DNA from: Rhodococcus sp. Z13
GTDB lineage: Bacteria > Actinomycetota > Actinomycetes > Mycobacteriales > Mycobacteriaceae
DNA: 64,000 nucleotides
Reading direction: 5' to 3'
Assembly (NCBI RefSeq): GCF_025837095.1
Contig: NZ_CP107551.1
Span: 2,660,668 to 2,724,667 of the forward strand
Shown here piece by piece: positions 1 through 64,000 of this stretch. Both the position numbers and the translations under genes were made by a program. Positions within the stretch are counted from its first letter, which is position 1; each line of letters begins with the position of its first letter. The notes beneath the pieces are model-generated. The model saw only the letters and a program-made list of their open reading frames with translations. It was not told where the DNA came from and did not search any database.

Positions 1-374
1 GAGATGCGGTAGCCGGCGGCGGCGAGCCCGCCGATGACCGTCGGGCCGGTCCAGCCGACGCTCGCGTGGGCGGCGACACCGACCGGCTTGTCGACGGCGA
101 CGATGTCGTCGTCGGCATAGAGGATCTCCATGCCCTCGACGGGCTTGGCCTCGATGGTCAGCGGCCGGGGCGGCTCGGGCAGCACGACCTCGAGCCACGA
201 GCCGGCGGAGAGCCGGTCGGACTTGCCGACGGGCGCGCCGTCGACGACGACGGAGCCCTCCTCGGTGAGCGTGGCGACCACGGTCCGGGACAGACCGAGC
301 AGGCGCGCGAGGCCCGCGTCCACACGCATCCCGTCGAGCCCGTCGGGTACGGGCATCGCCCGGGTTTCCCTCAC
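1..374 (-). CDS. rluD: RluA/RluD-family 23S rRNA pseudouridine synthase, N-terminal part
   Basis: Only the first 124 codons lie in the window; the gene runs off the left edge. The visible part reads as an S4 RNA-binding domain (about residues 12-70, with [10 protein letters not shown] and a [14 protein letters not shown] turn) followed by the start of the catalytic domain ([16 protein letters not shown]). In this family the enzyme converts uridines in helix 69 of 23S rRNA to pseudouridine; the catalytic Asp motif is off the window. The start is a GTG whose last bases overlap the lspA stop (GTGA), so the two are probably translationally coupled. lspA-rluD adjacency is the usual actinobacterial arrangement. 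RluD rather than another RluA paralogue is inferred from this context. Confidence 0.88.
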
Positions 375-991
375 TGGCGTGATTCCTTTCTCGTTTCGGG
401 TGACGGCGTGCGCCGGCTGTCGCCGTCCTTCGCGGCGCCGCCGCCGGGTTCGATGCCGAAGATCGTCAGGGCGACCAGCAGGACCGCTCCGCACACGATC
501 GCCGAGTCGGCGACGTTGAAGACCGGCCACCAGCCGACCGACACGAAGTCCACGACGTGGCCCTGCAGCGGTCCCGGTGACCGGAACAGCCGGTCGGTGA
601 GGTTGCCGAGCGCACCGCCGAGCACGAGGGCCAGGCCGAGTGCCCACCAGCCCGAGGTCAGGGTCCGGCCGATGCGGATCACCCCGATCACCACGCCGAC
701 CGCGACGAGGGTCAGCAGCCAGGTCATGCCGGTGGCCATCGAGAACGCAGCGCCCGGATTGCGCACCAGGGTCAGAGTGACCGTGTCGCCGACGATCGAG
801 ATCGGGTCGGCGGGGTCGATGTAGTGGACGGCGAGCAGTTTCGTCACCAGGTCGGCGACGTAGACGACGACCGCGACGAGGAGAAGCGTCCCCAGTCTGC
901 GGCGGCCGACGGGGGTCGCCGAGGGCTCGGTCGGACCGGCGGGAACCGGCGCCGCTGGGTCGCCGTCCGGCCGGGATGCTTCGTTCGTCAC
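371..991 (-). CDS. lspA: Lipoprotein signal peptidase (signal peptidase II)
   Basis: A 206-residue integral membrane aspartyl peptidase that removes the signal peptide of diacylglyceryl-prolipoproteins at the lipobox Cys. Four hydrophobic segments are visible after a Pro-rich cytoplasmic N-terminus of about 30 residues. The signature motifs are all present: VRNPGAAFS (residues 76-84), [11 protein letters not shown] with catalytic Asp133, and [18 protein letters not shown] with catalytic Asp162. The start is GTG. The 3' end overlaps rluD by four bases. It diverges from a lipoprotein gene at 1060, a likely substrate. Confidence 0.97.
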
Positions 992-1046
992 CGTTCCATC
1001 ATCCCCTACCGGGGACGACCTCGACGGTTCCCCCTCCTGTCGTGGC

Positions 1047-1052
1047 TACCCT
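1047..1052 (+). promoter_or_regulatory. -10 element of a leaderless promoter
   Basis: TACCCT fits the actinobacterial TANNNT -10 hexamer and lies 7 nt before the GTG at 1060, so transcription would begin at or next to the start codon. No Shine-Dalgarno sequence precedes that GTG. Confidence 0.6.
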
Positions 1053-1059
1053 GGGTGTC

Positions 1060-2016
1060 GTGCCTGCGCTGTCCAGAATCGCCCGGCCGGGGCCGTGTGC
1101 CCTCGCCGCCGTCCTGTCCCTCACCGCTCTCGTCACCGGTTGCGGTGCCTCCTCGGACGGTGCTCCCGCCGTCACCGCGGCGACCTCCACGGAGGTGACG
1201 GTGCCCGTGTCGGCCGTGACCACGACGGTGCTCGACCCCGGTGCCGAGCCCCGCGCCGCGGTGCGGATCACCCCGCAGGAGGGTGTGGAGCAGCGGGTCG
1301 TGCTGACCACCCGCTCCGAGGTGTTCCAGCGGGTCGGCGACGAGCCGGAACAGGACTTCTCCACCCCCGAGCTGACCTTGCCGCTGGCGGCGACGGTCAC
1401 CGCCGCCGTGTCCGGCGACTCCCCCAGCACCGTCGTGGACATCACACTGTCCGGGGCGAGTTCCCCCGACGAGACGCTCGACCGGGCCCTGACCGAGACG
1501 GACGGTTCCGGGATCGGGTTGACGATCGGGCCGGACGGCGCGGTGAGCGCGCTGCGGCTCGCGCCGGCGCAGGACGCGGCGAACATCGCGCGGTCGGCGA
1601 TCGAGCAGGCGTTCTACCAGGCCGTCTACCGCATGGTGTCGTTCCCCGGCGAGGAGATCGGGGTGGGCGCGGTGTGGGAGAGCCACCAGCAGGTGATGAG
1701 CGCCGGGATCACCCTCGACCAGGTGGGCACCGCGACGCTCGTGGAGCGCGACGGCGACCGGCTCGTCGTCGACGTGACGGTCGAGCAGACGCCCCGCGGC
1801 GCGATCTGGGTACTGCCCAACGGGCAGGGCGAACTCGACATCGAGCAGTACACGATGACGGGTCGCGGCACGATGACCGTCGACCCGGCGAGGCCGCTGC
1901 CGGTGGGCGGTGAGCTGATCGTGCGGGGTGAGCAGGTCTACGTCGACCCGGTGGGGGCGACGCGCCTGTCGCAGTCGCAGGTCGACCAGGTCGCCTGGTC
2001 CGCTCCCGAGGAGTGA
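1060..2016 (+). CDS. Putative secreted lipoprotein of unknown function
   Basis: A predicted lipoprotein of 318 residues: basic N-terminus, hydrophobic core and lipobox LVTGC with the lipidated Cys at residue 28, followed by a Thr/Val-rich linker and a mostly beta-looking body. I recognise no enzymatic motif and give no function. An in-frame start at 976 exists, but it would overlap the lspA start; the GTG at 1060 is preferred because it gives a normal-length signal peptide and sits 7 nt after a -10 hexamer. The gene converges on the lipoprotein at 2096-2605 and shares a palindromic terminator with it. Confidence 0.8.
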   Translation: MPALSRIARPGPCALAAVLSLTALVTGCGASSDGAPAVTAATSTEVTVPVSAVTTTVLDPGAEPRAAVRITPQEGVEQRVVLTTRSEVFQRVGDEPEQDFSTPELTLPLAATVTAAVSGDSPSTVVDITLSGASSPDETLDRALTETDGSGIGLTIGPDGAVSALRLAPAQDAANIARSAIEQAFYQAVYRMVSFPGEEIGVGAVWESHQQVMSAGITLDQVGTATLVERDGDRLVVDVTVEQTPRGAIWVLPNGQGELDIEQYTMTGRGTMTVDPARPLPVGGELIVRGEQVYVDPVGATRLSQSQVDQVAWSAPEE

Positions 2017-2030
2017 CGGGAACCCGAATG

Positions 2031-2082
2031 CCGGAAAGCCGGTGGCCGGCGCGGAATTCCGCGCCGGCCACCGGCTTTCCGG
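2031..2082. terminator. Bidirectional intrinsic terminator (52-nt perfect palindrome)
   Basis: Two 26-nt arms are exact reverse complements about the centre at 2056/2057, with no spacer. It lies 14 bp after the stop of the 1060 gene and 13 bp after the stop of the converging 2096-2605 gene, so it can fold after either transcript. No T-tract follows, as is common in high-GC actinobacteria. Confidence 0.85.
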
Positions 2083-2095
2083 ACGAGGACCGGTA

Positions 2096-2605
2096 TCAGG
2101 CGCAGGCCGGGGACTGCAGCTGCGCGACGTTCACGACGATCGAGCAGGCGTAGTCCTTCGAGACCTTCCAGGTGCCGTCCTCGGCGACGAAGTCGACCGT
2201 GCCGAAGGAGGGCTGATCGCTGCCCTGGAGGAGCATCTCGACACCGGCGGTGATGGTGCCGTTCTCGTTGTCGGTGACGTCGACGACGGTGACCTGGACG
2301 CCCGCGTCGTTGGCGGCCTGGGCGACCATGTTGATCAGCTCGGGATCCTCCTCGGCGCCCTGGACGAGGTCGGTCTTCTCGGCGGCCGGGACGTTCAGGT
2401 CGAAGGCGCGCGCGAGGTCGGCGTTGAGATCCTCGACGGTGGGCACCGGCGGGTAGTCCGCGGCCTGGGTGGCCGAGGTGGTGGTGCTGGTGGTGGTCTT
2501 CGCGGTGGTCGTGGTCGTGCTGTCTCCGTCGTCCGAGCTGCAGGCGGACATCGTGAGGGCGGCGGCGAGCGCCACGGTTGCGACGGTGATCTTGCGAAGC
2601 TTCAA
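2096..2605 (-). CDS. MTB12-like low-molecular-weight antigen, lipoprotein
   Basis: A 169-residue exported lipoprotein: signal peptide ending in the lipobox MSAC (Cys22), a Ser/Thr linker of roughly 25 residues (tandem Thr runs), then a compact globular domain of about 110 residues beginning PPVPTVEDLNADL and ending in a disulphide-capable CSIV...SPACA tail. The arrangement resembles the mycobacterial MTB12 (CFP-2) antigen family, whose molecular role is unknown. The start is TTG with an AGGA ribosome-binding site about 8 nt upstream. Family assignment is from the sequence pattern only. Confidence 0.78.
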   Translation of the reverse strand: MKLRKITVATVALAAALTMSACSSDDGDSTTTTTAKTTTSTTTSATQAADYPPVPTVEDLNADLARAFDLNVPAAEKTDLVQGAEEDPELINMVAQAANDAGVQVTVVDVTDNENGTITAGVEMLLQGSDQPSFGTVDFVAEDGTWKVSKDYACSIVVNVAQLQSPACA

Positions 2606-2723
2606 CTTCTCGTCCTTCTCGTTCGGTCGTGCACGACGAGTCGTGCTCGGTCATCCGGCAGCGGATCGCCCGCAAGAGTACCCGGCGGTGGTGAGAGAAC
2701 CCTGAGGAGACCGGGAACACGTT

Positions 2724-4049
2724 TCAGTTCAGGCTGTCGAGCGGATCCGCGCCCTCGAGATCCGGATCGTTCTCGTCGAGCGTCCGTGCAGGTCCCGGCC
2801 CGGTGGTGCGCGTCTCGAAGCGGACGGTCACCACACCGTGACCGGCGCCCTGCACCCAGCCGTGCCCGTACTCGGGGTGTTTCACGTCGGTGCCCGGCCG
2901 CCACCGCGCGGCGGGATCGGGCGCCGCGTGGGCCGTCGGCGCGTCGTCCTCGGTGCTGTCGGTGACGCCCTCCGCCACCCGGTCGAGTTCGGGGAACAGG
3001 GTGTCCTGCGCGATCGTGGACAGCCCCGCATAGCCGACACCCACCAGCCGGATGGGTCCGACCTCCACCGGGTCGAGGGCCAGACGTTGCGCGGCCACGG
3101 TGAGGACCTGCAGGTCCTCGGTGGCGTAGGGCAGCGTCGACGATCGGGTCAGCACCGACATGTCGGCCTTGCGGAGCTTGACGACGACGGTGCGGGCCGC
3201 GCGCCCGTCGCTGCGCAGCCGGTTGTGGGCGGCCAGCGCCGATGCCGCGATGGCTCGGCGCAGTTCGGGCATCGCGACGATGTCGGTGGCGAAGGTGGTC
3301 TCGGCGCTGACCTGTTTCGCCTCGGCGCGTTCGACGACGGGACGGTCGTCGTGCCCGTTCGCGAGCCGGTGCAGGCCCGGGCCGACCGTCTGGCCGAGGA
3401 TCGACGCGGCCTCGGCGACCGGCAGGGCCGCGAGGTCACCGATCGTCTCGATGCCGAGGCGGCGCAGGCGTTCCTCGGCGACCGGGCCGATCCCCCACAG
3501 CTTCCGGACCGGCAGCCCGTGCAGCAACGCGAGTTCGTCCTCGGGACGCACCACCAGCAGCCCGTCGGGTTTGGCCAGGCCGGAGCCGATCTTGGCGATC
3601 TGCTTGCCCGAGCCGGCGCCGATGGAGGCGATCAGGCCGGTGCGCTCGCGGACGTGTTCGCGCAGCTGCGTGCAGAACCGTTCGACCTCGTCGACGTCGG
3701 CGCCGGCGAGTTCCGCGGGTTCGGCGAACGCCTCGTCGAGCGAGAGCGTCTCGAGGACCGGCACCCGGGCGCGCAGCGTGTCGAACACCTGGGCGCTGAG
3801 TTCGCGGTAGACGACCCCGCGCGGGGGCAGCACCACGGCGGCCGCGCCGACGAGACGCCGGGCGCGGCTCATCGGCATCGCCGACCGCGCCCCGTACAGC
3901 CGGGCCTCGTAGCTGGCGCCCGCGACCACCCCGCGCGCGCCGAGCCCGCCGACGAGCACCGGCCGACCCCGTAGGGTCGGCCGGGTCAGCTGCTCGGCGG
4001 ACGCGAAGAACGCGTCGAGGTCCAGGTGCAGGACCCAGCGGCGGTTCAC
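2724..4049 (-). CDS. dinB: DNA polymerase IV (Y-family translesion polymerase)
   Basis: A 441-residue Y-family polymerase acting in error-prone bypass of damaged template. Catalytic carboxylates are visible: [11 protein letters not shown] (Asp10, Asp12) and SLDEAF (Asp105, Glu106). A helix-hairpin-helix stretch ([20 protein letters not shown]) and the little-finger domain follow. An extra C-terminal module ([15 protein letters not shown], then an acidic tail) is typical of the actinobacterial DinX/DinB1 branch. The GTG start overlaps the ileS stop (GTGA). ileS-dinB adjacency matches Rv1536-Rv1537. No LexA box is seen immediately upstream, so it probably shares the ileS transcript. Confidence 0.95.
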
Positions 4050-7000
4050 GCCTTGGCGATGGACGCCCGGGTCCCTTCACCGAGTTCGATCGGATCGGAC
4101 TCGACGGCGCCGAGTTCGAAGGTGGTCGCGAGGATCTCACCGGCGATCAGCTCGCGGTGGCGGTCCGCCCACTCGGCGCGGTCCTCGGGCACCTCGAAGC
4201 GCACCGTGATGCGGTCCGAGACGTCGAGGCCGAGATTGCGGCGCGCGTCCTGGAACTCGCGGATGCGGTCCTTGGCCCAGCCTTCGGCCTCGAGTTCCTC
4301 GGTGACGGTGGTGTCGAGGACGACCAGGCCGCTGCCGTTGGGCAGGGCCGCGGTGGACTCGGGCTCGGTGGCGACCAGGCGGCGGGTGTACTCCTCCGGG
4401 AGGAGGGCGATGCCGGCCGCGGTGACGGTGCCGTCCGCCGCCTCGGTCCAGTCACCCGACTTGACCGCCTTGATGACCGTCTGGACGTCCTTGCCGAGGC
4501 GCGGGCCGGCGGCACGGGCGTTGACGACCACCTCGAACCTGCCGTGGGCTTCGACGTCGTCGGTGGTGACGACCCGTTTGACGTTGACCTCGTCCTTGAT
4601 GAGGTCGACGAACGGATCGAGGTGGCCGGAGCCCGGGGTGGCGACGGTGACCTGCGGCAGCGGCAGGCGCACGCGCAGCTTCTTCGCCTTGCGCAGCGAC
4701 AGCACGGTCGAGCACACGCTGCGCACCTCGTCCATCGCGGCGACCAGAGCCGGATCGGACGGCAGGTCGCCGGCCTCGGGCCAGTCGGCCAGGTGCACCG
4801 ACCGGCCGCCGGTCAGTCCGCGCCAGATCACCTCGGAGGCCATCGGCAGCAGCGGCGCCGCCAGGCGGGTGACCACCTCGAGCACGGTGTGCAGGGTGTC
4901 GATCGCGTCGGTGTCCTCGTCCCAGAAGCGGTTCCGGGAGCGGCGCACGTACCAGTTGGTCAGCGCGTCGCAGAAGGTCCGCAGCTCGTCGCAGGCACCG
5001 GCGATGTCGACGGTCCCGAGCGCCTCGGTGATGACGTCGCGGGTCTGCGCAAGCTTGGCGAGGATGTAACGGTCGAGCACGTGCGGCGAGTCGGTGCGCC
5101 AGGTGCCCGGCTGCGAGGCGTACAACTGCAGGAAGCTCCACGCGTTCCACAGCGGCAGCAGCGCCTGCCGCACGCCCTCGCGGATGCCCTGCTCGGTGAC
5201 GACGAGGTTGCCACCGCGCAGGATCGGCGAGGACATGAGGAACCACCGCATGGCGTCGGAGCCGTCGCGGGCGAACACCTCGTTGACGTCCGGGTAGTTG
5301 CCCTTCGACTTGCTCATCTTCAGACCGTCGTCGCCGAGGACGATGCCGTGCGCGGCGACGCACTTGAAGGCGGGCCGATCGAACAGGGCGGTGGCCAGCA
5401 CGTGCAGGGTGTAGAACCAGCCGCGGGTCTGCCCGTTGTACTCGACGATGAAGTCGCCCGGGTAGTGCGTGTCGAACCACTCGCGGTTCTCGAACGGGTA
5501 GTGCACCTGCGCGAACGGCATCGAGCCCGACTCGAACCAGCAGTCGAGCACCTCGGGGACGCGGCGCATCGTCGACTTGCCGGTCGGGTCGTCGGGGTTC
5601 GGCCGGGTCAGCTCGTCGATCATCGGCCGGTGCAGGTCGGTCGGGCGCACACCGAAGTCGCGCTCGAGCTCGTCGATCGAGCCGTAGACGTCGACGCGCG
5701 GGTACTCGGGGTTGTCCGACACCCACACCGGGATGGGGCTGCCCCAGTAGCGGTTCCGGCTGATGTTCCAGTCGCGGGCGCCTTCGAGCCACTTGCCGAA
5801 CTGGCCGTCGCGGATGTGCTCGGGCACCCAGGTGATCTGCTTGTTCAGCTCGACCATGCGGTCGCGGAAACGGGTGACGGCCACGAACCAGGACGGCACC
5901 GCCATGTAGATCAGCGGCTGGCCCGACCGCCACGAGTGCGGGTAGGAGTGCTCGATGGTCTCGTGCCGCAGCAGCTTCCCGGCGGCCTTGAGGTCCTTGA
6001 TGATGACCGGGTTGGCGTCGAAGACCTGCAGGCCCTCGTAGGGCGGCACCATCGAGGTGAACTTGCCGCCCGGATCGAGCGGCTGCACCAGCTCGATGCC
6101 GTTGCGCTCGCAGTACTCCATGTCCTCTTCACCGAAAGCCGGTGCCATGTGGACGATTCCGGTACCGGACTCGGTGGTGACGTAGTCGGCGGCGATCACC
6201 TGGTGGGCGTTGTCGCGGCCCAGGAAGAAATCGAAGGGCGGTTCGTAGGCGAGACCGACGAGATCCGCGCCGCGGTACCGGCCGACGACCTCCGGCGCGT
6301 CGCCGAGCTCGCGGGCGTAGTGGCCGACGCGGTCCTGGGCGAGCAGATAGGTCTTGCCGTCGGTGCCGCGCACGGCGACGTACTCGATCTCGGGGTGCAC
6401 CGCGATCGCGAGGTTGGACGGCAGGGTCCAGGGCGTGGTGGTCCAGATCAGGGCGCACACGCCGTCGAGCTCGGAGCCGGGGGCGCGCAGCACCATGTCG
6501 ACGGTGACCGCCGGGTCCTGACGCATCTTGTAGGCGTCGTCGAGGCGGGTCTCCTGGTTCGACAGCGGCGTCTGCTCGTACCAACTGTAGGGCAGCACAC
6601 GGAAGCCCTGGTAGATCAGACCCTTGTCGTAGAGCGACTTGAAGGCCCACATGACCGACTCCATGAAGTCGAGGTCCAGGGTCTTGTAGTCGTTGTCGAA
6701 GTCGACCCAGCGGGCCTGACGGGTGACGTAGTCGCGCCACTCACCGGTGTAGCGCAGCACCGACTGCTTACAGTAGGCGTTGAACTCGGCCAGGCCCATC
6801 GAGTCGATCTCGGACTTGTCCTTGATACCGAGCTGCTTCTCCGCCTCGAGTTCGGCGGGCAGGCCGTGGCAGTCCCAGCCGAAACGGCGGTCCACCTTCT
6901 TGCCCAGCATGGTCTGGAAACGCGGGACGACGTCCTTGACGTAGCCGGTGAGCAGGTGGCCGTAGTGCGGCAGGCCGTTCGCGAAAGGCGGGCCGTCGTA

Positions 7001-7213
7001 GAAGACGAACTCCTCGGCGCCGTCACGGTTTCTCAGGGAGGCCTCGAAGGTGCCGTCGGCGGCCCACTGCTCGAGAACGCGCTCCTCCAGCGACGGGAAG
7101 TCGACACCCGAATCCCGCCCGAGCCCGTAGTCGACGCGGGGGTAGCCGCCGGCGCCCGCGGCGGAATCGGTCGTAGCGGCGGTGTGATCCGGCGCAGCTT
7201 GGTTCTCGGTCAC
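4046..7213 (-). CDS. ileS: Isoleucyl-tRNA synthetase
   Basis: A class I aminoacyl-tRNA synthetase of 1055 residues that charges tRNA-Ile in the cytoplasm. The HIGH-type ATP motif reads PHYGH (residues 82-86), the KMSKS loop reads [12 protein letters not shown], and the editing domain and a C-terminal anticodon-binding domain fill out a length normal for the actinobacterial form. The frame stays open to 7270, but the GTG at 7213 is preferred because GGAGGAG lies 6-8 nt upstream and that Shine-Dalgarno sequence is part of the T-box expression platform. Expression should rise when tRNA-Ile is uncharged. Confidence 0.97.
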
Positions 7214-7218
7214 AGCGT

Positions 7219-7505
7219 GGCTCCTCCGTGCCTGGATACGCTTCGTACGTGTCGGCACGGGGACGATCACCGTGCTCGTGCACGGTCACCGCGGTACCAC
7301 CCCGCTTGCGCGCCCCGGATCGGGACGGCCACTCGTTCGGGCTGTGACGGGCCCACCCGTCCGGTTCTACTGAGCGACGCGGTGCGTCGCCGTTCTTCCG
7401 GAAGACTCCCCGGTGATGGCCGGATCACTGCCTTCCCCGCGAGGCGGGGTCGAGATCCGCTCCCGCCCGCTCGGGGCGCGGCGTCACTCGCTGTCGCTCA
7501 TTCTA
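7219..7505 (-). promoter_or_regulatory. ileS T-box riboswitch (translational type) with its promoter
   Basis: The ileS leader contains the T-box sequence GGGTGGTACCGCG (minus strand, 7303-7291), which binds the free CCA end of uncharged tRNA. Downstream, GUCCCCGUGCC (7264-7254) can pair with GGCACGGAGGA (7232 down to 7222), burying the ileS Shine-Dalgarno sequence, so control is probably of translation initiation as in other actinobacterial ileS leaders. An AUC specifier candidate lies at 7417-7415 inside GGCCATCACCGGGG; another AUC lies just upstream of it in the transcript. A -10 element TAGAAT is at 7505-7500 (minus). The leader explains the ~300 bp without a gene. Confidence 0.92.
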
Positions 7506-7512
7506 GAACGCG

Positions 7513-7743
7513 TCAGCGGTCGGACGAATTCCGGCCGTCCGACCGCCGACGCGATGCAGGTCGTGGATCGGTGGTGTCGCCGTCGGTGGGGGTGCGCCCA
7601 CCGAGAGCGCTGGCGAGCAGCAGCACGCCACCGAGGGCGCACACCACGATGCAGCCCCAGGCCCAGAGGACCGAACCGGTCATCAACGCGATGACGAGGA
7701 GACCGAATCCGATCGCTGCGAGTACCAGCGTGACGACGAGCAC
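7513..7743 (-). CDS. Small two-helix membrane protein (Rv2144c position)
   Basis: A 76-residue protein with two transmembrane helices (about residues 2-22 and 28-48) and a charged hydrophilic tail rich in Arg, Asp and Ser. It lies just downstream of wag31, where M. tuberculosis has the small membrane protein Rv2144c. No catalytic motif is visible and the function is unknown. It precedes the ileS T-box promoter. Confidence 0.75.
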   Translation of the reverse strand: MLVVTLVLAAIGFGLLVIALMTGSVLWAWGCIVVCALGGVLLLASALGGRTPTDGDTTDPRPASRRRSDGRNSSDR

Positions 7744-7789
7744 GATGCCCCTCCTCTACCGAGGTACAGCACAGGCCGGGGGCCTACGA

Positions 7790-8641
7790 TCAGCTGTTGC
7801 CCTTGGCGAACGACGTCGAACCGAAGGACGACGACGAGTTGGACTGGTTGAACGCTTCCTGGCCACCGTCGACGGGAACCGCCGAACCGCGCTGCTCGAG
7901 CTCCTCGAGCTGCGACTCCAGGTAGGACTTCAGGCGCACCCGGTACTCGCGTTCGAACGTCTTGAGCTGCTCGATACGACCCTCCAGCACCGTGCGCTGC
8001 TGGTTGATCGTGGCCATGATCTCGGTGTGCTTCTTCTCGGCGTCCGCCTGCAGCGCGTCGGCCTTCTCCTTGGCCTGGCGCAGCTGGGTCTCCGAACGGG
8101 TACGCGCGTCGGCGAGCATCGCGTCGGACTTCTGACGGGCGTCGGCGATCATCGCCTCGCTGCGGGTGCGGGCGTCCGAGACGAGCTGCTCGGAGTTCGT
8201 CCGCGCGTTGCGGACCAGTTCCTCGGCCTCGGCCTTGGCGTCGCCGGTGAGGCGGTCGGCCATCTCCTGGGCCAGGCCCAGCACCTTGGCGGCCTGCATG
8301 CTCGCATCGGTGGTCGGTGCCGCGACGGGCGCCGGGGCGGGAGCGGGCGCGGGGGCCGGTTCCGGCTTCGGGGTCTCCACGACCCGCGCGGGTTCCGGTT
8401 TCGACGGCGCGGGGGCCGGCGCCGCTGCGGTGGCGGTACCGCGGGCCTTCTTGGCCTCGGCGAGCTCCTGATCCAGCTCCGCCACCCGCTGACGCAGGTC
8501 GGCGTTCTCCTCGATGAGGTTCGCCAACTCCTGCTCGACGAGATCGAGGAAGGCGTCTACTTCGTCCTCGTTGTAGCCACGCTTCCCGATCGGAGGCTTG
8601 CTGAACGCGACATTGTGCACATCAGCTGGTGTCAGCGGCAT
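7790..8641 (-). CDS. wag31: DivIVA/Wag31 polar growth scaffold
   Basis: A 283-residue coiled-coil cytoskeletal protein that marks the poles and directs tip growth and peptidoglycan insertion in mycolic-acid actinobacteria. The conserved N-terminal membrane-binding module ([20 protein letters not shown]) is followed by [17 protein letters not shown], a first coiled coil, an Ala/Pro-rich linker (about residues 68-120) and a long second coiled coil. In mycobacteria a Thr in the first coiled-coil region is phosphorylated by PknA. The length is typical. ATG start. It ends the dcw cluster together with yggT and sepF. Confidence 0.97.
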
Positions 8642-8792
8642 GGAAGGATCCCTTCACGCGTCGAGTAAGCGGTCAAGCAGGCGTTCAGCGATATGGACAG
8701 TGCGTCACGCGTATCGAAACCCACTGTATATGGCACTCCATTGTGGCACACGGCAGTCTCCGGACGGCTCGACACGACGCCGCGCGGCGTGG

Positions 8793-9083
8793 TCACGCCG
8801 CGCCGCCGCGGGGCAGGAAGGCCATCAGGAAATACACGATGAACAGCAAGACCATGATGGACAGATCGAGCCGTACCCCGCCGAGGTTGAGCGGCGGAAT
8901 CAACCGCCGCAGCAGCTTCACCGGCGGGTCGGTGACCGTGAAGATCGCCTCGAGCACGACGACGACGAAGCCGGTCGGTCTCCAGTCCCGCGCGAAGGTC
9001 CTGATGAACTCGACGATGATCCGCCCGATCAGCAGAAGCCAGAAGATGAACAGCAGGAACCACAGCACCTCGAATACGGCCAC
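8793..9083 (-). CDS. yggT: YggT-family membrane protein
   Basis: A 96-residue YggT protein with two hydrophobic segments flanking the hallmark TVTDPPVKLLRRLIPPL motif. Members of this family sit next to sepF and divIVA in Gram-positive division clusters; the biochemical role is not settled. The 150 bp to wag31 (8642-8792) hold no gene and presumably carry the wag31 promoter (TATAC-like sequence near 8730). Confidence 0.92.
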   Translation of the reverse strand: MAVFEVLWFLLFIFWLLLIGRIIVEFIRTFARDWRPTGFVVVVLEAIFTVTDPPVKLLRRLIPPLNLGGVRLDLSIMVLLFIVYFLMAFLPRGGAA

Positions 9084-9125
9084 GTGCCCACAATGCCCGA
9101 CGGAGACGACCCGATCAAAACCGAA

Positions 9126-9163
9126 ACGCCCGGCCTGCAGTGATCTGCATCATGGCCGGGCGT
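9126..9163 (-). terminator. Stem-loop after sepF
   Basis: Ten-base arms ACGCCCGGCC (9126-9135) and GGCCGGGCGT (9154-9163) enclose a smaller TGCAG/CTGCA stem. It lies between the sepF stop (9290) and yggT (9083) and could terminate or attenuate the upstream dcw transcript. The rest of the 206-bp gap shows nothing else. Confidence 0.6.
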
Positions 9164-9289
9164 GTCGGTGGGCGCGGAGGACAGCGGTCGGAGCACTCCC
9201 GCGGCGAGGACATGCCGACCCGCGCCGCGGACCGGGATTCGGTTGCGGCACGCGGATCCGGCGCTGCCCTGAGGGAAGGCCGTCGGTCG

Positions 9290-9955
9290 CTACTGCTGGT
9301 TGTAGAAACCGGTCTCGGCGATCCGGCGGCGCTCCTCGGCGGAGACGTCGATGTCGGCGGGCGACAGCAGGAACACCTTGGTGGCGACCTTGTCGAACGA
9401 GCCGCGCAGCGCGAACGCGAGTCCGGCCGCGAAGTCGACCAGACGCTTGGCGTCGGCGTTGCTCATCTCGACGAGATCCATGATGACCGGCGTGCCGTCG
9501 CGGAAACGTTCGCCGATGGTGCGGGCCTCGCTGTAGTCGCGGGGACGCAGCGTCGTGATCTTCGACAACGGACCTCCCTCGTCGAACAGCGGGCCACCAC
9601 GGCGCGGTTCGGAGCGATCGATACGGCTCTCGGCGGCCAGGGACGCGCGGGCGGTACCCCGGGCGGAGACCGGCGTCGGGCGGGCACCGCGGGCGGTGAT
9701 GGGCTCGACGCGGGCCGGGCGCGGTGCCGGCTCGTAGCCGTCGAACTCGTCGTGCTCGAACTCGCGGACCGGCTCGTCGCGGTGTGCCGGGGCGTACTCG
9801 TCGCGACGCGACGGTGCGTACCCCGAGTACGGCGCGTCGCCGTAGTCGCGGTCGCGCTCGCGGCGCCCGCTCTGCGGATCGTCGAGGTACTCGTCCTCGT
9901 AATCCTCGAGCGGCACCATCCCGAAGTACGCCTTGAACTTGTGGAGTGTGCTCAT
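9290..9955 (-). CDS. sepF: Cell-division protein SepF
   Basis: A 221-residue FtsZ-anchoring protein. It has an N-terminal amphipathic helix ([20 protein letters not shown]), a long, disordered Arg/Asp/Tyr-rich linker (about residues 20-120), then the conserved SepF core ([57 protein letters not shown]). The ATG at 9955 has an AGGGAAAGG ribosome-binding site and gives the canonical N-terminus; the open frame upstream of it is not used. In actinobacteria lacking FtsA and ZipA it is the main membrane tether of FtsZ. Confidence 0.96.
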
Positions 9956-9987
9956 CGATCGCCTTTCCCTCGCGCGGCGGATGCCCT

Positions 9988-10722
9988 TCAGGCTAACGGC
10001 CTCGAGCCCAACACCGCCGTTCCGACACGCACGCAAGTCGAGCCCCAGCGCACCGCGTGTTCGAGATCACCGGACATCCCCGCGGACAGTTCGCGGGCCT
10101 CCGGATGGTCGCGCAGCAGCCGGGCGTGCCACTGCGCCAGTTGCTCGAAGGCGCGGTCGGGTTCCCAGCCGAGCGGCGGCACCCCCATCAGCCCGCCGAG
10201 TTCGAGGACCTCCGAGCCGGCCACCGTCTCGACGAGTTCGGGCAGATCCTCGATCACCACGCCGCCGCGGTCCCGGTCGCCGTCCAGGCTGACCTGCAGC
10301 AACACCCGCAGGGGGGTGGTCCGCTCCCCCGCTTCGAGCGCGGTGTGCACCCCCTTGTCGAGGGCCTGGGCGAGGCGGACGCTGTCGACGGAGTGCACGG
10401 TGTGCGCCCATCGGGCGACGGCGCGAGCCTTGTTGCGCTGCAACCGGCCGATCATGTGCCACTCGACGGGCTCGGTGACGGTCTCGTGGAACTCGGTGAT
10501 CTTGGCGCTCGCCTCCTGCTCCCGCGACTCACCGAAACGGGTGCAGCCGAGTTCGTGCAGCAGCACCACGTCCGAGGCCGGGAAGAACTTGGTGACGGTC
10601 AGCAGCTCGACCTCGGAGGGTTCGCGTCCGGCGGCGCGGGCCGCGGCGTCGAGCCGCTCACGAACCGCGGCGAGCCGGTCGGCGAGTTCCTGCCGGCGCG
10701 CCGCGCGTGCGTCCGCGCTCAC
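9988..10722 (-). CDS. YggS/PLPBP-family pyridoxal phosphate homeostasis protein
   Basis: A 244-residue single-domain PLP-binding protein. The PLP lysine lies in [10 protein letters not shown], with further family motifs [13 protein letters not shown] and VHSVDS and a C-terminal [28 protein letters not shown]. The family buffers vitamin B6 and has no known turnover of its own. It occupies the Rv2148c slot between sepF and yfiH. The GTG start overlaps the yfiH stop by four bases (GTGA). Confidence 0.94.
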
Positions 10723-11465
10723 TTCCCGTCCTCCTCGCTCACGTCCTCGAGCCAGATCACCGAGGCGAGCCGGCCGGTCGGCGCACCACGACGGTGGCTG
10801 AACAGCGAGGGGTCCTCGATGGTGCAGCGCGGATCCTCCGTCACGGCCGTGACACCGTGCTCGGCGAGCTGCCGGCGCAGACCGGCCCGCAGGTCGAGCC
10901 CCGGCGTGCCGCGGACGGTGCGGGTCGCGCTGCCGGGCAGGTGCTTGTCGACGTCGTCGCGCATCGCGGCGGGCACCTCGTACTGCCGGCCGCTGGCGGC
11001 CGGGCCGAGCAGCGCCCCGATCCGTTCGGGGCGCGCCCCGAGATCACGCATCACGTCGAGCACGCGCGGCAGGATGCCGATACGCGCCCCGATCCGACCG
11101 GCGTGGACGGCCGCGATCACCCCGGCGGTCTCGTCGGACAGCAGGATCGACACGCAGTCGGCGCTGAGGGTCGCCAGGGCCAGCCCGACCTCGCGGGTGA
11201 CCAGCGCGTCGGTGGCGGGCACCGGTTCGTCGACCGGGCCGTCGACGACGGTGACGTTGCGGCTGTGGATCTGCTCCATCCACACGAACCGCTCCGGCGG
11301 GATGCCGAGGGTGTCGGCGAGACGACGCCGGTTCGCGGCCACCGCGGCCGGATCGTCACCGACGTGGTCGCCGAGATTGAAACTGTCGTACGGGGGTGCC
11401 GACACGCCGCCGGATCGTGTGGTCACGACCCGGCGGGCGCGCAGCACGCGGTGCGGAGCGGTCAA
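10719..11465 (-). CDS. pgeF: YfiH/PgeF-family laccase-domain protein
   Basis: A 248-residue multicopper-oxidoreductase-like (DUF152) protein. Conserved metal-site segments are present: [24 protein letters not shown] and [17 protein letters not shown]. coli YfiH/PgeF edits peptidoglycan precursors by removing L-Ser misincorporated at the L-Ala position, which would fit its place directly after ftsZ; whether this orthologue does the same is inferred. The start appears to be TTG, overlapping the ftsZ stop (TTGA). Confidence 0.9.
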
Positions 11466-12715
11466 CGGCGCATGAAGATCGGCACGTCGACGTCGTCGTC
11501 ACCGTCGTCGTCGATGTCCACGCTGCGCGGGGCAGCCGGCGCGGGCCCGGAGCCGGCGGGCGGCAGGCCACCGGTGTTGACGGGCGCGGGCTCGCGGACC
11601 GGGTTCGGGTCGACCTGCTCGCGGTGGTGCTGCGGGCGGCCGATCTCACCGGCGGTGCCGACACCGATGGTGGCGGGACGCGCGGCCGCCGGCTGCTGCG
11701 GCTGCCCCTGCGCGGGCTGCTGCGCGTGCTGGCCGTGCTGCCCGACCTCCACCGGACGGCGGGCGGGCGCACCACCCTCGAAGCCGGCGGCGATGACGGT
11801 CACGCGCACCTCGTCGCCGAGCGAATCGTCGATGACGGTGCCGAAGATGATGTTCGCGTCGATGTGCGCGGCCTCCTGCACGAGCGAGGCGGCCTCGTTG
11901 ATCTCGAACAGGCCGAGATCGGAACCACCGGCGATCGACAGCAGCACCCCGCGCGCACCCTCCATGGACGCCTCGAGCAGCGGCGAGTTGATCGCCGCCT
12001 CGGCGGCCTTGATGGCGCGACCCTCACCGCGCGCCGACCCGATGCCCATCAACGCCGAGCCTGCGCCCGACATGACGCCCTTGACGTCGGCGAAGTCGAC
12101 GTTGATCAGACCCGGGGTGGTGATGAGGTCGGTGATGCCCTGGACACCGTTGAGGAGCACCTCGTCGGCGGAGCGGAAGGCGTCCATGAGGCTGACGGCG
12201 GCGTCGCCGAGCTGGAGCAGCCGGTCGTTGGGGATGACGATGAGCGTGTCGCAGGACTCGCGCAGCGTCTGGATGCCGGCGTCGGCCTGGCTGCCGCGGC
12301 GCTTGCCCTCGAACGAGAACGGACGGGTGACCACACCGACGGTGAGCGCACCGAGCTTGCGGGCGATGCTCGCGACGACCGGGGCGCCACCGGTTCCGGT
12401 TCCACCACCCTCACCGGCGGTGACGAAGACCATGTCCGCGCCCTTGAGCACCTCTTCGATCTCGTCCTTGTGGTCCTCGGCGGCCTTGCGGCCGACCTCG
12501 GGGTCGGCGCCGGCGCCGAGCCCGCGCGTCAGCTCGCGACCGACATCGAGCTTGACGTCGGCGTCGGACATGAGCAGTGCCTGCGCGTCGGTGTTGACGG
12601 CAATGAACTCGACTCCCTTGAGTCCCTGCTCGATCATGCGGTTGACCGCGTTCACGCCGCCACCGCCGATACCGACGACCTTGATTACGGCGAGGTAGTT
12701 GTGCGGGGGCGTCAT
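11462..12715 (-). CDS. ftsZ: Cell-division GTPase FtsZ
   Basis: The 417-residue bacterial tubulin that assembles the Z-ring. The GTP signature [14 protein letters not shown] is intact, as are [15 protein letters not shown] near the N-terminus and the synergy-loop sequence [21 protein letters not shown] Pro/Ala/Gln-rich linker leads to a C-terminal tail ending [10 protein letters not shown], the docking peptide for SepF and FtsW. The ATG at 12715, preceded by AGGAAGGCG, gives the canonical N-terminus. TTGACATAACCT (12855-12844, minus strand) in the 227-bp gap to ftsQ is a plausible dedicated promoter. Confidence 0.98.
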
Positions 12716-12942
12716 GTGCTCTCGCCTTCCTGAAGTTCCGGGTGGTGCTGGGTCTTGTGGGTCACGCTGGCTGTCGGTCACGTTCTCTGTGTCACGGCTA
12801 CATCCTGGTACCGGGAACCTGCAAACCCTCAACCACAGCTTGAAGGTTATGTCAAGTACCGGCTGCGCGAAACGCTATGGCACCGGGACCGGGAATAGCC
12901 AGTGGACGCGCCGAACGAGAGACACGAATTTCACCGATCCTC

Positions 12943-13674
12943 TCATCGCACCGTCGGCAGGTCGGGACTGGCGACGTCGAATCGCTCACCGGGCCGGGTC
13001 AGCAGCGGTCCGATCACCGCCGCCTTGCGGTCGGAGCGGTCCACACCGCCCCACACCACGACACGCCCGTCGGCGAGGATCAGGGAGACCTCCGACTCGC
13101 CGGGCGCCTCGATCGTGGCGACCTGCACCCGCAACTCGGGCGGCAGCGCCTCGAGCACCTGCACGGCGGCGCGGGTCGCGGGGTCGCCGGTGCCCGGATT
13201 CGGTGTGACCAGCCGCGGGGTGAGCATCGGCGGGGGTTCGACGGCGAAGTCCACGCCCTCGGCGTCCACCGAGTGGGTGCCGTCGGGGGCCTCGAAGAAG
13301 ACCGTCGCCACGCGTTCGGTGACCGTGACCCGCACCGTCGACGGGTACACCCGCTGGACCCGCGCGGACGCGGCCCGCGGGATCGCGGCGACCCGCTGCG
13401 CCGCAGCGGCCGTGTCGACCTGCAGCAGCGGCGTGCGCTCGGCCACCGCCAGGGCCTCGACCACCTCCTCGTGACCGATCAGTTCGTTGCCGACGACCTC
13501 GACGGTCCGCACCGACAGCAGCGGCGAGAACCAGGCCACGGCGATCGCCCCGAGCAGCGCCGCGACGACCGCGGCCCCGATCCAGACGGTGCGCATGTGC
13601 ACCGACCGCCCGGACGGACGTCGGGCGGTGCTGCGCTCGCGGCGTTCCCGCACGCTCTCGGTGGTCGGTGTCAC
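12943..13674 (-). CDS. ftsQ: Cell-division protein FtsQ
   Basis: A 243-residue bitopic division protein: Arg-rich cytoplasmic tail, one transmembrane helix (about residues 30-52, [18 protein letters not shown]), a POTRA domain starting [16 protein letters not shown] and a beta-domain. It bridges early cytoplasmic and late periplasmic divisome proteins with FtsL- and FtsB-type partners. The GTG start overlaps the murC stop (GTGA). Confidence 0.93.
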
Positions 13675-15218
13675 GAGCTCGCGGGCTCCGATCCCGTGCC
13701 GGTCGGGCGGGGGGCCTCGGCCGGACGGAACCGGCCGGGCTTGCTGTGCAGCGCGTCGAGGATCTGCCGGCCCAGCATCGTCACATCGCCGGCGCCCATG
13801 GTGATGACCACGTCGCCGGGGCGGCTCAGCCGCGCGACCTGCCGCGGCACGGCGGACAGATCGGGCTGGTAGTGCACGGGCTTGGTGACCGCGCGGGCCA
13901 CGAGCGCGCCGCTGACACCGGGGATCGGCTCCTCGCGGGCGCCGTAGACGTCGAGCACCACGACCTCGTCGGCGAGGTCGAGGGCCTCCCCGAACTCGGT
14001 GGCGAAGGTCTCCGTACGCGAGTACAGGTGCGGCTGGAACACCACGATCACCCGGGGCCGTTCGGTGCCGGTCTCGGTGTAGCGCAGCGGTTCACCCGCG
14101 ACGAGTTCCGCGGCCGCGGCGAGCACCGCACGCACCTCGGTCGGGTGGTGGGCGTAGTCGTCGAACACCCGCACGCCGTGCTCGCGGCCGGTGTACTGGA
14201 AGCGCCGGTGCACGCCACCGAACCCGGCGAGCCCCTCGAGGGCCTCGTCGACCTGGGCGCCGGCCTCCAGCGCGGCGAGCAGGGCCGCGAGGGCGTTGAG
14301 GGCCATGTGCCGGCCGGGCACCGACAACCGCACGGTGCGCGGGGAGTCCTCTCCCGCGAGCTGGAACTCGGCGACCCCGCCGACGTCCTTGGCCTCCCAA
14401 CCGAGCAGCCGCACACCGACCGGGACACCACGGTGGGTGTCCTCGGTGCCGATGGTCGCGACGGTGCCGTAGCCCTGCACGCGCAGGTCGTCGCGGCCGA
14501 GCGCGACCACCCGTTCGGCGAGGGCCGCCGAACCGGGATCGTCGAGGCACACCACGAGCAGGCCGCCCGGCGCGATGCGGGCGACGAACTCGTCGAAGAC
14601 GGCCGTGTAGGCCTCGGGGGTGCCGAAGAAGTCGAGGTGGTCGGCCTCGATGTTGGTCACCACCACGGTGTTCGGCTCGTACTGCAGCAACGAGCCGTCG
14701 CTCTCGTCCGCCTCGGCGACGAACACGTCGCCGCTGCCGTGGTGGGCGTTGGTGCCGGACTCGTTGAGTTCGCCGCCCACCGCGAAGGAGGGGTCGAACC
14801 CACAGTGCTGCAGGGCGACGACGAGCATCGAGGTCGTCGAGGTCTTGCCGTGGGTGCCGGCGACGAGGAAGGTGCGGTGTCCGCGCATCAGCGAGGCCAG
14901 GACGGCGGGGCGCAGCAGGATCGGGATGCCCCGCTCCCGGGCCGCCACGAGTTCGGGGTTGTCGTCGGGGATCGCGGCGAAGGTCGTCACCAGGGCGGTG
15001 GGGCCACCCTCGAGCAGGTCCAGCGCATCGGCGGAGTGACCGATGCGGACCTGCGCGCCGCGCGCCCGCAGCGCCAGCACTCCCCTGCTCTCCTTGGCGT
15101 CCGATCCCGAGACCTGGCCGCCGCGGGCCAGCAGGATCCGGGCGATGCCGGACATCCCGGCACCGCCGATACCGACCATGTGCACCCGCTCGAGTTCAGC
15201 GGGCAGTTGCGCACTCAT
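13671..15218 (-). CDS. murC: UDP-N-acetylmuramate--L-alanine ligase
   Basis: A 515-residue Mur ligase adding L-Ala to UDP-MurNAc, first of the four ligases in this operon. Visible are the N-terminal UDP-binding Rossmann motif ([18 protein letters not shown]), the ATP P-loop [27 protein letters not shown], and the C-terminal domain containing [11 protein letters not shown]. The ATG start overlaps the murG stop (ATGA). ftsQ follows with a GTGA overlap, so the junction is tightly coupled. Confidence 0.97.
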
Positions 15219-16369
15219 CGTTCACTCCTGTTCGGTTCCACGCCGGCGACCTCCAGCACGATGCGCGCCATCTCGTCGGCGGCGCTGCGGTGGCCTGCGG
15301 CCGCCGCGTTGCGGCCCGTGCGGGCCAGACGTTCCTCGTCGCGGAGCAGCGCCACCACTTCGCGCGCGACGTAGTCGGGATCCAGGTCGGCGTCAGCGAC
15401 GATGGTTCCGCCACCCGCGGCCACGACGGGGCGGGCGTTGAGTTCCTGTTCCCCGTTGCCGTGCGGCAGCGGGACGTAGAAGGCCGGCAGGCCCACCGCG
15501 GAGACCTCCGCGACGGTCATCGCGCCGGACCGGCACACCACGGCGTCGGCCGCCGAGTACGCCAGGTCCATGCGCTCGAGATAGGGCACGGTGACGTAGG
15601 GCGCCGTCGCATGGTCGGGATGGGCCGGGACGTCGACGGTGTTCTTGGGGCCGTGCGCGTGCAGCACGGCGATGCCGGCGTCCGCGAGGGCCTGCGATGC
15701 GCCCGCGACCGCCTCGTTGAGCGAGCGTGCCCCCTGGGAGCCGCCGAAGACGAGCAGGACGGGTCCCTCCTCGGGCAGCCCGAAGTGGCGGCGGGCCTCG
15801 GCGCGCAGTGCCGCCCGGTCCAGACCCGTGATGGACGAGCGCACCGGGATCCCGACGATCTGCGCGTCACCGCGGCGCACGATGCCCGAGCCGGGGACGG
15901 CGGCGAGCACCCGGTCGGCGCGCAGCGCACCGATCCTGTTGGCGATGCCGGCGCTGGCGTTGGCCTCGTGGATCACCACCGGGATCCGGCGGCGCCGCCG
16001 CAGGGGGCCGGAGGCCGCCGCGAGATAGGCCGGGAGCGCGACGTAGCCGCCGAAGCCGACGACCACGTCGGCCTCGACCCGGTCGAGGATCTCCCGGGTG
16101 CGGCGCACCGACGCGACCACGCGGCCGGGCAGTTTCAGCAGGTCCACCGTGGGTTTGCGGGGCAGCGGCACCGGTGGGATCAGTTCGAGGGGATAACCCC
16201 GCCGCGGCACCAGGGTGGTCTCGAGCCCCCGTTCGGTGCCCAACGCCGTGATCCGCGCGTCGGGCACGAGTTCCCTGACGGCGTCGGCCACCGCGAGTGC
16301 CGGTTCGATGTGCCCGGCGGTACCACCTCCGGCCACCACCACGGACAGTGCCGGCCGCTGACCACTCAC
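15215..16369 (-). CDS. murG: UDP-GlcNAc:lipid I GlcNAc transferase MurG
   Basis: A 384-residue GT28 glycosyltransferase converting lipid I to lipid II at the inner face of the membrane. It has the family motif [19 protein letters not shown], the acceptor-side [19 protein letters not shown] and the donor-site [17 protein letters not shown]. The GTG start overlaps the ftsW stop. Confidence 0.97.
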
Positions 16370-17997
16370 CTAGGGTTCCCTCGCTCTCCGCCTCGTCCGT
16401 TCGCTCCGCGATTCGTGCGGTTCGTTCCGTTCCGGCCGCTCCGGCCGGGTTCGCGGGCCGGCTGGGCCCGCCGCGTCCGTCCGGTGCCCTGCCTGGGCTC
16501 CTGGGCCCGCGCCGCGGCGCCGCGGCCCCGCGCAGTCGGTTCCTGGCGTCCCCGCGCAGTCGGTTCCTGGCGTCCCCGCGCCGCGGGTTCCCGGCGTGCC
16601 CGGGTCGCCCCCGCCGTCGGCCGGGGCCGTCCGACCCGGTCGGACCGGGAGGCCCGTGCGCCGACGGTACGCCCTCCGACGCGACCGGGCGGACGGTAGG
16701 GCTCGGGGGTGCGCAGGCGCAGCAGCCGCGCGAACCGGCCGTCCTGACCGGCCTGGAGCGCCGCGATCGCCTCGGGTTCGTGCCGGGCCGCGTTGGCGAT
16801 CAGGCCGAACATGAGCAGGGTCGTCGCCGTCGAGGTACCGCCCGCCGAGACCAGGGGCAGCTGCAGGCCCGTGACCGGGAGGATGCCGATGACGTAGCCG
16901 ATGTTGATGAACGCCTGGCCGATGATCCAGGTGGTGGCGGTGGCGGTGAACAGCCGTAGGAAGGGGTCCACCGAGCGCATCGCGATCCTCAGGCCGACGT
17001 AGGCGAACAGCGCGAACAGGCCGATGACCGCGACGCAGCCGAGGAAGCCGAGTTCCTCGCCGATGATCGCGAAGATGAAGTCGTTGTGGGCGTTGGGCAG
17101 GTAGCTCCACTTGGCGCGGCTCTGTCCGAGCCCGCGGCCCCACAGACCGCCGTCGGCGAGGGAGAACTTCGCCTGCCGGGCCTGGTAGCCGGCGCCCTGC
17201 GGGTCCTCACCGGGATTGAAGAAGGCCCGCACACGCTGGGAGCGGTAACCGGCGGTCAGGGCCAGGGTGCCGGCGAGGATCGTGGCGACGCCGAGGGTTC
17301 CGAGATAGACCTTCAGGGGCAGGCCTGCGTACCACAGCAGCGCGAGCACGATGATCGCGAGCGAGACCGTGGTGCCGAGGTCGGGCTGCAGCACGATCAG
17401 GCCGGTGACGATCACCGCGGCGGGGATCAGCGGGACGAGCATCTCCATCAGGGTGGAGTTCTCGCCGCGCCGGGAGGCGAGCAGGTGCGCACCCCACACG
17501 GCGAGGGTGATCTTGGCGATCTCCGCGGGCTGCATGGAGATACCACCGATGACGAACCAGCCCCGGGTGCCCTGCGAGACGGTGCCGATGCCCGGGATGA
17601 GCACCAGCACGAGCATCACGACGGACACGGCGAAGGCCGGGAACGAGAACCTGCGCAGCAGCCGGATGGGGATCTGCAGCGCGACGTAGAAGATCACCAT
17701 GCCCAGCGCCGCGAAGATCACCTGGGAGGTGAACAGCCCGTAGGCGGACCCGTCGGCGGCGACCGCACCGACGCTCGACGAGGACAGCACCATGACCAGA
17801 CCGAGCACGGTGAGCAGCACGGCGATGGTCACGACGAGGTGGAACGACGCGAGGGGCCGCGCCATCCACGCGCCGAAACGGGCGCGCACGCCCGCCACCG
17901 GCGCGTCGGAGGACGTGCCCTTCGCGGTGCCGGTGCCCTTCGAGCTGCCGGCCCGTGTCGCTCCGGTGCGAGAGGTCGCCGCTGCCCGTGTGGTCAC
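16366..17997 (-). CDS. ftsW: SEDS-family peptidoglycan glycosyltransferase FtsW
   Basis: A 543-residue polytopic SEDS protein that polymerises septal lipid II together with PbpB. The SEDS core carries [52 protein letters not shown] (catalytic Asp in the last) and [14 protein letters not shown]. It has about ten transmembrane segments. The C-terminal ~110 residues are an unusual Arg/Pro/Gly/Gln-rich tail with tandem GRQEPTAR copies; a cytoplasmic extension in mycobacterial FtsW binds FtsZ, and this may be analogous. The GTG start overlaps murD. Confidence 0.96.
16526..16597. repeat. 24-bp tandem repeat inside the ftsW 3' end
   Basis: Two exact 24-bp copies (16526-16549, 16550-16573) and a diverged third (16574-16597) encode GRQEPTAR-type octads in the FtsW tail. 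The unit length is a multiple of three, so copy changes keep the frame. Confidence 0.85.
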
Positions 17998-19514
17998 CGC
18001 GGTGTCCCGCCTCCGTGCGTGTCCGCACCGCGCAGTTCCTCGACCGCCTCGGCGAAGCTGCGGCCGCGTTCGGCGTACCCGGAGAACATGTCCAGCGAGG
18101 CCGCCGCCGGGGCGAGCAGCACCGTGTCCCCCGGCGACGCCAGCGCCGCGGCCTCCCGGACCACCAGGCGCATCGCGGCCGGGCCGTCCGCGCCCGGCGC
18201 CGCGACGCGCCGCGCGGACGTGTGCTCGGGAACCGCCGTGCCCGTCATCGCTTCCGTGCCCGTCATCGCTTCATCGTCGCGCGTGTCGACCAGCACGACG
18301 GGGACCTGCGGGGCGTGTCGTGCGAGAGCCTCCGCGATTTCCGGGGCGTCGCGGCCCAGCAGGACCGCCCCGGCCAGACGCGGCGCCACCTCGGTGACGA
18401 GCTCGTCGACGCGGGCGCCCTTGAGCTGGCCTCCGGCGATCCACACGACGCGGTCGCATGCGAGCAGCGAACTGCGGGCGGCGTGCGGGTTGGTGGCCTT
18501 GGAGTCGTCGACGTACCCGACGCCGTCGACCTCGCCGACGGGCGCGGCGCGGTGCGGGCCGACGCGGTGCCGGCGCAGCCCGTCGTGCACGGCGGCCTCC
18601 GGCACGTCGATGGCGCGGGCCAGTGCGGCGGCGGCGAGCGCGTCGGACAGTCCGGCGGGGCCGGGCGGGGTGACGTCGTCGACCCGGGCGAGGACGGCCG
18701 AGTCGGCGAAGGCACAGTCGACGAGCAGGTCGCCGTCGATACCGAGTTCACCTTCCTTCGGCAGGCCCAGGGTGAAGCCGACGGTGAACACCGCGCGGGA
18801 GCGATCCTTCAGCGAGCCGGCGATGGGGTCGTCGAGTCCGAGGACGCCGACGGCGCCGGTGAGCGCGCCGAGCTTGGCCTCGATGTAGTTCTCGATGCCG
18901 CCGTGCCAGTCGAGGTGGTCCTCGGCGATGTTGAGGACCACGCCCGCCTCGGGACGGACGGACGGCGCCCAGTGCAGCTGGAAGGACGACAGTTCGATGG
19001 CGAGGACGTCGGCGCGCGGCTCGTCGCGGCGCAGGGCGTCGAGCACCGGCAGGCCGATGTTGCCGCAGGCGACGCTGCTCAGCCCCGCGGATTCGAGGAT
19101 GGTGTGCAGCATCGTGGTGGTCGTGGTCTTGCCGTTGGTGCCGGTGACCACGAGCCAGCGGCGGGCCGGACCGTAGATCTCGGCCCGGTCGATGCGCCAG
19201 GACAGTTCGATGTCGCCCCAGATCGGTACCGCCGCGCCCGCGGCGTGGGACAGCAGCGGCGCGGTCGGGGGGAAGCCCGGGCTGGTGACCACCAGCGCGA
19301 ATGCGCGCACCGCGTCGGCGTCGTCGACGAGGGCGTCGAGGTGCACGGTCTCAGCGCCGAGGGCCGCGCACTCGGTGAGGGCCTGCTCGTTGCGGTCGGT
19401 GACGGTGACACGGGCGCCCAGGTCGGTCAGCGGTGCGATGGTCGCGCGGCCGGACACTCCCGCGCCGGCGACCAGCACCCGCCGTCCCCGGAGCCACCCC
19501 AGTTCGTCGGTCAC
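17994..19514 (-). CDS. murD: UDP-N-acetylmuramoylalanine--D-glutamate ligase
   Basis: A 506-residue Mur ligase adding D-Glu to UDP-MurNAc-L-Ala. Motifs are an N-terminal Rossmann [16 protein letters not shown], the P-loop [26 protein letters not shown], and [15 protein letters not shown] in the C-terminal domain. A low-complexity insert near residues 420-445 contains a duplicated EAMTGT from an 18-bp direct repeat. The GTG start lies 3 bp after the mraY stop; the 3' end overlaps ftsW (GTGA). Confidence 0.96.
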
Positions 19515-19517
19515 GTG

Positions 19518-20597
19518 TCAGTCCCCGATCGCCGAGAGGTATTCGCTGTAGAACAGGGCCAGACCGATCGCCGAGGCGATCGCGCCGAGCAGCCAGAACC
19601 GGATGATCACCGTGGTCTCGGCCCAGCCGCCGAGTTCGAAGTGGTGGTGGAAGGGCGCCATCCGGAACACGCGGCGGCGGCTCGACCGGAACACCGCGAC
19701 CTGGATGACCACCGAAGCGGCCTCCGCGACGAACAGTGCACCCATGACCACCATGAGCAGCTCGGTGCGGGTCGTGATGGACAGGCCGGCGAGCATGCCG
19801 CCGAGGGCGAGCGAACCGGTGTCGCCCATGAAGATCTTCGCCGGGGCGGCGTTCCACCACAGGAAGCCGATGCAGGCGGCGGCGCCCGCGGCACACAGCA
19901 GCGCCAGGTCGAGCGGGTCGCGCACGTCGTAGCAGCCGGCGGTGGGCTCGACCGCGCACGCGTTGCGGTACTGCCAGAACGTGATGATCACGTAGGCGCC
20001 GAGCACGAGGGCCATGGACCCGGCGGCGAGTCCGTCGAGGCCGTCAGTGAGGTTCACGGCGTTCGACCATGCGCTGACCAGCAGGTATACGAACAGGATG
20101 AACACGACCGAGCCCATCGACACGGTCGCGATGTCGCGCACGTAGGACAGGTCGGTGCTGGCCGGGGCGAGCCCGTCGGCGTTCTCGAACTGCAGCGCGA
20201 GGATGCCGAACGCCACGGCGACGACGAGCTGGCCGACGAGTTTCGCGGTCTTGTTCAGGCCGAGATTGCGCTGCTTGCGGATCTTGATGAAGTCGTCGAG
20301 GAAGCCGACGCCGCCGAGCGCGGTGGTCAGGCCGAGCACGAGCAGGCCGGAGGCGGTGGGGCCCTCGGCGTCGTAGCCCATGCCGATCAGGTGCGACCCC
20401 CAGTAGCCGGCCCACAGGCCGGCGAGGATCGCGACGCCGCCCATGGTGGGGGTGCCGCGCTTGGACTGGTGGCTCTGCGGTCCCTCGACGCGGATCTCCT
20501 GCCCGAAGCCCTGGCGGGAGAACGTCTTGATGAGAACCGGCGTGAGCAGGATCGAAACGGCGAGCGCGATGCCCGCGGCGAACAGGATCTGTCTCAC
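19518..20597 (-). CDS. mraY: Phospho-MurNAc-pentapeptide translocase MraY (MurX)
   Basis: A 359-residue ten-helix transferase making lipid I from UDP-MurNAc-pentapeptide and decaprenyl phosphate. Conserved active-site stretches include [27 protein letters not shown] and [14 protein letters not shown], and a His-rich [10 protein letters not shown] loop. The GTG at 20597 is chosen because it overlaps the murF stop (GTGA) and starts exactly where family homology begins; the frame upstream is antisense-derived noise. Confidence 0.97.
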
Positions 20598-22150
20598 CGG
20601 GCGTCCTCCGTCCTCACAGCGCTGTCGGTGTCGTCGTCGGGTGCGGATCCCGGTTCGGGATCGTCGGCCAGGAGGGCGTCGGCGACCGTCCACAGACCGA
20701 CGGACTGCGATGCCTTCACCAGCACGATGTCGCCGGGCTGCAGCTCTTCCCGCAGGAGAGCGATCGCGGCGTCGGCGTCGGGGACGTGACTGGCCTCCTC
20801 ACCCCAGGATCCTTCCATCACGGCCCCCTGGAACAGTCCCCGGACGGGCCTGGTGGCGCCCACGGCGATGATGCGGGTGACGTCGAGGCGCACGGCGAGG
20901 CGGCCGATGGCGTCGTGGGCGACGACGGAGTCCTCGCCGAGTTCGCCCATCTCCCCCAGCACCGCGAAGGTGCGGCGCGGGAAGCCGCCGGAACGGGCCA
21001 TGGTCACCAGTGCCTTGACGGCGGCGCGCATGGAGTCGGGGTTGGCGTTGTAGGCGTCGTCGATGACGGTGACGCCGTCGGAGCGGGTGTGCACCGCCAT
21101 GCGGTGGGCGGACACCGGCCCGGCGGTGGCCAGGGCGGCCGCGGCCTGTTCGGCGGTGGCGCCGCACTCGACGGCCACGGCGATCGCCGACAGGGCGTTG
21201 CCGACGTGGTGTTCGCCGTGCACGGCCAGGCGCACGGGCACCCGCTGTTCCTGTCCGTCGGAGCCGGGCAGCACGGCGGTGAAGCTCGCGCGGGCCTGCT
21301 CGTCGAGGTGGATGTCCTCGGCGCGGTAGGCGGCTCCGCTGCCGGTGCCGACGGTGACCACCCGGGCGGTGGTGCGCGAGGCCATCTTCGCGACGAGGGT
21401 GTCGTCGGCGTTGAGGATCGCGACGCCGCCGTCGGCGGCGCTCGGCAGGGCCTCGACGAGTTCGCCCTTGGTCTGCGCAATGACCTCCTGCGAACCGAAC
21501 TCGCCGAGGTGGGCGGTGCCGACGTTGAGCACGACACCGATCCGCGGCGGGGCGATGCGGCCCAGGGCGGCGATGTGGCCGGGGCCGCGCGCCGACATCT
21601 CGAGGACGAGGAAGCGGGTCGAGTCGGTGGCGCGCAGCGCGGTCCACGGGTGGCCGAGCTCGTTGTTGAACGAGCCGGGCGGGGCGACGACCTCCCCGAG
21701 GGGCGCGAGCACCGCGGCGATCATGTCCTTGGTCGAGGTCTTGCCTGCCGAGCCGGTGACGCCGACGACGGTCAGCCCCGACTCGGTGAGGGTGTCCACC
21801 ACCGAGCGGGCGAGCCTGCCGAGGGCGGCGAGCACCGCGGCGCCGGAGCCGTCGGAGTCGTGTTCGAGGGCGAGGGCGTTGGTCTCGGTGGGCGCGACCG
21901 GCGGCACCACGATCGCCGGGACCCCGACGGGCCGGGCGGCGAGCACCGCGACCGCCCCCGCCTCGACGGCGGCGGGAGCGTGGTCGTGCCCGTCGGAGCG
22001 GGCGCCGGGCAGCGCGAGGAACAGTCCGCCGGGACCGACCCGGCGCGAGTCGAACTCGACACTTCCGGTCACCTCGACCGTCGGATCGGCGACGTCGTGC
22101 AGGGTGCCCCCGACGACCTCCGCGATCCGAGCCAGTGTCATCGGGATCAT
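20594..22150 (-). CDS. murF: UDP-MurNAc-tripeptide--D-alanyl-D-alanine ligase
   Basis: A 518-residue ligase adding D-Ala-D-Ala to complete the stem pentapeptide. It shows the N-terminal MurE/F UDP-binding domain ([20 protein letters not shown]), the P-loop [16 protein letters not shown] and [19 protein letters not shown]. The ATG at 22150 overlaps the murE stop (ATGA). The frame continues upstream through murE sequence, but homology begins at this ATG. Confidence 0.97.
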
Positions 22151-23811
22151 GCATTGCCTCCGTGATGCGTGCCGCCCGCAGCAGGCGGATGGTGACCGTC
22201 GGGTCCTGCGGTTCGGCGCTTGTCGAGTGCTGCGGCGAGAACCTCGCGATCGTCGAAGGGGTGTTTCACCCCGTCGATCTCCTGCCCGGTCTCGTGGCCC
22301 TTGCCCGCGACGAGGACGACGTCCCCGGGCTGTGCCCAGGCCACGGCGGCCTCGATGGCGGCCGCGCGATCGCCGAGTTCGCGGATCTCGCCGCGGTCCC
22401 CGGCCGGGACGGACCAGGCGCCGTCGAGGACGGCGGCGCGGATCGCCGCGGGGTTCTCGGTGCGCGGGTTGTCGTCGGTCACGATCAGCAGTTCGGCGCC
22501 GCGGGCGGCGACCTCCCCCATGATCGGCCGCTTGGTGCGGTCGCGGTCGCCGCCGGCGCCGATCACCACGGCGATGCGGCCGGAGGTGGCAGCGCGGAGC
22601 GTCTCGAGGACGGCGCCGAGCGCGGCGGGCTTGTGCGCGTAGTCGACGACGGCGAGGAAGTCCTGGCCCCGGTCGACGCGCTCGACCCGTCCGGGGACGG
22701 CGACGTGCGCGATGCCGCGGATCGCGGCGTCGACGTCCGCGCCGACGGCCTCGCAGATCGCCACGGCGAGCGCGGCGTTGGTGACGTTGTAGCGGCCGGG
22801 CAGCCCGACGGTGCCCGGCCGGGCGACGCCGTCCGGCCCGGTCAGGGTGAAACGCTGGGTGCCGTCGGCCAGCGACTCGTCGGCGGTGACGGTCCAGTCG
22901 GCGGCGCGGCCGGTGGCGACGGTGCGCACCGCGTCCCGGTCGTCGCGACCGATGCGGGCGAGCTCGGCGGCGCGGACGCCCCATTCGTCGTCGACGCACA
23001 CCACCGCGCGGCGGGCCCGCACCGCCGAGTCCGCCGCGAACAGGCGGGCCTTCGCGGAGAAGTAGTCGTCGAGATCCTTGTGGAAGTCGAGGTGGTCCTG
23101 GGAGAGGTTGGTGAACGCCCCGACGGCGAAGTCGGTGGCGGCGACCCGGCCGAGCGCCAGGGCATGGCTGGAGACCTCCATGACCACGGTGTCGACGCCG
23201 CGTTCGCGCATGACCGCGAACAGGGCGTGCAGCTGCGGGGCCTCCGGGGTGGTCAGCGAGCTGGGCAGGCGGGTGCCGCCGATGCGGGTCTCCACGGTGC
23301 CCACGAGACCGGTGGCGCGGCCGGCGGCGGCGAGGCCCGCCTCGACGAGATAGGCGGTGGTGGTCTTGCCGGAGGTGCCGGTGATGCCGATGACCTGCAT
23401 GCTCCGGGAGGGATGGCCGTAGACGGTCGCGGAGGCGGTGCCGAGCACCGAACGCGGATCGGGGTGCACGAGCACCGGGACCGGTCGCGTGCTCGCCGCG
23501 GCCACGAGGTCGCGGCCGGCGGCGTCGGTGAGGACCGCGACGGCGCCGTGGTCGAGGGCCGTGGCGGCGAAGGACGCCCCGTGCGCGTGGGCGCCGGGCA
23601 GCGCCGCGAACAGGTCGCCCGGGCGGATGCCCTGCGCGCGCAGGTCGATTCCGGTCACCGCGAGGTCGCCCTGCGGGGACGGCTCGCCCCCCACGATCTC
23701 GATGTGCGCCCCGACGGCCACCGCGAGGTCGGAGAGCTGCGTCATCGGTGGATGTTCGGGTCTCCGCCCCTCCTCCGGAGGAGACGGATCCGGACTCGAT
23801 GGCACAGGCAC
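22147..23811 (-). CDS. murE: UDP-MurNAc-L-Ala-D-Glu--meso-diaminopimelate ligase
   Basis: A 554-residue ligase adding the third stem residue. The P-loop reads IGITGTSGKTTTAYL, and the amino-acid specificity motif DNPRTENP (DNPR) indicates meso-diaminopimelate, the usual residue in Rhodococcus. I chose the GTG at 23811 because GAGAGGA lies about 6 nt upstream and related MurE proteins carry a short N-terminal extension; an ATG at 23745 is the alternative. About 160 bp separate it from pbpB, the only sizeable gap within murE-mraY-murD. Confidence 0.93.
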   Translation of the reverse strand: MPVPSSPDPSPPEEGRRPEHPPMTQLSDLAVAVGAHIEIVGGEPSPQGDLAVTGIDLRAQGIRPGDLFAALPGAHAHGASFAATALDHGAVAVLTDAAGRDLVAAASTRPVPVLVHPDPRSVLGTASATVYGHPSRSMQVIGITGTSGKTTTAYLVEAGLAAAGRATGLVGTVETRIGGTRLPSSLTTPEAPQLHALFAVMRERGVDTVVMEVSSHALALGRVAATDFAVGAFTNLSQDHLDFHKDLDDYFSAKARLFAADSAVRARRAVVCVDDEWGVRAAELARIGRDDRDAVRTVATGRAADWTVTADESLADGTQRFTLTGPDGVARPGTVGLPGRYNVTNAALAVAICEAVGADVDAAIRGIAHVAVPGRVERVDRGQDFLAVVDYAHKPAALGAVLETLRAATSGRIAVVIGAGGDRDRTKRPIMGEVAARGAELLIVTDDNPRTENPAAIRAAVLDGAWSVPAGDRGEIRELGDRAAAIEAAVAWAQPGDVVLVAGKGHETGQEIDGVKHPFDDREVLAAALDKRRTAGPDGHHPPAAGGTHHGGNA

Positions 23812-23970
23812 CAGATTCCTCTCACTTCGCTGCAGCCTCGTGCTGCAGGCTCGTCGAACGGTCCACGGGGTCTCGCCCCTTGTCCCCGGCCCCGGGAGCA
23901 CGTCCCGGGCGGGTACCCGTCGTGTCACGTTACCGACGTGTCAGGTTACCGAGGGGAGCCGGGCACATCG

Positions 23971-25743
23971 TCAGTCGATCTGAAGGATCAACCTGCTCTC
24001 CGGCTCGGTCGACAACGGGACCGCGTCGCGCTGCAGCAGCCACGACGCGATGGTGCGGAACAACGGTGCCGCGGACTGCCCGCCGCTGCCGTCGGAACTG
24101 CGGGTCGGTGCGTCGAGCATGATCCCGACGACGTAGCGGGGATCGTCGGCGGGGGCGATCCCCGCGAAGGTGATCCAGTACTCCGAGTTCGAGTAGCACT
24201 TGCAGTTCGGATCGATCTGCTGGGCGGTGCCGGTCTTGCCGGAGATCTGGTAGCCCTCGATGGCGGCGCCGGTGCCGGTGCCGCGCTGGTTGCCCGTGTC
24301 GTCCTGGACGACGGAGCGGAACATGTCGCGGACGGTCGCGGCGGTCTGCGGGCTGATCACCCGGATCGGATCCGGGACGGCGGTCTCGGTGCGGGACCCG
24401 TCCGGCCCGATCGTGGCCCGCACGATCCGCGGCGGGATGCGTTCGCCGTCGTTGGCGATGGTCTGGTAGATCGCCGTCATCTGCAGCAGGGTCATCGACA
24501 GGCCCTGGCCGATCGGCAGGTTCGCGAAGGTGCCGCCCGACCACTGTTCGCGGCTGGGCAGCAGACCGGCGGACTCGCCGGGCAGGCCCACCTCGGTGCG
24601 CTGCCCGAGGCCGAACAGGTCCAGCATCTGGGCGAAGCGGTCCTCACCGATGCGCTGGGCGAGCATCAGGGTGCCGACGTTCGACGACTTCCCGAACACA
24701 CCGGTGGTGGTGTAGGGCACGACGCCGTGGTCCCAGGCGTCCTTGACGGTCGCGCCGGCCATGGTGATGCTGCCGGGCACCTGCAGCACCTCGTCGGGGG
24801 TGGTCAGGCCGTCCTCGATGGCCGCCGCCGCGGTGATGATCTTGTTGACGGAGCCGGGTTCGAACGGTGAGCTGACGGCGAGATTGCCCATCTCCGCGTC
24901 CGGCGGGTTGTTGGCCACGCCGATCGACGGGTCGAAGGTGCCGTCGTTGGACATGGCGAGGACCTCGCCGGTCAGCGCGTCGAGCACCACGGCCGAGGCG
25001 CTCCTCGCCCCGGACAGGTCCTTGGCGCGCTGCACCTCCTGCTGCACGTGGTACTGCAGGTCGTTGTCGATGGTCAGCTCGACCGACGAGCCGTCGACGG
25101 CGGGTTGCCGGTCGCGCCAGCTGCCGGGGATCACGGCGCCGTCGGAGCCGCGGTCGTAGGTGGACGAGCCGTCGGTGCCGGCGAGGATCGCGTCCATCGA
25201 CGCCTCGAGGCCGATCAGGCCGTGGCCGTCCCAGCCGGTCGCGCCGACGATGTTCGCCGCGAGGGAGCCGCCGGGATACAGGCGGATGTCCTGACGTTCG
25301 GTGCCGACCTTGTCGTATTCGTCGACGATCTCCGCGGCCACCCCGGGGTCGACGCCGCGCGCGAGGTACACGAACGTCTCGTCGCTCTCGAGCAGGTCGA
25401 GCAGATCCTCCTTGGGCGCCGCGGCGCCGAGCGCGTCGTGGATGGCGGTCGCGACGCCGTCGAGATACTCCGGGACCGTGGGCAGGGAGGGATCCTTCGC
25501 GCGTTCCTCCTCGAGTTCCTTGCGGACCCGCACCGGCTGGAATGTCAGTGCCTTCGCCTCCATCGTGTAGGCGAGGGGGTTGCCGTTGCGGTCGGCGATG
25601 GTGCCGCGCGTCGCGGGTTCGACGAGGCGGGTGGTGCGCTGGCTCGCGGCCTCCGCGGACAGGCTCGGTGCCTGCACGAGCTGGACCGACAGCAGCTGCA
25701 GCACGGCGAGGCCGAGCGCACCGAACATCACGGCCCGACCCAC
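23971..25743 (-). CDS. pbpB: Class B penicillin-binding protein PbpB (FtsI), N-terminus broken
   Basis: The septal transpeptidase partner of FtsW. Active-site motifs are intact: EPGSVNKI (SxxK), KSSNVGT (SxN) and SGKTGTAQ (KTG), and the pedestal domain begins TRGTIADRNGNPLAY. The first start codon in this frame is GTG 25743, which would leave the protein with a bare transmembrane helix. In-frame codons continue upstream to about 25866 and encode a basic, Arg/Pro-rich cytoplasmic tail (TTTRSGKRDRTGFPYRNR) without any start codon. The expected coupled GTG (25871, overlapping the upstream stop) is one base out of frame. The true gene probably runs to 25871. Confidence 0.93.
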   Translation of the reverse strand: MGRAVMFGALGLAVLQLLSVQLVQAPSLSAEAASQRTTRLVEPATRGTIADRNGNPLAYTMEAKALTFQPVRVRKELEEERAKDPSLPTVPEYLDGVATAIHDALGAAAPKEDLLDLLESDETFVYLARGVDPGVAAEIVDEYDKVGTERQDIRLYPGGSLAANIVGATGWDGHGLIGLEASMDAILAGTDGSSTYDRGSDGAVIPGSWRDRQPAVDGSSVELTIDNDLQYHVQQEVQRAKDLSGARSASAVVLDALTGEVLAMSNDGTFDPSIGVANNPPDAEMGNLAVSSPFEPGSVNKIITAAAAIEDGLTTPDEVLQVPGSITMAGATVKDAWDHGVVPYTTTGVFGKSSNVGTLMLAQRIGEDRFAQMLDLFGLGQRTEVGLPGESAGLLPSREQWSGGTFANLPIGQGLSMTLLQMTAIYQTIANDGERIPPRIVRATIGPDGSRTETAVPDPIRVISPQTAATVRDMFRSVVQDDTGNQRGTGTGAAIEGYQISGKTGTAQQIDPNCKCYSNSEYWITFAGIAPADDPRYVVGIMLDAPTRSSDGSGGQSAAPLFRTIASWLLQRDAVPLSTEPESRLILQID

Positions 25744-25867
25744 CCGGTTGCGGTAGGGGAACCCCGTCCTGTCGCGCTTGCCGGAGCGGGTGGTGGTGCG
25801 TGCACGGACGCCGCGCGGCGCGGGGGCGGGTCGCCTCCGCGGTGCGCGGCGGGGGTGGAGCGATCGG

Positions 25868-26683
25868 TCACCGAAGTCCGTCCTCGGGTTCCGGCGGCAC
25901 GGTCTGTCCGGGGGCGATGCTGCGGGGCGCCTCGGGTTGCGGCAGTTCGCTCACGATCGTCGATTGTTCCGCGACCGGCGCCGCCGGTGCGGGAGCCGGG
26001 CCCTCCGGCGTGGCGCCGGGCTCCGGCGCCGGGGTCTGCCCCTCTTCGACGGTGGATGCGGCGCGCCGGCCGTCGTCGCCGACGGACCGCGGCCGCGGCT
26101 GTCCCTCCTGCACGTCCTCGCGGACGTCCTCGAGGGGGCGCGGGCTCTCCGCGCCGGGGCTGCCGGCCAGCGGGGTCTGGATCCGGGCGTCGGCGCGGGC
26201 CGGCGGATCGAGCGGCGCGGGCGGTGCGCCCTGGGCGGGCACGGGATCGCCCACGACCTGCACCGAGCCGTCCTCGGCGACGACAAGGCGGGCGACCTGA
26301 CCGGCGGGGATCATGCCGAGCCGGGCCGCGGCGAGCGCGAGGGCCGGAGCGGAGTTGCCGGTTTCCACGTCGCGCTGCAGCACGGCGCGTTTCTGGGTGA
26401 GGCTCTCGTTGTAGGCGCGGGCCGCGCTGAGTTCGTAGGAGTCCTCCGTGGCGCGGGTGGTGAGCAGCAGCGTCACCGCCATGCCCACTCCCAGCAGCGC
26501 GATGATGGTGGCCACGAAGGGGATCCGGGTGCGCACCCGCCCGCCGCCGAGCCGGCGGCCCCGCGTCTCGGTCGGCGACAGGCCGAGCTGGGCGGCCCGC
26601 TGCGAACGGCGCTGGTAGGCACGTTGTGCTGCTGTCGATCGACCGGGCTGCCGACGCTGCGAAGGTGGCACCTTGACGGTCAT
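25868..26683 (-). CDS. ftsL: FtsL-like septum formation protein (Rv2164c position)
   Basis: A 271-residue bitopic protein: basic cytoplasmic N-terminus, one transmembrane helix (about residues 54-76, IPFVATIIALLGVGMAV), a short coiled coil (YNESLTQKRAVLQRDV), then a long Pro/Ala/Glu-rich extracytoplasmic tail. This is the FtsL-type layout, and the gene sits between rsmH and pbpB where Rv2164c lies. The ATG has a strong AGGAGG 6-8 nt upstream that overlaps the rsmH stop. Division role is inferred from position and topology. Confidence 0.85.
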   Translation of the reverse strand: MTVKVPPSQRRQPGRSTAAQRAYQRRSQRAAQLGLSPTETRGRRLGGGRVRTRIPFVATIIALLGVGMAVTLLLTTRATEDSYELSAARAYNESLTQKRAVLQRDVETGNSAPALALAAARLGMIPAGQVARLVVAEDGSVQVVGDPVPAQGAPPAPLDPPARADARIQTPLAGSPGAESPRPLEDVREDVQEGQPRPRSVGDDGRRAASTVEEGQTPAPEPGATPEGPAPAPAAPVAEQSTIVSELPQPEAPRSIAPGQTVPPEPEDGLR

Positions 26684-26686
26684 CGG

Positions 26687-27736
26687 TTACCTCCTGGCGA
26701 TTCGTTCTGCAGCACGCAGGCGGACGGGTGCCGAACGTGGATTGACCTCGATCTCGTGGTCGTCGGCCCGTTCCGCACCGCGGGTGAGGATCCGCAGCTC
26801 GGGGCCCATTCCGGGCAGTTCGACCGGGAGACCTTCGGGGCTGCGGGATTTCGCGCGCGGAGTGAGTTCCTGTTTGACGACCTTGTCCTCCAGCGACTGG
26901 TAGGACATGAACACGACGCGGCCGCCCACCGCGAGCGCGTCGAGGGCGTCGGGGATCGCCGCGCGCAGCGAGTCCAGCTCGGCGTTGACCTCCACGCGCA
27001 GGGCCTGGAAGGTGCGTTTGGCGGGATGCCCGCCGGTGCGGCGGGTGGCGGCGGGGATCGTGCGGTACAGCAGTTCGACCAGCTCACCGCTGGTGCGGAA
27101 GGGCTGCTTGGCGCGGGTGCGCACGATCTCCGAGGCGATCTTCCCGGCGAAGCGTTCCTCGCCGTAGGTACTCAGGATACGGGCGAGATCGCCGTGGCTG
27201 TAGGTGTTGAGCACGTCCGCGGCGGTGATGCCCGTGGTGGGGTCCATCCGCATGTCGAGCGGGGCGTCCTTGGAGTACGCGAAGCCGCGGTCGGCCTCGT
27301 CGAGCTGCATGGACGACACTCCGAGGTCGAACAGGACGGCGTGGACCGAGCCCACCCGGTCGAGGCCGATGCTCTCGAGGGCGTCGGCGATGCCGTCGTA
27401 GCGGGTGTGCACGAAGTCGGTGCGGCCGGCGAACCGGGCGAGACGACGCTGTGCGATGGCCAGCGCGTCGGGATCGCGGTCGAGACCGACGAGACGCAGA
27501 CCGGGATAGGTCTCGAGGAAGTGTTCGGAGTGGCCGCCGAGGCCGAGGGTGGCGTCGACGTAGACCGCACCCTCGCCGCCGGGTCCGACGGCCTCGATCG
27601 CGGGCCCGAGGATCTCGACCGCGCGGTCGAGCATGACAGGGACATGACCGAACTCCTGCGAATCCTGCGGAGAGTCCGTACCGGTCTCCGCGGCCTCACC
27701 TGCGCCGGGGACCGAATCGTCCTCGCCGTCCACCAT
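26687..27736 (-). CDS. rsmH: 16S rRNA m4C1402 methyltransferase
   Basis: A 349-residue SAM-dependent N4-methyltransferase (MraW). Motif [33 protein letters not shown], the [20 protein letters not shown] signature and [15 protein letters not shown] are all visible. It methylates C1402 in the ribosomal P site and is always near mraZ. The ATG follows GGAGGA by 2-4 nt. The C-terminus (AAERIARR) overlaps the ribosome-binding site of the ftsL-like gene. Confidence 0.97.
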
Positions 27737-27883
27737 TGTCTCCTCCGGAATCCTGCTCGGGCCGCCTACGGTCTGGGGTGGTCGTCGGGGTGGACGCTGG
27801 TGTCGCCTCGTGCCGATCTCACGCTCCGGGTCGACGCGGGAGGGTCGATGCCGAAGGGGCGATACGGAAGACGGCGAATGCCT

Positions 27884-28000
27884 CGAGGTCTCTGTCCGAC
27901 CCCGGTGGGACCTGACGCCGGGGAAGTGCGTCAGGGCCCTCCGGTCCGTACCTGGCGCTGGGGAAGTGCGTCAGGGCCGGTACATCGGACAGAGGCCTCG
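27884..28000 (-). other. Compound hairpin element between mraZ and rsmH
   Basis: Outer arms at 27884-27899 and 27985-28000 are inverted repeats of 16 nt with one non-Watson-Crick pair. Between them sit two 28-nt imperfect direct repeats (27911-27938 and 27951-27978, period 40) differing at two positions; the first folds as an 8-bp CCTGACGC/GCGTCAGG hairpin. The element fills the otherwise gene-free 293 bp between mraZ (28030) and rsmH (27736) and would be in the mraZ-rsmH mRNA. Function is unknown. Confidence 0.8.
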
Positions 28001-28029
28001 CGGCACTCGCCGCGCAGCCTCGACGGTGG

Positions 28030-28461
28030 TTACAAGATGTCGCGCAGTGCTTCGTCTCTCGCTTCCGAGAAGTCCTCCTCGTGTTCGGCGAGGTAGGTCT
28101 CCCACCTCTCCGCGTCCCAGATCTCGAGGTACTTGACCGAGCCGATCACCACGCAGTCCTTGGTCAGCCCGGCGTACCTGCGGTGCGCCGCGGTCAGAGT
28201 GATCCGGCCCTGAGCATCGGGACGCTGTTCCTCCGTCCCGGAGGCGAGACTGCGCAGGAACGCGCGCGCCTGCGGATTGCTCCGTGAAGCACTGGCGGCG
28301 CGTTCGGCGAGCGCGGCGAACTCGTCGCGAGGGAACACGGTGAGGCTGTGATCCTGCCCCTTCGTGATCATCAACCCTCCCGCCAGTTCGTCTCGGTATT
28401 TGGCCGGCAGCGTGAGCCGGCCTTTGTCGTCCAGCTTGGGAGTGTAGGTACCGAGGAACAC
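28030..28461 (-). CDS. mraZ: Transcriptional regulator MraZ
   Basis: A 143-residue protein with two AbrB-like SWIM halves, each with the DNA-binding signature ([20 protein letters not shown] near the N-terminus, and [18 protein letters not shown]). MraZ forms ring-shaped oligomers that bind tandem TGGGN boxes and repress the dcw promoter. The GTG at 28461 gives the canonical FLGTYTPK start and has GGGGAGG about 8 nt upstream; the 16-residue extension to 28509 overlaps the leader. Its operator lies at 28524-28548. Confidence 0.97.
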
Positions 28462-28523
28462 TCTCGGCGCCTCCCCGCTGCCGGACGGATGCTTTCCGCG
28501 GCGTGACACCTCGCCCCGCCGTG

Positions 28524-28548
28524 CCCCACACTACCCCACTTTGCCCCA
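28524..28548 (-). promoter_or_regulatory. MraZ operator (three TGGGG boxes, 10-bp period) over the mraZ promoter
   Basis: On the minus strand TGGGG occurs at 28548-28544, 28538-28534 and 28528-28524, each separated by exactly 5 nt, which is the known MraZ box arrangement. A -10 candidate TAGTGT (28533-28528) lies within the array, with TTTCCG about 16 nt upstream, so binding would block polymerase. Confidence 0.9.
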
Positions 28549-28800
28549 CCGGAAACGGATTACCACGCCCGCCACGGGCGTGTTGTCGTCACATTTCCTG
28601 TTCAGCGGGGTGGAGCGGAGTGGGGACGCGGATCCCGCGGGGCGGGACACGGATTGGGCGAGAGTGCGCGGATCGGGTCCTGGGCGTCGTGCGGCACCCG
28701 GAGCGCACGGGAGGCGACGGGCCGTCGTGTGCCGGATCGACGGATGTGGGGCGGAGTGGGGAATCGATGTGGGGCGGGGTGGGAGGAACTCCGGAGACAC
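28549..28800. other. Gene-free region with further TGGGN boxes
   Basis: No coding frame here is supported. On the plus strand there are TGGAG/TGGGG at 28611 and 28621, and TGGGG at 28747, 28757, 28770 with TGGGA at 28780; most neighbours are 10 bp apart, like MraZ boxes, but in the opposite orientation to the proximal operator. Confidence 0.55.
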
Positions 28801-28836
28801 GACGACGGCGCGACCCGGAAGGGTCGCGCCGTCGTC
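28801..28836 (-). terminator. Terminator of the DUF3040 gene
   Basis: A perfect 16-bp stem (28801-28816 with 28821-28836) closed by a GGAA tetraloop, 22 bp beyond the stop of the DUF3040 gene. Confidence 0.85.
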
Positions 28837-28857
28837 CGTCGATGCCTGTAGGGGCGG

Positions 28858-29274
28858 TCAGTCCTGCTCGAACCGCCGCCGGAATCGCTCCTCCATGCGG
28901 TTGGTGAAGCCACCCGAGGATTTCTTGCTGCCGCGGGAACCACGGCCGGGCTTCCCCGAACCGGACCCACCGGACGTGGCGCCGGGAATCGAGGGCTTGC
29001 GGCCCTCGATGATGAGCATCACGCCCGCCGCGAACATCACCAGGAACCCGAGCAGACTGATGATCGGGAAACCGCCGGGCTTCACCGGCAGGGCGACGCC
29101 TGCGATCAGCAGCGTCAGGCCCACTACGAACAGGGCGCCGGCCTGGAGCCGTCGCCGGTTCGACGCCATCCCCAACCGGCTTCCGCGCACGGTCGAGGCA
29201 AACTTGGGATCCTCAGCATAGAGCGCGCTCTCGATCTGATCGAGCATGCGCTGCTCGTGCTCGGAGAGTGGCAC
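28858..29274 (-). CDS. DUF3040 membrane protein (Rv2169c-like)
   Basis: A 138-residue protein with the DUF3040 N-terminal signature (MPLSEHEQRMLDQIESALYAEDPKFAS), two transmembrane helices (about residues 44-62 and 70-90) and a Gly/Ser/Lys-rich cytoplasmic tail. The family is confined to actinobacteria and always near mraZ; no function is known. GTG start with GGAGG 5-7 nt upstream. A possible -10 TATTAT lies at 29364-29359 (minus). Confidence 0.9.
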   Translation of the reverse strand: MPLSEHEQRMLDQIESALYAEDPKFASTVRGSRLGMASNRRRLQAGALFVVGLTLLIAGVALPVKPGGFPIISLLGFLVMFAAGVMLIIEGRKPSIPGATSGGSGSGKPGRGSRGSKKSSGGFTNRMEERFRRRFEQD

Positions 29275-29489
29275 GGTACCTCCCCCGGCACTAAACGGTG
29301 GCCACCGGATCCGTGGGGCGAATCCGGTGGGGGGCCGTCGGTACGGCCGCCTGATTCAATAATACGAGCAGATGTCGCATCGGACCACAAACTCCACACG
29401 TGAGTTCGATCCCTAGGACCACGGACGACGTTCCCGACGTCCCCGGCCCCGGGAGCACTTGGTCACGGGCCCTTGGTCATGACATTTCG

Positions 29490-29984
29490 TCACGCCCCGG
29501 TCCCGACCTCCGCGGAGGTTCCGGTCTCGGCGTCGAGGAAGCCCTCCACGTCGTGGAGGAAGTGGCCCACCTCGTCGTAGAAGGCCCCGGCCTCGTCGGC
29601 GTCCACCGCCCGGCTCACCCCCGCCTCGACGGCGGCCCGGGTGGACGAACGGTCGGCGAAGAAGTCGGCCCACACCGCGAAGGAGTCGTCGGCGCGCGCC
29701 ATGAGCGCCCAGGCGTTGCGGGTGGCGGGCCGGCGGGACACCGCCCGGCCGGTGCGCAGCTCCACCGCCGCGACGACGGCGCCCGCGCCGCGCAGCGCGG
29801 CGAGATAGGCGAGACGGAAACGTTCCCCCGGGCTGTCGGCGCCGGCCGCGTCGGAGAGCAGGTCGTCGGCCTTGCCCAGCAGCGTGGCGGCACGCGTCAA
29901 CAGGCCCCGGCCCATGCAGGCAGCCGGGCCGAGCGCGGGTGACGTCCGGCGTGGTCCGCGGCTCGCAGTTCGACCGTTCGTCAT
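29490..29984 (-). CDS. SAV_6107-type HEPN-domain protein
   Basis: A 164-residue, mostly helical Ala-rich protein. The order of helices (LLTRAATLLGKADDLL, RFRLAYLAALRGAGAVVAAV, AWALMARADDSFAVWADFF) matches what I recall as the SAV_6107 HEPN family found near dcw clusters in actinobacteria. HEPN domains are often RNases, but I do not see a clear RxxxxH pair, so activity is open. The ATG at 29984 is preferred over the GTG at 29990 because AGGAGG is 9 nt upstream. A LexA box lies 180 bp upstream. Confidence 0.75.
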   Translation of the reverse strand: MTNGRTASRGPRRTSPALGPAACMGRGLLTRAATLLGKADDLLSDAAGADSPGERFRLAYLAALRGAGAVVAAVELRTGRAVSRRPATRNAWALMARADDSFAVWADFFADRSSTRAAVEAGVSRAVDADEAGAFYDEVGHFLHDVEGFLDAETGTSAEVGTGA

Positions 29985-30017
29985 ACTCACGCACCTCCTA
30001 GCGTGGCCACATCCGCT

Positions 30018-30149
30018 TCAACGGTGCGGTATCCGGGGATGTTCCCGACGAAACGCCGTGCGGCGACCGTCACCTGCCCGGACGAGGGGCACCCCGGGGA
30101 CGGCGGGAGCTCCCTGGACGATCCGGTGATGTCCGCTTCCCTCGAACAT
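30018..30149 (-). CDS. Possible LexA-controlled small ORF (43 aa)
   Basis: ATG 30149 to TGA 30018 encodes a basic 43-residue peptide starting MFEGSGHHRIVQG and ending REHPRIPHR. It begins 17 bp downstream of the LexA box on the same strand and precedes the HEPN gene. No good Shine-Dalgarno sequence is visible and its ATG lies in the right arm of a 13-bp inverted repeat, so coding is speculative; it may be only leader RNA. Confidence 0.25.
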   Translation of the reverse strand: MFEGSGHHRIVQGAPAVPGVPLVRAGDGRRTAFRREHPRIPHR

Positions 30150-30158
30150 CACCGGATC
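30120..30158. repeat. 13-bp perfect inverted repeat
   Basis: GATCCGGTGATGT (30120-30132) and ACATCACCGGATC (30146-30158) are exact reverse complements with a 13-nt loop. It lies in the divergent region between the HEPN and GNAT genes, next to the LexA box. It could be a leader hairpin or a palindromic operator. Confidence 0.75.
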
Positions 30159-30165
30159 ACCAGTA

Positions 30166-30181
30166 TCGAACATGCGTTCGA
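30166..30181. promoter_or_regulatory. LexA (SOS) box
   Basis: TCGAACATGCGTTCGA matches the actinobacterial SOS box TCGAAC-N4-GTTCGA at all twelve fixed positions. A minus-strand -10 candidate TATATT (30194-30189) is 7 nt away, placing the box just downstream, at the start of a transcript toward the HEPN gene. Plus-strand control of the GNAT/crtO run is possible too. The rest of the 328-bp gap holds no clear gene. Confidence 0.85.
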
Positions 30182-30312
30182 CGTATTCAATATAGCTGGA
30201 CCCACCGACAACCCGTCAAGAGAAGGCGGCCCACCATCTCGAACGAGCAACGAGAACCGACCATCTCCGCGACCGTCCACTCCCCTTCGCGAGCCACCCG
30301 AACGAGTCACGC

Positions 30313-30960
30313 ATGAGCACCGATCCCCGTCGCGGCACCGCGATCGTCACCGAGCTCTCCTCCGCCGAGTTCCGTGCCCGGCTCCCCCAGCTTCTGGCCG
30401 TCTACGTCGCGGCGATGCGGTATCCCCGGGGCACCGAGTACCACCGGGCCCCGATGTGGTCCGAGCACTCGGCCCGCCCGGGCTGGCAGGCGTTCGCCGC
30501 CACGCTGCCGGAGGATCCCGACACGGTGGTCGGCATCGCCTACGGCTACCGCGGGGACACCCGGCAGTGGTGGAACCAGCAGGTGCGGGCGGGACTGCGG
30601 CACTCCGGGCGCACCACCGAGGAGATCGACCGCATCCTCGGCGACTACTTCGAGCTGACCGAACTGCACGTGCGGCCCGACATGCAGGGCCACCGCATCG
30701 GGGAACTGCTGCTGCAGTCCCTGCTCCGCGACCGACCGGAGGCGTCGGTGCTGCTGTCCACCCCGGAGGTCCCCGGCGAGGACAATCGGGCCTGGCGGCT
30801 GTACCGCCGCTTCGGGTTCCGCGACGTGGTGCGCCGGTTCGTCTTCACCGGGGACGCCCGCCCCTTCGCGGTCCTGGGCCGCCCTCTCCCGCTCGGCCCC
30901 GACCCGGCCGCCAGCAGCACGGACCCAACCGGCGGTGCCGGGGAGAGCGAGTTCCGATGA
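30313..30960 (+). CDS. GNAT-family N-acetyltransferase (Rv2170-like)
   Basis: A 215-residue GNAT protein with the acetyl-CoA pyrophosphate-binding segment LHVRPDMQGHRIGELLLQSLL (about residues 117-137) and the AWRLYRRFGF C-terminal motif. It holds the Rv2170 position next to lppM; I recall Rv2170 being reported as a lysine acetyltransferase, but the substrate here is not readable. Its stop overlaps the crtO start (ATGA), tying it to the carotenoid run. Confidence 0.88.
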   Translation: MSTDPRRGTAIVTELSSAEFRARLPQLLAVYVAAMRYPRGTEYHRAPMWSEHSARPGWQAFAATLPEDPDTVVGIAYGYRGDTRQWWNQQVRAGLRHSGRTTEEIDRILGDYFELTELHVRPDMQGHRIGELLLQSLLRDRPEASVLLSTPEVPGEDNRAWRLYRRFGFRDVVRRFVFTGDARPFAVLGRPLPLGPDPAASSTDPTGGAGESEFR

Positions 30961-32552
30961 CCCCCGTCCTCGACGCCGTCGTCGTCGGCTCCGGGCACAA
31001 CGCCCTGGTGTCGGCCTGTTACCTGGCCCGTGCCGGCTGGTCGGTGGAGGTCCTCGAACGCGACGGCGTGCCCGGCGGGGCGGTCTCGACCGTCGAGCGG
31101 TTCCCCGGCTACGCCGTCGACCGGGGTTCCTCGGCGCACATCATGGTCCGGCACTCCGGGATCGTCGAGGACCTCGACCTCGCCGCCCACGGCCTGCGCT
31201 ACATCGACTGCGATCCGTGGGCGTACGCCCCGCCCCCGGCCGGCAGCGACCGGCCCGGGATCGTGTTCCACCGCGATCTCGACCGCACCTGCGAGTCGAT
31301 CGCCGCGGCCTGCGGGACCCGGGAGGCAGACGCCTACCGCCGCTTCGTCCGCGGGTGGGGTCCGCGCAGCGCGGCGGTGATGAAGTCATTCACCTCCCCG
31401 CCCACCGGCCGGCACCTGCTGTCGTCGTTCTGGGGGCTAGACGCGAAGGCCGGCGGCAGCGCCCTGTCCCGCGAGTTCCTCACCACCGGCGACAGCCTCC
31501 TCGACGGATACTTCGACGACGAACCGCTCAAGGCGGCGCTCGCCTGGTTCGGGGCGCAGTCCGGACCGCCGATGTCGGAGCCGGGCACCGCGCCGATGGT
31601 CGGTTTCGCCGCCCTCATGCACACGCTGCCGCCGGGCCGGGCGGTGGGCGGGAGCGGCGCCCTCACCCGCGCGCTGATCTCCCGACTGGAGTCCGACGGC
31701 GGGGTCCTGAGCTGCGGTGACGCCGCCGTCGAGATCCGCCGGTCCGGTGACATGTGGACGGTCCGCACCGAGAGCGGCCGGAGCATCCGGGCCCGCCGGG
31801 TGGTCGCCGGATGCCACGTGCTGACCACCCTCGATCTGCTCGAGCGGGGCGGTTTCGACGCCGACCGGATCTCCCGCTGGCGCCGCGGCGTGCGCGTGGG
31901 TCCCGGCATCGGCATGGTGCTGCGCCTGGGCACCGATGCGCTGCCCCGCTACCGCGGCGGCGACGACCCGGTGCTCACCGCGACGGGCCTGCAATTGCTC
32001 GTCGACGACCGGGCGCAGCTGCGGGCCGCGCACGGCGCCGCGATGGCGGGCGAGCTGCCGCCGCGGCCGGCGGTGCTCGCGATGAGCTTCTCGGCGCTCG
32101 ACCCGACGATCGCCCCCGAGGGGGAACACCAGATCACCCTGTGGTCGCAGTGGCATCCCTACCGGTTGAGCGGCGGCCGGAGCTGGGACGACGTCGCCGG
32201 CGCCGAGACCGACCGGATCCTCGCCGAGATGGAGTCGGTTGCTCCCGGTTTCACCGCGAGCGTCCGGCACCGCTACGTCCAGACCCCGGCGAACATCGAG
32301 AGCGAACTCGGCCTGCTCGGCGGCAACGTCATGCACGTCGAGATGTCGCTCGACCAGATGTTCTTCTGGCGTCCGCTGCCCGAGCTGTCGGGCTACCGGG
32401 TTCCCGACGCCCCGGGCGTGTACCTCACGGGCGCGTCCACTCATCCGGGTGGCGGGGTGTCCGGGGCGAGCGGCCGCAACGCCGCGAACATCGCGCTGGC
32501 CGATGCCACCGGAGGGCTGGCCGGGCGGGTGCGCAGGTGGGTGTCGCGGTGA
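30957..32552 (+). CDS. crtO: CrtO-type carotenoid 4-ketolase
   Basis: A 531-residue FAD enzyme of the phytoene desaturase superfamily. The dinucleotide fold AVVVGSGHNALVSACYLARAG is N-terminal and the C-terminal FAD segment is GVYLTGASTHPGGGVSGASG. Residues such as STVERFPGYAVDRGSSAH, GLRYIDCDPWA and GGNVMHVEMSLDQM match, from memory, the R. erythropolis CrtO, which adds a 4-keto group to one beta-ring. Length is also the same. The ATG overlaps the GNAT stop; the stop overlaps cruF (GTGA). Substrate is likely a gamma- or beta-carotene. Confidence 0.9.
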   Translation: MTPVLDAVVVGSGHNALVSACYLARAGWSVEVLERDGVPGGAVSTVERFPGYAVDRGSSAHIMVRHSGIVEDLDLAAHGLRYIDCDPWAYAPPPAGSDRPGIVFHRDLDRTCESIAAACGTREADAYRRFVRGWGPRSAAVMKSFTSPPTGRHLLSSFWGLDAKAGGSALSREFLTTGDSLLDGYFDDEPLKAALAWFGAQSGPPMSEPGTAPMVGFAALMHTLPPGRAVGGSGALTRALISRLESDGGVLSCGDAAVEIRRSGDMWTVRTESGRSIRARRVVAGCHVLTTLDLLERGGFDADRISRWRRGVRVGPGIGMVLRLGTDALPRYRGGDDPVLTATGLQLLVDDRAQLRAAHGAAMAGELPPRPAVLAMSFSALDPTIAPEGEHQITLWSQWHPYRLSGGRSWDDVAGAETDRILAEMESVAPGFTASVRHRYVQTPANIESELGLLGGNVMHVEMSLDQMFFWRPLPELSGYRVPDAPGVYLTGASTHPGGGVSGASGRNAANIALADATGGLAGRVRRWVSR

Positions 32553-33391
32553 CCACCCGCGCGCCGGCGCCACCCCGCTGGGCGACGTTCGTCCCGATCG
32601 TCCTGACCGGCGCCGCGATCCTGGCGCAGATCACCTATCCCCTCACCTCGGGCGGCACGCGGGACGCGGTGACGGTCGCCGTCGTCACCTTCCTCACCGC
32701 GGCCTGCCTCACCCACGCCGCGGTGCACCGCGGTCCCGGGTTCACGCTGGTGCTGTTCGCTGTCTCCGCCGGCGGCGGTTACCTGTCGGAGGTCGTCGGC
32801 ACCACCACGGGTTTCCCCTACGGCTGCTACGTCTACGCGACGGACCGGCTCGGCCCGTCCGTCCTCGACGTGCCGCTGGTGGTGCCGCTGGCGTGGACGG
32901 CGGGACTGTATCCGGTCTGGTGCGTGGCCTCGCGCCTGTTCCGCAACGGGCCCGCCCGCATCGCGGCGGTCACCGTCGGGATGCTGGGCTGGGATCTCTA
33001 CCTCGACCCGCAGATGGTCGCCGACGGCCAGTGGACCTGGTGCAACGCCGGGGGACTGCCGGGCATCGAGCACATCCCGCTGACCAACTACGCGGGCTGG
33101 CTGCTGGTCGCCGCGCTGATGGGCACGGTGCTGGTGCTCGTCGACGCCCGTTCCGGGCACGAGCGGCCGGTGCGCGACGCGGTGCCGGTGGCGTTGTTCC
33201 TGTGGACCTGGCTCGGCTCGGCCCTGGCCCACAGCGTCTTCCTCGACGCTCCCGAGCTGCGGTACTCGGCGGTCTACGGGTTCGTCGTCATGGGGGTGCT
33301 CGGGGTGCCGCTGCTGGTCTCGCTCGCCCGGTCGTGGCGCCGCAGCGGCCCGCGACTCGCCGCGCCCGGCACGGTGGACCGACGACCGTGA
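32549..33391 (+). CDS. cruF: CruF-type carotenoid 1,2-hydratase
   Basis: A 280-residue membrane protein with about seven helices and the DUF422 pattern (GFPYGCYVYATDRLGP, VPLAWTAGLYPVWC, GWDLYLDPQMVADGQWTW, GIPLTN-like HIPLTNYAGW). CruF adds water across the C-1',2' double bond of an acyclic psi-end, giving the hydroxyl that is later glycosylated. It fits between crtO and a glycosyltransferase. GTG start overlapping crtO (GTGA). C40 versus C50 substrate cannot be decided from sequence. Confidence 0.88.
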   Translation: MTTRAPAPPRWATFVPIVLTGAAILAQITYPLTSGGTRDAVTVAVVTFLTAACLTHAAVHRGPGFTLVLFAVSAGGGYLSEVVGTTTGFPYGCYVYATDRLGPSVLDVPLVVPLAWTAGLYPVWCVASRLFRNGPARIAAVTVGMLGWDLYLDPQMVADGQWTWCNAGGLPGIEHIPLTNYAGWLLVAALMGTVLVLVDARSGHERPVRDAVPVALFLWTWLGSALAHSVFLDAPELRYSAVYGFVVMGVLGVPLLVSLARSWRRSGPRLAAPGTVDRRP

Positions 33392-34191
33392 GCGCAACTG
33401 GCACCATGATGTCCGTGCACTCGCCCGTACTTTCCGTCCGTCGTATCGCCGCTCGCCGTATCGCCGCTCTCGCAGGACTCGTGCTGCTGGCCGTCCCCCT
33501 GCTCACCGGATGCCTGCGGGTGCAGGCCACGATGGGCATCTCGTCCGACGACCGGGTCTCCGGCCAGATCGTCGCCGCGACCATCCCCGCCGACGAGAAC
33601 GATCCGGGCCCCGAGCTGCAGGCCCCCTCGGCGCTGGCCGGGAAGGTGCGGGTGCAGAAGTACGAGCAGGACGGCTACGTCGGCAGCCAGGTGTTCTTCA
33701 ACGATCTGAGCTTCGGCGACGTGCAGCAGCTGGCGTCCATGTCGGACCAGAGCGCGGGCATGTTCCAGCTCAACCTGCAGCGCTCCGGCGACGTGGTGGC
33801 GCTCAACGGCCGCGTCGACCTCGAGTCCGCCCCGTCGCAGGGCACCGACGTGCAGTTCACCATCGCGTTCCCGGCGCGGGTCGCCACCACCAACGGCACC
33901 CGCGAGTCGGACTCGGTCGTCACCTGGAAGCTGCCGGCGGGCGAGGTGAGCACGCTGCGCGCCGAGGTGCGCTACGCCGATCCCAACACCCGCGGATTCA
34001 CCGGCTGGGCGGGCATCATGGCCGGCGCCGCGCTCGGCGTCACCCTGATCATCGGCGGGTTGGCGTGGTTCAACCGCAATCCCGCCCCGCAGTGGCCTTC
34101 AGCAGGTGGGGGGCCTTCAGCAGGTGGGGGGCCGTCTGCGGGCGGGACGTCCTCGCAGCGCACCGGTTCCGGCGAGCGGGAGAGGTCCTGA
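33388..34191 (+). CDS. lppM: LppM lipoprotein
   Basis: A 267-residue lipoprotein with lipobox LLTGC, a beta-rich body (DGYVGSQVFFNDLSFGDVQQL, DPNTRGFTGWAGI) and a C-terminal transmembrane helix followed by a short repeat tail. It aligns by eye with M. tuberculosis LppM (Rv2171), which affects phagosome trafficking and envelope composition. The start is uncertain: GTG 33388 overlaps the cruF stop (GTGA); ATG 33406 and 33409 are alternatives. Three 18-bp repeats encode PSAGGG near the C-terminus. Confidence 0.9.
   Translation: MSATGTMMSVHSPVLSVRRIAARRIAALAGLVLLAVPLLTGCLRVQATMGISSDDRVSGQIVAATIPADENDPGPELQAPSALAGKVRVQKYEQDGYVGSQVFFNDLSFGDVQQLASMSDQSAGMFQLNLQRSGDVVALNGRVDLESAPSQGTDVQFTIAFPARVATTNGTRESDSVVTWKLPAGEVSTLRAEVRYADPNTRGFTGWAGIMAGAALGVTLIIGGLAWFNRNPAPQWPSAGGGPSAGGGPSAGGTSSQRTGSGERERS
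34096..34149. repeat. 18-bp tandem repeat in the lppM 3' end
   Basis: Two exact copies (34096-34113, 34114-34131) and a diverged third (34132-34149) encode PSAGGG-type hexads in the cytoplasmic tail of LppM. Confidence 0.85.
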
Positions 34192-35342
34192 ACCTTCCCC
34201 GCCGGGCCGTCCGACGTCTCGTCGTCACCGGCGCCGGGATCGCCGGATACGGCGCAGCGGTCGCCGCGGCGAACCGGATCGCACTCCCCCGCCTGACTCC
34301 CGGGGCGGTGGTCGACGAGCCCGTGACGGTGGTCGTGCCGGCACGGGACGAGGCCGAACGCATCGGTGCGGTGGTCTCCGATCTCGCCGCGCAGCGCGGT
34401 CTGGCGCGGCTGCGGGTGCTCGTCCTCGACGACGACTCGTCCGACGGGACGGCGGAGGTCGCCCGCCGCGCCGCGGGGGCGGACGAGCGGATCACGGTGA
34501 TCCGGCGCACCGATCCACCGCCACCCGGCTGGACCGGGAAGGCCGCGGCGTGCGCCGCCGCGATCGACCGGGCCGGGGCCGCGGCCGCCACCGGCACGGT
34601 GGTGTTCGTCGACGCCGACGTGCGCCTGGCCCCGGATGCCCTCGCCGCGGCGGTGACGCTGCTGCGCCGCGCGGACGCCGGACTGGTCTCGCCGTTCCCC
34701 TGCCAGGAGACCGGCTCCGTCCTGGAGCGGCTGGTGCAGCCGCTGCTGTTCTGGTCGTGGTTCGCGCTGCTGCCCGTCGCGGTGGCGCACCGTGCGCGCC
34801 GGCCGTCGATGGCGGTGGCGTGCGGGCAGTTCCTCGTCTTCGACGCCGCGGCCTACACGGCGATCGGCGGGCACGCGGCGGTGGCGGCGAGCCCGACGGA
34901 GGATCTCGATCTCGCCCGGGCACTGCGCCGCGCCGGTTTCCACACCCTGGCCGCGGCAGCAGGTCCGCTCGCGTCGTGCCGTATGTACGACGGGCCGAGG
35001 CCGCTGGTCGCCGGGTACACCCGGTGGTTGTGGTCGGCCTTCGGGTCCCCGGCGGGAGCGGCCGCGGTGGTCGCGCTGTACCTGCTGGCCTATCTGGTGC
35101 CGCCCTCGGCGGCGGTGCTCGCGCGCGGACCCGTGCGTCGCTGGGGGCTGGCCGGTACGGGAGCGGCGGTGGCGTCGCGGCTGCTCGCCCGCGCGACCGA
35201 ACGGGGCCGCCCGGCCTGGTCCGATCTGCCCGCCGCGGGTACGCATCCGGCGTCGGTCCTGGCCTTCGCGTCGCTCACGGCGGAGTCCATCCGGGCCCGG
35301 CGTGCCGGTCGCACGGCGTGGAAGGACCGCCGCCTGCCCTGA
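34188..35342 (+). CDS. Family-2 glycosyltransferase, probably carotenoid (CruG-like)
   Basis: A GT2 enzyme with VTVVVPARDEAERIGAVV, VLVLDDDSSDGTAEV, a DxD-type VVFVDADVRL and EDLDLARALRRAGF, plus C-terminal hydrophobic helices. Placed after crtO and cruF, it is the best candidate to glycosylate the CruF hydroxyl. The start is unresolved: no ATG, GTG or TTG lies near the natural N-terminus; CTG 34188 overlaps the lppM stop (CTGA), and the next option, GTG 34308, would remove a hydrophobic N-terminal segment. Substrate is inferred from neighbours. Confidence 0.78.
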   Translation: MNLPRRAVRRLVVTGAGIAGYGAAVAAANRIALPRLTPGAVVDEPVTVVVPARDEAERIGAVVSDLAAQRGLARLRVLVLDDDSSDGTAEVARRAAGADERITVIRRTDPPPPGWTGKAAACAAAIDRAGAAAATGTVVFVDADVRLAPDALAAAVTLLRRADAGLVSPFPCQETGSVLERLVQPLLFWSWFALLPVAVAHRARRPSMAVACGQFLVFDAAAYTAIGGHAAVAASPTEDLDLARALRRAGFHTLAAAAGPLASCRMYDGPRPLVAGYTRWLWSAFGSPAGAAAVVALYLLAYLVPPSAAVLARGPVRRWGLAGTGAAVASRLLARATERGRPAWSDLPAAGTHPASVLAFASLTAESIRARRAGRTAWKDRRLP

Positions 35343-35376
35343 GCGGACGAGCCTGTGAACGGGCGAGCGGGCCCGG

Positions 35377-36357
35377 TCAGGCCGGTTGCGGGGCTGCCGC
35401 CTCTACCTCGTAGCCGAGATTGGTGAGCACCTCGCTGGTCGCGCGCGCGAAGTTGAGGGTGATGAAGTGCAGGCAGGGAGCGCCCTCGGCGATCAGCCGT
35501 TCGCACATCTCCGTCGCGACCTCGATGCCCACCTCGCGCACCGCGGCCCGGTTCTCCTCGGGGCCGTCGCCCGCCGCGAGCCGCAACCGCTCCTCCAGGG
35601 CGGGCGGTAGCTGCGAGCCCGACAGTTCGAGGCTGCGCCGCGCCGAGCGCAGCGAGGTGATGGGCATGATCTCCGGGATGATCGGCTTCGCGCCCTGTTC
35701 GGCGTCGAAGGCGGCGACGCGGTCGCGCAGCCGCAGGTAGTGCTCGACGTCGAAGAACATCTGGGTGATCGAGTACTCGGCGCCGGCTCGCAGCTTCTGC
35801 ACCAGATAGCGGGTGTCGTGCTCGAGATCCGGGGAGCGGTGATGGCCCTCCGGGAACGAGGCGACACCGACGTGGAAGTCGCCGAGCTCACGGACGAGCC
35901 GGACGAGTTCGTCGGCGTGTTCGAGGCCCTGCGGGTGCTTCTCCCACTCGCCGAGCGGGTTGCCGGGCGGGTCGCCGCGCAGGGCCAGGATGTTGGTGAT
36001 GCCGCGGTCGGCGTAGGCGCCGACCATCGCGCGCAGCTCGTCGATGCTGTGTCCGACGGCCGTCAGGTGCGCGACCGGGAGCAGGGTGGTCTCCTCGGCG
36101 AGCTGCCCGGTGACGCGCACGGTGCGGTCGCGGGTGGATCCCCCGGCGCCGTAGGTCATGGACACGAACGCCGGGCGGAGACGTTCGAAGGTCCGCACGG
36201 CACGCCACAGGCGTCCCTCGGCCTCGGCGTCGCGAGGCGGGGAGAACTCGACGGAGAAGGGGGTGCGGCCCGAACGGGTGGAGCCGAGACGGTCCACGAT
36301 CGACGGGGTCCGAGAGAGTCCCCCGTCCTCGGTTGCCCTGACGAAGTCGCTTGTCAC
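35377..36357 (-). CDS. metF: Methylenetetrahydrofolate reductase-like protein (Rv2172c position)
   Basis: A 326-residue TIM-barrel flavoprotein of the MetF family. It shows VEFSPPRDAEAEGRLW, AFVSMTYGAGGSTRDRT, HLTAVGHSIDEL, GITNILALRGDPPG and EYSITQMFFDVEHYLRL, so the 5,10-CH2-THF reductase active site looks complete. The start is GTG with a -10 hexamer 6 nt upstream. It faces the glycosyltransferase gene, with a 34-bp gap, and diverges from idsA. Confidence 0.88.
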   Translation of the reverse strand: MTSDFVRATEDGGLSRTPSIVDRLGSTRSGRTPFSVEFSPPRDAEAEGRLWRAVRTFERLRPAFVSMTYGAGGSTRDRTVRVTGQLAEETTLLPVAHLTAVGHSIDELRAMVGAYADRGITNILALRGDPPGNPLGEWEKHPQGLEHADELVRLVRELGDFHVGVASFPEGHHRSPDLEHDTRYLVQKLRAGAEYSITQMFFDVEHYLRLRDRVAAFDAEQGAKPIIPEIMPITSLRSARRSLELSGSQLPPALEERLRLAAGDGPEENRAAVREVGIEVATEMCERLIAEGAPCLHFITLNFARATSEVLTNLGYEVEAAAPQPA

Positions 36358-36363
36358 CTGTTC

Positions 36364-36369
36364 AGCATA
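36364..36369 (-). promoter_or_regulatory. -10 element of a leaderless promoter (metF)
   Basis: TATGCT on the minus strand, 6 nt before the GTG start at 36357. No Shine-Dalgarno sequence. Confidence 0.65.
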
Positions 36370-36442
36370 GGTGGCGGGCCCCGGAGGTCCACCACCGGCG
36401 ACCTATGAGGTCCGCTACCCACGGGTCCGCGCGGCCAGCGGA

Positions 36443-36448
36443 TAGGCT
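36443..36448 (+). promoter_or_regulatory. -10 element for idsA
   Basis: TAGGCT fits TANNNT and lies about 65 bp before the proposed idsA start, giving a leadered mRNA with AGGAGG at 36501-36506. Confidence 0.5.
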
Positions 36449-36513
36449 GGACGCCGTCCCCCTCGATCCCGCGTCGTGGGGAGGTCTCCACCCACCGATC
36501 AGGAGGTTCCGTC

Positions 36514-37608
36514 CTGTCCACCGGCGCCGATCCCCTTCGTACCGACCAGCTTCCCGACCGTGTGGAAGGCGCCCTCCGACAGTTCTTCGCCTCCCGCGCG
36601 GCCGTGATCGAGACGGTGGGCGGCGGGTACCGCGAGGCCGTCACCGCCCTGGAATCCTTCGTGCTGCGCGGCGGCAAGCGGGTGCGGCCGACCTTCGCGT
36701 GGACGGGCTGGCTCGGCGCCGGCGGCGATCCGGAGGGGCCCGACGCGGAAGCGGTGCTGCAGGCCTGTGCGTCGCTGGAGCTGGTGCAGGCCGGTGCGCT
36801 CGTGCACGACGACATCATCGACGCCTCCACCACCCGGCGCGGGTTCCCGACGATCCACGTCGAGTTCGGCGAGCTGCACCGGCGTTCCGGCTGGCGCGGC
36901 CGCCCCGAGCAGTTCGGGGAATCGGCGGCGATCCTGCTCGGTGATCTCGCACTGGTGTGGGCCGACGACATGCTGCACTCGGCGGGACTGGCCCCGGAGG
37001 TCGTCGCGCGGGTGACCCCGGTGTGGTCGGCGATGCGCACCGAGGTGCTCGGCGGGCAGTATCTCGACATCGCCGGGGAGGTCGCGGCCGACGAGTCGGT
37101 CGAGTCCGCGATGCGGGTGAACCGCTACAAGACGGCCGCCTACACCATCGAGCGGCCGCTGCACCTCGGTGCGGTGTTCGCCGGCGCCGACGACGACCTG
37201 ATCGACGCCTACCGGCGGTTCGGCACGGGGATCGGCCTGGCCTTCCAGCTGCGCGACGACCTGCTCGGGGTGTTCGGCGACCCCGAGGTCACCGGCAAGC
37301 CGTCGGGCGACGACCTGCGTGCCGGCAAGCGCACCGTGCTCTACGCCCTTGCGCTCGCCGCCGCCGACGCGAGCGATCCGGCCGCGGCGGAGCTGCTGCG
37401 CACCTCGATCGGCACCGACCTGTCCGACGCCGAGGTCGAACGGATCCGCGCGGTGCTCGTCGAGCTCGGGGCGGTCGCCCGGGTGGAGGACCGCATCGAC
37501 GCTCTCACCGCCGATGCCTTCGAGGCCCTCGACTCGTCCGGGGCCACCGAGGCGGGCAAGGAACTGCTGCGGGCGTCGGCGCTGGCCGCGACCCGGCGGG
37601 TGGCGTGA
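36514..37608 (+). CDS. idsA: Long-chain (E)-prenyl diphosphate synthase, GGPP synthase
   Basis: A trans-prenyltransferase supplying geranylgeranyl diphosphate. The first Asp-rich motif is LVHDDIIDAS and the second reads LRDDLLGVFGD (DDxxG, as in actinobacterial IdsA). LRGGKRVRPTF and GDDLRAGKRT bind diphosphate. The proposed start is CTG 36514: AGGAGG (36501-36506) is 7 nt upstream, and the in-frame N-terminus (STGADPLRTDQLPDRVEGAL) looks natural. The GTG at 36562 has no ribosome-binding site. Its stop overlaps crtI (GTGA), so it feeds CrtB and CrtI directly. Confidence 0.9.
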   Translation: MSTGADPLRTDQLPDRVEGALRQFFASRAAVIETVGGGYREAVTALESFVLRGGKRVRPTFAWTGWLGAGGDPEGPDAEAVLQACASLELVQAGALVHDDIIDASTTRRGFPTIHVEFGELHRRSGWRGRPEQFGESAAILLGDLALVWADDMLHSAGLAPEVVARVTPVWSAMRTEVLGGQYLDIAGEVAADESVESAMRVNRYKTAAYTIERPLHLGAVFAGADDDLIDAYRRFGTGIGLAFQLRDDLLGVFGDPEVTGKPSGDDLRAGKRTVLYALALAAADASDPAAAELLRTSIGTDLSDAEVERIRAVLVELGAVARVEDRIDALTADAFEALDSSGATEAGKELLRASALAATRRVA

Positions 37609-39179
37609 CGGCGGTGCGCACGGTCCCCGGCGCCGAGCGGGTCGTGGTGGTCGGGGCCGGGCTGGCGGGTCTGGCGGCGGCGCTGCATCTGCGCGGCGCC
37701 GGAAGGGACGTGACCGTGCTCGAACGCGCCGACACCGTCGGCGGCCGGGTCGGGGTGCATCGCGGTCCGGGCTACGAGATCGACAACGGCGCCACGGTGC
37801 TGACCATGCCCGAGCTGATCGACGACGCGCTCGGCGCCGTGGGCGCCGACCGCCGGTCGGTGCGGCCCGTCCTGCGCACGACGCTGCTCTCCCCCGCCTA
37901 TCACGCGCGGTTCGCCGACGGCAGCACCCTCGACGTGCACTCGGATCCCGACCGGATGGCCGAGGAGATCACCCGGTTGTGCGGTCCCGACGAGGCGCGC
38001 CGCTACCGCCGGCTTCGGACCTGGCTCGCCGACGTCTTCGACGCCGAGTTCGACCGGTTCATGGACGCGAGCTTCGACTCCCCGCTGGACCTCGTGTCGT
38101 CGCCGGGAGCACTCCGCGATCTGGCCCGCCTGCTCCGGCTCGGCGGGTTCGGGCGGCTCGGGGCGCAGGTGGGCCGCCGGATCACCGATCCACGGCTGCG
38201 GCGCGTGTTCACCTTCCAGGCGCTCTACGCGGGGGTCGCGCCCTCCCGGGCGCTGGCGGTCTACGGCGCGATCGCCCACATGGACACCTCGCTGGGGGTG
38301 TACGCCGTCGAGGGCGGGATGCGGTCGATCGCGCGAGCCATGGCCGATGCCCTCGTCACCGCGGGCGGCCGGGTCGAGCTGGGCCGGGAGGTCTCCGGCC
38401 TGGACTTCGCGGGCTCGCGTGTCGAGGCGGTGCGCACCACGGACGGGGCTCGTCTGCCGTGCGACGCGGTGGTGCTGACCCCGGACACCCCCGTCGTCGA
38501 CTCCTGGCTGCCGCGCCGGCCGCGACGCCCGGTGCGGGCCGCGCCGTCGGCGGTCGTGCTGCACGGTTCGATCCCGACCACGGTGTCGGACGCGTGGGCC
38601 GCCCGGCACCACCACGTCATCGACTTCGGGGCCGAGTGGGACCGCACCTTCACCGAGATCACCCGTACCCGCGGGCGCGGCCGGTTGATGTTCGATCCGT
38701 CGCTGCTGATCACCCGACCGGCACTGTCCGATCCGGGGCAGCGTTTCGCGCGTGACGGCGACGAGCACGAACCGCTGTCGGTGCTCGCGCCGTGCCCGAA
38801 TCTCGACAGCGCGCCGCTGCCCTGGCCGACGCTGGCCGGGCCGTACCGGGACGAACTGCTCGGGGTGCTCGAGGACCGCGGGTACAAGGGCGTCGCCGAG
38901 GGCTTCCGGGTCGACCGCATCGACACCCCGCAGACCTGGCTGGATCTCGGGATGCAGGCGGGCAGTCCCTTCGCGGCCGCGCACGTCTTCCGGCAGACCG
39001 GGCCGTTCCGCCGGCGGAATCTCGACCCGCGGTACCCGAACGTGGTGCTCGCCGGGTCGGCGACGGTGCCGGGTGTCGGTGTGCCCACCGTGTTGTTGTC
39101 CGGCCGGCTGGCCGCCGAGCGGCTCGGTGTCCCACGGACGCGGCCCGGCCGGGCGCAGACGGTCGAGGGTCTCCACTAA
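37605..39179 (+). CDS. crtI: Phytoene desaturase
   Basis: A 524-residue FAD-dependent carotenoid desaturase. The N-terminal dinucleotide fold is VVVVGAGLAGLAAALHLRGAG with ERADTVGGRVG, and the C-terminal FAD motif NVVLAGSATVPGVGVPTVLLSG closes the fold. FEIDNG-type YEIDNGATVLTMPEL matches CrtI. It converts phytoene to lycopene or a related acyclic carotenoid. GTG start overlapping idsA. Number of desaturation steps cannot be read from sequence. Confidence 0.9.
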   Translation: MTAVRTVPGAERVVVVGAGLAGLAAALHLRGAGRDVTVLERADTVGGRVGVHRGPGYEIDNGATVLTMPELIDDALGAVGADRRSVRPVLRTTLLSPAYHARFADGSTLDVHSDPDRMAEEITRLCGPDEARRYRRLRTWLADVFDAEFDRFMDASFDSPLDLVSSPGALRDLARLLRLGGFGRLGAQVGRRITDPRLRRVFTFQALYAGVAPSRALAVYGAIAHMDTSLGVYAVEGGMRSIARAMADALVTAGGRVELGREVSGLDFAGSRVEAVRTTDGARLPCDAVVLTPDTPVVDSWLPRRPRRPVRAAPSAVVLHGSIPTTVSDAWAARHHHVIDFGAEWDRTFTEITRTRGRGRLMFDPSLLITRPALSDPGQRFARDGDEHEPLSVLAPCPNLDSAPLPWPTLAGPYRDELLGVLEDRGYKGVAEGFRVDRIDTPQTWLDLGMQAGSPFAAAHVFRQTGPFRRRNLDPRYPNVVLAGSATVPGVGVPTVLLSGRLAAERLGVPRTRPGRAQTVEGLH

Positions 39180-39291
39180 ACTGTCCTCGTTCGCGAGCAC
39201 CTCGGCTCCGCGACCGTTGTCCGTTGCGCTCCGCGCAGCAAGTCCACTGCGCTGACGCGCACGATGTCGTACTGGGGGAGGAACCACACCG

Positions 39292-41001
39292 ATGTCGTCC
39301 CCTGTCTCGTCCAACGCAGCCTCGTCCAACGCAGCCTCGTCCAGCGCTGCCTCGTCCGACGCAGCCTCGTCCAGCGCTGCCTCGTCCGACGCTGCCTCGT
39401 CCGACGCGGCTGGTTCGTCCGACGCCGGGTCCCGGAGCACGTCGGCGGCCGACGAGTCGGTTCCGCCGTCCGCAGCACGACCGGCGCAGGCCCGGTCGTG
39501 GCTCGCCTTCCTCCGCAGCCCCGCGGGCCACGCCGCCTTGCTCGGCGCGTGCGGCGCGGCGTTCATGACCTTCGGCAGCTTCGGCGCCGGCAGCGTCCGG
39601 CGGATCGATCCGCTGCTCGAGGACATCTACCTGTCGTGGCTGCGGTTCGGGCACGGCCAGCTGCTGTCGCGGATCATCCTCTGGGTGGGCGTGCTGCTGA
39701 TGATCGGTGCGTGGGTGCGGCTCGGCCGCGCCACCTTGAACGGGCAGGTCACCGTGCGCGATCTGTGGACCGTGCTGCCGGCCTGGACGGCGCCGCTGCT
39801 GGTCGCGACGCCGATGTTCAGCCGCGACGCGTACTCCTACCTCGCGCAGGGCGCGCTGCTGCGCGACGGTTTCGACCCCTACGAGGTGGGTCCGGTCGTC
39901 AACCCCGGTGTGCTGCTCGACAACGTCAGCAACGTGTGGACGACGACCACCACCCCCTACGGCCCGGTGCACCTGCTGCTCGGCGCGGGGATCACCTCCC
40001 TCACCGACGACAACGTCGTGACCGGCACGTGGCTGTGGCGCCTGATGATGTTGCCGGGCCTGGTGCTCATGGCGTGGGCTGTTCCGAAGCTCGCCCGGCG
40101 CATGGGCGGCAATCCCGCCGTCGCGCTGTGGCTCGCGGTCCTCAACCCGCTCGTGCTGATCCACCTCGTCGGTGGGGTGCACAACGAACTGCTCATGGTC
40201 GGCCTGATGGTCGCCGGCATCGTGCTGGTCCTCGAGAGCCGGCATCTCGGTGGCATCGCCCTGGTGTCGCTGGGCGCGGCGATCAAGGCGACGGCCGGGC
40301 TGGCCCTGCCGTTCCTGGTGTGGGTGTGGATGGTCCACGAACGCGACCGGGCCCGCGCCGAGGGACGCGAACCGGCGGCCCCGGTGCGGTTGTTCCTCAA
40401 GGCCGCGGGGCTGGGTGTGCTGGTCTTCGCCGTGGTGTTCGGCGCGGCCTCGCTGATCGCCGGGGTCGGCATCGGCTGGCTGACGGCCCTGTCCGGCTCC
40501 TCGAAGATCATCAACTGGTTGTCGCTGCCGACGATGATGGCGCACGTCGTCACCTGGTTCACCCCCTGGCGCCTCGGCTCCGTGCTCGACGTGACGCGCA
40601 TGCTGTGCGCGGCGGCGCTGCTGGTCATCCTCGTGTGGGCGTGGTGGCGGTACCGCCGCACCGAGCGCGACGCGATCTTCGGCATCGTCATCGCGCTGAC
40701 CGCGGTGACCCTGCTCTCCCCCGCCGCGCTGCCCTGGTACTACTCGTGGCCGCTCGCCGTCGGGGCGGCGTTCGCGATGTCGCGCGGGACGCTGATGCTG
40801 CTGGCGGGGTTGTCCACCTGGCTGATGCTGATCTTCAACCCGGACGGGTCGATCGGCATGTACAACCTGGCCCACGTCGCCGTCGCGGTGTTCGTCTCGG
40901 TCGTGGCGGCCAAGTCGCTGACCACCGTCGATCCGCTGCGCCTGCGGTCGCGCCCCCGATCGGATGCGTCGTCCGGGCCCGCCCGAGCCGACGGTGCCTG
41001 A
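39292..41001 (+). CDS. mptA: Alpha-(1->6)-mannopyranosyltransferase MptA
   Basis: A 569-residue GT-C membrane enzyme using polyprenyl-phosphate mannose to extend the mannan backbone of lipomannan and lipoarabinomannan. About twelve helices are visible, with the catalytic-loop type motif MFSRDAYSYLAQGALL and FDPYEVGP near the first extracellular loop. It occupies the Rv2174 (mptA) slot after idsA; MptB is the alternative paralogue. The first ~45 residues are a Ser/Ala/Asp repeat tail. ATG with GGGGGAGG about 9 nt upstream. Its stop lies inside the crtB 5' end. Confidence 0.88.
   Translation: MSSPVSSNAASSNAASSSAASSDAASSSAASSDAASSDAAGSSDAGSRSTSAADESVPPSAARPAQARSWLAFLRSPAGHAALLGACGAAFMTFGSFGAGSVRRIDPLLEDIYLSWLRFGHGQLLSRIILWVGVLLMIGAWVRLGRATLNGQVTVRDLWTVLPAWTAPLLVATPMFSRDAYSYLAQGALLRDGFDPYEVGPVVNPGVLLDNVSNVWTTTTTPYGPVHLLLGAGITSLTDDNVVTGTWLWRLMMLPGLVLMAWAVPKLARRMGGNPAVALWLAVLNPLVLIHLVGGVHNELLMVGLMVAGIVLVLESRHLGGIALVSLGAAIKATAGLALPFLVWVWMVHERDRARAEGREPAAPVRLFLKAAGLGVLVFAVVFGAASLIAGVGIGWLTALSGSSKIINWLSLPTMMAHVVTWFTPWRLGSVLDVTRMLCAAALLVILVWAWWRYRRTERDAIFGIVIALTAVTLLSPAALPWYYSWPLAVGAAFAMSRGTLMLLAGLSTWLMLIFNPDGSIGMYNLAHVAVAVFVSVVAAKSLTTVDPLRLRSRPRSDASSGPARADGA
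39304..39423. repeat. 15-bp tandem repeat in the mptA 5' end
   Basis: About eight copies of a 15-bp unit of the form GCCTCGTCCRRCGCW encode the N-terminal Ser-Ser-(Asn/Ser/Asp)-Ala-Ala repeats. Copy variation would keep the frame and change the cytoplasmic tail length. Confidence 0.88.
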
Positions 41002-41974
41002 CCTCCTCGACCCGGCGGGCGATCGGGGTCTCGACGAGGCCTACGCGTACTGCGCCGCCCTCACCGCCGAGCACGGCCGCACCTACGATCTGGCCGCCCG
41101 GCTGCTCCCCGCACCGCAACGACGCGCGGTGCAGGCCCTCTACGGGTTCGCGCGGCATGTGGACGACATCGTCGACGTGACCGCCGTGCACGACCCGCGG
41201 GCCGCGATCCGCGGCGTCGACGAGGCGCACACCCGGATGCACGCCGCGCTCGCGGGCGATCCCGGCCCGGCCGACGAGACGGGACTGGTGGTGCGGGCCC
41301 TCGCCGACACCGTCGCGCGGTACCGCATCCCCATCGACCATCTCGACGCCTTCGTCCACTCGATGCGCATGGACGTGCCGGGGACACCCGGTTTCCGGCC
41401 CGTCCACCGGGACATGGCGGAACTGCGCGAGTACATGTACGGCTCGGCCGCGGTCATCGGTCTCGAACTGCTGCCCGTCCTCGGGGTCGACGACCCGGAC
41501 GCCCCACCGGCCGCGGTGGCGCTCGGGGAGGCGTTCCAGCTCACCAACTTCATCCGGGACGTCGGCGAGGATCTCGACCGCGGCCGGATCTACCTGCCGC
41601 TGGACCTGTGGGAGCCCTTCGGGGTCGACGTCGAGCTGCTGCACCGGTGCCGGCGCACCGGCGAAGTCGACGTGCGGGTGCGGCGGGCGCTGGCGCACGC
41701 GGTGGCGCTCACCCGCGCCGAGTACCGCACCGCCGAACCCGGCCTGGAGCTGCTGCCGGACCGGATCCGGCCCGCGATCCGCACCGCGTTCGTCCTGTAC
41801 GGGCGGATCCTCGACGAGGTCGAGCGCAGCGGCTTCCGCGTGTTCGACCGGCGTGTGCGGGTGCCCCGCCGGACCCGGGTGGCCGTGATGCTCGGCCAGT
41901 ACGCCGCCGGGACGCTGCGCGGCGGGTCCCGGCGCGGCGCATCCCGGCGCGACCGTCAGAAAGCGAGTGCCTGA
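40994..41974 (+). CDS. crtB: Phytoene synthase
   Basis: A 326-residue squalene/phytoene synthase condensing two GGPP. Both Mg-binding Asp motifs are clear: GFARHVDDIVDV and FIRDVGEDLDRGRIYLP, with YMYGSAAVIGLELLPVLG between. The GTG at 40994 overlaps the end of mptA by 8 bp. The 3' end overlaps the converging Rv2175c-like gene by 19 bp. Confidence 0.94.
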   Translation: MPDLLDPAGDRGLDEAYAYCAALTAEHGRTYDLAARLLPAPQRRAVQALYGFARHVDDIVDVTAVHDPRAAIRGVDEAHTRMHAALAGDPGPADETGLVVRALADTVARYRIPIDHLDAFVHSMRMDVPGTPGFRPVHRDMAELREYMYGSAAVIGLELLPVLGVDDPDAPPAAVALGEAFQLTNFIRDVGEDLDRGRIYLPLDLWEPFGVDVELLHRCRRTGEVDVRVRRALAHAVALTRAEYRTAEPGLELLPDRIRPAIRTAFVLYGRILDEVERSGFRVFDRRVRVPRRTRVAVMLGQYAAGTLRGGSRRGASRRDRQKASA

Positions 41975-42327
41975 GCCCGGCGCATCACCTCACGGGCCGA
42001 ATGGGTCCGCATCGCTGCGATCGGGCAGCCGCCGGGCAGCGAGTCGTCCTCGCGGAACATCCACTCGAGGATCTCCTCGTCCTCGAAGCCACCGTCGTGC
42101 AGCACGGCGATGAGCCCGGGAACACCCTTGAGGATGTTGCCCTCGTCATCGAAGAACGCTTCGGGCACGACCGGGACCCGGTTGCGCTTCAGCGCGAGCA
42201 GTTGCCTCTCGCGCAGCATCTGCTGCACTCGGGTGATGGCGACGCCGAGGCGTTTGGCGACGTCGACGAGCTGCACCACCGGCACGGAGCTGTCGAGAAC
42301 GTCGTCGCAATAAGGGATGGCACTCAC
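41956..42327 (-). CDS. Rv2175c-like winged-helix DNA-binding protein
   Basis: A 123-residue protein with a MerR/XRE-like helix-turn-helix (VQLVDVAKRLGVAITRVQQMLRERQLL) and a C-terminal helical domain of about 60 residues. In M. tuberculosis Rv2175c is a DNA-binding substrate of PknL, phosphorylated at an N-terminal Thr; the N-terminus here (SAIPYCDDVLDSS) lacks an obvious equivalent Thr. It diverges from the adjacent kinase gene. GTG start with a leaderless-type promoter. Confidence 0.9.
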   Translation of the reverse strand: MSAIPYCDDVLDSSVPVVQLVDVAKRLGVAITRVQQMLRERQLLALKRNRVPVVPEAFFDDEGNILKGVPGLIAVLHDGGFEDEEILEWMFREDDSLPGGCPIAAMRTHSAREVMRRAQALAF

Positions 42328-42333
42328 CCCACC

Positions 42334-42339
42334 ACGTTA
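42334..42339 (-). promoter_or_regulatory. -10 element of a leaderless promoter (Rv2175c-like)
   Basis: TAACGT on the minus strand, 6 nt before the GTG at 42327. Confidence 0.65.
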
Positions 42340-42506
42340 TCGCCGCCCGCGCCGCGGCAGCTACGCGGCTACCCCCGCCCGGTGCTGGCTACGATCGACG
42401 GGGACGGGATCGGTGTGCGTACGCGACGTCGAACCTTCGTCCGTCGATATCCCGGTGGTCCGGGTGACGACGTCCACGATCCGCACGAGACACGGGGGTA
42501 CACCGG

Positions 42507-44525
42507 GTGACCGCTGCAGGCGACCGACTGGTCGGCGTCGTGCTCGACCGGCGCTATCGCATCGAATCGCCGATCGCACGGGGTGGCATGTCCACGGTCT
42601 ACCGCGGGACCGACCTGCGTCTCGACCGTCCCGTCGCGGTGAAGGTCATGGACCCGCAGTTCGCGGCCGACCCCCAGTTCCTGGCGCGGTTCGAGTTCGA
42701 GGCCCGGGCCGTCGCCCGGCTCACCCATCCCGGCCTGGTCGCCGTGCACGACCAGGGTCAGGACGGCGAGCACGTCTTCCTGGTGATGGAACTCGTCGAG
42801 GGCGGCACCCTGCGCGAGCTGCTGCGGGAACGCGGCCCGATGCCGCCGCACGCCGCTGCGGCCGTCGCCGCCCCGGTCCTCGGCGCGCTGGCCGTCGCGC
42901 ACCGGGCGGGTCTGGTGCACCGCGACATCAAACCCGAGAACGTGCTGATCTCCGGCAACGGCGAAGTGAAGATCGCCGACTTCGGTCTGGTGCGCGCGGT
43001 CGCCGCCGCGACCACCACCTCCCGCAGCGTCATCCTCGGCACCGCCGCCTATCTGTCGCCCGAGCAGGTCACCACGGGCACCGCGGACGCGCGCAGCGAC
43101 GTGTATTCCGCGGGGATCCTCGTATTCGAGATGCTCACCGGCCGCACCCCCTTCACCGGCGACACCTCGCTGTCGGTCGCGTACCAGCGTGTCGAGAAGG
43201 ACGTGCCGGACCCGAGTTCGGTGATCGAGGGGGTGCCGGAGGAGTTCGACCGGTTCGTGCGGCGCGCCACCGAACGCGAAGCCGACGAACGCTACGCCGA
43301 CGCCCAGGTCATGGCCGACGCGCTCGGCGAACTCTGCGACACGCTCGACCTGCCGCGCTACCGGGTGCCGGCGCCGCGACGTTCCGCGGTCCGCAGCACT
43401 CCCGCGGTGCCCGCTCCGGCCGTCGTGTCGTCGCGGGGATCCGCGACGGCCGCCGACCCGGCCCCGCCGACCACCGTGCTCGACGCCCCCACCACGGTGC
43501 GGCCGCCGGCACCGGAACCGACCGACTCCCGGCCGTTCCCCACCCGGGTGGCGACCCGGCAGCATCCGCGTCCGGAGAGCGGCGCGGTGGCTGCCCCCGA
43601 CCCGGCGCCACCCGGCACGCGCGTCGACTACGCCACCGCACGGCGCCGCGGCCGGCGCTCCGCCCTGGCATGGATCGTCGCGATCCTCGTGCTGGCGCTG
43701 TTCATGGGGGTCGCCGGATGGTGGCTCGGCGCAGGACGACTCACCGACGTGCCCACCGTCGTCGGTCTCGACCGGGCCGCGGCCGAGGCCGCCCTCGAGA
43801 CCGCCGGGCTCGGCAGCGAGATCCGCGGCGAGTACTCCGACGACGTCCCCGTCGACACCGTGCTCGGCACCGACCCCTCGGCCGGATCACGCGTCGAGGA
43901 CGGTGGCACCGTGGCCCTGCTCGTGTCCCTCGGACGGCCCACCGTCCCGTCCGTCCCCGGTTCGGGCGAACGGTCCGTCGTCGAGGACGAACTGCGGAGG
44001 CGCACCTTCGTGCCCGTCGACGGCGGCACCGCGTTCAGCACCACCGTCCCCGAGGGCGGCGTCGCGGCGCTCGACCCCGCGCCGGGCACCGTGCTGCCCG
44101 TCGGCTCCGAGGTGCGGGTCGTGGTCAGCAAGGGCGCGCCGCCCGTGACCCTGCCCGATCTGACCGGCAGCAGCGTCGACGAGAGCCGCCGGGTCCTCGA
44201 CGAGGCGGGCCTGACCGTCGGCGAGATCCGGGAGGTGTTCGACCCCGACGTCGACGAGGGGCGGGTCGTGGGAACCGAACCCGGCGAGGGGACCACCGTG
44301 AACGCGGGCGGGACCGTCACCCTGCTGGTGTCGAACGCGGTGAAGGTGCCGTCGATGCTGGGCCGCTCGGTGGCCTCGGCACGTGAGGAACTGACCCGGC
44401 TCGGGTTCGAGATCGAGGTCCGTCAGGTCGCCGGGTCCGACCGGTCGGTGGTGATCGGCCAGAACCCGGGAGCGGGCCGGAGAGCGGAACAGGGCAGCAC
44501 GGTCACCTTGACCGCACTGCCCTGA
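42507..44525 (+). CDS. pknL: PknL-position Ser/Thr protein kinase with four PASTA domains
   Basis: A 672-residue transmembrane kinase. Kinase domain about residues 10-275: glycine loop IARGGMSTVYRGT, VAVKVMD lysine, VHRDIKPENVL catalytic loop, DFGLVR and an SPEQ-type activation region. A Pro/Thr-rich juxtamembrane linker leads to one helix (about 390-412), then four PASTA repeats of about 65 residues each that end near VALLVSLG, VRVVVSKG, VTLLVSNA and VTLTALP. PASTA domains bind muropeptides or lipid II. M. tuberculosis PknL, in the same position, is much shorter and lacks PASTA. GTG start; TACGAT at 42388 may be its -10. Confidence 0.94.
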   Translation: MTAAGDRLVGVVLDRRYRIESPIARGGMSTVYRGTDLRLDRPVAVKVMDPQFAADPQFLARFEFEARAVARLTHPGLVAVHDQGQDGEHVFLVMELVEGGTLRELLRERGPMPPHAAAAVAAPVLGALAVAHRAGLVHRDIKPENVLISGNGEVKIADFGLVRAVAAATTTSRSVILGTAAYLSPEQVTTGTADARSDVYSAGILVFEMLTGRTPFTGDTSLSVAYQRVEKDVPDPSSVIEGVPEEFDRFVRRATEREADERYADAQVMADALGELCDTLDLPRYRVPAPRRSAVRSTPAVPAPAVVSSRGSATAADPAPPTTVLDAPTTVRPPAPEPTDSRPFPTRVATRQHPRPESGAVAAPDPAPPGTRVDYATARRRGRRSALAWIVAILVLALFMGVAGWWLGAGRLTDVPTVVGLDRAAAEAALETAGLGSEIRGEYSDDVPVDTVLGTDPSAGSRVEDGGTVALLVSLGRPTVPSVPGSGERSVVEDELRRRTFVPVDGGTAFSTTVPEGGVAALDPAPGTVLPVGSEVRVVVSKGAPPVTLPDLTGSSVDESRRVLDEAGLTVGEIREVFDPDVDEGRVVGTEPGEGTTVNAGGTVTLLVSNAVKVPSMLGRSVASAREELTRLGFEIEVRQVAGSDRSVVIGQNPGAGRRAEQGSTVTLTALP

Positions 44526-44548
44526 CCGGCACAACCCTCCGCAGCACC

Positions 44549-46071
<1,523 letters not shown>

Positions 46072-46563
46072 TCAGCGCCCGCGCCGCGCCGCCTCGATCG
46101 CCTCGAACTTCGCGAGATTGTGGCGGGCGTCGGCGAGCGCGTCGTGGTTGTCGTCCGGCACCGGCGGCAGCGGCGGGCAACCGGCATCCTCCCAGTACTG
46201 GCGCAGTTCCCGGGTGTAGCGCGGCAACGCATCGGGAAACTCGGGCATGGTGCCCCACAGCTGTGCGAGCACGACGTGGTCGTAGGCGCCGATCCACGCC
46301 CACAGTTCGGGGCGGATCCCCGGCCGGGGCACGAAGAACTTCATCAGGTCGTCGCGGATCCGCTGCCGGGAGCGCCATGCCGGATGCGCCGGGGACGGCA
46401 GTTTCGGCAGCACGTTGCGGCGGACCCAGGCCCCGGCCCGGGACGGATCGAACTCCGTCGACACCGCGTAGTACTCCCGCCCGTCCTCGCAGGCGACACC
46501 GATCGACACGAGTTCGATGGTGCGACCATCCTCGATGAACTCGCAGTCGTAGAAATAACGCAC
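46072..46563 (-). CDS. DEDDh 3'-5' exoribonuclease (Rv2179c-like)
   Basis: A 163-residue single-domain exonuclease. The four acidic residues and the His are visible: FYDCEF (Asp6, Glu8), GAYDHVVLAQLWG and NHDALADARHN. M. tuberculosis Rv2179c, in the same place, is a dsRNA-degrading exoribonuclease of this type. The start is a GTG at 46563 with a -10 hexamer 6 nt upstream. Confidence 0.92.
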   Translation of the reverse strand: MRYFYDCEFIEDGRTIELVSIGVACEDGREYYAVSTEFDPSRAGAWVRRNVLPKLPSPAHPAWRSRQRIRDDLMKFFVPRPGIRPELWAWIGAYDHVVLAQLWGTMPEFPDALPRYTRELRQYWEDAGCPPLPPVPDDNHDALADARHNLAKFEAIEAARRGR

Positions 46564-46569
46564 GTGCTC

Positions 46570-46575
46570 ACACTA
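46570..46575 (-). promoter_or_regulatory. -10 element of a leaderless promoter (exoribonuclease)
   Basis: TAGTGT on the minus strand, 6 nt before the GTG at 46563; no Shine-Dalgarno sequence is present. Confidence 0.65.
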
Positions 46576-46606
46576 TGCCGTGCGCACGTTTCCGCTGTGC
46601 GAGCGG

Positions 46607-46650
46607 GGTGGTCGGGGTCCACGTGCAGGTGGGTGGTCGGGGACCACGTG
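46607..46650. repeat. 19-bp direct repeat containing CCACGTG
   Basis: Copies at 46607-46625 and 46632-46650 differ at one position and are 25 bp apart. They lie between plsC and the exoribonuclease promoter and may be part of the plsC terminator or an operator. Confidence 0.6.
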
Positions 46651-46663
46651 TGCTGCTCGGCTG

Positions 46664-47476
46664 TCAGCCGGCCCGGGTGTCCGGCACGCGGTCGGCCGCC
46701 GGAGCGTCCTGGGCGGGAGCCGGCTCGGTCCCGTTCGCCAGGCTCCCGTCGGCCGGGGTGCCGTTCACCGGGGTGCCGTTCTGCTGCGCTCCGGTCTTCG
46801 GAGCGGTGCCGTTCTTGAGGGTCGCGGCGTAGATGTCGACGTACTCCTGCCCCGACAGCTGCATCAGCGCATACATCACCTCGTCGGTGACGGTGCGCTC
46901 GACGAACCGGTTGCCGCCCATGCCCTCGAAGCGGGAGAAGTCGATGGGCTTGCCGATCCGCACGGTGATCTTGGCGGGCCGCCACATCTTCGACCCGATC
47001 GGGTTCATCTTGTCGGTGCCGATCATCGCGACCGGGATCACCGGCACCCCGGTCTCGAGCGCGAGCCGCGCCATGCCGGTCTTGCCCTTGTACAGGCGGC
47101 CGTCGGGCGAGCGGGTGCCCTCCGGGTAGATGCCGAGGAGCTTGCCCTGGGCCAGGACGCGCACCCCGGCGTCGAGGGCGTCCTGGGCGGCGTCGGCGCT
47201 GGTGCGGTCGATGGGCACCTGCCCGACCGCCGAGAAGAACCAGCGCTGGAAGGCGCCCTTGAGGCCGGTGCCGGTGAAGTACTCGGCCTTGGCGAGGAAG
47301 GTGATGCGCCGCTTCACCAGGAGCGGCAGGAAGAAGGAGTCGAGGACGGCGCGGTGGTTACTGGCCAGGATCGCCGGACCGTGCGCCGGGATGTTCTCGC
47401 CGCCTTCGAATTTCGGGCGACCCATGAGCCACAGCAGCGGTCCCAGCAGGACGTACTTGAAGAGCCAGTACCACAT
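46664..47476 (-). CDS. plsC: 1-acyl-sn-glycerol-3-phosphate acyltransferase
   Basis: A 270-residue membrane-associated acyltransferase making phosphatidic acid. Motifs: ASNHRAVLDSFFLPLL (HX4D), GQVPIDRTS, IYPEGTRSPDGRLYKGKTG and VPVIPVAMIGTDK. The ATG at 47476 gives the canonical MWYWLFKYV start. The C-terminal 45 residues are an NGT-rich low-complexity tail. This is the Rv2182c position. 3' region carries a direct repeat. Confidence 0.95.
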   Translation of the reverse strand: MWYWLFKYVLLGPLLWLMGRPKFEGGENIPAHGPAILASNHRAVLDSFFLPLLVKRRITFLAKAEYFTGTGLKGAFQRWFFSAVGQVPIDRTSADAAQDALDAGVRVLAQGKLLGIYPEGTRSPDGRLYKGKTGMARLALETGVPVIPVAMIGTDKMNPIGSKMWRPAKITVRIGKPIDFSRFEGMGGNRFVERTVTDEVMYALMQLSGQEYVDIYAATLKNGTAPKTGAQQNGTPVNGTPADGSLANGTEPAPAQDAPAADRVPDTRAG

Positions 47477-47605
47477 GGCATCCTTCCGAATCCGATCGTT
47501 GCGGGGCGGATCGACCCGTTGGTCGACTCTACGACGATGCGCCCGCCACACGCACATCACCACAGTGCCCGACCCCATCGGTTCCCCCGGGACGTGACCA
47601 GGATC

Positions 47606-48595
47606 TCACTCGGCCGCGATCCACGACCCGGACACGGCGGCGCGGGCGAGATCCGCGGCGCCGATCAGACCGGCAGCGTCGCCGAGCTGGGCGACCCGCA
47701 CCCGCGCCAGGGGCCGGTGCCCGGCGCCGGTGACGGCCGCGGCATAGCGCTCGCGGGCGTCGTCGAGGAACAGCGGCGCCGATCCCGACACCCCTCCCCC
47801 GATGACGACGAGTTCGGGGTCGTAGACGTCGGCGACGAGCGCGAGACCGAGCCCGAGGCTGCGGGCGAAGTCGGCGAAGGCCGCGACGGCGACGGGATCC
47901 CCATCCTGGGCGGCGCCGGCGATCCGCCGGCCCGTCAGCGAACCGGGGTCGGTGTCGACGTCGGCGGCGAGCACGGAACGGCCGGGATCGGCGGCGAGCA
48001 GCTCCACCGCGGTGTCCACGAGACCCGTTCCGCTGCAATAGGTTTCCCAGCATCCACGTTTGCCGCAGGCACACGGCCGGCCGTCGGGCACGACCTGCAG
48101 GTGCCCGAGTTCGGGGGCCACCCCGTGGGCACCGCGGAAGATCCGGCCGTCGAGCAGCAGCGCCGCGCCGATACCGGTGCCGAGGGTGATCATCACCGTG
48201 ACGCGGCTGCCGGCGGCCGCCCCGAAGCGGTACTCGGCCCAGGCCGCGGCGTTCGCGTCGTGTTCGAGGACCACCGGCAGCCCGAAGCGCGCGGTGAGGG
48301 TCGCGGCGAGCGGGGTGTCCACCCAGGCCAGGTGCGGCGCGAAGCGCACCCGGGTGCGGTCCTCGGTGAGGAAACCGGCGACGGCGAGCCCCACCGCCAC
48401 CACGTCGTTGCGGGCGCGGAGATGGTCGACGAGGCGGTGCAGGGCGTCCTCGAGCGCACCGGCCGAGGCCGGGGTCTGGGTGCGGGCACTGTCGACGACG
48501 AGACCGTCGGCGTCGACCGCGGCGGCACGGATGCTCGTGCCGCCCACGTCGATTCCGATCGCGGTGCGGCCGTCGCCCGGGATCGGCGCGGTCAT
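47606..48595 (-). CDS. glk: ROK-family glucokinase
   Basis: A 329-residue sugar kinase with the ATP motif IGIDVGGTSIRAAAVD, catalytic LEHDANAAAWAEYRFG, the phosphate-binding ITLGTGIGAALLLDG and the zinc-binding ROK motif CACGKRGCWE preceded by ELGH. Glucose is the likely substrate. The gene is absent from the M. tuberculosis locus, but as I recall C. glutamicum has a glucokinase beside plsC, so this looks ancestral. ATG start overlapping the next gene's stop (ATGA). Confidence 0.88.
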   Translation of the reverse strand: MTAPIPGDGRTAIGIDVGGTSIRAAAVDADGLVVDSARTQTPASAGALEDALHRLVDHLRARNDVVAVGLAVAGFLTEDRTRVRFAPHLAWVDTPLAATLTARFGLPVVLEHDANAAAWAEYRFGAAAGSRVTVMITLGTGIGAALLLDGRIFRGAHGVAPELGHLQVVPDGRPCACGKRGCWETYCSGTGLVDTAVELLAADPGRSVLAADVDTDPGSLTGRRIAGAAQDGDPVAVAAFADFARSLGLGLALVADVYDPELVVIGGGVSGSAPLFLDDARERYAAAVTGAGHRPLARVRVAQLGDAAGLIGAADLARAAVSGSWIAAE

Positions 48596-49014
48596 GTCCG
48601 GACGGTCACCTCGATGGGCGTGAAGGACCGGCCGCGCGGCGGCGGGCCCGGTGACGGCTCCGGTGCGGCCGCGGCACCGCCGTCGTCCGGCGGTTTCGGC
48701 AGGTACCGGGCGAGCAGTTCGCGCAGCACCGCGATGAGCGTGGCGATCCGCTCGGCGAGCCGGCTGACCAGTTCGTGGTTCTCCCCGCGCAGCAGCGCGG
48801 CCCCGGCGCACAGCGGGCACCAGGTGCACCCATTGCTCGCGGCGGGCGTCGTGGCACCGTCGGGCTCCCCCGCACTCGCGGTGGTCCCCGGTGCGGCCGC
48901 GGGCGTGTCCCGGGTGCTCTCGGCGAACTGCTGCACGACGCCTTCGACGCGGTCGAGGACCGTATCGGCCAGCAGCAGCAACTCGGTGAGCAGCGCCTCG
49001 TGGTCGTCTCTCAC
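48592..49014 (-). CDS. Conserved hypothetical protein with CxxCxxC cluster (Rv2183c position)
   Basis: A 140-residue protein: acidic N-terminal helix (DDHEALLTELLLLADTVLDRVE), a Ser/Thr/Pro linker, a cysteine cluster NGCTWCPLCAGAALLRGEN that could bind metal, a helix (LVSRLAERIATLIAVLRELL) and a Pro-rich tail. It overlaps both neighbours by four bases, between the ArsA-like ATPase and glk, suggesting a joint role with the ATPase. Function unknown. Confidence 0.85.
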   Translation of the reverse strand: MRDDHEALLTELLLLADTVLDRVEGVVQQFAESTRDTPAAAPGTTASAGEPDGATTPAASNGCTWCPLCAGAALLRGENHELVSRLAERIATLIAVLRELLARYLPKPPDDGGAAAAPEPSPGPPPRGRSFTPIEVTVRT

Positions 49015-50201
49015 TGCGGCCACACCGCCGGGTCGGGGACGAAACGCACGAGCAGATCGGTTCCTTCGAACTCGGCCCCGGACACGACGCACCGGCGCAG
49101 GCCCGAGGCCAGGCGCACGCGACGGCTCAGACCGTCGGCGCCGACGACGAGGTGGTCGTCGACCCGGCCGAGGGTGAGGGTCGCGGGGTTCGCCAGCGGC
49201 AGATGCATCCGCATCGCGTACACCGCGTCCACCCCCGTTCCCGACTCGTGTTGCACCCGGACCGGCTCGTCGACCCGCACGGAACCGTGCCGTTCGCGGT
49301 CCGCGCCGAGCACCTCGGCGAGCTCGCCCAGGGCATCCAACCCTACCGGTTCGGCCGCCCGGCGCTCGCATACGAGCACCGGCACCTCGGTGACGGTCGC
49401 GGTGATCTCGTCGACGACCGCCCGCTGGGCGGCGCGCAGGTCGGCGAGCAGGTGCGCGGCCGGGCCCGTGCCCTCGAGCTCGGGGATCATCCCGTTGACG
49501 AGGACGGAGTCGAGGCGGATGCCCGCCAGTGCGAGCCAGGAACGCAGCCGCCGCAGTTCGGCGTAACCGGCGCGGTCGGGAGCCGCCACGAGCACCGCGG
49601 CGGTGCGGGCGCGGTCGTCGAGCAGGTCGCGCACCTCGGCGATACCGGCGAGGACCCGGTCGAACAGCCGCACGACCACGGCCATGCGCGGGTCGGGGCC
49701 GGTGGCGGCCTCGACCCGGCTGTGCTGCGGCCAGATCCGGTCGAGATAGTCCGCGACGGTGCGCGGCGCGGTGAGGGTGCGCAGGGCGTCGGCCGAGGCG
49801 GGGGCGTCGACGACGACGGTGGTCCATTTCCCGGAGTCCGCCAGGCGGGCGACCTCGGCGAGCACGAGGAGTTCCTCCACGCCGGCCAGGCCGGTGAGTT
49901 CCTCGGGTTCGGGCAGGTCGAAGCGGTCGGCGTGCTCGTGCTCCCCGGCCAGGGCCATCATGGCGGCGAGCATCGCGTACCGCTTGCGGAGCAGCGCCAG
50001 CGAGTCGAGCTCCACCACGTCCAGCCGGTCCTCGACCGCACGGACACCCGAGCCGGCGGGCAGACCGAACACGTCGCCGAGGGAGTGCGCGCGGTCGACG
50101 GACACGACGAGCACGGCCTCACCGGCGCGGGCCGCCGCCAGGGCCTCGGCGGCGGCGAGTGTGGTCTTGCCGGCACCGCCCTTGCCGAGGAACCAGCGCA
50201 C
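49011..50201 (-). CDS. ArsA/GET3-like P-loop ATPase (Rv2184c-like)
   Basis: A 396-residue SIMIBI ATPase with the deviant Walker A FLGKGGAGKTTLAAA at the very N-terminus, VLVVSVDRAHSLGDVFG (switch I type) and TVVVDAPASADALRTL (switch II). No partner subunit gene for arsenite export is present, so a role in membrane-protein or envelope handling is as likely as metal transport; not assignable. GTG start. Confidence 0.88.
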   Translation of the reverse strand: MRWFLGKGGAGKTTLAAAEALAAARAGEAVLVVSVDRAHSLGDVFGLPAGSGVRAVEDRLDVVELDSLALLRKRYAMLAAMMALAGEHEHADRFDLPEPEELTGLAGVEELLVLAEVARLADSGKWTTVVVDAPASADALRTLTAPRTVADYLDRIWPQHSRVEAATGPDPRMAVVVRLFDRVLAGIAEVRDLLDDRARTAAVLVAAPDRAGYAELRRLRSWLALAGIRLDSVLVNGMIPELEGTGPAAHLLADLRAAQRAVVDEITATVTEVPVLVCERRAAEPVGLDALGELAEVLGADRERHGSVRVDEPVRVQHESGTGVDAVYAMRMHLPLANPATLTLGRVDDHLVVGADGLSRRVRLASGLRRCVVSGAEFEGTDLLVRFVPDPAVWPQ

Positions 50202-50230
50202 ACGGGCCGGGCCGGGGTCGGGTCGGGGGT

Positions 50231-50668
50231 TCAGCCCTCCACCTGCTTCTTGAGTTCCTTGAGGGCCGTGTCGGTGATGACCTTCTCGGCCTTCCGCTTG
50301 AACAGACCGATCATGGGGATGGTCAGGTCGACGGTCAGCTCGTAGTCGACGACGGTGCTGCCGGAGCCGGTGTCGGTGAGCACGTACGACCCGGACTGGG
50401 CCTTCTGGATCTCACCGCTCTCGAGTTCCCAGCTCACGGCCCGGCCGTCGGGCGCCCAGTCGTACCGCAGGACGTAGGTGTCCTTGACGATGCCGGCGTC
50501 GAGCACGAACCGCACCCGCTCGGCCCGGCCGTCGGGGCGGCTCTCGATCACCTCGACCGTCTTGGCCGCCGACACCCACGTGGGGTAGGCATCGAAATCT
50601 GCGATGACCTCCATGACGCGTTCGGCCGGCGCGTCGATGGTGATCGACCTCTTCGTCTTCTCTGCCAT
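50231..50668 (-). CDS. SRPBCC (START-like) protein, Rv2185c position
   Basis: A 145-residue helix-grip protein with the N-terminal ITIDAPAERVMEVIADFDAYPTW pattern, a beta-sheet core and a C-terminal helix (GLFKRKAEKVITDTALKELKKQVE). Such folds bind hydrophobic ligands or act as polyketide cyclases. It pairs with another SRPBCC gene upstream and with the ATPase downstream (29-bp gap). Ligand unknown. Confidence 0.9.
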   Translation of the reverse strand: MAEKTKRSITIDAPAERVMEVIADFDAYPTWVSAAKTVEVIESRPDGRAERVRFVLDAGIVKDTYVLRYDWAPDGRAVSWELESGEIQKAQSGSYVLTDTGSGSTVVDYELTVDLTIPMIGLFKRKAEKVITDTALKELKKQVEG

Positions 50669-50783
50669 GGGATGTCAGTTCCCTTTCTCGGTACCTCGAT
50701 GCGGCGTGGCCCCGCCCGTCGATCCGGTGCGTCCGACGGTCTATCACACACCGTACGGGCACGGCATCCGGAGGCGGCGCGGG

Positions 50784-51173
50784 TCAGAAGCGAGGCGGTT
50801 CCCCGGCCGGTCGTCCGGCCTCGAGACGCCGCTTGACCTCGAAGGTCATGACCTTCCCCTGCAGGCGCCGCTGGTGGTTCATCTCCGCGAGATCCGGGCC
50901 CCGGCCGGTGCCGGCCGCGTCCGCCGCGGGTTCGCAGTGCAGGAAGTAGTGGAGGACCGCACCGTCGAGGACGGGTTCGATCCACACCTCCATCGTGCCG
51001 TCCAGCGGACCGGAGACCACCCAGCGGATCCCCTTCTCGGCCCGGTCCTCCCGCACCGTCAGGACGAGATCCGGCCACCACACGCGCCACCGGTCGGGCG
51101 CCGCGATCTCCTCGGCGATGCGCTCCGGGGGTGCCGCAACGAAGGTCTGGTCCGCCACCTGAATGCTGCTCAC
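50784..51173 (-). CDS. SRPBCC-like protein, Rv2186c position
   Basis: A 129-residue protein beginning SSIQVADQTFVAAPPERIAEEI with WRVWWPDLVLTVREDRAEKG and a C-terminal amphipathic helix (NHQRRLQGKVMTFEVKRRLE). The helix-grip pattern is similar to the neighbour, and the length equals Rv2186c. The GTG at 51173 is chosen; the frame upstream belongs to pimB antisense. The fadD15 gene that follows in M. tuberculosis is absent here. Confidence 0.85.
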   Translation of the reverse strand: MSSIQVADQTFVAAPPERIAEEIAAPDRWRVWWPDLVLTVREDRAEKGIRWVVSGPLDGTMEVWIEPVLDGAVLHYFLHCEPAADAAGTGRGPDLAEMNHQRRLQGKVMTFEVKRRLEAGRPAGEPPRF

Positions 51174-51211
51174 CGGGACAGCTTCACATATCGCCGATCC
51201 GGGCCGGTCGG

Positions 51212-52381
51212 TCACCCCGCCGAGAGCGTCTCGGGCTCCGCGGGCGGCACCGTCGCATCGAGATGACCGCGCAGCTTCGCGCCCAGCACGTCCCACCGCC
51301 AGTCGGTCGAGACCCACTCGCGGCCCGCCGCGCCCATCGCCGCGGCGCGGTCCGGATCGGCGAGCACCTCGGCCACGGCGGTGGCGACCGCCGTCACCGA
51401 GGTGCCGTCGACGACGTAGCCGGTGCGGCCGTCGCGCACGGTCTCCGGTGCTCCCCCGGAGCGGCCGGCGACGACGGGCACGCCCGTGGCGGACGCCTCG
51501 AGATAGACGATGCCGAGCCCCTCGACGTCGAGACCGGCGCCGCGTGTGCGGCAGGGCATCGCGAACACGTCGGCGAGGGTGTGGTGGGCGGCCAGTTCCG
51601 CGGCGGGCACCGTGCCGGTGAACACGACGTGCTCGTCGACCCCGGTGCGGCGGGCGAGCTCGCGCAGCCGCTTGTCGTAGGGGCCGCCGCCCACGATCAC
51701 CAGGACCGCTCCGTCGATGCGCTCGCGGATCAGCGGCAGCGCACGGATGAGCACGTCCTGGCCCTTGCGGGGCACCAGCCGCGACAGGCACAGCACCGTC
51801 GGGCGGTCGCCGAGCCGGTAGCGGACGCGCAGTTCGGCGCGCGCGCCGGGATCCGGGCGGAAGACCTCGGTGTCCACGCCCGAGGGCAGGTGTTCGAGGG
51901 CGGCCTGCGGGCCGAAGGCCGACGCGAACCGGCCGCGGGTGTAGCGGCTGACGTAGGTGATCGTGTCGGTGTGGTCGCCGATCCGCCGCAGCGCATGCCG
52001 GGCGGCGGGCAGCATCGACCAGCCGACCTCGTGACCGTGGGTGCTGGCGACGATGCGCTGCGCCCCGGCCCGGCGCATCAGCGGCGCCAGCAGCGCGAGC
52101 GGCGCGGCGGCGCCGAACCAGACGGTGTCGCAGTCGTGGGCGGTGAGCAGCTCGGTGGCGCGCCGCGCGACGTCGGGGGTCGGCAGCATCAACGTGGTGG
52201 GGTGCCGCACCACCTCGTAGGGCTGCCGGGCGTCGAACTTCGTGTGGCTGTCGCCGCGCCAGCGCGGAGCGTAGACGACGAGCTCGTCGGACGGCAGTTG
52301 CGCCGCGAACGAGTGCAGGTAGGACTGGATGCCCCCGGGTCGGGGCGGGAAATCGTTCGTCACCAGCAGGGTCCGCGACAT
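51212..52381 (-). CDS. pimB: GDP-mannose:phosphatidylinositol monomannoside mannosyltransferase PimB'
   Basis: A 389-residue GT4/GT-B enzyme making the second mannosylation of phosphatidylinositol on the cytoplasmic face. N-terminal TNDFPPRPGGIQSYLHSF, central LCLSRLVPRKGQDVLI and the donor-site EX7E segment (RGAGLDVEGLGIVYLEASA) are visible. It sits in the Rv2188c position. ATG start. Confidence 0.93.
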   Translation of the reverse strand: MSRTLLVTNDFPPRPGGIQSYLHSFAAQLPSDELVVYAPRWRGDSHTKFDARQPYEVVRHPTTLMLPTPDVARRATELLTAHDCDTVWFGAAAPLALLAPLMRRAGAQRIVASTHGHEVGWSMLPAARHALRRIGDHTDTITYVSRYTRGRFASAFGPQAALEHLPSGVDTEVFRPDPGARAELRVRYRLGDRPTVLCLSRLVPRKGQDVLIRALPLIRERIDGAVLVIVGGGPYDKRLRELARRTGVDEHVVFTGTVPAAELAAHHTLADVFAMPCRTRGAGLDVEGLGIVYLEASATGVPVVAGRSGGAPETVRDGRTGYVVDGTSVTAVATAVAEVLADPDRAAAMGAAGREWVSTDWRWDVLGAKLRGHLDATVPPAEPETLSAG

Positions 52382-52427
52382 GGCTCCACCGTAGAAGGAC
52401 GGTCCGGGTCGCCGTCGAACGGGTGTC

Positions 52428-53765
52428 TCAGATCCGTTCGGTCAGCCAGCGGCCCCAGCGGTCGACGAACTCGCCGGTGCCGATCCCGAGCACCTCGGTG
52501 AGGGCACGGTCGAATTCGTCGTCGGAGACCGGGCCGGTCGCGAGCCGGCGGTAGAGCGTGGTGAGCCGGTCGAGTCCGTCGACGTCGGCGATGTGGGCGG
52601 CGAGCGACCAGGCGGTCTCGTAGGCGAGCACGGAGTCGACCGCCGCGAACTCCGGGTCCGCGGGCAGCCGGTCGGGTGCCCCCTCCGCGCGGATGCGGGC
52701 GGTCAGGGTCGGTGCGGTCCGGCGCAACTCGTCGGGGGTGACGGTGACATCGGTGCCACGGCCGAGGAGATCGGCGGTGCCACGGCCGAGCAGGTCGGCG
52801 TAACCCTCGAGGATCCACATCGGGGAGCCGTCGACGGTGCGGGCGCGGGTGGCGACGTGCACCATCTCGTGGCCGAGCACCGCGCGCAGGGAGTCGGCGT
52901 CGAGGCGGCTGCTCGCGGCGGGGCTGAAGACGATCCGCTGGCCGGTGGCGGTGCCCCGCTCCGGGTCCACGGCGTCGGACACGGCGACGGCGGCGATCTC
53001 GTCGCCGTTGTGCCGGGTCCCCACCAGATGGGTGAACTCGTCGCGGGAGCCGGTGACCACGACGAGGGCGCGGCGCGGCCAGTCGTCGCCCCACGCCTCC
53101 GACACCGCCTCGACCGCGGCGGGCAGTTCCGCCGCGATCGCGTCGACGAGGTCGGCCTCGTCGGGATGGCCGAGCACCAGGGAGCGTCCCCCGGCGGTCT
53201 GGGCCGCGGCGAGATGGAGGGGTCCGTGGTCCCACGGGCCACGCCAGGTCCCCGCGTCCGGGAGGTCGGGGTCGTCGTCGGCGATCCGCCAGCCCTCGGG
53301 GCGGTGCACGAACAGCACGGTGACGGGCCGGCGGGTGGGCCGCTCGTCCACGCCGTCGATCGCGTACCGCAGGTACACGCGGTGGGCGCGGACGGGGGCG
53401 GTGCCGTAGCGGGCGGCGAGATCGGCGGGCACCGGCAGCTCGGGGCCGGGTCCGAGCTCGTAGCCGAAGTCGGCGAGCGGCACGGCGGAGAGCGCGGCGA
53501 GGCGACGCCGTTCGGACTCGAACAGGCCGGGTGCGGTGGCGTCGACGAGGGTGCCGAGGGCCCGGTCGTCGCCCTCGCGGACGGCGCGGGCCCAGTCGTC
53601 GAGCAGGACCTGCAGTTCCGCCGCGGTCGCCGCGTCGGCGTCGGTGGTCTCCGTGGGACCGACGACGAGGAGCACCCCGGCGGTGAGCAGCGCGATCAGC
53701 AGTCCGGCCACGCCGAGCCGTTCCCATCCGCGGGTACCGCCGGGTGGGGACGAACGCGCGAGCAC
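52428..53765 (-). CDS. Membrane-anchored putative zinc metallopeptidase
   Basis: A 445-residue protein with an N-terminal signal-anchor helix (about residues 17-37), an NTF2-like extracytoplasmic segment of about 150 residues, and a C-terminal domain with HExxH (VLGHEMVHVATR) followed about 18 residues later by MWILEGYADLLGRG, whose Glu could be the third zinc ligand of a gluzincin. A 24-bp in-frame duplication gives ADLLGRGT twice. Secreted or membrane-bound peptidase activity is inferred; substrate unknown. GTG start with leaderless promoter. Confidence 0.82.
   Translation of the reverse strand: MLARSSPPGGTRGWERLGVAGLLIALLTAGVLLVVGPTETTDADAATAAELQVLLDDWARAVREGDDRALGTLVDATAPGLFESERRRLAALSAVPLADFGYELGPGPELPVPADLAARYGTAPVRAHRVYLRYAIDGVDERPTRRPVTVLFVHRPEGWRIADDDPDLPDAGTWRGPWDHGPLHLAAAQTAGGRSLVLGHPDEADLVDAIAAELPAAVEAVSEAWGDDWPRRALVVVTGSRDEFTHLVGTRHNGDEIAAVAVSDAVDPERGTATGQRIVFSPAASSRLDADSLRAVLGHEMVHVATRARTVDGSPMWILEGYADLLGRGTADLLGRGTDVTVTPDELRRTAPTLTARIRAEGAPDRLPADPEFAAVDSVLAYETAWSLAAHIADVDGLDRLTTLYRRLATGPVSDDEFDRALTEVLGIGTGEFVDRWGRWLTERI
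52752..52799. repeat. 24-bp tandem duplication inside the HExxH gene
   Basis: Copies at 52752-52775 and 52776-52799 differ at two positions and encode ADLLGRGT twice, directly after the putative zinc site. Confidence 0.85.
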
Positions 53766-53771
53766 CGCGCC

Positions 53772-53777
53772 AGTCTA
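53772..53777 (-). promoter_or_regulatory. -10 element of a leaderless promoter (HExxH gene)
   Basis: TAGACT on the minus strand, 6 nt before the GTG at 53765. Confidence 0.65.
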
Positions 53778-53811
53778 AGGCGGCGCGGTGCTGCGACCCG
53801 CGCCGGTGGGG

Positions 53812-54924
53812 TCAGTAGCGACGGGCGCTGTGGAAGGGGAAGCTGTCGACGGACTGCACCTTCACGGGCACACCGAAGGTCGAGGCGTGGACCATGTTGC
53901 CGTCGCCGACGTACATGCCGACATGGGAGGCGTCGTCGTAGAAGATCACCAGGTCGCCGGGCTGCAGGTTCTCGCGGGAGACGGGGATGCCGCCCTGCGC
54001 CTGGGCCTGGCTCGACCGCGGCAGCGACTTGCCGACCTGCTGGTAGGCCCAGACCATCAGCCCCGAGCAGTCGAACTGGTTCGGGCCGGTCGCACCCCAC
54101 ACGTAGGGCGAGCCGATCCGGGACAGTGCGGCGCGGAGCGCGCCGCTGTTGGCGCCCGGCACGAGATGCTGCAGGACCGTCTCCTCGTCGAGCCCCGGCG
54201 GGAAGGGAGTGCCGGCGAGCGCGGCCTTCTCCTCGTCGCTCAGGGCCTCGAACGCCTTCAGCACGGCCTCGATCTGCTGCTCGAGTTCGTCCTGCTTGCG
54301 CTGCAGGTCGTCGCGGAGCTGCTGGGCCTGCTCGGCGGCGGCGCGGGCCTCGTCGGCGGCGTGTTGCGCGGCGACGGCCGCCTCGGACGCCGCGGCGGTG
54401 GCGGCGCGGAAGCCTTCGACCTCCCGGGTGGTCTGTTCACCGAGGACGTCGAGGAGCACCATCTGGTCGAGCAGCTGCTGCGGTGAGTCGCTGACCATGA
54501 CGGCGAAGAGCCGGTTGGTGCGGGCACCCCGGTAGTGGGCGCGCGCGAGCTTGTCGACGGTGGGCTTGAACCGGGCGATCTCGGCGCGGGCGGCGCCGAG
54601 CGCCTCGTCGGCGGCGACGGCGCGGGCCTCGGCTTCCTGCTGCGCCGCGATCTTGGCGTCGAGGTCCATACCGGCGGCGTGCAGAGCCTCCGAGGCCTGC
54701 TCGGAGCGGCGCGAGAGGTCGGCGAGGTGCTCGAGACGGGCGGTGGGACTCTCCCCCACGGGGTCGGCGGTGACCGGAGCGGAGGCGAGCCCGAGGATCA
54801 GCAGTACGGCCGCGGTGATCAGCGCCAGCCGTCCGGATCGTCGCGCGCCCGGTGTGCGAACGGGTCGTGCGACCGGTGTTCGAACGGTGTGCTTCGTCCT
54901 GTCGGAAACCACGGGGGTTCGCAT
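53812..54924 (-). CDS. ripC: NlpC/P60 peptidoglycan endopeptidase, RipC-like
   Basis: A 370-residue secreted D,L-endopeptidase. Signal peptide (hydrophobic stretch about residues 33-50), a long coiled-coil regulatory domain (about 60-235), then NlpC/P60 with catalytic Cys in NQFDCSGLMVWAY, His in ASHVGMYVGDG and the polar residue in NMVHAST. In mycobacteria RipC (Rv2190c, same position) is activated by FtsEX. ATG start with GGGAAAGG adjacent. Promoter motif shared with the next NlpC/P60 gene. Confidence 0.93.
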   Translation of the reverse strand: MRTPVVSDRTKHTVRTPVARPVRTPGARRSGRLALITAAVLLILGLASAPVTADPVGESPTARLEHLADLSRRSEQASEALHAAGMDLDAKIAAQQEAEARAVAADEALGAARAEIARFKPTVDKLARAHYRGARTNRLFAVMVSDSPQQLLDQMVLLDVLGEQTTREVEGFRAATAAASEAAVAAQHAADEARAAAEQAQQLRDDLQRKQDELEQQIEAVLKAFEALSDEEKAALAGTPFPPGLDEETVLQHLVPGANSGALRAALSRIGSPYVWGATGPNQFDCSGLMVWAYQQVGKSLPRSSQAQAQGGIPVSRENLQPGDLVIFYDDASHVGMYVGDGNMVHASTFGVPVKVQSVDSFPFHSARRY

Positions 54925-54935
54925 CCTTTCCCAAA

Positions 54936-54956
54936 GGTCTCGATCAGGTTACGGAA
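54936..54956 (-). promoter_or_regulatory. ripC promoter motif shared with the downstream paralogue
   Basis: This 21-nt segment and 55874-55894 agree at 17 positions. Read on the minus strand both contain a TANNNT -10 (TAACCT here) followed by TCGAGACC around the expected start of transcription. Confidence 0.65.
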
Positions 54957-55010
54957 CAGCACAGGTCGGTGTCTACTCGTGGGTAGCCCGCTAGGACCGG
55001 TGAGCGAAAG

Positions 55011-55052
55011 CCGGGAGGGTGGATCCGGTTCGAACCGGATCCACCCTCCCGG
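55011..55052. terminator. Terminator (42-nt perfect palindrome)
   Basis: Two 21-nt arms, exact reverse complements with no loop, 28 bp past the stop of the 55081 gene. It insulates the two NlpC/P60 genes. Confidence 0.88.
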
Positions 55053-55080
55053 GAAGCGCTGGACGCAGGCGCAGCGTCGA

Positions 55081-55653
55081 TCAGAAGCGGCGGGCTCCGT
55101 CGACGGGCATCGAGGACAGCGGCGCGATCTTGACGGGCTGGCTGGACGTCGAGGCGTGCACGACGTTGCCGCCACCGATGTAGATGCCGGTGTGGCTGCC
55201 GCCGTAGAAGGAGACGACGTCACCCGGGATCAGGTCCGAGATGTTGACGGCCTGGCCCGCGGAGGCCTGCTCGTAGCTGGTGCGCGGCACGTTGAGGCCG
55301 GCCTGCTTGTAGGCCCACTGCACGAGACCGGAGCAGTCGAAGGCGTTCGGGCCCGCAGCGCCGTAGACGTAGGGGGAGCCGATCTTCGACTGGGCGGCGT
55401 CGGCGGCGCGCTGGCCGACCGAGCTGAAGGGCGCGCTGAACGGCGCGGCCGGGGCGTTCTCCGGGGCGGGCGGGAGGATGTTGGCGATCTCCGGCGGCAC
55501 GGTCACACCGGCAGGGAGGTCGAAGGTGCCGATGCCGGGGATCGAGATGGGCTCCGCCATGGCGGGGCCGGCCGTGACGGTGACGGCTCCGAGAGCGAGG
55601 GCGCCGGCGACGAGGGCGCGCCGGACGGCACGCTTGCTGGTGTTCGAGACCAC
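55081..55653 (-). CDS. NlpC/P60 peptidoglycan endopeptidase under c-di-AMP control
   Basis: A 190-residue secreted hydrolase: signal peptide with AMA cleavage site (AGPAMAEP), a short Pro-rich linker and one NlpC/P60 domain with NAFDCSGLVQWAY (Cys), GSHTGIYIGGG (His) and NVVHAST. It is close in sequence to the catalytic domain of the neighbouring ripC, so the two are probably paralogues. The GTG at 55653 follows GGAGAA; an upstream GTG at 55683 lies inside the riboswitch end. A c-di-AMP riboswitch controls it. Confidence 0.92.
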   Translation of the reverse strand: MVSNTSKRAVRRALVAGALALGAVTVTAGPAMAEPISIPGIGTFDLPAGVTVPPEIANILPPAPENAPAAPFSAPFSSVGQRAADAAQSKIGSPYVYGAAGPNAFDCSGLVQWAYKQAGLNVPRTSYEQASAGQAVNISDLIPGDVVSFYGGSHTGIYIGGGNVVHASTSSQPVKIAPLSSMPVDGARRF

Positions 55654-55680
55654 GAGGGGATGTTCTCCGTTTCTTCCGTT

Positions 55681-55845
55681 CACCCGCCGACCGAGTTAGC
55701 TGACGGGTTCGGGCCGGAAGATCAGCCCTACCCCTCGCCCGGACGGGGCGGAGGGGATTCACCCCAGGTACTACGTGTGGGTCCCCGGCTCGGCGCTTCC
55801 GATGGGAAAGCTGCCGATTAGGCGGTAACCGCGCGGCTCCGACCC
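55681..55845 (-). promoter_or_regulatory. ydaO/yuaA-type c-di-AMP riboswitch
   Basis: On the minus strand the leader shows the conserved series: AGCCGGGGACCCA, GGGGTGAATCC, AGGGGTAGGGCT, CCCGAACCCGTCAGCTAAC and a closing GGCGG. This is the ydaO class, which binds c-di-AMP and turns off cell-wall hydrolase and K+ transport genes. In actinobacteria it precedes NlpC/P60 and Rpf genes, as here. Promoter candidate at 55889-55884. Confidence 0.93.
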
Positions 55846-55873
55846 GTGGGTGGACCGGAAAACTTCTCCGCTT

Positions 55874-55894
55874 GGTCTCGAGAAGATTACGAAA
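55874..55894 (-). promoter_or_regulatory. Promoter motif of the riboswitch transcript
   Basis: Same 21-nt motif as at 54936-54956, with -10 TAATCT (55889-55884, minus). It places the transcription start about 40 nt before the riboswitch core. Confidence 0.65.
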
Positions 55895-55979
55895 CGGCAT
55901 CGGTGAAGTCGAGCGCGCCGAGGTCGGACCCGCCCCGTTCGGCGCAATCACCCGTCCGCACCTGTGACGGCCACCATTC

Positions 55980-55999
55980 GATAACGACGAGATAACGAC
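55980..55999. promoter_or_regulatory. Direct repeat GATAACGAC in the hydrolase upstream region
   Basis: GATAACGAC occurs at 55980-55988 and 55991-55999, one helical turn apart, about 90 bp upstream of the riboswitch promoter. It looks like a regulator operator; loosely similar to MtrA-type direct repeats. The remainder of 55900-56282 shows no gene or other clear element. Confidence 0.45.
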
Positions 56000-56282
56000 C
56001 GGTCCGATTCCGGCCCCTACCGAAGGTCCCACCGGCCCACCCCCTCCTGCCCGACGGACACACCGACCCGGTGGACACGCAGGTCAGCACCCACTTCCGG
56101 ACACCCGCCCCGGACAGCCGGCAGCGGACGGCCCGAGTCGCCCGACATGCAGGACGATCGGTCTGTTTCGGATGAGAATCCTCCGCTTTCCGGCAGCCAC
56201 CCCGAAGGGGGTGTGATGCTCGTCACCGACCCGTCCGGACCGGACTTTCCGGGCCGGTTCCGGGGGTGTCGGTACCGCTTCC

Positions 56283-56288
56283 TAGGCT
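56283..56288 (+). promoter_or_regulatory. -10 element of a leaderless promoter
   Basis: TAGGCT lies 7 nt before the ATG at 56296. Confidence 0.6.
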
Positions 56289-56295
56289 CGGCCGC

Positions 56296-58071
56296 ATGAC
56301 CTCGCCGCGGCCCCTGCACTCCCCCTCCCCGCGACGGAGCCTCGAACCCGGAGTCCAGCTGAGTCTCGACGAACTCGACACCCCGCTGCACGACACCACC
56401 TTCGTGGTGGTCGATCTCGAGACCACCGGCGGCCGATCCGGCGAGGACGCCATCACCGAGATCGGCGCGGTCAAGGTCCGCGGCGGCGAGGTGCTGGGCG
56501 AATTCGCGACGCTCGTCGATCCCGGGCGGCCCATCCCGCCCTACATCGTCCAGCTCACCGGCATCACCACCGCGATGGTGTACGCGGCACCGAAGATCGA
56601 AGAGGTACTCCCCTCCTTCCTCGAGTTCGCCGCCGGGTCGGTGCTCGTCGCCCACAACGCGGGTTTCGACGTAGGCTTTCTGAAGGCGGCCGCCACACAG
56701 TGCGAACTGGCCTGGCCACGCTTCCAGGTGCTGTGCACCGTCAAGCTCGCCCGCCGGGTGCTCGGCCGCGACGAGGCGCCCTCGGTGAAGCTGTCGGCCC
56801 TCGCCGACCTGTTCCGGGTGTCCACCCGGCCCACCCACCGGGCCCTCGACGACGCGCGGGCCACGGTCGACGTCCTCCACGCGCTCATCGAGCGGGTCGG
56901 CAACCAGGGCGTCCACAGCCTCACCGAGCTGCGCGACTACCTGCCCGTCGTCACGGCCGAGCAGCGCGCCAAACGCGCCCTCGCCGCGCATCTGCCCCGC
57001 CGGCCCGGCGTCTACATGTTCCGCGGTCCGTCCGACGAGGTGCTGTACGTGGGGACCGCCGTCGACCTGCACCGGCGGGTCCGCACCTATTTCACCGGTT
57101 CCGAGACGCGCCCACGGCTGCGGGAGATGGTCGCGCTCACCACGCGCATCGACCACGTCGAGTGCGCGCACGGACTCGAGGCCGGGGTGCGTGAGCTGCG
57201 CCTGATCGCCGCGCACACCCCGCCCTACAACCGGCGCTCGAAGTACCCGATGCGGGGCTGGTGGATCGTTCTCACCGACGAGACGTTCCCGCGCCTGGCC
57301 GTGAGCCGCTCGCCCGGTCCCGACGCGATCGGGCCCTTCTCGGCGCGAGCGGACGCCGCCGACGTCGCCGCGCTGCTCGCCGAGCTGTGCGGGCTGCGGA
57401 CCTGCACGCGCCGGATCGGCCGCACCGGCCGCCACGGGGACCGCTGCGAGCCGCTCGCGGTCGGGGGCTGCGCCGCCGCCCGGTTCGGGGTGCAGGACGC
57501 CGCGGCCTACGCCCCGCAGGTCGAGCGGGTGCGCGCGGTGATCCGCGGAACCGACGACAGCCCCCTCGTCGAGATCCAGGACCGGCTCGAGGCCCTCGTG
57601 CGCGACCAGCTGTTCGAGAACGCGGCGCGGCTGCGCGACCGGGTCGCCGCGACGGTCGTCGCGCTGCGGCGCACCCAGCGGCTCGCGGCGCTGGCCGCGA
57701 TCGACGAACTGGTCGCGGCCCGCCCCCGCGAGGAGGGCGGATGGGACTTCGCGGTCGTACGGGCGGGTCGGCTGGCCTCCGCGGGAGTGGCGCCGCGGCG
57801 GGTGCCGCCGATGCCGGTCGTGGAGGCCATCACGGCCGCGGCGGAGACGGTGCGGCCGACCCCCGGCCCGCTGCGGGGCGCCTCCCCCGAGGAGATCGGC
57901 CTCGTGGCCCGCTGGCTCGATGCCGACGGGGTCCGCATCGTCCGGGCGAGCCAGGGCTGGTGCGAACCGGTACGCGGGGCGGGCCGGTTGAGCGCGTGGG
58001 CCGAGCTCGCGCGCGGGGCCCGCGCCGCCCACGGGGCGTTCTCCGCGGCGGTCGCCGACCGCTTAGGCTGA
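56296..58071 (+). CDS. DEDDh exonuclease fused to UvrC-like GIY-YIG domain (Rv2191-like)
   Basis: A 591-residue fusion. N-terminal DNA polymerase III epsilon-type exonuclease (about residues 30-195): [20 protein letters not shown] and [14 protein letters not shown]. Then a UvrC N-terminal type GIY-YIG nuclease (about 220-300): [22 protein letters not shown] UvrC-like middle region follows ([15 protein letters not shown]), but the RNase H-like 5'-incision domain and HhH of true UvrC are lacking. Probably DNA repair. ATG at 56296 with leaderless promoter. Confidence 0.92.
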
Positions 58072-58101
58072 GAGCACCCGCGGAAAGGCTAAGGAGAACA
58101 C

Positions 58102-58377
58102 ATGATCAACGCGATCGTCCTGATCGATGCCGAGGCACACCGTATCCCCGAGACCGCACAGGCGGTCGCCGATCTCGACGGCGTCGACACCGTGTACTCC
58201 TGCGCGGGCGACGTCGATCTCGTCGCCATCGTCCGGGTCCGCGATCACGAGCAGATCGCCGAGGTCGTCACCCGGGGCATCAACAAGGTGGAGGGCGTGA
58301 CGAACACCGTCACCCACATCGCGTTCCAGTCGTACTCGAGCGCCGACGTCGAGGCCGGCTTCTCCATCGGGAGCTGA
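58102..58377 (+). CDS. Stand-alone Lrp/AsnC ligand-binding (RAM) domain protein
   Basis: A 91-residue RAM domain (INAIVLIDAEAHRIPETAQAVADL, then VYSCAGDVDLVAIVRVRDHEQIAEVV) with no helix-turn-helix, so it cannot bind DNA alone. Such proteins bind small ligands, often amino acids, and may form hetero-oligomers with full-length Lrp. It lies beside trpD, converging on it. ATG with AAGGAG 7 nt upstream. Confidence 0.93.
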   Translation: MINAIVLIDAEAHRIPETAQAVADLDGVDTVYSCAGDVDLVAIVRVRDHEQIAEVVTRGINKVEGVTNTVTHIAFQSYSSADVEAGFSIGS

Positions 58378-58397
58378 CCGCCTCATCCGGACACACG

Positions 58398-58438
58398 GAC
58401 AGGAGGGCCTGCACTCGTCGAGTGCAGGCCCTCCTGTC
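58398..58438. terminator. Terminator stem of 20 bp
   Basis: Arms 58398-58417 and 58419-58438 are exact reverse complements around a single base. It follows the RAM-domain gene by 20 bp and can serve the converging trpD transcript too. Confidence 0.88.
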
Positions 58439-58444
58439 GTTGTC

Positions 58445-58518
58445 TACAGCCCTGTCGGTCACAGCCCTGTCGGTCACAGCGCTGTCGGTCACAGCGCTGT
58501 CGGTCACAGCGCTGTCGT
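58445..58518. repeat. 15-bp tandem repeat between the RAM gene and trpD
   Basis: Five copies of a CACAGCSCTGTCGGT unit (58445, 58460, 58475, 58490, 58505; the last is one base short). Most units contain the perfect palindrome ACAGCGCTGT. It ends 15 bp before the trpD stop. Confidence 0.9.
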
Positions 58519-58532
58519 CACAGCGCTCCCGC

Positions 58533-59606
58533 TCAGTCGCGCGCGGGCGCGATGCGGTTGGTCACCTCGACCCAGCGCTCGAGCACCTTCGCCGCGGCGC
58601 CGCTGTCGATGGCGGTCGCAGCGGTCTCGATACCCGCGGCGAGGGCGTCCTCGAGCCGGCCCTCGATGCCACGGAAGGCCGCGATCGCACCGGCCGCGTT
58701 GAGCAGGACGGCGTCGCGCACCGGCCCGGTCTCGCCGGCCAGCAACGCCCGCGCCACCGCGGCGTTCTCCTCGGCGTCACCGCCGCGCAGCGCGTCCAGC
58801 GGCACGCGATCGATACCGACGTCCCGCGGATCGAGGGTGACCACCCGGATCTCGCCGTCACGGACGATGTGCACCGTGGACGTGGTGGACGTGGTGAGCT
58901 CGTCGAGACCGTCGTCGCCGCGCACCACCAGCGCCGAGTTGCCGCGCTGGGCGAGCACACCGGCGACGGTGCCGATCAGGCCCTCGAAGGCGCAGCCGAT
59001 CAGACCCGCGCGCGGACGCGCCGGGTTGGTCAGCGGGCCGAGCACGTTGAAGGCCGTGGGGATACCGATCTGTTTGCGCGGCGCGGCCGCGAACCGCAGC
59101 GCCGGATGGAAGAGAGGAGCGAAGCAGAAGCCGATCCCGGCCTCGGCGACCGACTGCGCGACCTCCTCCGGTCCGAGGTCGATATGCACGCCGAGGGCCT
59201 CGAGCACGTCGGCGCCACCGCTCTTGGACGACGCCGCGCGGTTGCCATGCTTGACGACCCGGATGCCGGTCGCGGCCACGACCAGCGAGGACATCGTCGA
59301 GATGTTCACGGTGCCGGCCCGGTCACCGCCGGTGCCGACGATGTCGACGACGTCGTCGTCCACGGGCACCAGCCGGGCGTAGCCGAGCATCGTGTCGGCC
59401 AGGGCCTGCAATTCGTCGGGGGTCTCACCCTTCATCTTCAGGGCGACGCCGAACGCGGCGATCTGGGCGGGGGTGGCGTTGTCGGAGAAGATCTCGCTCA
59501 TCGCCCACTGCGCCTCGGCACGGGTCAGATCCCGTCCGGCCGTCAGCGCGCCGAGAACGGCGGGCCAGCTCGTCGTCACCTCGTCCGCGTCACGCGTCGC
59601 GTTCAT
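58533..59606 (-). CDS. trpD: Anthranilate phosphoribosyltransferase
   Basis: A 357-residue enzyme of tryptophan synthesis, transferring phosphoribose to anthranilate. PRPP-site motifs [15 protein letters not shown] and [21 protein letters not shown] are complete, and the C-terminal domain is full length. ATG at 59606 with a GCAGGTG ribosome-binding site. It is separate from other trp genes, as in mycobacteria (Rv2192c). Confidence 0.97.
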
Positions 59607-59668
59607 TCGCACCTGCCCCGCCGCATATCGCTCCCTACCGGGCACCGGCGTGCCCTCCGGACAGCAGC

Positions 59669-60130
59669 TTAGTCAGCGCTCTGCGGCGGTTGCAGAGCGT
59701 CCCATCCGAGGGCGGTCCCGCCGAGCCGCTGGGCGAGCGACGCCATGCGGGACTTCTCCTGGGCGCAGTGCAGCGCGTCGAGGACCTGCACGCGCTGCAG
59801 GGTGAGGGCGGCCCGGCCTTCCGCCGCTGCGGCGACCTCCTCGGGAAGCCGATCGGTGACGGCGACGGTGTACCCGTCCTGGGCGGCGAGCTCGGCGGCG
59901 CGGTCCACCCCCTCGGCGGGCAGGGACAGATGGTGACGCAGGACTGTCTCGCCCTCCGGATCCCACCGCGGTTCGGCTCCGGAGCCGCGTTCGAGGGCGG
60001 TCGAGCACGCCTCCGCGTCGTCGAAGGAGGACACGACGACGACCAGATCGTCACGCGCCGCGTCGAGCGGTTCGCTGCGCCGGCCGAAGAGGGCGCGCAG
60101 CCGCGCCCCGAGGCCTTTCCCCGTACTCAT
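59669..60130 (-). CDS. Conserved hypothetical cytoplasmic protein
   Basis: A 153-residue protein with a basic N-terminus ([13 protein letters not shown]) and an alpha/beta layout ([39 protein letters not shown]), ending in a helix with [16 protein letters not shown]. The repeated beta-alpha-beta pattern is ferredoxin-like. I do not recognise a family and assign no function. ATG at 60130; it lies 62 bp upstream of trpD and may share its transcript. Confidence 0.8.
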
Positions 60131-60289
60131 GGGACCACCTTCGCACGGCGCCCGATTCGTCGCCTCCGTACCCCTGTCGCATCGCTTCCGCTCGGTGGCA
60201 CAGGGCGTCCACCTGGTGAAACTTCGGTGCCGGAGCTGCACGGACGCGCCGATTTCGGCCCCGATTGCCCAAGACGTACTACGACGGGT

Positions 60290-60295
60290 CATACT
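60290..60295 (+). promoter_or_regulatory. Possible -10 element of ctaE
   Basis: CATACT (near TATACT) lies 7 nt before the GTG at 60303, suggesting another leaderless transcript. Confidence 0.45.
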
Positions 60296-60302
60296 AGCCA
60301 GC

Positions 60303-60917
60303 GTGACGAGCGCAGTAGGGACTTCAGGATCTGCAATCACACAGCGCGTGCACTCGTTGAACCGGCCCAACCTGGTCAGCGTCGGCACCATCGTGTGGTT
60401 GTCCAGTGAGCTCATGTTTTTTGCGGGGCTCTTCGCCATGTACTTCGTGGCGCGGGCCCAAGCGCCGGAGGGCATGTGGCCTCCGCCTCCGACCGAGTTG
60501 AACCTGTGGCTCGCCGTTCCGGTGACCACGGTCCTCATCGCGTCCTCCTTCACGTGCCAGCTCGGCGTGTTCGCCGCCGAGCGGGGTGACGTGTTCGGAC
60601 TCCGCCGCTGGTACATCGTCACCCTCGCCATGGGCACCTTCTTCGTGCTCGGCCAGGGTTACGAGTACATCCACCTGGTGGAGCACGGCACGACCATCCC
60701 CGGCTCCGTGTACGGCTCGGTGTTCTACATGACCACCGGCTTCCACGGCATGCACGTGATCGGCGGCCTCATCGCCTTCGTGTTCCTGTTGGTCCGTACC
60801 CGGGTCAGCAAGTTCACGCCTGCCCAGGCCACTGCAGCCATCGTCGTTTCGTATTACTGGCACTTCGTCGACATCGTGTGGATCGCCCTGTTTGCCACGA
60901 TCTATTTCATCCGTTAG
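60303..60917 (+). CDS. ctaE: Cytochrome c oxidase subunit III (aa3 type)
   Basis: A 204-residue, five-helix subunit III of the aa3 oxidase in the bcc-aa3 supercomplex. Signature segments [42 protein letters not shown] and [12 protein letters not shown] are present. The GTG at 60303 gives the mycobacterial length. ctaE-qcrCAB is the standard actinobacterial order. Confidence 0.96.
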
Positions 60918-60981
60918 CCAGCTGAACGCACAGGCAGCCCCCTGACGTCCAGTCCGTCCCGACATACAAAAAGGGATACAG

Positions 60982-61854
60982 ATGAGTTCATCCCCACCTC
61001 TCGCCTCCGAGGGTGACATGCCCGGTCAAACCTCGGCAGCCTCCGCTGCCAAGTCCCGCCGCCAGCGCAAGATGCGCCGTCGCATCACCGGAGCGCTGGT
61101 CCTCGCGCTCGGGCTGCTGAGCGCCGGCTTCATCGCCTCCGCTGTGACGCCTGCTCCACAGGTCGCGACGGCGCAGGACGATCAGAGCGCACTGATCCGC
61201 GAAGGCCAGAAGCTGTACGAGACCTCCTGCGTCACCTGCCACGGTGTCAACCTGCAGGGCGTCCAGGACCGCGGTCCCAGCCTGATCGGTGTCGGTGAGG
61301 CGGCCGTGTACTTCCAGGTCTCGTCCGGCCGTATGCCGGCTTCGCGCAACGAAGCGCAGATCGTGCGCAAGGAGCCGAAGTTCGACGCGCACCAGACCGA
61401 CGCTCTCGGTGCGTACATCCAGGCCAACGGCGGCGGCCCCACGGTCATCCGCGACGAGAACGGTGAGATCGCCACCTCCTCGCTGCGCGGCGACGACATC
61501 GGACGCGGTTCCGAGCTGTTCCGCCAGAACTGCGCGTCGTGCCACAACTTCACCGGTCAGGGTGGCGCCCTGTCGTCCGGTAAGTTCGCACCGCCGCTGG
61601 CGCCCGCGAGCGAGCAGCAGATCTACACCGCGATGCTCACCGGCCCCCAGAACATGCCCAAGTTCTCCGACCGCCAGCTGACGGTCGAGGAGAAGCAGGA
61701 CATCATCGCGTACATCAAGTCCGCCAACGAGACGAAGAACCCGGGCGGCTACGGGCTCGGTGGCTTCGGCCCCGGTGCCGAGGGGCCGACCATGTGGGTC
61801 GTCGGCATGGTTGCCGTCGTCGGCGCTGCACTGTGGATCGGAGCTAGGTCATGA
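60982..61854 (+). CDS. qcrC: Cytochrome bc1 complex diheme cytochrome c subunit
   Basis: A 290-residue diheme c1: N-terminal helix, then two heme c sites (CVTCHG and CASCHN) and distal Met candidates, and a C-terminal anchor helix ([17 protein letters not shown]). In actinobacteria lacking soluble cytochrome c, the two hemes pass electrons from the Rieske centre directly to CuA. ATG with AAAAGGG about 7 nt upstream. Confidence 0.97.
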
Positions 61855-62978
61855 GTGGCGGCGAAACGCCGAACAAGCACACTGTCGAGAACCTCGACCA
61901 GATGAGCCGGGACGATCTCGTCACCCTCGGTACGAACCTGGACGGGGTCGACGTCGCCTTCCGCAAGGACCGGTGGCCCGTCGAGGGCACCCGCGCCGAG
62001 AAGCGTGCGGAGCGCAACGTCGCCTTCTGGTTCGTCCTGGCCGGCCTGTCGGGTATCGCGTTCATTGCGATCTACCTGTTCTGGCCGTGGGAGTACCAAT
62101 CCATCGGCGAGAAGGACTACGACTGGTACAGCCTGTACACCCCGATGCTCGGCATCACCCTGGGTCTGTCGATCCTCGGCATCGGTGTCGGCGCGGTGCA
62201 GTTCACCAAGAAGTTCATCCCCGAGGAGGTGTCGATCCAGGATCGGCACGACGGTGGTTCCTCCGAGGTCGATCGCAAGACGATCGTCGCGGAGCTCGCC
62301 GACTCCCTGGAGACCTCGACCCTTCCCCGCCGCAAGCTGATCAAGCGCACCGCCATCTTCGGTGGCGGCGCCCTCGGCCTCGGCCTGATCATGCCGCTCG
62401 GTGGCCTGATCAAGAATCCGTGGAAGGAACGGGGCGAGTCGCCGCTGTGGGTGTCGGGCTGGACGCCGCGGTACCCGGGCGAGACGATCTACCTGCGTCG
62501 TGACACCGGCCGTCCCCAGGACATCGTCCTGGTGCGTCCGGAGGACCTCGACGCCGGCGGCATGGAGACGGTGTTCCCGTTCCGCGAGTCCGATCGCGGC
62601 GACGAGCACGCTCTGCTCGAGAGCCTGCGCGGTATCCGCAACGCCGTCATGCTGATCCGTCTGCGCACCGAGGACACCGAGCGCGTCGTCAAGCGCAAGG
62701 GCCAGGAGAGCTTCAACTACGGCGACTACTTCGCCTACTCGAAGATCTGCACCCACCTCGGTTGCCCGACCTCGCTGTACGAGCAGCAGACCAACCGCAT
62801 CCTGTGCCCGTGCCACCAGTCGCAGTTCGATGCCCTGGAGTACGGCAAGGCGATTTTCGGTCCGGCTGCTCGCGCACTGCCGCAGCTGCCGATTACAGTG
62901 AACGAAGAGGGCTTCCTGGTCGCCAACGGTGACTTCATCGAGCCACTCGGCCCGGCCTTCTGGGAGCGTCGATCGTGA
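61851..62978 (+). CDS. qcrA: Cytochrome bc1 complex Rieske iron-sulfur subunit
   Basis: A 375-residue Rieske protein with three N-terminal helices typical of actinobacteria and the 2Fe-2S ligands in CTHLGC and [10 protein letters not shown] twin-Arg-like sequence ([18 protein letters not shown]) precedes the third helix. ATG overlaps the qcrC stop (ATGA); stop overlaps qcrB (GTGA). Confidence 0.97.
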
Positions 62979-64000
62979 GTACTTCAACCCAATCCCGTGC
63001 CGCGCACATCGGCGAGAATCTCGATTCCCGCTACCACCTGTCCGCGGGTATCCGTCGTCAGATCAACAAGGTGTTCCCCACCCACTGGTCCTTCCTGCTG
63101 GGTGAGATCGCGCTGTACAGCTTCGTCATCCTGTTGATCTCGGGTGTCTTCCTCACCCTGTTCTTCGACCCGTCGATGGCCCACGTGGTCTACGACGGCG
63201 TCTACACGCCGCTGCGTGGTGTGGGCATGTCCCGCGCCTACGAGACGACCCTGAACCTGTCGTTCGAGGTCCGCGGTGGTCTGTTCGTCCGCCAGATCCA
63301 CCACTGGGCGGCACTGATGTTCGCGGCGTCGATCATCGTGCACCTGCTGCGCATCTTCTTCACCGGTGCGTTCCGCCGCCCGCGTGAGGCGAACTGGGTG
63401 ATCGGCTCGCTGCTGCTCATCCTGGCGATGTTCGAGGGCTTCTTCGGTTACTCGCTCCCCGACGACCTGCTCTCCGGTACGGGTCTGCGGGCCGCCTTCT
63501 CGGGCATCACGCTGTCGGTCCCGATCATCGGCACCTGGCTGCACTGGGCGATCTTCGGCGGCGACTTCCCCGGCGATCTGATCATCCCGCGCTTCTACGT
63601 GCTGCACGTGCTGCTCGTCCCGGGCATCATCCTGGCCCTGATCGCCGCGCACCTCGCGCTGGTCTGGTACCAGAAGCACACCCAGTTCCCCGGCCCCGCC
63701 CGGACCGAACAGAACGTCGTGGGTGTCCGCATCCTCCCGGTGTTCGCCGTCAAGTCGGGTGCCTTCTTCGCGATGACCTTCGCGGTCCTCGCCCTGATGA
63801 GCGGTCTGTTCCAGATCAACCCGGTCTGGTACCTCGGCCCGTACAACCCGTCGCAGGTCTCCGCCGGCTCGCAGCCGGACATCTACATGATGTGGACGGA
63901 CGGCATGGCCCGTATCTGGCCGGCCTGGGAGCTGTACCCGTTCGGCCGGTACACGATCCCGCAGCCGTTCTGGATCGCGCTGATCATGGGCCTCGTCTTC
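62975..64000 (+). CDS. qcrB: Cytochrome bc1 complex cytochrome b subunit, N-terminal part
   Basis: The first 342 codons of cytochrome b; the gene continues past the right edge. Heme-ligand histidines are visible in [35 protein letters not shown] and [11 protein letters not shown]. It holds the quinol oxidation site, the target of telacebec-type inhibitors in mycobacteria. GTG start overlapping qcrA. Confidence 0.97.

Follow-up and report, generated by a model that had tools for sequence, protein, structure and literature searches.

Gene order and the pbpB reading frame

In the sequence of this Rhodococcus genome, the start codon and the body of pbpB (ftsI), the gene for a septal class B transpeptidase, lie in different reading frames. 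The gene lies in the window, by which we mean the whole 64,000-nucleotide stretch that was analyzed (G000:C1:2660668-2724667), itself part of a 4.53 Mb single-contig chromosome. On the minus strand, the dcw genes run in the order mraZ (28030-28509), mraW (26687-27736), an ftsL-like gene (25868-26683), pbpB, murE, and murF. These are the names we take to apply from position and family knowledge, with Pfam checks made for pbpB and murF only. The ftsL-like gene immediately upstream of pbpB is an ORF of 271 aa that was named from its position and one hydrophobic segment, and a Pfam search returned no match for it.

The readable portion of pbpB (23971-25743, minus strand) is a 590 aa ORF that begins at GTG 25743, the first canonical start in its frame, and its catalytic part is intact. 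Pfam recovered the Transpeptidase (PF00905, E 1.3e-80) and PBP_dimer (PF03717, E 3.5e-13) domains, and the SxxK, SxN, and KTG catalytic motifs are present as SVNK at residue 298, SSN at 353, and KTG at 503. The gene was the single best match within its own genome, the next paralogues being 28-32% identical; pbpB is single-copy, and apart from the N-terminus its body is intact. In its gene order, GTGA overlap with ftsL, domains, and catalytic motifs, it resembles the pbpB/ftsI of actinobacterial dcw clusters, but the copy in the window is one base short near the start, with start and body in different frames.

Upstream of GTG 25743, the pbpB frame stays open for 69 codons, back to TGA 25953-25951, and none of these codons is ATG, GTG, TTG, CTG, ATT, ATC, or ATA. 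The preliminary description had also read this frame as open and lacking a start, and direct reading of the sequence agrees, but the length that it gave, about 43 codons, has to be replaced by 69. The ancestral pbpB start is the GTG at 25869-25871 (minus strand), which has GAGGA about nine bases upstream. As had been reported and as we read directly, this GTG overlaps the ftsL-like stop as GTGA and is offset by one base from the pbpB frame. The stretch encoding the basic cytoplasmic tail of PbpB (25744-25850, minus strand) still carries its coding signal in the pbpB frame and is severed from the start.

Position of the frame break

Comparison with relatives shows how unusual this arrangement is. 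The pbpB junction is in frame in 28 of 28 Rhodococcus loci (drawn from two collections that overlap in species, and so counted as loci and not as species), with the GTG 71-82 codons ahead of a fixed motif; the window alone is out. In all 28, an in-frame start places a cytoplasmic tail ahead of the membrane helix, and such a start is absent from pbpB in the window. An in-frame GTG was also found upstream in 15 further, more distant Rhodococcus-group loci. The earlier proposal that GTG 25871 becomes the pbpB start once a single base is corrected is upheld by the 28 in-frame junctions.

Two C5 runs had been put forward as the site of the missing base, and both exist as described. At the first (25851-25855, minus strand) the window reads CGCTCCACCCCC-GCCG, whereas DNA alignment of the junction gives six C in CH91 and likewise in R. 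gordoniae, G006, and G013, the closest relatives. The N-termini of relatives match the pbpB frame of the window, in the close clade from residue 6-7 onward, with scores of 65-107 over all tested, compared with 30-41 for the same N-termini against the frame of GTG 25871. The frame preferred by the codon model changes from that of GTG 25871 to that of pbpB somewhere between about 25860 and 25800, and past the break GC3 stands at 0.89 for the pbpB frame versus 0.69 for the GTG frame. Because the relatives have C6 at 25851-25855 and align to the pbpB frame from residue 6-7, we place the break in this run, and the second run (25822-25826) was rejected as its site. Judged from these alignments, the pbpB break is one genome's departure from a conserved start and not a chance pattern of ORFs. 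Since neither the codon bias nor the amino acid similarity of the tail has decayed, the change is either recent or not present in the cell.

A very stable GC hairpin is predicted at 25803-25857 (minus strand), at the start of pbpB, where it covers the C5 run and sits just behind it. The predicted energy is -39.1 kcal/mol over 82 nt (z -3.45 in one estimate and -3.2 in another), and none of 60 random dcw segments reached z -3. Relatives show no predicted hairpin of such strength, the structure being weak or absent in them.

Frame breaks across the genome

The frequency of such breaks was surveyed by tblastn over 1.14 Mb of this genome and the syntenic 1.14 Mb of the relative G006, using codon-model genes and about 697 orthologs. 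Eight rows were returned, which reduce to six breaks in this genome, as one gene appeared twice and one row had G006 as the broken copy. The break in pbpB comes in addition to these six; it was missed by tblastn because the tail is too short. The reverse comparison, from the side of G006, gave seven rows, some of them spurious and at least one arising where it is this genome that has the broken copy. Across the roughly 697 orthologs, the break rate is not clearly above that of G006, a comparison that does not separate error from mutation. With six breaks plus pbpB, a grossly error-ridden assembly is unsupported as the cause.

The six other breaks consist of a change from C4 to C3 (twice), a change from C4 to C5 (once), a two-base loss of CG (once), and short tandem duplications (twice). 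None of them lies inside the window, and none hits a gene that is obviously essential. The survey also turned up one clear nonsense break.

Outside the window, near contig positions 2785290 and 2785920, a WYL-type regulator and a DinB-like gene are divergent neighbours. Each carries its own small frame-breaking indel, the two being about 640 bases apart, and their G006 orthologs are intact. This double break may represent either a functional pair that was lost or errors in the sequence that cluster at this spot.

Origin of the missing base

The pbpB break is probably a one-base homopolymer under-call beside the very stable GC hairpin. Base-calling slips are expected next to a structure of this kind. 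The true run would be C6, six to seven codons into pbpB, with one C dropped by base-calling or assembly; the pbpB of the cell would start at GTG 25871, with the ftsL overlap that every relative has, and its product would be an ordinary full-length PbpB that includes the basic cytoplasmic tail. Where the break lies, that relatives lack it, and that coding signal persists in the pbpB frame are observations; that the missing C is technical is our inference. Between an error and a recent mutation, error is the more likely on grounds of prior plausibility: pbpB is a single-copy essential gene, the break falls within its first seven codons, and a stable GC hairpin lies on the run. Selection against a break so early in pbpB ought to be strong; the gene belongs to the essential set of M. 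tuberculosis, M. smegmatis, and M. abscessus (PMC9170245).

An error is further supported by three of the six other breaks in the genome, which likewise alter a short C run by one base. Against it, pbpB is the only obviously essential gene among those broken, and the assembly is one contig with a reported completeness of 99.99%. As with the homopolymer indel errors familiar from assembled high-GC genomes, the change is of one base in a C run, adjoins a GC hairpin, and occurs in one genome only; the survey gave no clear excess of frame breaks over G006. Should the break be an artefact, it is a warning for annotation, as pipelines would call an essential drug-target enzyme about 43 residues short or a pseudogene.

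The five-C run may instead reflect a genuine and recent one-base deletion in the strain, which we consider unlikely but well worth weighing. Translation would then start at GTG 25871, pass through 47 out-of-frame codons (25728-25871, minus strand) to the TGA at 25730-25728, and reinitiate at an in-frame pbpB ATG (25728-25726) that overlaps this stop as TGATG (25726-25730, minus strand), directly before the membrane helix. The predicted reinitiation product begins MFGALGLAVLQLL, which is the membrane helix itself, so this PbpB would lack the basic tail; some further product may come from GTG 25743 or from occasional slippage. The position of the in-frame ATG, immediately ahead of the helix, favours a deletion, and in many prokaryotes overlaps of the TGATG type support termination-reinitiation (PMC6728339). 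The overlap at 25730-25726 is like those described there in that a TGA overlaps an in-frame ATG; it differs in that the rescue would be accidental, with a frame-shifted 5' end upstream in place of a gene. However, CH91 and G006 have no TGATG, and on this comparison the overlap in the window is probably fortuitous.

A real deletion is nevertheless not absurd, because NucS of M. smegmatis leaves indels of 1-2 bases unrepaired (PMC11551767) and, among 5977 M. tuberculosis isolates, 28.4% of the essential genes carry an indel at least once (PMC8339072). That the assembly is not grossly error-laden also speaks for it. The change resembles the homopolymer frameshift indels and phase variation of actinobacteria (PMC8339072, PMC11898584) in being a one-base indel of a G/C run in a lineage where NucS does not repair indels, but it is unlike them in that the run is only five to six bases long and the gene is essential. 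The essentiality of pbpB in relatives argues against a deletion, as do the lack of decay in the tail and the nature of the product, which would be missing the positively charged tail responsible for membrane orientation. The corresponding cytoplasmic tail of E. coli PBP3 has 23 residues (PMC4038516), and in the literature we found no test of the need for the tail in actinobacterial PbpB. If the five-C allele is real, it would provide a natural test of whether division in mycolic-acid bacteria needs the cytoplasmic tail of PbpB, and would also test how far homopolymer indels reach into essential genes.

Improbable in our estimate is a further version in which the five-C allele is real and acts as a reversible one-base contingency switch on division, the essential transpeptidase being made through slippage on the C run and/or reinitiation at TGATG. 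Were this true, a reversible one-base indel would decide how much PbpB is made, or whether it has its cytoplasmic tail.

Slippage as a standing means of control, in which the ribosome or RNA polymerase would slip one base at C5 with the aid of the hairpin and the dose of PbpB would depend on it, had been offered in the preliminary description and is very improbable. A CCC in the P site is able to re-pair one base back, and the stable predicted hairpin could serve as a downstream stimulatory structure for -1 frameshifting, but relatives have this hairpin only in weak form or not at all, and the frame offset is found in 0 of the 28. The zero-frame codons are ACC CCC GCC and do not form a tandem slippery heptamer (X XXY YYZ), as only the P-site CCC re-pairs, and a run of five bases is short for polymerase slippage. 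With the break in no relative checked, a run of only five C, and no such heptamer, slippage-dependent control of pbpB is unsupported.

Finally, the scarcely credible reading that pbpB normally starts at GTG 25743 and that the open frame upstream is meaningless was rejected: this GTG is the first canonical in-frame start, but it lies 35 codons before the fixed motif versus 71-82 for the in-frame GTG of all 28 relatives, it has no Shine-Dalgarno-like sequence close by, and the tail is conserved as protein. The relatives speak against a shared short N-terminus, each having its in-frame GTG further upstream.

A putative lepA start codon outside the window

A second gene without an evident start was found outside the window. 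In lepA (EF4), near contig positions 2836940-2836990 on the minus strand, there is no in-frame ATG, GTG, or TTG before the GTPase motif. Fifteen of 18 Rhodococcus genomes carry AGGAGCACGACATC (AGGAGCCCGACATC in two), with a Shine-Dalgarno-like AGGAG six bases ahead of the ATC, and the remaining three have TTG at the equivalent position. Upstream GTG or ATG codons are not kept in frame among the Rhodococcus genomes. Since the pattern is genus-wide, the missing lepA start was rejected as proof of systematic error. The shared sequence suggests AUC (Ile) as the conserved start of lepA in Rhodococcus, and this putative start is a better lead than the pbpB break.
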